A stretch of 32,218 nt of DNA from a virus. A program made the position numbers and the translations under genes. The notes under the pieces are model-generated. The model had not been told where the DNA came from, did not search any database, and saw nothing but the letters and a program-made list of their open reading frames with translations. The stretch covers positions 1-32,218 of IMG/VR virus record IMGVR_UViG_3300030329_003514, one strand, 5' to 3'. Shown in pieces: positions 1-32,218 of this stretch. Every line of letters begins with the position of its first letter. Position 1 is the first letter of the stretch.

Positions 1-2704
1 TTATTGTCCCATTAGCATACATTTCAGCATCGCCATCTGAAGACATATAAACCTTAGTCACAGACCCATTACCAAGAGTTACTGAATTGTCTGCTACTCC
101 TGTCACTCCATATCCAATAACAGTTTGGTTAGTGGCAGAAGCGTCGTCTGTAGCTGTCTGACTGCCTAATAATGTATTATAAGTTCCAGCCACGATGGCA
201 TCACCTGAACTTTCACCAAAAGCCGTATTCGACCTTCCTGTAGCATTTTTGAGTGAGCCATATCCGACTGCCGTACAATGACCAGTTCCACCATCTCCCG
301 CTGTTAAGTCTTCTAAGGCTTGATAGCCAATCCCGACGCACCTATTAGCTGATGTCAGGGATGTGAGAGCAGATGAGCCTATTGCTACAGTTCCTCTGCT
401 ATTTGCAACATCGTTAGTGGCAGTAGATTGTAATGCTTCAAATCCAATAGCTACACATTGGTCTATGTTTCCTACACCAGCATTATAGCCTATTATAATA
501 TTATCATCACAACCAGATGAGTTTATAGCTGAACCAGCCCCAGAGCCTATAACAACATTATTGGTTTCACCACCATCTGCCGCTGATAAAGCATTGTAAC
601 CCATTACTGTATTATGAGAATTATTTCCCATTGCATCTCCCGCATGAGAACCTACTACTGTATTGCATTCTCCAGTACAAGTTACTAATGTGTTATATCC
701 AAATGCAGTATTATGATTTGCCGCTACAGTGGCTTTTCCACTCTGATAGCCAACAAATGTAGAATATTGAGCTTCTGTAATAGCCAACCCTGCATTATAT
801 CCCACAGCAACCGTACCATCTGCATCAGCATTATTAACTGCCGCTAAAGCCCCAGAGCCAACCGCAACACAATCAGAAGTTGTCGTGGAGACCAATAATG
901 CACTTTGTCCGATTGCGACATTTTCATCTCCAGTAGTTATCTCTTTCCCAGCACCATGTCCAATCAGAGTATTATTTAATCCACCAGAAGCAATATCTTC
1001 CCCAGCCAAATAACCCAATAATGTATTTCCAGAAGTGGAGTCTGCTCCACCAGTACCACCACTATCATTATTCGATAGTGAGATTCGGGAGTTGTCATCA
1101 ATGACCATACGAACATTACCAGCTCCAGCTTCTATCTTAGTCACACCATTTGTTTGGCAGGCTCCAATGGTGAATACTCCTGTACTTTGAGTGTTGGTAA
1201 TTCTTGCGGCTTGTGTATCTTCAGCACAGCCAAAGATAATCTTTGCTGTGGCATCGTGGTCAGAAATAATACTTATACCAGCGGATGTACTTCCTTCAAC
1301 CACCAACTCATCGGCATCTGCATGAGCAGTTGAACCACTATCAGCAGTTTTAACATGGAGCTTACCGAGAGGAGATGTCTCCCCAATCCCGCAGTTGCCT
1401 GAAGAGTCAATCGTCATTCTTGTGGGTAAAGTTTCACTCGATGGAGCTGTCTTAAAATGTAAACTACCGACAGAATTTGAAGTTGTTCTTTCAAATGTAA
1501 TTGCACCCCCCGGTGCATTGGTAGCGGCTTGATTTGACGAAATTCTAAAACCTATGCCTACTTCTTCATTATTATCATCTGCGGCATTTCTAATCATTAA
1601 AGCAAATTTATCTTGGTCGGCATCATCAGCCGCATCTAAAGATGTTTCTATCGTCAGTGGAGAATAAGGAGTAGTTGTGCCAATTCCTAATCTTCCTGAG
1701 CTATCCAACCTCATGCGCTCGGAACTATTAGATGCAAATACAAGCGAATTTCCATCATGGATATAACCAATCCATGCTTGATTCGTAGTGTTAGCGGTGT
1801 CGCACCAAGTGAGATAGCCAGAACCATCTGTCGGATTTGCTATTGTAATTCCACCCACTGAACCTGACCCAGAGCTAACGACTAAAGTCCTAGAACCTAT
1901 ATTATATGAACTGGGTGTAGCTGTATTTATTCCGACGTTTCCCGAACTATCAATTCTAAACTTCTCTGCATCATTAGTATGGATTGCTAAATAGTTATCA
2001 GTATGGTCATATTTAATACGACCAATATTTGTATCTCCAGAATCGCCAAAGTTGATATCACCAGTATCGTTTGTAGCTGAAATCATTTGCAGTCTTGCGC
2101 CTGTACTGGAACTTCCAGCTTCTATTTTAATGACTGCATTATTTGAATCATTTTGCACATGAAGAAGTTCATCTACATTCGCACCAGTTCCAATGCCCAT
2201 CAAACCAGCCGATGTGATTCTCATGCGTTCAGCTAACGCACCACTTGCAACTTCCGTACTAAATGCTATATGAGCAGAATCATTTGCTCCATCATTTTTT
2301 GCTGAAATTAATGCAAGCTGACCATCTACTGCTCTATTTCCAAATGATATTTCACCCAATGTTCCATCTGTTGCTGATGTGTACTGCTCAAAATACATTG
2401 TAGGTGCAGAGCCTGAAGGAGCAGAGATATGCAATGTACCAGTAGGGCTGGATTTGTTTATACCAATTTTTTGATTCGTCGTGTCCACAAGCAAAGTGTC
2501 GCCCCCGTCACTATCTTTCCTCACGAGGAAGGCTTCTGTATTGGTTACATCTATTACTGATGTACCTTCAATGATTTCGTCGAAACTAAGACTGCCATCT
2601 CCATCCACCTGGAGATCACCATTTATTACTAAATCTCCTGTAATTGTACCGCCTGAAGCGATTTGCGCGGATGTAGTGCTTATTAAATTCTTGAATGATG
2701 CCAT
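1..2704 (-). CDS. Tail fibre protein A (C-terminus beyond left edge)
   Basis: This open frame starts with ATG at 2704 (MASFKNLISTTSAQ) and runs off the left edge without a stop, giving 901 visible codons. The first ~85 residues look like a virion-anchoring domain. After that come units of the type SSGNVGINTATP, SSGRLGIGTTTP and SSGNCGIGETSP, then a long series of NTxIGxxAG-like repeats (NTLIGHGAG, NVAIGQSAL, NTAFGYNTL, NTVMGYNAL) resembling the beta-roll heads of trimeric adhesins. The last visible residues (LGNGSVTKVYMSSDGDAEMY) are what usually precedes an S74 intramolecular chaperone, so that domain is probably just outside the window. The role is inferred to be host recognition at the tail tip or side fibre. 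Residues from about 87 on are paralogous to fibre B at the right end, with a 77-bp stretch identical. Confidence 0.85.
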   Translation of the reverse strand, partial: MASFKNLISTTSAQIASGGTITGDLVINGDLQVDGDGSLSFDEIIEGTSVIDVTNTEAFLVRKDSDGGDTLLVDTTNQKIGINKSSPTGTLHISAPSGSAPTMYFEQYTSATDGTLGEISFGNRAVDGQLALISAKNDGANDSAHIAFSTEVASGALAERMRITSAGLMGIGTGANVDELLHVQNDSNNAVIKIEAGSSSTGARLQMISATNDTGDINFGDSGDTNIGRIKYDHTDNYLAIHTNDAEKFRIDSSGNVGINTATPSSYNIGSRTLVVSSGSGSVGGITIANPTDGSGYLTWCDTANTTNQAWIGYIHDGNSLVFASNSSERMRLDSSGRLGIGTTTPYSPLTIETSLDAADDADQDKFALMIRNAADDNNEEVGIGFRISSNQAATNAPGGAITFERTTSNSVGSLHFKTAPSSETLPTRMTIDSSGNCGIGETSPLGKLHVKTADSGSTAHADADELVVEGSTSAGISIISDHDATAKIIFGCAEDTQAARITNTQSTGVFTIGACQTNGVTKIEAGAGNVRMVIDDNSRISLSNNDSGGTGGADSTSGNTLLGYLAGEDIASGGLNNTLIGHGAGKEITTGDENVAIGQSALLVSTTTSDCVAVGSGALAAVNNADADGTVAVGYNAGLAITEAQYSTFVGYQSGKATVAANHNTAFGYNTLVTCTGECNTVVGSHAGDAMGNNSHNTVMGYNALSAADGGETNNVVIGSGAGSAINSSGCDDNIIIGYNAGVGNIDQCVAIGFEALQSTATNDVANSRGTVAIGSSALTSLTSANRCVGIGYQALEDLTAGDGGTGHCTAVGYGSLKNATGRSNTAFGESSGDAIVAGTYNTLLGSQTATDDASATNQTVIGYGVTGVADNSVTLGNGSVTKVYMSSDGDAEMYANGTI

Positions 2705-2713
2705 GATATACCT

Positions 2714-3046
2714 CTACGCTAAAACGATGCGTACAGTGGATGTAGCACCTTTACCCAAAAGATGTAAGTAGACAGTCGCACCTATACCTTGTGGAACATT
2801 GAGTTCATAAATAGTATCACCGCCAGCCAGATACAAACTGTTAGAAGCATTAATCATATCGCTGGCCGATGCGCTAAATCCGTAGTATACATCACTACTG
2901 GGTTGCAATATAATGCTATGTATAGCGCTGACATCTAAATTGTATTCAGTGCTTGTGGTTACACTTTGTGCGGATTGTACGGAATGATTTGCAGAACTGC
3001 TTATATTCAGTGACTCTACCACTGAATGCTTGGAAAGATCAGCCAT
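2714..3046 (-). CDS. Small virion-associated protein of unknown function (110 aa)
   Basis: The 110-residue protein is rich in Ser, Ala and small polar residues, has no membrane segment and no cysteine. A good ribosome site (AGGAG, about 8 bases upstream) precedes the ATG. It ends 10 bases before the fibre A start and lies downstream of the capsid gene, so it is cotranscribed with structural genes. The composition (SSDVYYGFSASAS, LYLAGGDTIYELNVPQG) suggests a beta-rich structural protein, for example a capsid decoration or fibre-associated protein, but I recognise no family and this is inference from place and composition only. Confidence 0.6.
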   Translation of the reverse strand: MADLSKHSVVESLNISSSANHSVQSAQSVTTSTEYNLDVSAIHSIILQPSSDVYYGFSASASDMINASNSLYLAGGDTIYELNVPQGIGATVYLHLLGKGATSTVRIVLA

Positions 3047-3106
3047 CTTGTTTCTCCTTTCTAAATGCCTTACCGAGCGTGACTTATCTCATGGGCATTT
3101 CGGTTA

Positions 3107-3292
3107 TTATTCTATGATACCTTGATTTCGTAAACTGGCATCTGATATTGATTTCATATGGATGGTTGGACTGGCAAACAATTTGCGAACTTTTTTTGAT
3201 TTGCATTTTGGGCAAGTAATCTTATCATCCTTGGACCATAATAGTTCCCATTTATAGGAACAACGATTACACAAAAAATCGTTAGTTTTCAT
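3107..3292 (-). CDS. Small zinc-ribbon protein (61 aa)
   Basis: The N-terminal half carries two CxxC knuckles, CNRC at residues 8-11 and CPKC at about 27-30, separated by about 15 residues with aromatic and Lys residues between them. This is the pattern of short zinc ribbons of the FmdB/rubredoxin-like type. The C-terminal half is basic and then polar. The ATG overlaps the TGA of the gene before it (ATGA), so translation is probably coupled. Zinc binding is well supported; the biological role is not known. Such proteins are common as orphan genes between capsid and tail genes in phages. Confidence 0.65.
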   Translation of the reverse strand: MKTNDFLCNRCSYKWELLWSKDDKITCPKCKSKKVRKLFASPTIHMKSISDASLRNQGIIE

Positions 3293-3450
3293 TTCTTTTT
3301 CTTTAAACTAATTTTTTTCTTGGCTTTCTTCACGACACCATCAATATTACAAGGTTCGCAGCCATCAGCGATATATTGATCGATTTGTTCTTTACTTATG
3401 CTATCAACTTTGCCGAATACAGAGCCATCTTTTCTTTTAAAGTATTTCAT
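3289..3450 (-). CDS. Small Lys-rich protein (53 aa)
   Basis: The frame starts MKYFKRKDGSVFGKVDSISK and ends in a run of lysines (KKISLKKKK). It is preceded by AAGGAG 6-7 bases before the ATG and directly follows the terminator hairpin behind the capsid gene. The stop overlaps the start of the zinc-ribbon gene by the ATGA arrangement. It has a CEPC pair near residue 31-34. It resembles short phage head-region proteins that begin with a YxxKDGS-like beta hairpin, but I assign no function. Confidence 0.55.
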   Translation of the reverse strand: MKYFKRKDGSVFGKVDSISKEQIDQYIADGCEPCNIDGVVKKAKKKISLKKKK

Positions 3451-3462
3451 ATTATCTCCTTG

Positions 3463-3497
3463 AAAAATAGCGGGATGATAAACACCACCCCGCTATT
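3463..3497 (-). terminator. Hairpin terminator behind the capsid gene
   Basis: On the minus strand AATAGCGGG (3497-3489) and CCCGCTATT (3474-3466) form a perfect 9-bp stem with a 14-base loop, followed by a T run at 3467-3463. It starts 19 bases after the capsid stop. The next gene begins only 13 bases beyond the T run, so this is probably a partial terminator that lowers expression of the genes downstream of the capsid gene relative to capsid, not a true end of the operon. Confidence 0.75.
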
Positions 3498-3515
3498 ATT
3501 ATGAGTAATCCAGGT

Positions 3516-4628
3516 TTATGGATTGTTGAAGTTAACCACTCCAAGTGATGTGCTGGAAGCACCATGTGATAAAGACGCGCCAAACAAAATGTCGGCTACC
3601 ACGCTTGTGGCGAGGTGGTCAATATCATAGGCCGACTGCACGCGAGGTGCAATCTGCATTGCCATGTACACTGCTTCTTTTTTGAAAACAGACGCACTTT
3701 CATCACCTGTGCCACCATCATCATCCCAATCAGTTGAGATGTATGTTGGCATACCATAGATCATGCCTACGCCTCCAGAGACATTAGGATTCTGCTCATC
3801 ACCTCTGCGAGATGAATCATAGAAATCCTGTAGACTCAAGAGATACATGTACGCAGCAGGAGAAGCATACAAGAATGTTTCACCATCTGCGTAATCAAAA
3901 CCTGCATCAAGCAGCTTTTGAAGTCCAGTACGCAAGAGTGCGGATGTGACTTGATTGTCTGTTCCAAGAGTTACATCATTACCAGTTGCGGATTGGATAA
4001 TATCCACTGCCAAGTAGTTTTCTACCTTTTTCGCCAGCGCATAGCCCATAGATTGAGCATATGCACCAAAAAGGTTTGCACTTTCTTGGACGCGAACAAT
4101 ATCATCAATACGTTTTGCTTCGTAATGATGTTGATCAACACTAATTGTGACTTCACCATCAGTATTGTTGGTGTAAGTTACCGCAGTTCCTGCGGATTTC
4201 GATGCAGCAGTCTCCTCTGTTACCTTGGGGATATGTAAAGTATCGCCAGTGGGCATTTCGGATGAGAAGTCCATCACCTGATTACGTAAGACAAACTTAC
4301 GTTCTGCATAGTCTAATATGGCATCCCGCCATCAAGTGTTACAGTGAGTTTTTTATCTCACATCCCAGCGTTTCCACTGGGTATCGGCATATCTCTTCTA
4401 CTCAGTAAGTGGTCGCGGACTCGTGGATGGATTATATCTTTTCACCATCTATGCTCTGCCCCTGGCTGCGCTAAACGCAGCCTTCGGTTCGGATTGCCTT
4501 ATGCTAATGCACTTAGGTTTCCCGCTTAATTCCGCAATAATAATAATCATAGTTACCTATGAAAACGTCCTGTCGAACTCAGGGATGAACTTAGCCGCCG
4601 TGGTGGGTGTTACGTTACCATCAGCCAT
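3516..4628 (-). CDS. Major capsid protein, split by a group I intron (exons 4628-4576 and 4332-3516)
   Basis: Joining exon 1 (4628-4576, 17 codons plus 2 bases) to exon 2 (4332-3516) gives 289 residues and restores ...AAKFIPELWRDAILDYAERK..., the FIPE(I/L)W N-terminal signature of P22-coat-like HK97-fold capsid proteins. Further downstream GDTLHIPKVT (the typical GD-hIPK strand), a long helix with RIDDIVRVQESANL and GYALAKKVENYL, and a Gly-rich C-terminal region follow. The start ATG at 4628 has AAGGA seven bases upstream and follows the scaffold gene directly. Unspliced RNA would give only a 23-residue peptide (stop within the intron); a GTG-initiated frame beginning at 4277 would lack 36 residues including the conserved motif. 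The family assignment rests on motifs and on position downstream of scaffold, portal and terminase. Exon borders are inferred from frame, the protein motif, and the U-before / G-at-end rules of group I introns. Confidence 0.85.
4333..4575 (-). ncRNA. ORF-less group I intron in the capsid gene (IA-like)
   Basis: This 243-nt sequence interrupts codon 18 of the capsid gene. Helices, in intron numbering (base 1 = 4575): hairpin 15-28 CATAG-GTAA-CTATG (P2); P3 TTGCGGA 39-45 with TCCGCGA 157-163; P4 CGGG 52-55 with TCCG 83-86; P5 CCT 59-61 with AGG 77-79, extended by GTGC/GCAT; P6 GGCTGCG 94-100 with CGCAGCC 106-112; P7 GCAT 122-125 with ATGC 186-189, giving the G-C pair expected at the guanosine site; P7.1-like GATGG 127-131 with CCATC 146-150; P8 167-178; P9 CCCAGTG 195-201 with CGCTGGG 206-212 around a GAAA loop; P9.1 GTGAG/CTCAC 215-232. 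The sequence ends in G (4333) and exon 1 ends in U. GCGGGAAACCTAAG and AGAGATATGCC match the conserved P and S elements. P1 is weak: GAGTT of the exon may pair with GACgTT 7-12, with U.G at the splice site. There is no room for a homing endonuclease. Confidence 0.85.
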
Positions 4629-4639
4629 TTTTCAATTCC

Positions 4640-5185
4640 TTATTGACTTTTACGCTTGTAGGAATCCACGATATTGCTCCAATTCATGCGTCTATCTTCG
4701 TCTTTTATTTTACGCAGTTCAACACTGCTATCATTCATAGGCGCAGATGGAGCGCTGGATACCGCCAAGCGTTGATTTCTAAATTTCTTGACAATTGCAC
4801 GAAGTGAATCTATGGGTAGCTTCCCAAATGCTTCGTGATCATCCTCGGGTAATTCACTAAGAAGTTCCGCACGTAATGACGCTTCTTGTTTTTGCGCCAT
4901 CTCAACAATGGGTTCGAGTTCCTGGAGCTTAGTAGCTCTTTCTTCGGCAAGAGACTTCCATTGTTCCTGTTCTTCTAATTGTGAAATCCGAGTATTCTCG
5001 ATTTCTTTGCGGAGTTTTGCAAGTTCTTGCTCTGCGCTTTGGGCGCGAGATCGATATTTCTTGCTCTCCGCTATCAGATTACCAACTTCGAGTTGCTGTT
5101 GGTTCTGTTCTGCTTTTTGTTCTGGACCTACAGGATCAAGTGTAGATTCTGGCACTTCCTGTGCAACTGCTTGTTCTTCGGACAT
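4640..5185 (-). CDS. Scaffolding protein (181 aa)
   Basis: The protein is highly charged and mostly helical: an acidic N-terminus (MSEEQAVAQEVPESTLDP), a long coiled coil of Glu, Lys, Gln and Arg from about residue 40 to 115 (AEQELAKLRKEIENTRISQL), and a basic C-terminal tail ending VDSYKRKSQ. This composition, the length of 181 residues and the place directly upstream of the capsid gene (12 bases apart) are typical of phage scaffolding proteins, whose basic C-terminal helix-turn-helix contacts the coat protein. The family is recognised by architecture, not by a catalytic motif. No protease gene is visible next to it. Confidence 0.8.
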   Translation of the reverse strand: MSEEQAVAQEVPESTLDPVGPEQKAEQNQQQLEVGNLIAESKKYRSRAQSAEQELAKLRKEIENTRISQLEEQEQWKSLAEERATKLQELEPIVEMAQKQEASLRAELLSELPEDDHEAFGKLPIDSLRAIVKKFRNQRLAVSSAPSAPMNDSSVELRKIKDEDRRMNWSNIVDSYKRKSQ

Positions 5186-5194
5186 ACTGCCCTC

Positions 5195-5659
5195 CTATAT
5201 GTTGATTTGAACGCGTGTCTTGCTCATGCGTGATAGGTTCTTGCCAATTGTATTGGCGAAGTCTTTGACGATTCCGTTTTCAACAAAATCGCCTAATTCT
5301 TGGTTTTCTGCGATGGATCGCTTTGGTAATCGCTTGTCAGGCACGCCAGTGCTATGCTCCATCATCTTTGTTCCTTGCTTATTTTTCTTAATACCATATA
5401 AAAACTGAATTTCCTGATTCTTTTTAACAGTCACACGCTGTACATCAAATGCATTAAGCATTTTACCAGTGAGTTTCAGATCAACTGCGCTGCGTGACAC
5501 TCCCTTGCGTTTAGCATAAGCGGGATTATATGGCTTAAAAGGTTTATTTTCAAAATCAAAACCTGCACTAATCTGTTTTTTATGGTTTTTGACAGCATTA
5601 TCTGCCATATCTTTTACATCAGATTTAGTAAACTTGAGTATATCTTGAAATTTAAACAT
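5195..5659 (-). CDS. Virion morphogenesis / head-tail joining protein (154 aa)
   Basis: The sequence is basic and begins with a helix (SDVKDMADNAVKNHKKQI) followed by NKPFKPYNPAYAKRKG and LKLTGKMLNAF. The pattern of a Pro/Tyr-rich loop with xYAKRKG, then LxxTGxMLxAF, is what I know from the phage virion morphogenesis (Mu gpG-like) and HK97 gp10-like families. It lies between the Mu-F-like gene (8-bp overlap at its start) and the scaffold gene, which fits a head or head-tail completion role. The exact role is inference. Confidence 0.6.
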   Translation of the reverse strand: MFKFQDILKFTKSDVKDMADNAVKNHKKQISAGFDFENKPFKPYNPAYAKRKGVSRSAVDLKLTGKMLNAFDVQRVTVKKNQEIQFLYGIKKNKQGTKMMEHSTGVPDKRLPKRSIAENQELGDFVENGIVKDFANTIGKNLSRMSKTRVQINI

Positions 5660-6323
5660 TGATTGGTTTAAAGTAATGCCTGCAATTTACGCCACCACCA
5701 TGCTCAAATCCATCTGCTTTAATTTGACGTATCTCATCTATCGTTAGTGGATCACTGGCAAGAAAGGTTCTACAAATAGGACGAGTTTTCTCATCATCAG
5801 GACCTATATATTCATATAATGTATCTTCTGGCTCATCTAAGGCCATGACAGCAATGACAGAACGTCTATAGTCACCTAAAAGTGTGCCAATTATATTTTC
5901 CATGCGTGGAACATTTGATCTTACCGATGTACGCATTACATCTTTCAATGCTTCACCACGTAAACCGCTTGACAATCCACTAACCATAGAATTTTGCATT
6001 GCGTTGGTCACCTGTCTCGTTACGCCTTCAATTCCTTGGCGCTGTAAATTTTGTAAAGCCACAAGTTGTATTTCGGATGCACGCCCAAAAAACGGCAAAT
6101 CATCAAGAATATCTTCCGTTGTAGCCATAAAGGAGTTAATTGCGGTAGAAAAGCGTAACTCGTCAACAAAATAGGACGTAAAGTCAATTGCAGCGATAAC
6201 TCCCAATATTTCAGTTGTAGATAAACCTTCTTCTTCCAATTCATCCACATCTTGCTGAAATCCATTGATTGCGACATCGAGACTATTTTCATAGCTGTTA
6301 ACTGCCTGGTCTATTGTTGGCAT
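5652..6323 (-). CDS. Minor head protein, Mu gpF / SPP1 gp7 type
   Basis: The 223-residue protein is helical in its first 150 residues. Its C-terminal ~60 residues hold the signature of the Mu-F-like minor head domain: YIGPDDEKTRPICRTFLAS, then a spaced GGGVNCRHYFKPI with Cys and His residues that are strongly kept in the family. Family members ride inside the procapsid bound to portal and are thought to act in DNA delivery or head assembly. It overlaps the end of the portal gene by 26 bases, the usual portal-MuF order. It is shorter than many members, which have ~300 residues. Confidence 0.85.
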   Translation of the reverse strand: MPTIDQAVNSYENSLDVAINGFQQDVDELEEEGLSTTEILGVIAAIDFTSYFVDELRFSTAINSFMATTEDILDDLPFFGRASEIQLVALQNLQRQGIEGVTRQVTNAMQNSMVSGLSSGLRGEALKDVMRTSVRSNVPRMENIIGTLLGDYRRSVIAVMALDEPEDTLYEYIGPDDEKTRPICRTFLASDPLTIDEIRQIKADGFEHGGGVNCRHYFKPINV

Positions 6324-7668
6324 TGCTTGTTAGGATGTTAAGTAAACGATTTTGCGGAACTTCTTCTTGATTAACAGCGTCTTGCTGTTCTTGAAAACGT
6401 GCGCGATCCATTTCACTGGCATCGGGATTGTGATAGTCGAACCAATCCATAGGACTTGATAACTGTCTCGAAAAACGCCAATCCCACAGAGCAATCTCCG
6501 CTTCAGGTGTAAGTGCGTAGTTCGGTTCGAGAAAATCAACACTATATTCATCTCCTACGTTCACATTCGCTTCAATCTCCAAAATTCTTTTGTCTACTTG
6601 ATACCTGCGCTGTTCCCAAGGTCGCCATGTATCTTCCGTCATTGCATTGCGCTCATCGACATTCTCCATTTCGATTATACTTAAACTCGCTGCGCTGGGC
6701 GCATTGCCTGAGTCATCTCTGGCATATTTGGCGCGGATATGGTTGTTATTTAGAGTAGTTTCCACTAAAAATCTTGTCGAGTCGATAATCTGATTCAGAT
6801 TACCACCACTGGATGTCACACCAAAATTACTTTGCTCTGGTAAATACAAAATTTTGTCCGTACCAATAGTAATACGTGATGGATCATCGACTCCAGTAAC
6901 AAATTTAATTCCCAAACACCCATAACGGATAGCAAGATTCAATTCTAATAGCGCTACATTCACTGCTAAGTCAGTTTGTACTACATCCATTGCGTCACCT
7001 ACGTGATAATCACGGATCGGTGGGTAGCGGTGGCAAAAAGTCACTGGTAGCATACCATACGGATTTAAATCCTGATCATTGACACTGATAATCGTACCAT
7101 CTTCATCAACTAAAAAATGCCTTCCAGGGACACCATAACGTTCTTCCGTCCACACAGCGTGAACCACATCATTCATACGTGCATTACCTTGATTCTCAAT
7201 CGGATACATAATACCGATAGGCTTATCTCTCGCATCGCCAGCTAAAAATAGCGGTGTGAAGTGAGATAGAATCTCGTATTCTACTTTTTGCGTTACTTCA
7301 TTCCATTTGGAACGAAACGCCATTGTTCCCAGTAAAAAGGTCAAACGCTCCAGGATTCTACGCTGCGCCTGTAAACTATGCTTATCGATATACGATAAAT
7401 AAGACTCACTGGCACGCATGCGCGGTGGACGTTTGTATGTCATTGAGCGCAGACTACAGACGCGACGTGTTAAATTATTTTGTGGGATCACTGTTTGACG
7501 TAATGTCTCTGGCCCGAAGTAATCACTAACATAACTGTCAAGATTGATACCTTCGTAGAAGTCCATCAAATAATCACGCTCACGAGTGCGCTCATCCTCG
7601 ATATACTGTAAGTTTTGTTTTAACGCAGATAATATTGCGCTTTCTGATTGATCTTGGATAGTAAGCAT
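6298..7668 (-). CDS. Portal protein (456 aa)
   Basis: The length, the place between large terminase and the Mu-F-like gene, and features such as the N-terminal YLMDFYEGINLDSYVSDYFG segment, a central beta-rich part with PVTFCHRYPP and a long helical region followed by EIEANVNVGDEYSVDFLEPN identify it as the portal, the dodecameric DNA gateway at one capsid vertex. The C-terminus is Gln/Asn-rich. The ATG at 7668 follows the terminase stop by 12 bases (GGTAGAAG upstream serves as ribosome site). Family assignment rests mainly on gene order and size, with motif support moderate. Confidence 0.8.
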   Translation of the reverse strand: MLTIQDQSESAILSALKQNLQYIEDERTRERDYLMDFYEGINLDSYVSDYFGPETLRQTVIPQNNLTRRVCSLRSMTYKRPPRMRASESYLSYIDKHSLQAQRRILERLTFLLGTMAFRSKWNEVTQKVEYEILSHFTPLFLAGDARDKPIGIMYPIENQGNARMNDVVHAVWTEERYGVPGRHFLVDEDGTIISVNDQDLNPYGMLPVTFCHRYPPIRDYHVGDAMDVVQTDLAVNVALLELNLAIRYGCLGIKFVTGVDDPSRITIGTDKILYLPEQSNFGVTSSGGNLNQIIDSTRFLVETTLNNNHIRAKYARDDSGNAPSAASLSIIEMENVDERNAMTEDTWRPWEQRRYQVDKRILEIEANVNVGDEYSVDFLEPNYALTPEAEIALWDWRFSRQLSSPMDWFDYHNPDASEMDRARFQEQQDAVNQEEVPQNRLLNILTSNANNRPGS

Positions 7669-7680
7669 ATTCTTCTACCT

Positions 7681-8988
7681 TTAAAAAAAATCGATGACAC
7701 CAGCGTGTCGGTTCTTCATGGGAAATAAATTCGTTAATAGAAAACGCAGCGCATCGCAATGATGATCAAACTTACCATCTTTCTGCGGTTCATGGCGTAA
7801 AGTCTGGTTTTCTCTGTGTTCGGGATAATGATAATTTTCGTAGGCTTCTATACTGGCCTTGCACTTGGGATTAATGAACAAATGCGCATCACCATTAGCA
7901 TCTTCAAACCACCTGCGCACATGAGATACACCAGATACTACGTTACGAGTGACTGCGTCACGACGTACATTCACCTTTAAGGAATTTTTCTGAAACACAG
8001 CGATATCTGAGATACCTGACTGCAAATTAGTACCACTACCCGCAGGATCACCCCAGATACCTGTATACGTGTAACCAAGTGAGTTAAGTTTTCTTGCAAA
8101 TTCTTCTGTGCGCACATTCTGTAAGTTCAACTCATCTATCTGGTAAACATCAGCGAAATTCTTTTGCTGATTATGGAGCTGCACTATAACGGCTGCGCTG
8201 TGGCGATAACCAAAATCTAAACCAACATACACTGGCTTGGATGGATCATACTTCGCCTTCTCCGTTACCTGAGAAAAACGATCCATCGGATATACCTTGC
8301 CCGCATAAGACTGAAATTCACAAAGTATCTCCTGGAGATATGTCTCCTTCGTCAATGTGCGCTTTAATTCTTCGTGATCATCCTTGAAATATGGCGATGC
8401 TGTAGACGGAAATCTCCATGATTGCCATTCTGGATACTCAGTGCTTTGACCATACTCATACAGCTTATGTAAATAGTTGAATCCGCGTGGCGTGGAACAA
8501 AATAACGCCCAGCCCTGCCTATCAGACAGCGTTGGGCGAAGGTACATTTCAAACGTATTGCGCGGTATTAATGCCATTTCATCACAAATTAAATAATCAA
8601 TTCCTTCTCCGATCAATGAATCAGGTGCATCTGCTGACTTCACTACGAGTTCACTATTCAAACCTGCCAACTTCATATAGTACAAATCGCCAGAAATCTC
8701 TTTCTTACTTTCCACTGGAATGCGTAGCTCAGTCATTATCACCCGCTTTACTTCACGAGCAATCTTATTTGCCAGTGAATAATTAGGACCTACGATCCAA
8801 CCACGTGTATTCGGTGTGAGTAACCAAGGCAGAACTTCGTGCGCTGCCATGTAAGATTTTCCGCTACGCCTGCCCATTAAGCAAACGCGCCATCTCGCTT
8901 TACTGCTATGAACGGCCAACTGCTGTGGAGTCGGGTTGTATCCCAAGATCCTCCATAGCTTTTGCTTGTTCACTATTTGTTGTATCAA
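7681..8988 (-). CDS. terL: Terminase large subunit
   Basis: The packaging ATPase-nuclease shows all parts in order: Walker A MGRRSGKS at residues 38-45, Walker B DYLICDE 131-137, coupling motif FCSTPRG 163-169, then the RNase H-like nuclease with D258 in GLDFGYRHSA, D314 in WGDPAGSG and D408/D412 in FDHHCDALR. Length (435) is normal. The first possible start is a TTG at 8988, inside the small subunit gene (83-bp overlap); a GTG 15 bases later (8973) is equally possible and neither has a strong ribosome site, so the first few residues are uncertain. The motifs start only at residue 38, so function is not affected. Confidence 0.95.
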   Translation of the reverse strand: MIQQIVNKQKLWRILGYNPTPQQLAVHSSKARWRVCLMGRRSGKSYMAAHEVLPWLLTPNTRGWIVGPNYSLANKIAREVKRVIMTELRIPVESKKEISGDLYYMKLAGLNSELVVKSADAPDSLIGEGIDYLICDEMALIPRNTFEMYLRPTLSDRQGWALFCSTPRGFNYLHKLYEYGQSTEYPEWQSWRFPSTASPYFKDDHEELKRTLTKETYLQEILCEFQSYAGKVYPMDRFSQVTEKAKYDPSKPVYVGLDFGYRHSAAVIVQLHNQQKNFADVYQIDELNLQNVRTEEFARKLNSLGYTYTGIWGDPAGSGTNLQSGISDIAVFQKNSLKVNVRRDAVTRNVVSGVSHVRRWFEDANGDAHLFINPKCKASIEAYENYHYPEHRENQTLRHEPQKDGKFDHHCDALRFLLTNLFPMKNRHAGVIDFF

Positions 8989-9307
8989 TCGGATTACTCT
9001 CGAAACCGCACTCCTGGAGTACAGTTTGCAGGTTACCAGTCATGTCAACAGCAGTTTTGTCACTCATACCAAGATAATTCTTTGCCATGAAGATTTGCAT
9101 TGCGATGGAGTTGTTCTCCATTGCGCTGGTCCACATGGCTCTACGTAGTTTGAATTTCATTTCTTCGCGACCAGCTTCGTACTTTTCCTTGAACTCGCGA
9201 CGGATGTATGCTTCGCTGACTTCAAAATACTTGCCGATGTCAGTATACTTACATCCAAAGGACGCAAGCATTTTGACCTTGTCACCATCTACTTTACTTT
9301 TCTTCAT
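8906..9307 (-). CDS. terS: Terminase small subunit (133 aa)
   Basis: The N-terminal ~40 residues form a helix-turn-helix: VKMLASFGCKYTDIGKYFEV followed by SEAYIRREF. A charged helical part (YEAGREEMKFKLRRAMWTSA) and the NSIAMQIFMAKNYLGMSDK segment follow; the latter, IxMxxFLxKNxLGxxDK-like, is characteristic of small terminase subunits. It overlaps the HTH gene before it by 14 bases and the large subunit by 83 bases. It is expected to recognise the packaging start site and load the large subunit on DNA. Confidence 0.85.
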   Translation of the reverse strand: MKKSKVDGDKVKMLASFGCKYTDIGKYFEVSEAYIRREFKEKYEAGREEMKFKLRRAMWTSAMENNSIAMQIFMAKNYLGMSDKTAVDMTGNLQTVLQECGFESNPIDTTNSEQAKAMEDLGIQPDSTAVGRS

Positions 9308-9629
9308 CTTTACTACTTTTTTCGATGACAGTTGTTATCTTCTTTAGTGTTCTGCGCCAATACTCCTTTACGCTGCTTTCGGTGATAGCCATTTCATCGG
9401 CTATCTGCACAAATGAGAAACCATTCACACGCTTGCGGAACACTCGTAGTTCCTGCGGTGACATGAGATCATAGAACTTGTGCGCTGCGAGCTGGAGGTG
9501 ACGCACTTCAGGTTCGATTAGTCCACTGCGAAAAATAACCATCATACGATGGTAGCGATCTGCGCGGTCAATTGCATGCAGCCACTTATCTGTATTTTCA
9601 TCAGTTAAGTTAGACCAAACTTCCTCCAT
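9294..9629 (-). CDS. LuxR/sigma-region-4-type HTH protein (111 aa)
   Basis: The C-terminal half contains LSPQELRVF-like and FSFVQIADEMAITESSVKEYW, a helix-turn-helix of the type found in sigma factor region 4 and LuxR regulators (here with MSPQELRVFRKRVNGFSF leading in). The N-terminal half is helical (NTDKWLHAIDRADRYHRMMV). It is the first gene of the minus-strand packaging and head operon and overlaps terS. It could be a late-gene regulator or a second DNA-binding part of the packaging machinery; the sequence does not decide. There is no ribosome site before the ATG at 9629, so the start or a leaderless message is open. Confidence 0.65.
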   Translation of the reverse strand: MEEVWSNLTDENTDKWLHAIDRADRYHRMMVIFRSGLIEPEVRHLQLAAHKFYDLMSPQELRVFRKRVNGFSFVQIADEMAITESSVKEYWRRTLKKITTVIEKSSKDEEK

Positions 9630-9971
9630 ATATGAAATTACACATAAAGTGTTGACAAAAACGAATGGAAAAATTTTAAGACGCTATAGGTGGCAAAATC
9701 GTGTGTCTGCCTTGGTATACCCGCCCTATTATACATAATGTATCTTATACGCAATTGATGAAACCTGTATCTTCAACAATATGTGAATTTAATTTTTTGC
9801 GCTGGTTTCAAATTGCACAATGCGTCAATGTGTCCGAGTTCGTGCGCTGGTTGTTTGTTCCAGGTTGGACAGCTTTTTTTTATTTAATGAAGTGTTGACA
9901 AATTGCCCGCTTTTTAGTATATTTTAGCGCGCTATGAGAGGCGCATTTAACCAACACAAGAGAGAGAGAAA
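9630..9971. promoter_or_regulatory. Divergent intergenic region (342 bp)
   Basis: The region separates the minus-strand head operon from the only plus-strand operon and should carry promoters for both. It holds two copies of GTGTTGACA (9649-9657 and 9892-9900), the second forming the -35 of a consensus promoter, and two copies of TGCGCTGGTT (9798-9807, 9843-9852) of unknown meaning. I see no convincing -10 at the right distance from the first copy. A 65-codon plus-strand frame inside has no ribosome site and was not accepted as a gene. Confidence 0.6.
9895..9923 (+). promoter_or_regulatory. Sigma-70-type promoter for the plus-strand operon
   Basis: A perfect TTGACA (9895-9900) and TATATT (9918-9923) are separated by 17 bases, with an AT-rich element upstream (tttttttatttaatgaag). 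The first gene begins 48 bases after the -10, behind GAGAGAG. The -35 lies inside one of the four GTGTTGACA copies, so a protein binding that motif would block this promoter. Confidence 0.8.
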
Positions 9972-10736
9972 ATGACAAAAAACTATTATGGGAAACTTTT
10001 AAGCAGCCCCGCAATCAATTACAAAGCTAAAAAGAATCTTAAATTAAATGTACACACATATTATTTAAGTTTAGCGCATTCGGATTTAAGCGGGTATAAT
10101 GTATGTCCGTTAGCAAACAAATTAAGCACTCAAGAAAACAATACAGAAAAAAGTAATTGTAGTTCTGTCTGTGTAGCAGGTAATGGAAATGGCCGTTATC
10201 CAAACGTGATTAAAGGTAGAATAAGAAAAACCAAACGCTTTTTCGAAGATAGGGAAAGCTTTTTAAATGATTTAATCCAAGACATTCAAAAAGCTATTCT
10301 TTTTAGTGAATATTATGGTTTTATTCCTACTTTCAGATTGAATGCATATAGCGACATAAAATGGGAAAAAATAAAAGTAAACTCACAAACTATATTTGAA
10401 TTGTTTCCAGATGTGCAATTTTATGATTATACGAAAATTCCTAACAGAAAAACACCTAATAATTATTCATTAACTTATTCACACTATGGAAAGATGGATA
10501 TTACTCGAACACAAATGAGTAATGGCTATAATGTAGCAATGGTATTCAATTCTCAAAAAAACGACAAGCTACCAAATAGATACAATGGAATTAAAGTAAT
10601 TGACGGTGATAAAACAGATTTACGAACTAAAGAAAATGACGGTGTAAATGTCATAGTGGGATTGCGAGCGAAAATGTCAAAAGCTAATATCACAAAAGAA
10701 TTAAATAAAAAAATGTCTTTTGTAGTTCAGCAATAA
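9972..10736 (+). CDS. Gp88-domain protein (mycobacteriophage Gp88 / DUF7227-like)
   Basis: The 254-residue protein matches the family pattern I know from many phages: an N-terminal YNVCPLANK with a second Cys cluster CSSVCVAGNGNGR, then RIRKTKRFFEDRESFLNDLI, a middle TFRLNAYSDIKWEK, then IFELFPDVQFYDYTK and a YSLTYS strand, ending with a NVIVGLRAK region. The family has conserved cysteines and a probable TIM-barrel-like or metal-binding fold; its biochemical role is unknown to me. It is the first gene of the plus-strand operon under the 9895 promoter and is therefore probably an early gene. Ribosome site: AGAGAGAGA before the ATG. Confidence 0.75.
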   Translation: MTKNYYGKLLSSPAINYKAKKNLKLNVHTYYLSLAHSDLSGYNVCPLANKLSTQENNTEKSNCSSVCVAGNGNGRYPNVIKGRIRKTKRFFEDRESFLNDLIQDIQKAILFSEYYGFIPTFRLNAYSDIKWEKIKVNSQTIFELFPDVQFYDYTKIPNRKTPNNYSLTYSHYGKMDITRTQMSNGYNVAMVFNSQKNDKLPNRYNGIKVIDGDKTDLRTKENDGVNVIVGLRAKMSKANITKELNKKMSFVVQQ

Positions 10737-10765
10737 CAAACAAACAAAAAAAAGAGAGGTAAATA

Positions 10766-11122
10766 ATGGAAATCAAATTACATGGATATCAAGTAACTGA
10801 AGCTATTTCGCAATATCTAGAAAACGAATATACAATGAACATTGAGGACATTGGTTATATTGAAACAATGTGTATAGATCTTGATAATGATGAAGTATTA
10901 AAATCACCAATTCATTTTCAAGAAAAGAGAGAATGGAATGAAGAAAAAGAAAAATGGGAAACTTTAGAAAAATATGAAATAGAAGGTATATACATTAAGC
11001 GTAAAAAAGAGAATGGCACAAAATCATTTTACACTAAATTAACGGCAAGTGATTTTAGAGAACCAGAAATACATGAAAACATGAATGGTTTATCTATTTG
11101 GATTGTTAGAGATGTTCGTTAA
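10766..11122 (+). CDS. Hypothetical acidic protein (118 aa)
   Basis: This is a charged, soluble protein with many Glu and Lys residues (EKREWNEEKEKWETLEKYEI) and no recognisable motif, Cys pair or membrane segment. It follows the Gp88-like gene by 29 bases and has the operon's standard ribosome site AGAGAGGTAAATAATG. The alternation of strand-like stretches with a charged middle suggests a compact alpha/beta fold. No function is assigned. Confidence 0.6.
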   Translation: MEIKLHGYQVTEAISQYLENEYTMNIEDIGYIETMCIDLDNDEVLKSPIHFQEKREWNEEKEKWETLEKYEIEGIYIKRKKENGTKSFYTKLTASDFREPEIHENMNGLSIWIVRDVR

Positions 11123-11156
11123 ATCAATTGATAAAACTAAAAAAGAGAGGTAAATA

Positions 11157-11297
11157 ATGGAACAAATCATAAATGACTGGTATCTATTACATTACATAAT
11201 GAATCCGTATATATTGGTAAACTTTAGTTGGATGTATGTAATCATTACAGTGACTAAATTAATTACAAAAACAATAAGAGAGAGAGGTAAACAATGA
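11157..11297 (+). CDS. Small membrane protein (46 aa)
   Basis: The frame (MEQIINDWYLLHYIMNPYIL...) has one hydrophobic segment, roughly residues 17-33 (YILVNFSWMYVIITVTK), followed by a basic tail (TKTIRERGKQ). It has the same AGAGAGGTAAATAATG start context as its upstream neighbour and its stop overlaps the next start (ATGA). Reality is supported by this spacing; the function is unknown. Confidence 0.55.
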   Translation: MEQIINDWYLLHYIMNPYILVNFSWMYVIITVTKLITKTIRERGKQ

Positions 11298-11455
11298 AGA
11301 GAGAGAAAGGACGTGCAACGCTTGTTTTAACACTGTCAAATGGTGAATTGATTGCATATAATGAAAATAATGCGCGTGTTCTACATAGGCGCAAAATGTA
11401 CCAAGGCGAATGGGATGAGTTATGGTCTTTTATTGCAAAAGAAAAAAAACAATAG
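11294..11455 (+). CDS. Hypothetical protein (53 aa)
   Basis: The sequence starts MKREKGRATLVLTLSNGELI and continues with a basic stretch (RVLHRRKMYQGEWDE). The gene is read from an ATGA overlap with the preceding gene, again behind AGAGAGGTAAACAATG. The TLVLTLSNGELIAYNENNAR segment looks like two beta strands joined by a turn. No family recognised. Confidence 0.55.
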   Translation: MKREKGRATLVLTLSNGELIAYNENNARVLHRRKMYQGEWDELWSFIAKEKKQ

Positions 11456-11466
11456 AGAGGTAAACA

Positions 11467-11550
11467 ATGAAAAAAGTAATTAACTGGCTTAAATACTACG
11501 TTTATTTAAGCGTTTTTCTTATGGTAGCTAGGTTATGTTTGAATTTCTAA
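11467..11550 (+). CDS. Tiny membrane peptide (27 aa)
   Basis: MKKVINWLKYYVYLSVFLMV and seven more residues follow the fourth copy of the AGAGAGGTAAACAATG context. A basic N-terminus precedes one hydrophobic helix. The conserved start context is the reason to accept so short a frame; function unknown. Confidence 0.45.
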   Translation: MKKVINWLKYYVYLSVFLMVARLCLNF

Positions 11551-11600
11551 TCTACCTTCTTTTATTCCTATTTTTCGTACTATTAGGAAAAAGCGAATAA
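11535..11600 (+). CDS. Possible 21-aa membrane peptide
   Basis: MFEFLIYLLLFLFFVLLGKS plus Glu overlaps the end of the 27-residue gene by 16 bases and ends just before the terminator. It is almost wholly hydrophobic. Only a weak AGG lies 4 bases before its ATG, so it may be expressed by coupling or not at all. Confidence 0.3.
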   Translation: MFEFLIYLLLFLFFVLLGKSE

Positions 11601-11608
11601 AAAAAAAG

Positions 11609-11633
11609 CCCGCAGCAATGCGGGTTTTTTTTT
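11609..11633 (+). terminator. Rho-independent terminator of the plus-strand operon
   Basis: CCCGC (11609-11613) and GCGGG (11620-11624) form the stem around AGCAAT, followed by nine T residues (11625-11633), with a run of A residues before the stem. It lies 8 bases after the last plus-strand stop. Confidence 0.9.
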
Positions 11634-11634
11634 G

Positions 11635-11810
11635 ATCACCTGCTCACCTGCTCACTTGATCACCTGCTCACTTGATCACCTGCTCACTTGATCACCTGCT
11701 CACCTGCTCACCTGATCACCTGCTCACCTGCTCACCTGATCACCTGCTCACCTGATCACCTGCTCACCTGCTCACCTGATCACCTGCTCACCTGCTCACC
11801 TGCTCACTTG
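11635..11810. repeat. 22 tandem copies of an 8-bp unit (A/C)TCAC(C/T)TG
   Basis: The array is exactly 176 bases, 22 units without any insertion or deletion. Three unit types occur: ATCACCTG, CTCACCTG and CTCACTTG, in a non-random order. Every ATCACCTG unit creates a TGATCA (hence GATC) at its left junction, eight in all, including the first. It starts one base behind the terminator's T run, between convergent transcription units. A reading frame through it is an artefact of the repeat. Confidence 0.95.
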
Positions 11811-11882
11811 GAAAAATACCCATTTTTGCAGCTTTTTTGCACCTTTTTTGCCTGTTATATTTCACTGGGAAGGTTAATTATA

Positions 11883-12101
11883 TTATTTGCCCAAGGTTAA
11901 TTTTTTTTTCAGCATGCGGTTGCGCCACGCCAATTTGTCACGGCTGAACATTCTAATCCAACAGCGATCCAGGTTGCAAACTCTGGTATCTTCATACCAT
12001 TCAATAACCAGCGCACATCGCAGTCCATCACTGGCTCGATGCGCAAATTCGCAGGATAAATCAGATTTCTGCGAAAGTGGGCATTTTTCCGCAAAAAGCA
12101 C
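11883..12101 (-). CDS. Hypothetical protein (72 aa, GTG start)
   Basis: From a GTG at 12101 with GAGG eight bases upstream, the frame reads through RASDGLRCALVIEWYEDTRV and CNLDRCWIRMFSRDKLAWRN to a basic end (RMLKKKLTLGK). The frame continues upstream to a TTG at 12179, but that part lies in a repeat region and reads as low-complexity sequence, so the shorter form is preferred. The Trp/Arg-rich C-terminal half looks like real protein; I recognise no family. It would be the last gene of the replication operon. Confidence 0.4.
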   Translation of the reverse strand: MLFAEKCPLSQKSDLSCEFAHRASDGLRCALVIEWYEDTRVCNLDRCWIRMFSRDKLAWRNRMLKKKLTLGK

Positions 12102-12117
12102 TAAGAGTACCTCAGAA

Positions 12118-12245
12118 AGAGAATATGGAGAATTTGGAGAATTTGATTTTTTTTTCTCTCTATAAACTCTCTTTTCCAAATTCCCATTTTCAATAGTGCA
12201 TGAGAATTTAAATTCCCCATATTCCCCATATTCTCCATTCTCTCA
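12118..12245. repeat. Two facing arrays of a 9-bp unit GGRGAATWT
   Basis: On the plus strand 12118-12144 holds three units (AGAGAATAT, GGAGAATTT, GGAGAATTT). On the minus strand 12236-12210 holds three (GGAGAATAT, GGGGAATAT, GGGGAATTT), with a degenerate fourth to 12245. The two arrays are in opposite orientation around a ~65-base AT-rich centre, so a transcript could form a long imperfect hairpin. It begins 13 bases behind the primase-helicase stop. Confidence 0.7.
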
Positions 12246-12257
12246 CCGCTTAGTACC

Positions 12258-14078
12258 TTACAATAATTCATCCAATTCAGTCTCCAGCTTACAATATTGA
12301 CCATGTCCAATCTTACTTATCAGTCCCTGCGTAATCAATTTATCCAACCAATTAGTCACCGCATTATTGCTACTCAAACCTACCACTTCATCCAGCGCAG
12401 TGGCGAATGCTTCTCTACCAAAGTTATGCCCATCTGTCACAATGGCCTTCACTACCTTTTCTTCCATCGACTCCTGCGGATCGGTATACCAGAACATTTC
12501 ATTCTTCGGTAGTGCTTTCACATACTCAAAATACAATCCGCGCTCCTGATCATTATGTAATTTCACACCGAGTGGTATATTATGCAGATCATTCTGGCAG
12601 CGCAGTTTCGTTATTTTCATCACTTTCAGTCCTGGTAAACGTCTACTACTTGCGAGCTGTATAATGCCGTCCAGATGATTTGAGTACGCAGAACCGCCAA
12701 GCATCTGACTCACATCGAGCGGAGTTTGTTCATTCAGTTTCTTATGGTGTGACACTAAAACGATAGCCACCTGGTGATTATTCTTAATATCCACAATCGT
12801 CCGCAATAGGTCCATCACATCAGTATTCTTGGAAGTATCTTTACTTGTGGACGTATACAAATTATCTACTATGAGTACATCATGTTTTTCAAACGTAAGG
12901 TTTTTATCGATCTTTTCCCATTTATCTTTAAACACTTCCGTCTGCCCTGTACTCAGGATAGTCATATTCTTTTCCCAGCGCTGCGCTTCCACGGGATATT
13001 TACTTAAAACTTCCTGCGCATTGCGCTGGATCATACCTTTAAAACTCGCATCTTTCAGTTCAAACTGTACATGCATCACCTTCCTGGCTTTCGGCACTCT
13101 AAAGTTCATAAATGGCACTCCTAAACTCAAGCACATCCCAAGCTGAAACGACATCACCGATTTCCCCACATTCGTCCCACCAGCGATCCCAAACAAATCT
13201 CGTTCAAAAAATAGATCATCAATGATAGGTTCTGGCATCTCCTGGAATGCATCCATAAACTGCGCTGGTGAATAGCTTTTCATCCCGCCCAAATCTTCGG
13301 GCGTATCACCAAAGCGTTCACACATATCCAAAAGATCACTCATACTGCGCCCATCATTGAACCAATCAGTTAAGTCATATTTGTCTGGCTGCCCATTCCA
13401 CTTTACAACATACAACTCCATCCCATGCTTAAATAGCCTTGTAGCCACTTTTTTAGCACCTTCACGGCCTTTTTCATCATTATCGTACACTATGTATGCC
13501 TTATTATATTTATCAGGCAAGGTTAGCTTTTCAGGCAGCGCACCCGCACCAGACGTAAATGTCAGCGCAGGTGCGCCATTGCAGTAAGCGGTAATCGCAT
13601 CTTTTTCACCTTCAGCAATCACCAAGTGTTCAGACGGAGCAAGAGGAGAACTGAACACCTTGCACGATGCATCACCGAACTGCGGTCCTTTATGATATTT
13701 TACATGATTATCATTAATTTGGAAAACTAATTGTAGTTCTTTCTTATCATCTCTGCGCACACCCACAGGCATATCTAAACACTTATCATTCCAAGGTAGT
13801 TGCATTTGTTTGATAATCAATTGCCAATTATCAATAAACCTGTGCCTTGACTCTGCGTACCCACTTTTATCCGTGCGTACTGGTGCTGTATTCGTCAGTT
13901 TATATTCTACACGCGGAGTATAATCATCATCCCGATCAAACGACCAGGTACGCATACAGCGATGGCAGTACGCAAATTCTTCATTTAGTTGTACAGAACC
14001 TTGTTTGCGTGTGTGATCGTCGCAGTCAGGACACCAAGCGCGTTTGCCGTCACGGCTCACACGCTCAAACTGTTTCAA
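12258..14078 (-). CDS. Primase-helicase (TOPRIM + RecA-like ATPase, 606 aa)
   Basis: Domains in order: a zinc-binding finger with CPDC (16-19) and CHRC (38-41); a TOPRIM region with LVIAEGEKDAI (E156) and YDNDEKGREGAKK (D199, D201); a linker; a RepA/AAA_25-like ATPase with Walker A GGTNVGKS (300-307), Walker B HDVLIVDNL (~399-407) and a VSHHKK sensor (442-447); a C-terminal winged-helix-like segment (NAVTNWLDKLITQGLISKIG). It is expected to prime and unwind DNA at the phage fork, as T7 gp4-type proteins do, although the helicase half resembles RepA more than DnaB. No DNA polymerase gene is seen in the window. The start overlaps the exonuclease stop by 4 bases. Confidence 0.9.
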   Translation of the reverse strand: MKQFERVSRDGKRAWCPDCDDHTRKQGSVQLNEEFAYCHRCMRTWSFDRDDDYTPRVEYKLTNTAPVRTDKSGYAESRHRFIDNWQLIIKQMQLPWNDKCLDMPVGVRRDDKKELQLVFQINDNHVKYHKGPQFGDASCKVFSSPLAPSEHLVIAEGEKDAITAYCNGAPALTFTSGAGALPEKLTLPDKYNKAYIVYDNDEKGREGAKKVATRLFKHGMELYVVKWNGQPDKYDLTDWFNDGRSMSDLLDMCERFGDTPEDLGGMKSYSPAQFMDAFQEMPEPIIDDLFFERDLFGIAGGTNVGKSVMSFQLGMCLSLGVPFMNFRVPKARKVMHVQFELKDASFKGMIQRNAQEVLSKYPVEAQRWEKNMTILSTGQTEVFKDKWEKIDKNLTFEKHDVLIVDNLYTSTSKDTSKNTDVMDLLRTIVDIKNNHQVAIVLVSHHKKLNEQTPLDVSQMLGGSAYSNHLDGIIQLASSRRLPGLKVMKITKLRCQNDLHNIPLGVKLHNDQERGLYFEYVKALPKNEMFWYTDPQESMEEKVVKAIVTDGHNFGREAFATALDEVVGLSSNNAVTNWLDKLITQGLISKIGHGQYCKLETELDELL

Positions 14079-14731
14079 AGCTGTGCGCGTAAGATATACA
14101 ATGCGCAGCAGTGTTTGAACACCTGCGCACCAGCATCAAGACGCTCCCGATCTATCGTATGCTGATGAAATTTTCCATCTTCCTTGCCAAATCGCATTAT
14201 AATTCCGTATTTAATCTCTGCTTTTGGCTGTATGGCTTCATACATCATAGTGTATGCACCGAGTTGCACAATCATTTCTGGGTATGGACCACCTTTTGAT
14301 GTTTTCCAGTCTACAATGACTAAATCATCTCCTATTTTCCCAATTGCGTCCACTGTACCACCTGCCTTGAGTTCTTCATTCACAAGCGCAAATTCGCAGG
14401 CTAATGCTTTAAAATTCGCCTTATCATACCACTGCATAAATCCTGCGAATGCTCGCAGTGCCTGTGCTTCCTGATTCGGTGTGAAATCTCGTGTGTCAAC
14501 ATCAAAACCTTGCAAATATCCTTGAATTAGTATATGTGTCAACGTTCCAATGTCACCTGCTTCACGCATCACTGCATCTGCATCTTCGCCCTGCGCTGTG
14601 ATTCTTTTCGCCCATGCAATCAGTGTATTTTTATTCCATCCTAACTGATTATTAATAATGGTAGTCACACTTGCTGCGCGTTTCCCATTCTTGAGGACAT
14701 AGTTCTGTCCATGTAGTTTAGTCTTGCTCAC
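14075..14731 (-). CDS. RecB/Cas4-like PD-(D/E)XK exonuclease (218 aa)
   Basis: The core motifs are GGTVDAIG (D128), LVIVDWKTSK (D141, K143) and the downstream QLGAY (156-160), with an N-terminal THILIQG (H66), the usual order for RecB-type and phage recombination exonucleases. I prefer the GTG at 14731, with AGGAG eight bases upstream, over the ATG at 14755, which has no ribosome site and overlaps the small membrane protein gene more deeply. Its stop overlaps the primase-helicase start (ATGA), and SSB and Holliday resolvase-like genes lie upstream, so recombination or end processing during replication is likely. Confidence 0.85.
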   Translation of the reverse strand: MSKTKLHGQNYVLKNGKRAASVTTIINNQLGWNKNTLIAWAKRITAQGEDADAVMREAGDIGTLTHILIQGYLQGFDVDTRDFTPNQEAQALRAFAGFMQWYDKANFKALACEFALVNEELKAGGTVDAIGKIGDDLVIVDWKTSKGGPYPEMIVQLGAYTMMYEAIQPKAEIKYGIIMRFGKEDGKFHQHTIDRERLDAGAQVFKHCCALYILRAQL

Positions 14732-14852
14732 TGTGATATCTCCTGTATAGTTCATTAATGGTTAGTAAAACAATTACCATAAAAATCGCCCAAAACATGA
14801 GTCCAAGTCCTAATATAAATAGGTTTGCTACCCATTCTGCGATATCAAACAT
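14718..14852 (-). CDS. Small membrane protein (44 aa)
   Basis: MFDIAEWVANLFILGLGLMF continues into a second hydrophobic run (WAIFMVIVLLTI) and ends in a charged tail (NELYRRYHSEQD). One long or two short membrane segments are possible. It overlaps the end of the 61-residue gene upstream by 8 bases and the exonuclease start by 14, so the three are translationally chained. No function known. Confidence 0.5.
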   Translation of the reverse strand: MFDIAEWVANLFILGLGLMFWAIFMVIVLLTINELYRRYHSEQD

Positions 14853-15030
14853 TATCATTACATAACTCCTGGATTAATTCATCTAATTCGTCATATAGTT
14901 TATGTACTTTATGTTCTATGCGGTGCAATCTCCATAGCATGGATAAATTCAATAATAGCACCATTAGCATTGTAAATTCCCAGTACGGAAAGTATTCTAC
15001 GCTGAAAAGCGCTTCCCAATAGTATCTCAT
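14845..15030 (-). CDS. Small membrane protein with C-terminal coiled coil (61 aa)
   Basis: The first half contains a hydrophobic helix (FPYWEFTMLMVLLLNLSMLW), the second half a charged amphipathic helix (RLHRIEHKVHKLYDELDELI). AAAGGAG lies seven bases before the ATG. The layout, one membrane helix followed by a cytoplasmic coiled coil, is common in small phage proteins; no specific function can be stated. Confidence 0.55.
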   Translation of the reverse strand: MRYYWEALFSVEYFPYWEFTMLMVLLLNLSMLWRLHRIEHKVHKLYDELDELIQELCNDNV

Positions 15031-15057
15031 GTTTCACTCCTTTAGGTTAATTCTTCA

Positions 15058-15135
15058 CGCCCGACATGGTAGCATCCACCATAGCCGTTTCATTTGTATC
15101 GTGTTTTTAAGCACTATTTGCATTTTTGTCGGGCG
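15058..15135 (-). promoter_or_regulatory. Perfect 9-bp inverted repeat in an mRNA leader
   Basis: CGCCCGACA (15058-15066) and TGTCGGGCG (15127-15135) are exact complements 60 bases apart. The loop holds a second small stem, ATGGT/ACCAT. It covers the whole gap between two genes and ends 20 bases before a ribosome site, so it may control translation or RNA stability. Function is inferred only from structure. Confidence 0.55.
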
Positions 15136-15323
15136 CAAGATTTACAAGTTTTTTTCTTTTTTCCATATCTCGGAAAATCAGAATAATAATGACAATTATG
15201 ATTGATAATTTCATAGCAGTTTTTACATGATGGGCAATAGTGGATCAATTTATCTGCGGTTCTCGCATCATTATCTGTATTATGCCATGATTTTTTATGC
15301 GCTACAAATGTGTGGTATATCAT
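15114..15323 (-). CDS. Small Cys/His-rich zinc-binding protein (69 aa)
   Basis: From the ATG at 15323, which has GGGAGAGAG directly upstream and overlaps the TGA of the preceding gene, the protein reads MIYHTFVAHKKSWHNTDNDA and then CPSCKNCYEIINHNCHYYSD and TCKSCARQKCK. Several CxxC pairs plus His suggest one or two zinc sites, compatible with a rubredoxin-like or HNH-like knuckle, but no HNH catalytic signature is clear. Function unknown. Confidence 0.55.
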   Translation of the reverse strand: MIYHTFVAHKKSWHNTDNDARTADKLIHYCPSCKNCYEIINHNCHYYSDFPRYGKKKKTCKSCARQKCK

Positions 15324-15430
15324 ACTCTCTCCCAATACCACTTACGCAGCGCACGCCCCAAATCTGCATCATTTGGATACTTGCGGATCAGTCTACCCAA
15401 TATCTTCTTTAACTTTCTGCGAAATGTCAT
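15320..15430 (-). CDS. Small basic protein (36 aa)
   Basis: MTFRRKLKKILGRLIRKYPN continues DADLGRALRKWYWERV. It is amphipathic and strongly basic. The ATG lies within the 3' end of the upstream gene (38-bp overlap), and the TGA overlaps the next ATG. Chain overlaps on both sides support it despite the small size. It could bind nucleic acid or membrane; nothing in the sequence decides. Confidence 0.45.
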   Translation of the reverse strand: MTFRRKLKKILGRLIRKYPNDADLGRALRKWYWERV

Positions 15431-15608
15431 GTTCTGTTAGGTCCTTATCACGAAACACTGCGAAAAACACTTCGCTGTGCCGTTTTCGTTTCATTAATGC
15501 TTTCATATCTTTAATAAAATCAGCGTATGTAAACGCCATAACTACTTGATCTTCCCATTCACCTTGATCATTATCATAGGCGATGCTTCCTGCGTAATGT
15601 GCTTCCAT
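15393..15608 (-). CDS. Hypothetical protein (71 aa)
   Basis: The protein begins MEAHYAGSIAYDNDQGEWED and has an alpha/beta look, with FTYADFIKDMKALMKRKRHS near the middle and EVFFAVFRDKDL after it. It is encoded directly behind the PD-(D/E)XK endonuclease gene (its ATG touches that stop). No motif recognised. Confidence 0.55.
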   Translation of the reverse strand: MEAHYAGSIAYDNDQGEWEDQVVMAFTYADFIKDMKALMKRKRHSEVFFAVFRDKDLTEHDISQKVKEDIG

Positions 15609-15994
15609 TAACTAAACTCAGGAAATAGTTCATAAGAATAAAACCACTTCCTGCCCTTTATTTGATTGTTTTTGCCCGTCTTCAGCGCCAAACTCAGCGC
15701 ATGTGAGTTATCGTATGGTACATAGGCGATTATATTTTTTGGCAAATAGTACACTGCTACCACATCTACACGATTTGTGTTTTTATACTTTGTCAAATTC
15801 ACTTCAATCGATGTTCCGCGCTTCAATTCCATTACTGTTTTGATTTGCACACGTTTCATCAATCCGCTTGTGGTTTCCACCACCAAATCCACCTGCTCTG
15901 TATCCACCAATGGTGCGTATACATTATAACCTTGTGTGAGTAAATCCTGGTACACTGCTAACTCTCCAATCCGACCTTTATGTGTGGTATGCAT
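15608..15994 (-). CDS. PD-(D/E)XK endonuclease-like protein (128 aa)
   Basis: I start at the ATG at 15994 because CGAGAGAT precedes it; a longer frame to 16072 adds a poor N-terminus lying inside the upstream gene. The core is KGRIGELAVYQDLLTQGYNV (E11), TEQVDLVVET (D36) and KRVQIKTV (Q50, K52), the arrangement of PD-(D/E)XK nucleases and close to the group described from I-Ssp6803I, a homing endonuclease of a cyanobacterial group I intron (PDDEXK_5). A Holliday resolvase or restriction-like role is equally possible. The presence of an ORF-less group I intron in the same genome makes a trans-acting homing role worth asking about; this is speculation. Confidence 0.65.
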   Translation of the reverse strand: MHTTHKGRIGELAVYQDLLTQGYNVYAPLVDTEQVDLVVETTSGLMKRVQIKTVMELKRGTSIEVNLTKYKNTNRVDVVAVYYLPKNIIAYVPYDNSHALSLALKTGKNNQIKGRKWFYSYELFPEFS

Positions 15995-16460
15995 ATCTCT
16001 CGAATGTATCCATAGTCCATAATTCATTGGACTCCATAGTATACATCTCACCATAGCCTGTATTACGCACATATTCTTGCATTAATAAATTATCAGCAAT
16101 CATCCATCCTAGTAATGTAAATGTAGGTGACGCATCATGCACTAAAATAAATGCGTCTAAATCTTTTGGTTTCTTTTTTAATTTTGCCTGGAGATAGGCA
16201 GGATTGTACTTGGTAGTTTTAACGTCAATTTTCTTATGATTGACAGTTAGGTCATATCCGCTATAATGTGGTCCAATCATCATATCGGGATAAGCATTAT
16301 ATTTCTTACAAACGGCTAATTCTCCGCACACACCGCGCATATCTATTTCAAGTCTACGTTGTCCGTTGGAGATTATTCCATTTTGCTGGTTCTGATTCAT
16401 TTTCGCTTGGGCTATCTCCTTCGCTACTTTCAGTTCCATTTGATTGAGTGTTATTTTCAT
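15978..16460 (-). CDS. Second PD-(D/E)XK nuclease-like protein (160 aa)
   Basis: Core motifs are RGVCGELAVCKKYNAYPD (E47), SGYDLTVNHKKIDVKTTKY (D70, D79, K81), followed by LDAFILVHDASPTFTLLGWM, the beta-strand pattern of the PD-(D/E)XK fold. The start is uncertain: the ATG at 16460 is used here; an ATG at 16400, 15 bases behind AAGGAG, would give a shorter form and less overlap with the gene before it. Its end overlaps the next nuclease gene by 17 bases. It could act on branched DNA or degrade host DNA; substrate not readable. Confidence 0.6.
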   Translation of the reverse strand: MKITLNQMELKVAKEIAQAKMNQNQQNGIISNGQRRLEIDMRGVCGELAVCKKYNAYPDMMIGPHYSGYDLTVNHKKIDVKTTKYNPAYLQAKLKKKPKDLDAFILVHDASPTFTLLGWMIADNLLMQEYVRNTGYGEMYTMESNELWTMDTFERYAYHT

Positions 16461-16761
16461 CTTCTTTGTGTAATGCAGCGTATAATACCATATAATTTGC
16501 CACATCGAGGCATCTTTGGTATGTGGTTTCATCGCTGTATGTTTTTCCTGTTTTTGCGTCGTTGGTAATGGCATCAACATGCTTCAGTACATAAACCATC
16601 AGCGCCTGCTTTGGTGTAATTCCAAGACGTTCCGCAACGTGCTTGAAATTATAGAATTTATCTTCATTACTGATGGTGTATTCTATTGATTTGCTGTCAC
16701 TTACCTTTGACGCGGTTGCAAAAAAATCATTTCTAAATTTATTAAACTCTGCGTAAATCAT
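16354..16761 (-). CDS. Hypothetical helical protein, DUF1599/DUF6378-like (135 aa)
   Basis: The segment DKFYNFKHVAERLGITPKQA and LMVYVLKHVDAI, followed later by TTYQRCLDVANYMVLYAALH, matches a pattern common to phage all-alpha NTP-pyrophosphatase-like or nucleotide-modification-associated proteins: a first helix pair with K/H, then a 'kx(C/I)xDxxNYxxL' helix. The last 30 residues are acidic and Ser-rich (SSEGDSPSENESEP) and probably disordered. MazG-like metal ligands are not clear to me, so nucleotide hydrolysis is only a possibility. Confidence 0.5.
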   Translation of the reverse strand: MIYAEFNKFRNDFFATASKVSDSKSIEYTISNEDKFYNFKHVAERLGITPKQALMVYVLKHVDAITNDAKTGKTYSDETTYQRCLDVANYMVLYAALHKEDENNTQSNGTESSEGDSPSENESEPAKWNNLQRTT

Positions 16762-16934
16762 TGCAGTTTGCCATTACGTAAATTGCGTATAATATCATCA
16801 CATATATCAATGCATAAATCCAATCTTTTGTCTCCGTCTTTTATATATGGTTTTAATTTTTTGTTGATGGAATATGATACTGTTTCTACCATCGTAGCTA
16901 AATTTTTGATTTTACGTTGCATTGGGTATGGCAT
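16758..16934 (-). CDS. Hypothetical helical protein (58 aa)
   Basis: The ATG at 16934 lies five bases behind GGAGAG and is preferred to an ATG 12 bases upstream. The protein is MPYPMQRKIKNLATMVETVS followed by further charged amphipathic helix (LKPYIKDGDKRLDLCIDICD). The stop overlaps the next start (ATGA). No family recognised. Confidence 0.5.
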   Translation of the reverse strand: MPYPMQRKIKNLATMVETVSYSINKKLKPYIKDGDKRLDLCIDICDDIIRNLRNGKLQ

Positions 16935-16945
16935 TTCTCTCTCCA

Positions 16946-17323
16946 TTATAAGTTTTGCGGGGCTTGACTATCACGATCATTAGACACGCCATCTTCGGGT
17001 TTATGGTTATCTACAGCCCCGCTATTAAATAATTTTTTCATCCATGCATGCTTGACTATCCACAGCCAAGGCTTTCTATCTTGTCGGACCATAACTACGT
17101 CCGCATTCTTAAATGATAAAAAATCTGCCAGTTTCTTTCTGCGCTTGACTTGCACTAAAATTGTCAGGTCACCTTTCGTAGCCTTGACATCAATATCACT
17201 TTTCTCACCGAAACTACGTCCATCACTTCCCCATGATCTATCGGCTATGAAGCCGAGATCGCGCAGTAACTCAACGACCTCGACTTCACCTTTATAGCCT
17301 TTTCGGGATGCGGAAGAAGGCAT
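16946..17323 (-). CDS. Holliday-junction-resolvase-like nuclease (Hjc-type, 125 aa)
   Basis: The N-terminal 65 residues show the archaeal Hjc / type II restriction-like pattern: KGYKGEVEVVELLRDLGF (E13), SWGSDGRSFGEKSDIDV (D43, D45) and ILVQVKRRKKL (Q58, K60). The C-terminus is a polar tail. The start overlaps the SSB stop (TGATG), so it is coexpressed with SSB, which suits a role in resolving recombination or replication intermediates before packaging. Resolution of four-way junctions is inferred from the fold and company. Confidence 0.75.
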   Translation of the reverse strand: MPSSASRKGYKGEVEVVELLRDLGFIADRSWGSDGRSFGEKSDIDVKATKGDLTILVQVKRRKKLADFLSFKNADVVMVRQDRKPWLWIVKHAWMKKLFNSGAVDNHKPEDGVSNDRDSQAPQNL

Positions 17324-17817
17324 CAGAAAGGTAGTTCTTCTTCTTCGCTTGGCGTACTCTCAAAAACTTTCTCAGGATCATAATCATCCTGGAAAGCCTT
17401 GTAGGCATCTTGTATGTCATTTGTAACTGGCACTTTTGGGCATGGTGTCACCATATATGTAGTATCCATACCATCGCCATTACGATTGACCACCACATCA
17501 TACTCAAGTAAGTTTCCCCACTCTCTGCTCCGATCCAATTCAGCTAATTGCTTTTGGATAGTCGCTTGTGTAATATCCAGTATTTTCACTGCATCACTCG
17601 ACCATACAGGAATTTGCCAAAAATGCTTTGGCTTCTCACCCGCAGGCGCTTCTGCTGCTGTTTTGATTCGCACTGGTGTCCTGTCATCCTGCCAGTATAT
17701 ATAGCCCATCACTGGTTTACCTAGTACACGGAATCTATTTTCACCTTTGACCAACTTCATAAAACTACTTTCGCCATTAGATGGCACGCTGTAAGTAGCT
17801 TCTAATAGTCCACTCAT
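17323..17817 (-). CDS. ssb: Single-stranded DNA-binding protein (164 aa)
   Basis: The sequence begins with an OB-fold-like strand series (GENRFRVLGKPVMGYIYW, then KHFWQIPVWS), a helix (VKILDITQATIQKQLAEL), and a further strand pair (EYDVVVNRNGDGMDTTYMVT). It ends in an acidic tail with the tip EEEELPF, the DDDLPF/DIPF-type hydrophobic-acidic end by which SSBs recruit partners. Sequence flow resembles T4 gp32-type and phage-specific SSBs more than bacterial SSB. It heads the nuclease/primase gene cluster. Confidence 0.8.
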   Translation of the reverse strand: MSGLLEATYSVPSNGESSFMKLVKGENRFRVLGKPVMGYIYWQDDRTPVRIKTAAEAPAGEKPKHFWQIPVWSSDAVKILDITQATIQKQLAELDRSREWGNLLEYDVVVNRNGDGMDTTYMVTPCPKVPVTNDIQDAYKAFQDDYDPEKVFESTPSEEEELPF

Positions 17818-17818
17818 C

Positions 17819-18040
17819 TTAACTCCTTATGTATTCGTTATACGTGTAACCGCGTCTTTCGATCAGTGCAATAATTGCTTCATATTGATCTTGACTGACA
17901 TCAGCCTTGACTCCTATGTCACTTTTCACTACTGGATTTTCACGCGGTATATAAGTTGTGGATTCATCCACTAAATTGCGCACTTCCTGCGCAAATTTAA
18001 TTCTATCATCTTTCTCTTTAATGTATATAGTAAGGATCAT
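17819..18040 (-). CDS. Hypothetical protein (73 aa)
   Basis: MILTIYIKEKDDRIKFAQEV and the closing DQYEAIIALIERRGYTYNEY suggest a small alpha/beta protein. The ATG abuts the 3' arm of a perfect inverted repeat, which may govern its translation. It ends one base before the SSB start region, so it is coexpressed with SSB. No family recognised. Confidence 0.55.
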   Translation of the reverse strand: MILTIYIKEKDDRIKFAQEVRNLVDESTTYIPRENPVVKSDIGVKADVSQDQYEAIIALIERRGYTYNEYIRS

Positions 18041-18109
18041 GGGCAGCGCCTAATGACATGAGAGAGAGAGGGTGTAGTTGTGAGGTTGTCATTTCGGACA
18101 GCGCTGCCC
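18041..18109 (-). promoter_or_regulatory. Stem-loop immediately before a start codon
   Basis: GGGCAGCGC (18041-18049) and GCGCTGCCC (18101-18109) are exact complements; an inner pair AATGACA (18052-18058) with TGTCATT (18087-18093) extends the stem. On the minus-strand message the 3' arm touches the ATG at 18040 and the only AGG of the leader lies at the edge of the stem. This suggests translational control, inferred from position. Confidence 0.6.
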
Positions 18110-18122
18110 ACAGGTAAACAAA

Positions 18123-18311
18123 TTAATCTGGCCATTGGATGAACTCCATCTTAATGCCCAATACGTTACAAATCTTTATCTTGTGTTCGTGTCGAAATCT
18201 ACGATGACCATTGATCATCCTGGAGAGCATGCTCGGACTGAGCGCTATTTGTCTAGCTAATTGACGGAGCGAAAATTCACACTCTCTCATATGTTGCGTT
18301 AATGGCTTCAT
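18123..18311 (-). CDS. Cro/C1-type HTH regulator (62 aa)
   Basis: A compact XRE-like helix-turn-helix covers most of the protein: CEFSLRQLARQIALSPSMLS (helices 2-3) followed by RMINGHRRFRHEHKIKICNV and a final hydrophobic stretch. It is of Cro size. Its gene starts at the edge of an inverted repeat of GTGTTGACA, which is the likely operator, so autoregulation is probable. As the first gene of the minus-strand replication cluster, it is well placed to shift expression between early and late genes. No matching long repressor or integrase is present. Confidence 0.8.
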   Translation of the reverse strand: MKPLTQHMRECEFSLRQLARQIALSPSMLSRMINGHRRFRHEHKIKICNVLGIKMEFIQWPD

Positions 18312-18312
18312 A

Positions 18313-18352
18313 GTGTTGACAAAACTTAATAAAGCCTGTCAACACTTGTCAA
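18313..18352. promoter_or_regulatory. Operator/promoter region with inverted GTGTTGACA sites
   Basis: GTGTTGACA (18313-18321, plus strand) faces TGTCAACAC (18337-18345), a perfect 9-bp inverted repeat with a 15-base centre, and a further TTGACA lies on the minus strand at 18352-18347, ten bases from the previous one. The region lies directly before the Cro-like gene. On the minus strand the TTGACA copies may serve as -35 elements; a TATTAA/ATTAAG -10 at 15-16 bases is only a poor match. The same 9-mer recurs in the 9630-9971 region. Confidence 0.65.
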
Positions 18353-19453
18353 CTAAAATTCTTCTTCTATCCTCATAGAGATATTAAATACATCAGGTGC
18401 AACCTGATCCATTTGAAACGAATTTTGAGAAAATCTTGAGAAGAGATAATCTCCTTCAGCATCAGTACCAGTTGAATCTTTATCAGCAGTAAAAATAAAT
18501 GGAATATGATTTCCATGAGTGATATTCCACACATCTTCGACAACTGTATCTTCGCCGTATTGAACAGAGGCATACTTGGTTGGCATTATATCACTGCTTG
18601 CTAGATAACTGAAATTAAGATCATAAGCAACTCTTCCTCCGTACATCGTCCAATTTTTAGATGCTAATTTGAAAGGAGATTTCGTTGTTCCGCTTTCAGA
18701 TTGTCCTCCGAATGACGTCATGGTAGAATATCTTTGCCCACCCACTGATTCCTGGATTTTGGTTTTATCAAACATAATTGATCTTGTCAAATTTAAATCT
18801 GGCCTTTGACTCATGTCGTAATACTCTCCAATCATTATGTTCGATACATACAGCGATGTACTGCTGTCAAAATCTCCATCTGTAGCTGCTGCTGACGTAT
18901 CTCCATTAGCACCTTCAAATTGTATCCCCCAATAACGCAAATCTTGTTGGTCAAAAGAAAAAATAGTTGATCCATCTGCTGCTGGCTCAATTACGACGCT
19001 TTTATTGTCGGCAGCTGTATTAATGCTATCAGCATTCAGAATTTGTGTCACTGTTACAGAACTCCAATTAATATCACCAGTAGATGCCCCCGCGCCATCT
19101 ACGTCATCTACTTCAGTAGCTGCTGATCCAGCAAAAATTCGTATCTTACCTTGTGCTGAGTTAAGGTTATGATTCAAAATCGCTATATAGTTTTGCTTAT
19201 AGTTTTCACTTTGAAGATCAATATTGATCAATACATGATCTGCTCTCTTCGTTGCATCAGAATGAGTGTCCCAACTGCATTTATTTAGCGGTTTCATGTC
19301 AAATAACTCTGCTTCGCTTCCAGCCGTAAACGTACTTATAAGGTCACTGCCACTGATAACATCAAATTCGCCATTTTGCGCCACACCTCGCGCCATTAGA
19401 TAGTTAATTATGTCAGTGTAAAATCTCGGTGTTCTTATATTCATATTTGCCAT
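18353..19453 (-). CDS. Tail protein downstream of hub (366 aa)
   Basis: A Ser/Asp/Thr-rich, beta-structured protein beginning MANMNIRTPRFYTDIINYLM and ending with NSFQMDQVAPDVFNISMRIE. Its start overlaps the stop of the hub-like gene. It is the last gene of the tail module, where baseplate or tip proteins are found. Sequence repeats or catalytic motifs are not visible. I call it a tail tip or receptor-associated protein from position and composition only. Confidence 0.55.
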   Translation of the reverse strand: MANMNIRTPRFYTDIINYLMARGVAQNGEFDVISGSDLISTFTAGSEAELFDMKPLNKCSWDTHSDATKRADHVLINIDLQSENYKQNYIAILNHNLNSAQGKIRIFAGSAATEVDDVDGAGASTGDINWSSVTVTQILNADSINTAADNKSVVIEPAADGSTIFSFDQQDLRYWGIQFEGANGDTSAAATDGDFDSSTSLYVSNIMIGEYYDMSQRPDLNLTRSIMFDKTKIQESVGGQRYSTMTSFGGQSESGTTKSPFKLASKNWTMYGGRVAYDLNFSYLASSDIMPTKYASVQYGEDTVVEDVWNITHGNHIPFIFTADKDSTGTDAEGDYLFSRFSQNSFQMDQVAPDVFNISMRIEEEF

Positions 19454-22266
19454 TATGCTATTTCCCTTGCTGTAATACTTACTTTTCCGATACGCCTATT
19501 GGTCTGCGTAATCATAAAAAATTTACTTGCACTAAAATCTGTGCCAAAAATCTCTATTGGCATATCAGAAAAAGTGACTATGTCACCTGTTTCTAATTGA
19601 TAGCCTTTTGCTGGATTGACAACATCAGCAGTAATAATTGCTTTCATATCATCTCGTAAATTGGATTGATATGAATACCAATCTGCGTTGCAATCACTGT
19701 TGGCACTACTTGGTATTGTACCAACATTATAGTCTAAATTAAATTCTTCTTTGCCTTCTTTTTCACCTAAATTATATTTTACACGCTTGGTATTGTCGGT
19801 GATATTCTGCGTAGCATAGTAGCGATTTGCTTCCGCAGGATGCAATTTGTTATTCACTGTAGCATCCACTAAAACGGATGATAGTCCAGTAGTTTGAAGC
19901 TGAATGTTAATTAAATCTTTTTTCGATAAATCTAAGGATGCAGATAATTCACTGGATTGCTTCACATAAATATATTTGAGATTACCTGTCGCTGGTGATA
20001 TCTTATACACAAAACAAAATTCATACGCAATTTTATCAAGTAACGCTTGTAAAGATGTCGGTTCTAACGCCCAAAATCTAATTTTCCACGCATCAATTGC
20101 ACGATCAGTATCCAATGCACTCCAATTATCTGGATCGCTACTACTAATACCGCCAAATCGTTGCAATAAGTCGCGGTGAGCATCATGTCCATGCGAAATT
20201 GCTCCTGAATCCCAGGATGCTGTAAGTCCAGCAGCTCCACAATAAAAATAATCTAAATCTGCTAATCTCTTTGCATCATCATCATTATAATTAAATCGAT
20301 TCTCATAACGTAACTGTATATCATATACACGCAGCTCGTGATCTTCGTGATCATATAATGGCGCATTGTGTTCTGCTTTCCATTTGATCAGTAATTCATC
20401 TGGGCATAATAATGCATTTTCACTCGCAATAGAATTAGCTGGTTGAGTGTTAAATGAAAACTCATGAGTCGAGATACCGCTTCCTATAAGTTTAGTAGAT
20501 GGAGTCGATAATAAATCATCTGCTGTAGAATCATATTCATTACTGAAAAAATCTACTTCATACTGTTGATCATCTCCCGAACCATCATCCCACTGTATAC
20601 TATACTTAATCTTCACAGCATCAATAATAGTGACTGCAAATTGTTTATTAGGAGTTTGCACTGTTAGATATCTTACATCATCAATGTCATTTATATCTGC
20701 GGTTGCATATGTAGATGTATCGGCTGCTCCCGTGTCTAAATTAAAATCAGTAGCGCGTTCTGGATTGGTTAAATATGTTACTGATCCAGAAAAATCAAAT
20801 GAAGATTGATTCGTGCGTATATAACCAATTGCACGTTGATCAGTGGGTGTTTCTAATATATTAACACCATTTTGTGTGATTGTTGTTTCCACTAAATTTG
20901 TGCCAGTACCTTCCTGACGTATAGAACAAAAATGGTCATACCCAACATAATGATGTAAATAACAATTTGAACCAGATGTGTATGATCGCGGCATTAATGT
21001 AGTAATAATGTTCCTATCAGTGTACAATATGGGGACTGGGAATACACCTCCATAAGCTGCATCATTTTCTGCTCCACTTTGCGCATCAGAATAATTATAA
21101 CTCCCATATACTACAGGTTCATATATATTGTATTTTTCATGCTGCACTTGCGGAATAGATATTTTATCCCAAGGTCGATGGCTATGGATATCTAATTTAA
21201 TCTTTTGGTCATTTAAGGTAACATTGACTAAGCGACCAACGAAAATCTGTGAACAAGACGCTAATGTACTCTCACTACCATAGCGTGCATATACCTTTAC
21301 AACTTTGTTATGAAAGTCGGAAGGTCCATTATATATAATCTCTGATAGTTTTCGTGAATCAATATTGACATCAAAGGTTTCGATGCTAATATTAGATGTA
21401 GATGATGTGCCTTGAACGATATCAATGCTGTCACGTATACTGATTGATGGTGAGAGTACAGAACCATGAAATCTATTGGAACTAATCGTAGTATCAGCGA
21501 AAGCTAATCCAAATGCATGGATGCGTTCATCAAAGTTATTCAGCGACCATGTGGCATTATTCAGTGTGCCTGTATTACTATTAGTGCTACTATCATATAC
21601 TGTTGTACCAAAACCTTCATTCAATTTCCAGTATCCCACTAATCCACTTGCTGTGCTATCGACCATTCTATTATATGATTGATTAATTTCACCCGCAGTA
21701 CGTGCTATGTTCCAAACACGGACATGCGCAATTTCTCCATCAAATTCATTACCACCATTATAATCAGCGCCAATCGTCACCAGACCATCGCCACCACCTG
21801 AAGGATCATTGGCTACACCACTAGCTGTACTTGAAGTTATGAGAGCGCCATCAACAAAATATCTGAATGTTGAATCATTATCATTTCTACTTACAGCAAC
21901 ATGATGCCAATTATTAGCAGTAATGGCAGATGTTGTCGCAGTGACTGCTGCATTAGAACCCGTACCATATTCATAAAAGACTTTTAATCCCGCATTTGAT
22001 AAAGACATATACCAATTCGTATTTTTGGCAGCAGTGCTACCATCATGCCCTCGGGCCACAATGACTTGTTCTCCACTACTACCGCTATATGCGTCTGGTT
22101 TGATCCACGCTTCTAAGGTAAAACTGGTATATAGACCTAATACATCACCAAATGAAATATTATCTGCACTACCATCAAATTCTACGCAATGTTCATTATC
22201 CGCACTAAACTCAAATAACCAATTCTCTGTTATATTTGAATTAGCTGGTGTATTTGAAATCGCCAT
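19453..22266 (-). CDS. Tail hub/baseplate protein with an N-terminal LamG domain (937 aa)
   Basis: After the first ~24 residues (MAISNTPANSNITENWLFEF) a LamG/concanavalin-like lectin domain spans about 25-240: CVEFDGSADNISFG, LEAWIKP, NNWHHVAVSRND, FRYFVDGALI, and IAHVRVWNIARTAGEINQSY are its hallmarks. From about 245 the protein continues as a tail hub-like body (HAFGLAFADTTI, SISIRDSIDI, then KVYARYGSES) to a C-terminal part with NPAKGYQLETGDIVTFSDMP and KVSITAREIA. The layout suggests a sugar-binding domain added to a hub or central tail-tip protein. It starts one base inside the tape-measure stop. Function in receptor binding is inferred from LamG. Confidence 0.75.
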   Translation of the reverse strand: MAISNTPANSNITENWLFEFSADNEHCVEFDGSADNISFGDVLGLYTSFTLEAWIKPDAYSGSSGEQVIVARGHDGSTAAKNTNWYMSLSNAGLKVFYEYGTGSNAAVTATTSAITANNWHHVAVSRNDNDSTFRYFVDGALITSSTASGVANDPSGGGDGLVTIGADYNGGNEFDGEIAHVRVWNIARTAGEINQSYNRMVDSTASGLVGYWKLNEGFGTTVYDSSTNSNTGTLNNATWSLNNFDERIHAFGLAFADTTISSNRFHGSVLSPSISIRDSIDIVQGTSSTSNISIETFDVNIDSRKLSEIIYNGPSDFHNKVVKVYARYGSESTLASCSQIFVGRLVNVTLNDQKIKLDIHSHRPWDKISIPQVQHEKYNIYEPVVYGSYNYSDAQSGAENDAAYGGVFPVPILYTDRNIITTLMPRSYTSGSNCYLHHYVGYDHFCSIRQEGTGTNLVETTITQNGVNILETPTDQRAIGYIRTNQSSFDFSGSVTYLTNPERATDFNLDTGAADTSTYATADINDIDDVRYLTVQTPNKQFAVTIIDAVKIKYSIQWDDGSGDDQQYEVDFFSNEYDSTADDLLSTPSTKLIGSGISTHEFSFNTQPANSIASENALLCPDELLIKWKAEHNAPLYDHEDHELRVYDIQLRYENRFNYNDDDAKRLADLDYFYCGAAGLTASWDSGAISHGHDAHRDLLQRFGGISSSDPDNWSALDTDRAIDAWKIRFWALEPTSLQALLDKIAYEFCFVYKISPATGNLKYIYVKQSSELSASLDLSKKDLINIQLQTTGLSSVLVDATVNNKLHPAEANRYYATQNITDNTKRVKYNLGEKEGKEEFNLDYNVGTIPSSANSDCNADWYSYQSNLRDDMKAIITADVVNPAKGYQLETGDIVTFSDMPIEIFGTDFSASKFFMITQTNRRIGKVSITAREIA

Positions 22267-24155
22267 TAACCAATCTTCGCTTGCTGACTTGCTACTGCGT
22301 TATTAATTGCGGGGATGATAGTATCTACTATATGTTCATCAATCAATGGCGCAGAAATGTTCACTGTGACATTATTCCCTGCGCTACCGCTACGATTCAT
22401 TTGCGCTAATTGCTCTACGCCTATATTCTGTACTGCACTTCTTTGCATGATGAACTCGCCAGATTGTGCTAAGATTGGAACATTATCTCGGCCTTGTACC
22501 ATACCACCCTGTGCGAAGCGCTGAATGCCATTATTGTTGATTAATCCACCTGTATGACCAATGAACATACTGCCTGCTTGTAAAAGAGCGCCAGGTATTT
22601 GTGTACTAGGAGACATCATTAATAAACTACCCATTGTTTGGAGTAAAATTTTCAATTGTCTATTAGGATCATCGGCTGCATCGCCTAATGATTTCATTGC
22701 GCCTGCGATACCTAAGATAGCGGATGCAACCTGTTTACTGGTATCGATGGTTTTTTGGCTGTTTGCATTGACTTCATCCATTATTATAATATGTTGTGCT
22801 TTTTCTTGGATTAAGCGTAATAGTACGTTTGCTTCTTCTCGTTGCGCATCTGTCGCTTCTGCACTGACTTGAAAATTAATTTTTCCTTGAACAGCAGCGA
22901 GCTTATCAATTTCTACCACATCTTTTAATGAATCTGATAAATTATTGCGAGTTTCAAGTAACATTTGTGCGATAGCAATACGTTTTTCATCCACACCATT
23001 GTTTTTCAAAGTCAAAATTGCAGCTTCAGACATCATAGTATTAATACGTTGTTGTACGTCAGCTTGTAATCCCAATACAATAGTCGTTTGTTGCAAAGTT
23101 TGCATATATGTACGCATCTTCTGTTGCGCTGATTGCACAAACTTTACATTCTGCTTCGTTTGTGTATTTAATGAGCTAAATGCATTCGTAGCTTGTAATA
23201 TTCTGTCTCCTACAAATATAGCGAGAACTGCTCCAAGCGCCTTGAGTACTGTCATCCATTGAAAAGTAAGTGCTGCAGTAATAGCCAAACGCTTATTCCA
23301 CACTACGAAGAAGGCACTAACAGTGCTAACCGCAGTGCCAAATTGAATTACACGCTGTATATTGGCTTCTCGAAACGTGTTTTCAATCGCAATGACTAAC
23401 TCGGTTAATTTTGGTAAAATTACATCACCAAGTTGCGCAGAGAATTGAGTCATTGCATCTCGCATATTACTCACAGCACCAGTATATGTTTTTGACATGC
23501 GATCTGCGCTACCTGCAATACGTGCTGCGGGATCAACTAATGAATTAAGTAATGCTCGTCTAAATTCAGGCAGTGTAGTCTTGGATAAATCTGCAATGCC
23601 TTGAGAATCTTTAATTAATTGGAGTATTCCTCTCTCTCTTAGGATGTCAGCCGCGCCTGCTCCCCCCGCAAAGGCTCGACCTAATGAATTAGCTGCTTCA
23701 GTTGCAGTAGTTCCCATGAACGCAGCAAGGTCAGTAACTGCCGATAATGTCGCTTCAGAATCCACACCAAATGCTTCTAACTGCGCACCTGCGTTCACTA
23801 CATCTTGTAAGGCAAATGGTGTAGTGGAAGCAATCTGATTAAAAGTTTGAAATGCCTGTTCTGCTGCTTCCACACTTCCAGTTAAGCCTACTAAACGAGT
23901 TTTGACATCTTGGAAACCTTGAGATGCGCTGATGAACTTATTCATCGCACCAACCGCACCACCAATAGCAAAAGTATAAACTAAAATTTGATTCCGTAAT
24001 GCGCCTAATGAACCACGAAAGCCATCGCTACTGCCACGCATTCTATCTTGCGTTTTATTAAAATTACTACCGCTATTCTTTAATTTGTCAAAATCTCTCG
24101 TAGCTTTGGAAAATCCTTTGGTACGGACTTCAATAATAAACTTTTTTTCAGCCAT
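22266..24155 (-). CDS. Tail tape measure protein (629 aa)
   Basis: The N-terminus (KKFIIEVRTKGFSKATRDFD) and the pattern FQDVKTRLVGLTGSVEAAEQ, TPFALQDVVNAGAQLEAFGV, GTTATEAANSLGRAFAGGAG are typical for the TP901-type tape measure core, followed by a long coiled-coil-like helix, hydrophobic helical segments around residues 280-320 and a Gly-rich end (GGLINNNGIQRFAQGGMVQG). Length predicts a tail of roughly 90-100 nm under the usual 1.5 A per residue. It overlaps the chaperone extension frame by 8 bases. Confidence 0.9.
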   Translation of the reverse strand: MAEKKFIIEVRTKGFSKATRDFDKLKNSGSNFNKTQDRMRGSSDGFRGSLGALRNQILVYTFAIGGAVGAMNKFISASQGFQDVKTRLVGLTGSVEAAEQAFQTFNQIASTTPFALQDVVNAGAQLEAFGVDSEATLSAVTDLAAFMGTTATEAANSLGRAFAGGAGAADILRERGILQLIKDSQGIADLSKTTLPEFRRALLNSLVDPAARIAGSADRMSKTYTGAVSNMRDAMTQFSAQLGDVILPKLTELVIAIENTFREANIQRVIQFGTAVSTVSAFFVVWNKRLAITAALTFQWMTVLKALGAVLAIFVGDRILQATNAFSSLNTQTKQNVKFVQSAQQKMRTYMQTLQQTTIVLGLQADVQQRINTMMSEAAILTLKNNGVDEKRIAIAQMLLETRNNLSDSLKDVVEIDKLAAVQGKINFQVSAEATDAQREEANVLLRLIQEKAQHIIIMDEVNANSQKTIDTSKQVASAILGIAGAMKSLGDAADDPNRQLKILLQTMGSLLMMSPSTQIPGALLQAGSMFIGHTGGLINNNGIQRFAQGGMVQGRDNVPILAQSGEFIMQRSAVQNIGVEQLAQMNRSGSAGNNVTVNISAPLIDEHIVDTIIPAINNAVASQQAKIG

Positions 24156-24812
24156 TTTTCTTCTTTATATCTTCTTGTTGGAGTGCATTAAATTCTTCAT
24201 CTATAGCGGAAAAGATGACCATGCGGTGATATTCAGCGTCATCGAGTGTCTGCGCTAAAGGCAAACTGAATCGCTTCATCGTCATATATTCTTCGAGTGT
24301 ATGTATAGTCTCTGCGTTTAAAAAATAAGTGGAGTCAGCGCAGAACACTAAGGAGTGATATAACGCTGCACCTTGCGTGAATTTACCATCTGGATTTTGA
24401 TCAAGAATGCGTACAATCTCTGCCCACAGTTCTTCTTCATCATATTCAATACTGTGCTTTAGCGTGGGAGACTGCGCAGTGTATGGAAATTGTAAGTTGC
24501 GAGATGGTTGCTGTTTATATGACATCCACATCGCAACTCGGTGCATGATTACTTTTTTGCGTTTGGCTCTTTATATGCGTTATATATCGACATTAATACA
24601 GAGTCAATATTATTATCGTCTAATTTACCAAGTGATTTTTCGGGATCGTCAAACGCAAAATTGAGAATCCAATCCAGGACATCATAAAACTTCTCTGGCT
24701 TTACTTCGCCAGTAATGGAAACTGCCTGGAGTTCTAACTTATGGAGTTCTCTTCTCGATTTGAATGTAATGTCAGGTACGTCAAATGTACCATGATCAGT
24801 TTTGACTTTCAT
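24148..24812 (-). CDS. Tail assembly chaperone, frameshifted fusion (G-T, 221 aa)
   Basis: The first frame (24812-24549, 87 aa) meets the second (ending at 24148) at the slippery heptamer A AAA AAG, minus-strand 24558-24552, directly followed by the TAA stop of the first frame (24551-24549). A -1 slip there reads on through GTA ATC ATG into the 132-codon second frame with no stop between, giving 87+2+132 = 221 residues. This is the lambda gpG/gpGT arrangement, and the place (behind the tail tube gene and before tape measure) is the right one. The second frame has an ATG at 24546 but no ribosome site, so the T part is probably made only as a fusion. Confidence 0.85.
24549..24812 (-). CDS. Tail assembly chaperone, short form (G, 87 aa)
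   Basis: MKVKTDHGTFDVPDITFKSR opens a small domain, followed by RELHKLELQAVSITGEVKPE, a mostly helical part typical of phage tail chaperones that bind tape measure and tube proteins. This is the main product; frameshift adds the T extension. The start codon and part of its leader lie inside a near-perfect hairpin (24810-24837), possibly lowering initiation. Confidence 0.8.
   Translation of the reverse strand: MKVKTDHGTFDVPDITFKSRRELHKLELQAVSITGEVKPEKFYDVLDWILNFAFDDPEKSLGKLDDNNIDSVLMSIYNAYKEPNAKK
24552..24558 (-). promoter_or_regulatory. -1 ribosomal frameshift site A AAA AAG
   Basis: The heptamer AAAAAAG is in phase as A AAA AAG with the 87-codon frame and is followed at once by TAA. This heptamer is the most slippery known type in bacteria. 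No strong stem-loop directly 3' was found by eye; the stop itself can promote slippage. Confidence 0.8.
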
Positions 24813-24837
24813 TTTTCATCCTGTATAGATGAAAATG
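24810..24837 (-). promoter_or_regulatory. Hairpin over the chaperone start codon
   Basis: On the minus strand CATTTTCATC (24837-24828) pairs with GATGAAAAATG (24820-24810) with one bulged A and a 7-base loop. The ATG of the chaperone is the last part of the stem and AGGATG, the ribosome site, lies in it. It follows the tail tube stop by 8 bases. Confidence 0.6.
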
Positions 24838-24844
24838 GCGTGAT

Positions 24845-25828
24845 TTAAGCGATCGTGATTGAAATTATCGTTGCAGTTTCACTTGCTGCAAATGCTCTGA
24901 ATGGTATATTTTGTAGCATATATTCACCATTTTCTGGCTGTGAATTATCTATCATTGCATCTGGAATAGAAATTGTAAAACCACTGGATTCTGCCAAATC
25001 AATTGCAATACCTGCGCTATTACCTTTTAAATTTGTCGCTAAATCTTCTATTGTGTCATCACGTTTTGTCAAAAGATTGCCAGTCACTTCGTATGGACCA
25101 GTTTGCACATATCCATATGGATTATAGTCAGTGGTATCAATATAACCCACTCTTGCCAATGGTCGAGTAATATTGATTTCCCATGAATTTAATACAAGTG
25201 GTTGGCTATTAAGATTTTGCGTAGCAAGAGAGAAGATATTTTTTGGTGAAGCAGTGTCTTTTGTTTCATCACTTGCAGCTAATGTATTTTCAACTGGTCT
25301 ATATCCAGTCACAAATGTTGATTCTACAACCATTTCTCCACCATTAGTACCTACATCTTCACGTAGTGTCATGGATGTGCAAAAACAACCTACCATTACT
25401 GAACTAATGTTACTCGCATCAGAACCACCATTTTTAAATAACAGTGTTACTGCATCTGTGCTACCAGTACCATGTTTCATAGTTCCAGTGCTGGACGCTG
25501 GAGTTAATGCTGCTGCACTTGCACCTTCACTAAATAATGCCAAGCATGATTTTAGCACTGCGGTTGGTGTACCGCGCATAGTTAATGTCACTTCATACAT
25601 CATAGTGTCTGGGCGATGATGACCTTGGCTTTCTAACTGCCCATAAATACCACTTTTTCCAGGCGCTACGTCCAGTGTAGCTCCAGCATGTTGGATATTG
25701 AAATCCATTACTTGTAAAAAATTCCATGTATCGCCTGCTGCATGTGATGTGCCTAAATTGACAGCACTGCCTTTACTACCAATACCAACAGATATATCGG
25801 ATCGTGATTGAAAATTCGTTTCAGCCAT
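24845..25828 (-). CDS. Major tail (tube) protein (327 aa)
   Basis: A beta-rich protein with ETNFQSRSDISVGIGSKGSA, YEVTLTMRGTPTAVLKSCLA and FRAFAASETATIISI near the end. The length and the place two genes behind the tail terminator and directly before the frameshifted chaperone pair are diagnostic for the tube protein in siphoviruses. It has an inner region (SWEINITRPLARVGYIDTTD) that looks like a beta-hairpin pair. The stop is followed by the chaperone hairpin. Confidence 0.8.
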   Translation of the reverse strand: MAETNFQSRSDISVGIGSKGSAVNLGTSHAAGDTWNFLQVMDFNIQHAGATLDVAPGKSGIYGQLESQGHHRPDTMMYEVTLTMRGTPTAVLKSCLALFSEGASAAALTPASSTGTMKHGTGSTDAVTLLFKNGGSDASNISSVMVGCFCTSMTLREDVGTNGGEMVVESTFVTGYRPVENTLAASDETKDTASPKNIFSLATQNLNSQPLVLNSWEINITRPLARVGYIDTTDYNPYGYVQTGPYEVTGNLLTKRDDTIEDLATNLKGNSAGIAIDLAESSGFTISIPDAMIDNSQPENGEYMLQNIPFRAFAASETATIISITIA

Positions 25829-26016
25829 TACTTATCTTCCTTTGATTTCTTTTTAATATCTACTCTTTCAAGATGTTTTTCTAATGCTTTTGGTACAGAT
25901 GTGATTTCTACTTCACATCCTAAAACTAATAACTTATGCTTATTAGAACTCCAATGCGCACAAAAATTCTCATCATCTTTGAGTTTAAAATATGATTCTT
26001 TTGCTTTGTAAATCAT
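25828..26016 (-). CDS. Hypothetical protein (62 aa)
   Basis: MIYKAKESYFKLKDDENFCA and a Lys-rich end (ERVDIKKKSKEDK) with one Cys in the middle (LLVLGCEVEI). It overlaps the tail terminator-like gene by 4 bases and the tube gene by 1 base. The place between terminator and tube suggests a structural or assembly protein, but no family is recognised. Confidence 0.55.
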   Translation of the reverse strand: MIYKAKESYFKLKDDENFCAHWSSNKHKLLVLGCEVEITSVPKALEKHLERVDIKKKSKEDK

Positions 26017-26444
26017 CCTATAATCTCCATTGCTGACACTAAAGCAGTCATCTCTGCGCGAAGTAAATCAGGATTATCTTCATCACGCTCATATATAGTA
26101 TTGTCGATGACAGCATTAGAAAATTGTCTTGTGCCTGATACTGTGTAATTTCTATTATTGTAAATTAATCTTTTCATGCGCTCTGCAATCAATGCGATCT
26201 GCCGAAAACTTTCCTTGGTATAGTTACCTGCGAAATCCACTTGATAGCTGATAAGGATAGTATATTCTCTAACCATTCCGACATTGATTTGTTCATTAAG
26301 CTCATCGCCAATTGGCTGGAGAAGAAAACTCTGATTGCCTCGATGTTCATCATAAAATATCTGTATCCCAAATTCATTTGCGATAATAGTATGCAGACTA
26401 TCAATGACTCGATCGTATATAACATTATTAAATGTAATGGCCAT
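26013..26444 (-). CDS. Tail terminator / completion protein (143 aa)
   Basis: The protein runs NVIYDRVIDSLHTIIANEFG, IFYDEHRGNQSFLLQPIGDE, REYTILISYQVDF, then a helix (SFRQIALIAERMKRLI) and further strands. This alpha/beta flow, an N-terminal helix, a strand with 'R-x-N/Q', a long strand and a helix with ER, is what is seen in tail terminator (gpU-like) proteins. The position just before the tube gene agrees. The family call is by size, order and fold pattern. Confidence 0.65.
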   Translation of the reverse strand: MAITFNNVIYDRVIDSLHTIIANEFGIQIFYDEHRGNQSFLLQPIGDELNEQINVGMVREYTILISYQVDFAGNYTKESFRQIALIAERMKRLIYNNRNYTVSGTRQFSNAVIDNTIYERDEDNPDLLRAEMTALVSAMEIIG

Positions 26445-27415
26445 TATCGATAAATCTGCCCACTGCGCACCGAACCTACTTGCACTTCATCCGACTGAAA
26501 AGTCACAGACCATTCATCATTCAACGTATAAACGCCTGCCTGAAAACGAATCGCTGCGCCATACGCAAGTGGCTGATAGTCACCATTAATCACTTCAGCG
26601 TCCACTGCCTTATATCTACGTAAACCAGTATCATCTTTTGTATAGACATCATACTTCACTGTAGATGCTGTTCCAGGACTAAATGTACCTGCGGTGCTGA
26701 TGACTACTCTCACTTCATCATAATCGGTAGCAGGTGGACCAAACTGCTTGATATCTTCGATGTATCCAGTAGTGGATGAATTAATACTAATTTCTGAAAT
26801 TATACCAGATTCAGTTCTGAATGTGGTTTCATTCCACATCAAATAGTCACGACGCTTTAACTTGGTGAGTAATCCATCATCGCCTAAAACTTGCTCATCT
26901 AATTCAGCAGCTTTTTCTGAGTCTTGACTGCGCACTAAATCAGCGCATGCCAATAACGCATTGCATCTAATCACTACGAAATCATACGCTCTATCGCTTG
27001 CGCCTTGATAATTGGAATTATTTCTTTTATAGATCGGCCGATTCAAGTAACTGCGCATATGATCTGCCTGTTCTTTGATCACACGATTTTTTAAATCTTC
27101 CCAATCTTGCCCAGCTTCAAATACACTACTATTCAGTGCTGAAACTGATGATGATGCTAAATAAAAATCAACAGAGTCAGTAGATTCTGTATATTTCCAT
27201 TCATTATCTGCATCAGGCGTATCGCTTACCTTACTTAATTCTACACCATCTTTGTATAAATTTTCGATATAACCTACATTACTGAGGCGGTATGTATTAC
27301 TGCTTGGATTGGTCCAGTTGGACATTAGTACACGTTTGCGATCATATTTGTCAATATCGCTTACAATTGCCTGTAAATCAGTGGTCGCATTACAAAATGC
27401 GGTTAAATAACTCAT
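26444..27415 (-). CDS. Putative head-tail connector / neck protein (323 aa)
   Basis: The protein starts MSYLTAFCNATTDLQAIVSD, has a middle helical part (NRVIKEQADHMRSYLNRPIY, then VIRCNALLACADLVRSQDSE) and a C-terminal beta-rich region (GAAIRFQAGVYTLNDEWSVT). It sits before the tail terminator and behind the lysozyme gene. The helical stretch resembles adaptor proteins that stack under the portal, with an added beta domain of about 100 residues. Assignment is by neighbourhood and moderate. Confidence 0.5.
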   Translation of the reverse strand: MSYLTAFCNATTDLQAIVSDIDKYDRKRVLMSNWTNPSSNTYRLSNVGYIENLYKDGVELSKVSDTPDADNEWKYTESTDSVDFYLASSSVSALNSSVFEAGQDWEDLKNRVIKEQADHMRSYLNRPIYKRNNSNYQGASDRAYDFVVIRCNALLACADLVRSQDSEKAAELDEQVLGDDGLLTKLKRRDYLMWNETTFRTESGIISEISINSSTTGYIEDIKQFGPPATDYDEVRVVISTAGTFSPGTASTVKYDVYTKDDTGLRRYKAVDAEVINGDYQPLAYGAAIRFQAGVYTLNDEWSVTFQSDEVQVGSVRSGQIYR

Positions 27416-27603
27416 GCTTGTGCCATCTCGGTTTCATTAGTAGGTAAAATGGTGACATCGGGAATGTCTGCGCATATGATCAGTGCAATGATTGTACCGA
27501 CAATCACATCTACATCTTTTCTCGGATCATCTAATTCGTGACAAAGCGACTGTAATTCATGCATTAAGCCAATCATTTTATCGATTCTTTCAGATTCATC
27601 CAT
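27412..27603 (-). CDS. Hypothetical helical protein (63 aa)
   Basis: From ATG at 27603 the frame reads MDESERIDKMIGLMHELQSL, continues CHELDDPRKDVDVIVGTIIA with a partly hydrophobic stretch (LIICADIPDV), and ends TETEMAQA-like. An upstream TTG (27621) is possible but less likely. It overlaps the lysozyme stop by 8 bases and the connector start by 4. No family recognised. Confidence 0.5.
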   Translation of the reverse strand: MDESERIDKMIGLMHELQSLCHELDDPRKDVDVIVGTIIALIICADIPDVTILPTNETEMAQA

Positions 27604-28078
27604 ATTTTTTAACGATTTCAATAAATTTCTTTGGTGTACCTGCGCCTTTCGCTGTGTTGTAATACTGCTTCCATTGCATTGCCTGCTCTTCTAATGTCTG
27701 TGGTAATGGCTTTGGTACGCGCCAATAGTGCAATCTACAGAACACAATTTGCGCTGCAATGTTCGTAGTGAGTATATAACGCCAATCATCTTCAGTTGGT
27801 TCGATGAAATATTTCCAATCTAATTTGCAAACTTCTGCAACCTTTTTCATTAGTGATTCTCGGAACTGAAGATAGTCTTTACATGTCGAGACACCCACCC
27901 AAGGTTCAATCTGGAACATGCCGACAGCAGGACCTTTAATCTGCTTCAGATAGACATACTTAGACTCGACTAAGCCAGTATTATATACTAAGTCCAGCGC
28001 TTTAGAATTACAATATTTTTCGCCTAACTTTTGTAAGACATCATTAATGATGCCACGTATTTGTTTCTTATCTAACAT
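27596..28078 (-). CDS. SLT-type lysozyme / transglycosylase (160 aa)
   Basis: LVYNTGLVESKYVYLKQIKG contains the ES pair of the soluble lytic transglycosylase family and is followed by PAVGMFQIEPW, the family GxxQI box. The rest is helical (EDDWRYILTTNIAAQIVFCR) and ends AKGAGTPKKFIEIVKKYG. Without signal peptide or membrane anchor it would need a holin; several membrane proteins lie upstream. It could alternatively act as a virion-associated wall hydrolase. The ATG follows the end of the basic 40-residue protein with an 11-base overlap. Confidence 0.75.
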   Translation of the reverse strand: MLDKKQIRGIINDVLQKLGEKYCNSKALDLVYNTGLVESKYVYLKQIKGPAVGMFQIEPWVGVSTCKDYLQFRESLMKKVAEVCKLDWKYFIEPTEDDWRYILTTNIAAQIVFCRLHYWRVPKPLPQTLEEQAMQWKQYYNTAKGAGTPKKFIEIVKKYG

Positions 28079-28190
28079 GCCTTTTTTTCCGTTTTTTCAT
28101 ACGTTGCTTGGCAGTTCTGCCTTGCGTTTGTAGCATACGATTCTTTTTACGCTTGATGCGCTTGCGCTCTTTTGCTGCGCGATTAGGCAC
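28068..28190 (-). CDS. Tiny Arg/Lys-rich protein (40 aa, GTG start)
   Basis: MPNRAAKERKRIKRKKNRML continues QTQGRTAKQRMKKRKKRHVR. Over half of its residues are basic. It begins with GTG directly behind the Lys-rich gene's stop (TAGTG) and ends inside the lysozyme start. Small proteins of the MPNR(S/A)AKxRK type occur in several phages I have seen; I take it to bind nucleic acid or act in the virion, without proof. Confidence 0.5.
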   Translation of the reverse strand: MPNRAAKERKRIKRKKNRMLQTQGRTAKQRMKKRKKRHVR

Positions 28191-28387
28191 TATTTAGCAC
28201 CTTTAAACTTTTTAAAAAAACCTTTTTTCTTTTTCTTACCTTTCTTACCAACCTTTTTGCTTTTTTTCTTTTTCTTCTTCTTAATATCTTCCATCGCAAC
28301 TATAGATGAATCTACCTGGACAGGTTGCGGTGAGTAAGGTCTAGAATTAAGAATAGCAATAAAAAGAATTGCAGTTATTGCTTTCAT
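28190..28387 (-). CDS. Secreted or anchored Lys-rich protein (65 aa)
   Basis: A hydrophobic N-terminus (MKAITAILFIAILNSRPYSP) looks like a signal sequence or membrane anchor. The C-terminal half is almost purely lysine with glycine (DIKKKKKKKSKKVGKKGKKK) and ends GFFKKFKGAK. AGGAG precedes the ATG. The cationic end outside the membrane would favour binding to the cell wall or outer leaflet; it may belong to the lysis group. Confidence 0.5.
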   Translation of the reverse strand: MKAITAILFIAILNSRPYSPQPVQVDSSIVAMEDIKKKKKKKSKKVGKKGKKKKKGFFKKFKGAK

Positions 28388-28388
28388 G

Positions 28389-28565
28389 TTATACTCCTAA
28401 TTTTTTCAACAGCACAGCTTTGATTAGTTTCCAAACGGCTTCCATTATTGCTTTTTCTGTTTTTTCAGAAATGATTGGAATATCCACAGCCTTGTTGAGT
28501 TCGTCAATAAGTTCATCTCTAGTTTCGTCAGAGAAAAGCTCATCTGCTACCATTTTCATTAACAT
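28389..28565 (-). CDS. Hypothetical helical protein (58 aa)
   Basis: MLMKMVADELFSDETRDELI, DELNKAVDIPIISEKTEKAI and MEAVWKLIKAVLLKKLGV read as three amphipathic helices. The gene starts 1 base behind the preceding stop and ends 1 base before the signal-peptide protein gene. It resembles small helical proteins often found next to holins; no definite family. Confidence 0.5.
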   Translation of the reverse strand: MLMKMVADELFSDETRDELIDELNKAVDIPIISEKTEKAIMEAVWKLIKAVLLKKLGV

Positions 28566-28566
28566 A

Positions 28567-28713
28567 TCAGTTATCCTTTTTTATCTTTGTTATTTTGTAA
28601 CTTAAATATACAATGCTCATTATAGCAACGACGCATTGTAGAAACAAATTTATTTCAGCTAAATAAAATCCATAGTTTGTAAATGAAACCGCAGATACTT
28701 TTAAACTATCCAT
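28567..28713 (-). CDS. Small membrane protein, possible holin (48 aa)
   Basis: MDSLKVSAVSFTNYGFYLAE leads to one hydrophobic helix (INLFLQCVVAIMSIVYLSYK) and a basic end (ITKIKKDN). Its ATG overlaps the stop of the gene before it by one base. With a short extracellular N-terminus and one transmembrane helix, and lysozyme four genes on, it could be a holin or antiholin. This is inference. Confidence 0.5.
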   Translation of the reverse strand: MDSLKVSAVSFTNYGFYLAEINLFLQCVVAIMSIVYLSYKITKIKKDN

Positions 28714-29030
28714 TAATGCCTTCCGTTTATTCTACTCATAGAACCTTTTAATTCTGAAACTTGATTATCCAAATCATTAATCTCTTTAGTAATTGCATCA
28801 AATTTTCTATCTAGTTTATCGTCGCTAGTGTTCCATCTTCCAATCAACTTGATAATCATTCCTTCCATGTTCTCTAATGTTTCGCTTTGACCTTTATTTT
28901 CAATTTTCAAATTTTCTAAAGCTTCTTGTTGAGCTTCGCTTTTTTTAGATAAGGACATTACTAAGTAGACAAACATAACACCTACTACGCCTATCATGCC
29001 TGCTTCGCCATATATAGCTAAAAAGTCCAT
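28713..29030 (-). CDS. Membrane protein with coiled coil, holin-like (105 aa)
   Basis: One N-terminal transmembrane helix (MIGVVGVMFVYLVMSLSKKS) is followed by a charged coiled coil (EAQQEALENLKIENKGQSET) and a second one near the end (DAITKEINDLDNQVSELKGS). This layout is known from BhlA/DUF2762-like and XhlA-like phage proteins which take part in lysis. It overlaps the next gene in the typical end-to-start way. Confidence 0.55.
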   Translation of the reverse strand: MDFLAIYGEAGMIGVVGVMFVYLVMSLSKKSEAQQEALENLKIENKGQSETLENMEGMIIKLIGRWNTSDDKLDRKFDAITKEINDLDNQVSELKGSMSRINGRH

Positions 29031-29281
29031 TAATAAACCTCAAATGGTATCATAGCCCACATCCATTTGGAAATAAAAGCAGATATTCCACCGAGCATAG
29101 TAGCAACTATGTCTTTATTTGACCAATTTCCATAGTCTAAATGATCGTACCATTCTTTACCAAATGCAACTAAGCTCAGAATAATCCATGATTCAGTAAC
29201 ACCATAGACTGCAGCACCAACCATAAAGTGCATAAATTTATCAGCACCAAATTGTAATAGAAAATCGTTTAACTTACTCAT
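29030..29281 (-). CDS. Membrane protein (83 aa)
   Basis: The ATG at 29281 overlaps the stop of the preceding gene by ATGA, and is preferred to an ATG 21 bases upstream. FGADKFMHFMVGAAVYGVTE starts a first hydrophobic segment, SWIILSLVAFGKEWYDHLDY follows, and MLGGISAFISKWMWAMIPFE forms a second. The KxxHF...GAAVYG...GKExxDH pattern resembles DUF2279/YfiM-like proteins, whose function is unknown. Confidence 0.55.
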   Translation of the reverse strand: MSKLNDFLLQFGADKFMHFMVGAAVYGVTESWIILSLVAFGKEWYDHLDYGNWSNKDIVATMLGGISAFISKWMWAMIPFEVY

Positions 29282-29589
29282 TTCTTTTTCTTCTTTCCCC
29301 AACTTAATGGATTAATATTAAATTCTTTTTCATAAAACGCTACTCTTTCTTCTAATTTCTGTCTCTCAGATTGCTCTTCTATCATGTGCTTTTGCAATAG
29401 AGATGCAATTTCTTCACTTGCTTCAGACATTTCATTTTCAAGATTTGTAATTCTAGTTTCAATCTGATAATAGCCATACACCAACATTCCAATCAGTACA
29501 CCTATTTGAGCCAACCATTTGATGTTAATAGTAATTGCCATTGAATCACCAATGACTTCGCCTTTGTAACTTCTTGCACCTTCATTCAT
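29278..29589 (-). CDS. Membrane protein with C-terminal coiled coil (103 aa)
   Basis: A membrane helix (WLAQIGVLIGMLVYGYYQIE) is followed by a heptad-rich coiled coil (TRITNLENEMSEASEEIASL, LQKHMIEEQSERQKLEERVA) and ends in lysines. Like the 105-residue protein two genes further on, it looks like a lysis-region membrane protein. No catalytic motif. Confidence 0.55.
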   Translation of the reverse strand: MNEGARSYKGEVIGDSMAITINIKWLAQIGVLIGMLVYGYYQIETRITNLENEMSEASEEIASLLQKHMIEEQSERQKLEERVAFYEKEFNINPLSWGKKKKK

Positions 29590-29638
29590 TTATTTTCCAA
29601 ATAATCGGAATATCGTAACTTGTAGAAGTAATCCACAT
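29582..29638 (-). CDS. Possible 18-aa peptide
   Basis: MWITSTSYDIPIIWKINE fits exactly between the stop of one gene (29639) and the start of the next (29589, 8-bp overlap), and its ATG touches the previous TAG. No ribosome site; included because it fills the only gap in a chain of coupled genes. Confidence 0.25.
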   Translation of the reverse strand: MWITSTSYDIPIIWKINE

Positions 29639-29932
29639 CTATCGATCTACCACTTTATTATTTACTAATTTATGTTTAACAATGTCAATGCGCCCATGAC
29701 CATTAGAATGCTTTTTAGCACATTCCTTCACAAATTCTTCTTCACAAGTTTGAAATGAGTCTGATCGTTTAACGATTTCACCATCTACCCAAAGGAAGTA
29801 ATCTTTTGCCGAAGATGGATAAGTAACTGAACTCATAGAGCCATCAGATAATTTAATAGTTTTAACCATCTCTGGCTTCGTATTCTTATGAAGTACCACA
29901 TCGTGATCTTGAGCGCATCGACGTACAATCAT
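29639..29932 (-). CDS. Hypothetical protein (97 aa)
   Basis: MIVRRCAQDHDVVLHKNTKP is followed by KTIKLSDGSMSSVTYPSSAK and DYFLWVDGEIVKRSDSFQTC EEE-like helix with two cysteines. It overlaps the gene before it by 4 bases. It has an alpha/beta look; I recognise no family. Confidence 0.55.
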   Translation of the reverse strand: MIVRRCAQDHDVVLHKNTKPEMVKTIKLSDGSMSSVTYPSSAKDYFLWVDGEIVKRSDSFQTCEEEFVKECAKKHSNGHGRIDIVKHKLVNNKVVDR

Positions 29933-30138
29933 GCTTCTACTTCTTCAGGTTTAGCATTTAATGATTCCCGAAGAACATGAATTTGACCAGCTTTCCATCG
30001 ATCTAATCTATTGATCTGGACTTGATAGTTGTTGATGTCTTCCAGTATTGATTTCTGATAATCAGTCATGTCTTCTATGATATACTCTTTATCATCAAGA
30101 TTCAAGACTGGCTTTTGTTCGTTGTCTTTTTTAGCCAT
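29929..30138 (-). CDS. Hypothetical charged protein (69 aa)
   Basis: MAKKDNEQKPVLNLDDKEYI and MTDYQKSILEDINNYQVQIN with RLDRWKAGQIHVLRESLNAK indicate a short beta hairpin followed by a helical hairpin. AAGGAG precedes the start. It directly follows fibre B and may be a fibre chaperone or small structural protein, without direct evidence. Confidence 0.55.
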   Translation of the reverse strand: MAKKDNEQKPVLNLDDKEYIIEDMTDYQKSILEDINNYQVQINRLDRWKAGQIHVLRESLNAKPEEVEA

Positions 30139-30163
30139 TATTGACTCCTTGTTAGTTAATTAA

Positions 30164-32218
30164 TTATTTTGCTTCTAATTCTTCTACTCTTGCAGATAAT
30201 TCTTGCACTGCTTTTATTAATGGAAATATAAGATTGCCATAGGTTAAAGTTTTAATACCATTTTCTTGAGTAGGTGCATAAGTTTCTGTATTCCCAACGC
30301 CATGCTTTGCAAGTGCCGATAGAACCTCTTGTGCAATTAATCCAACTTGTGTTTCTGTTGGGTCTTTTGGTTTTTCTACACCATCTTCATCCCATTTACT
30401 ATCTCGTATTTCGTCTGGAAAATCTGCTGGATTTTTGTAGATATATGTTTTTAGGTTTAATTCTTTTATAAAATCAACACCTTTTAAATCATAATCTGCT
30501 ACATCTTTTTTAGTTCTTTCATCTGAAGAATATGCAGTTATGCTTGTAACTTGTGCTTTAATAGCTGATATACTGGTATTTCCTAATGCTATTTCATTAT
30601 CACCAGTTCCTGTGACACCTTGACCTAGCGCAATTTGATTTACAGCTCCACCAGAGCTTACATTTGCTTGTGAACCTAAGCAAGTATTACTATGTCCATT
30701 GGTAATTGAATCTCCAGACCCATATCCTACAGCCGTATTTTCGTGGGTTGTATCGTTATTCCCAGCTCCTAAAGACGCATAACCAATAGCTGTATTGAAA
30801 TCAGAGCCAGCGACAAGAGCATCAGCCGCTTGATAGCCCATTACAGTATTACGAGACCCAGTAGTCGTAGTTTTTAACGCTTCAAATCCAATGACAGTAT
30901 TCCCAAGAGCTTCTGTAATATTTGCCCCAGCTTCTTTTCCAATAGCAATAGTACCATCTGTAGTAGTTTGACCTGCTGATATATCTAACCCAGCGTCTTT
31001 TCCAATTAAAACATTACTTCCAGAAGTCGTAAGAGTCGCCCCTGCATTTTTACCAATAATTACATTTTGATTTCCTTCAGTGAGAGCCACTCCCGCTCCA
31101 CTTCCAATAGCAGTGTTGTTTGCCGCAGACGTTAAAGCGTTTAAAGCAGTGTAACCTATAGCCGTATTATGGTCTGTCGTGGAAGTAAAAGTACCTCTAC
31201 CAGCCCTATAACCAATCAAGGTATTACCATCTGTATCATTAGAACCTACATTTTCGCCAGCTTCGTGACCAATAAATATGTTTCCAACAGCATTAGACGA
31301 CCCCGGCATACCAGCACCATATCCAAAAACTGTACTTGATGAGCCAGTATCATTATTCGATAGTGAGATTCGAGAGTTGCCATCTATAGCCATTATTAAA
31401 GACGGGTCATCCCCAGCCCCTGTTCCACTTGCCGCCCAAAATGATAAACCAGTCGTATCTGCATCGCTATCAGATTGATATGCTACAATAGCGGCTTTTC
31501 TATTATCGCCACCAGCGACTCGTGAAAAACCTATTGATGCCCCATAATTACCAATACCGCTTGAAGCCCCGAGGCTATTGAGGTAGATATTATCAACTGT
31601 GTTATCGTCTGCGGCAAAATTACTTGCTTGTAAAATTTCTAAAGAGGCTTGTGGACTATCAGTCCCAATTCCCACCTTGCCATCATCAGTAATTCTCATC
31701 TTTTCACCAGCACTACCATCATAAACAGTATTGAAGACCATGTAAGTATGACGATTGCCAGCCACGCTACTCCATTGAGATGTACCCATAGCTATGCTAC
31801 CCATATCAACGGCTGTAGTGCCTGTCGAATACTTTTGCCAGCTTAATGCCATTCTCGTATCTGCCGTTGTATCTGTATCGGCATCAAGAATGTTAATTAC
31901 TTTATTGAATCCCCCATCAGTTGCATCTACAATTACATCTAATGGGTTAGATGGTGTCCCGCCAATTCCCACCAAGCCAGTAGATGTGATTCTCATTCTT
32001 TCAGCTAACGCACCACTTGCAACCTCTGTGCTAAATGAAATATGTGCAGAATCATTTGCCCCATCATTTTTTACCGAAATTAATGCAAGTTGTCCATCAA
32101 CTGCTCTATTACCGAAACTTATTTCACCAAGAGTTCCATCCGTTGCTGATGTGTACTGCTCAAAATACATTGTAGGTGCAGAGCCTGAAGGAGCAGAGAT
32201 ATGCAATGTACCAGTAGG
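30164..32218 (-). CDS. Tail fibre protein B with S74 chaperone (N-terminus beyond right edge)
   Basis: The open frame enters at the right edge (PTGTLHISAPSGSAP) and gives 684 residues. Units like DDGKVGIGTDSP are followed by many NTxIGxxAG-like repeats (NTLIGYRAGRG, NTAIGYTALN, NTVIGFEALK), then by the intramolecular chaperone: the last 121 residues begin SSDERTKKDVADYDLKGVDF and contain QVGLIAQEVL and a final coiled coil (FPLIKAVQELSARVEELEAK). S74 domains trimerise fibres and then cut themselves off at the Ser before the DER motif. The first 26 codons are identical with fibre A at DNA level. If the map is circular, joining to 2446 would make a 770-residue protein starting at 2704. Confidence 0.9.
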   Translation of the reverse strand, partial: PTGTLHISAPSGSAPTMYFEQYTSATDGTLGEISFGNRAVDGQLALISVKNDGANDSAHISFSTEVASGALAERMRITSTGLVGIGGTPSNPLDVIVDATDGGFNKVINILDADTDTTADTRMALSWQKYSTGTTAVDMGSIAMGTSQWSSVAGNRHTYMVFNTVYDGSAGEKMRITDDGKVGIGTDSPQASLEILQASNFAADDNTVDNIYLNSLGASSGIGNYGASIGFSRVAGGDNRKAAIVAYQSDSDADTTGLSFWAASGTGAGDDPSLIMAIDGNSRISLSNNDTGSSSTVFGYGAGMPGSSNAVGNIFIGHEAGENVGSNDTDGNTLIGYRAGRGTFTSTTDHNTAIGYTALNALTSAANNTAIGSGAGVALTEGNQNVIIGKNAGATLTTSGSNVLIGKDAGLDISAGQTTTDGTIAIGKEAGANITEALGNTVIGFEALKTTTTGSRNTVMGYQAADALVAGSDFNTAIGYASLGAGNNDTTHENTAVGYGSGDSITNGHSNTCLGSQANVSSGGAVNQIALGQGVTGTGDNEIALGNTSISAIKAQVTSITAYSSDERTKKDVADYDLKGVDFIKELNLKTYIYKNPADFPDEIRDSKWDEDGVEKPKDPTETQVGLIAQEVLSALAKHGVGNTETYAPTQENGIKTLTYGNLIFPLIKAVQELSARVEELEAK
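32142..32218. repeat. 77-bp exact copy of 2370-2446
   Basis: The last 77 bases of the window equal 2370-2446 in the same orientation; the base before differs (C at 32141, T at 2369). Both lie in fibre genes and in the same reading frame. The copy may be a true duplication, or the mark of circular closure in an assembly. Confidence 0.9.

Follow-up and report, generated by a model that had tools for sequence, protein, structure and literature searches.

What does it mean when the right-hand end of a viral contig repeats part of its own interior inside a fibre gene, leaving two different fibre bodies attached to one stretch? The window, meaning the whole stretch of DNA analysed here, spans 32,218 bases and is recorded in IMG/VR as a viral contig. 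An earlier sequence-only reading had reported an exact 77-nt repeat, and our sequence comparison confirmed it: positions 32142-32218 are identical to 2370-2446, and the 78th base differs. The probability that such a match arose by chance is negligible. Beyond the exact run, 2190-2446 and 31962-32218 align over 257 nt at 89% identity, with 20 of the 28 mismatches at third codon positions. This makes the two copies homologous coding sequences that lie in register. Their exact identity covers only the 77 nt at the contig end, inside a longer stretch of homology.

On the minus strand, the left part of the window carries, in order, the capsid gene (3516-4277), a 61-aa zinc-ribbon-like gene (zn61), g110 and the fibre N-terminus with body A, which runs off the left end. 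The right part carries body B, whose start is missing, then g69, g97, several small genes, a 160-aa gene and g323; the 160-aa gene lacks a Pfam match, and its lysozyme-like label rests on its place and sequence. Neither A nor B is complete by itself within the window. The fibre locus consists of the following features.

2447..2704, minus strand: fibre N-terminus, aa 1-86; conserved in relatives, where close-relative alignments usually end as the N-terminus ends
2370..2446, minus strand: 77-nt exact repeat, internal copy and branch point (sequence comparison)
32142..32218, minus strand: 77-nt exact repeat, contig-end copy (sequence comparison)
2190..2369, minus strand: segment of body A with in-register homology to body B (within the 257 nt at 89%)
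31962..32141, minus strand: segment of body B with in-register homology to body A (within the 257 nt at 89%)
1..2369, minus strand: fibre body A, cut short by the contig end; judged against the L010 fibre, about 102 aa with an S74 domain and the stop would be missing
30164..32141, minus strand: fibre body B, which closes with a Peptidase_S74 domain (PF13884) and the stop
2714..3046, minus strand: g110, conserved gene immediately upstream of the fibre (same position in relatives)
29929..30138, minus strand: g69, conserved gene immediately downstream of the fibre (same position in relatives)
29639..29932, minus strand: g97, conserved, downstream of g69 and used as the far flank (relatives)

A protein domain scan identified terminase, capsid, tape measure and primase-helicase, so the window derives from a tailed phage. 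The C-terminus of body B matches PF13884 at 40.5 bits (cut-off 22), which identifies it as an S74 autochaperone. A DNA search of positions 1-8000 against cultured phage records returned short matches only, around 4333-4535, the fibre N-terminus had zero protein matches among such records, and the large terminase reaches no more than about 30% identity with those of cultured phages. Because cultured relatives are so distant, they provide no yardstick.

Joining 32218 to 2447 yields a 770-aa open fibre gene whose sole stop lies at its end (complement of 2447-2704, then complement of 30164-32218), and the resulting circle measures 29,772 bp (32218 minus 2446), both exactly as the sequence-only reading had proposed. 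In related IMG/VR contigs, the gene order capsid-zn61-g110-fibre-g69-g97-lysozyme runs uninterrupted over the proposed join: capsid, g110 and the fibre N-terminus lead into one fibre, and from there into g69, g97, the 160-aa gene and g323, all contiguous. Additionally, six near-full-length relatives of 32.3-34.8 kb close on themselves with the window's gene order and spacing, four through exact overlaps (98 nt in G001, 123 nt each in G003 and G004, 73 nt in G008) and two through inexact ones (984 nt at 95% in G002, 134 nt at 98.5% in G005). The window also closes into a circle, through a 77-nt overlap that is end-to-internal. When we sought other lassos of this kind at the relatives' contig ends, the ends that repeat matched near the opposite end instead. 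Most intervals between conserved genes around the circle agree between the window and the closed relatives. The fibre interval is 2.54 kb in the window versus 2.66-4.90 kb in the closed relatives, and the window's circle is smaller mainly because of this short fibre interval together with short accessory gaps. These comparisons support a circular phage map of about 29.8 kb, a statement about the map that is silent on whether the packaged DNA is circular or permuted.

The relatives also reveal how the fibre changes. We scored 38 pairs of relatives that share 90% identity or more upstream and whose alignment is not interrupted by a contig end. Every one of these pairs, some of which are not independent, falls out of alignment at +143 to +496 nt, counted from the fibre start. 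Within the window, exact identity between the two versions ends at +335 and homology at +515, counted from the same point. Several pairs re-align at the fibre end or beyond, for example L023/L026 and L033/L038. This is a hypervariable fibre locus, in which the flanks and N-terminus are conserved and the body is swapped among close relatives. It is also a place where contigs stop: 29 contig ends lie within 2.5 kb downstream of the fibre start versus 6 within 2.5 kb upstream, counts that are subject to ascertainment bias, since it was by the N-terminus that the loci were picked up. G006, G007 and G009, the three relatives of genome length that fail to close, are open at the fibre, like the window. 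The closest relatives share about 76-80% DNA identity with the window, so none is a same-species genome in which A or B can be seen joined to both flanks.

Several findings, namely the end repeat, the join that stays open, the gene order round the circle, and the relatives' single fibre loci and N-terminus-anchored turnover, make it highly probable that the window is a short-read assembler's lasso through one fibre locus with two co-occurring alleles that have a common N-terminus. The earlier proposal that 1-2369 is an alternative fibre body, from a strain variant or cassette exchange, on a circular map thus gains support from the gene order of the relatives, the six that self-close and the turnover anchored at the N-terminus. 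Under this model, a circular tailed phage of about 29.8 kb would have a single fibre locus, flanked by g110 and g69, and at least two fibre versions would have been present in the sampled population. A (1-2369) and B (30164-32141, with an S74 self-chaperone end) would share the N-terminus through the 77-mer, after which their bodies diverge. On the minus strand, the assembler path would leave the shared 77-mer into body B, circle the genome to the N-terminus, reach the 77-mer again, enter body A and stop, a route that would reproduce the contig. De Bruijn assemblers are known to break where paths diverge, leaving end overlaps of the largest k, or maxK (COBRA, PMC10914622). An assembly at k=77 would fit this published behaviour; the relatives' end overlaps differ in length (73, 98, 123, 123, 134 and 984 nt). 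Two further results, like the distance of the closest relatives, count against the model: the left end of the window has no second copy anywhere in the window and offers no k-mer returning to the loop, and the 77-mer was absent from every other IMG/VR contig in a DNA search from which near records may have been withheld. A and B presumably derive from co-occurring strains. Functionally, the fibre would be an adhesin whose attachment end is fixed and whose body, the part likely to bind the host, is exchangeable.

Some alternatives place both bodies in one genome. It is quite improbable that a single genome keeps two interchangeable bodies for one N-terminus, whether in tandem or by switching; if it did, one lineage would have two host ranges. 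In a tandem arrangement, gene B would follow the end of gene A and have its own, near-identical N-terminus; the genome would then map at about 32.8 kb, with the contig broken where the N-terminal part recurs. A and B are indeed each near-complete and in the same orientation, and the implied size falls within the range of the closed relatives. However, when the region from the fibre start to g97 was searched for ORFs of 300 aa or more, each of the 24 non-redundant relatives carrying both flanks had a single one, of about 610-1540 aa, and the small window circle is explained by other intervals too. The size argument, that 29.8 kb is less than all closed relatives, was set aside when the deficit was found to sit in the fibre, g164-to-nuclease and g105-to-lysozyme intervals. 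The tandem option raised in the sequence-only reading is without precedent in this phage group, and we consider it very unlikely. Switching of bodies within one lineage, whether as phase variation driven by a retroelement or by crossing-over in the shared stretch, is barely credible. Although the identical stretch common to both bodies is a possible crossover site, a scan of the 18 larger proteins turned up neither a reverse transcriptase nor a DNA invertase, the window has no inverted repeats of at least 30 nt, and A and B differ by module-wide replacement rather than by targeted substitutions. With module-wide variation and no reverse transcriptase in those 18 proteins, the fibre does not qualify as the target of a diversity-generating retroelement.

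Other explanations concern the nature of body A itself. Body A aligns along its length to the 1135-aa fibre of locus L010, at 42% overall and about 90% over the last roughly 130 residues, and A's final residue falls 102 aa before the L010 stop, just ahead of the L010 S74 domain. A is thus a near-complete alternative and not the upstream half of a longer fibre, and A and B parallel each other across 87-885 of A. Judging from L010, an S74 domain would be expected beyond A's cut end. These alignments bear on the idea of one very long fibre of about 1,600 aa or more, running from the N-terminus through body A, a second copy of the module and body B to S74. Such fibres are modular and that of L038 reaches 1540 aa, but A resembles a whole fibre, and an exact repeat of at least 50 nt inside the fibre was found in no relative locus, making this reading highly unlikely. 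It is more doubtful again that A comes from a different phage species, misjoined at a shared k-mer, and never sat on this N-terminus. Chimeric joins do seem to occur in the group: the 37.3-kb G017 (loci L144 and L145) has capsid, g110 and fibre N-terminus at both ends (591-2241 and 34678-36547) in versions that have diverged to 72% over 590 nt, and is possibly a chimeric join of two species. Against a misjoin in the window, A stays 89% identical to B for 180 nt past the exact run, and this homologous stretch sits where close relatives carry homologous modules near this N-terminus.

Two co-occurring alleles at one locus would place the window among known systems. Hypervariable tail-fibre loci, or metaviromic islands, have been described in marine phages, and fibre turnover among related phages is known (Mizuno et al. 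2014, PMC3909814). As in those islands, a host-recognition gene has a conserved N-terminus and a remainder that is highly variable among closely related phages; here, however, the variability is read from contig structure and relatives instead of read recruitment, and the window's fibre has another N-terminal type and an S74 end. The contig end also resembles documented maxK breaks (PMC10914622) in that its terminal sequence, over a length often chosen for k, is identical to that of a joinable site, but it overlaps an internal site of its own contig, and k=77 is our deduction. Body B resembles fibres and spikes with an endosialidase-type Peptidase_S74 intramolecular chaperone (PF13884) in ending with S74 above the curated cut-off, whereas many relatives have another C-terminus followed by a phrog_6228 gene. 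We conclude that the match between end and interior most probably reflects a well-known kind of phage variation at one highly variable tail-fibre gene rather than a new genetic device. The 32-kb record should most likely be read neither as a linear genome nor as a phage with two fibres: its map is probably about 29.8 kb, and one of the two fibre bodies is most likely an alternative allele. In this phage group, the fibre body changes fast and is a frequent site of contig breaks, a combination that tends to cost both complete genomes and host-range genes.

Where a relative's fibre does not have an S74-type end, it is followed directly by a gene of about 80 aa with a D-Y-E-V/I-R motif (loci L008, L011, L023, L033, L039, L050, L066, L069, L073, L078, L079, L082 and L091), one member of which matches phrog_6228, a family of unknown function. 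By an automatic count, which placed L021 among the loci without an S74-type tail although it looks S74-type by eye, the gene is present in 13 of 15 loci without the tail motif and 0 of 9 with it (Fisher p 4e-5). The gene may encode a chaperone or assembly factor for the fibre, separate from it and exchanged along with the C-terminus.

Several further observations concern other parts of these genomes. The match to the capsid gene is interrupted for about 150-230 nt, or partly duplicated at its end, in L012, L013, L109 and L138, at sites that vary among the four. On the plus strand of the window, a tandem array of about 22 units of 8 nt (TGATCACC / TGCTCACC) occupies 11633-11808, directly after a hairpin-like GC-rich stretch and between the plus-strand genes and the primase. 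A near-identical leader, AGAGAGGTAAA(T/C)AATG, occurs four times in 10741-11476 on the same strand and is apparently a repeated ribosome-site/start context for small plus-strand ORFs. Finally, between TMP and g366, the window's 937-aa lectin-domain gene (19453-22266) is best matched in G003, G004 and G008 by its C-terminal part only, as if its N-terminal laminin-G-type part had been replaced in those genomes.
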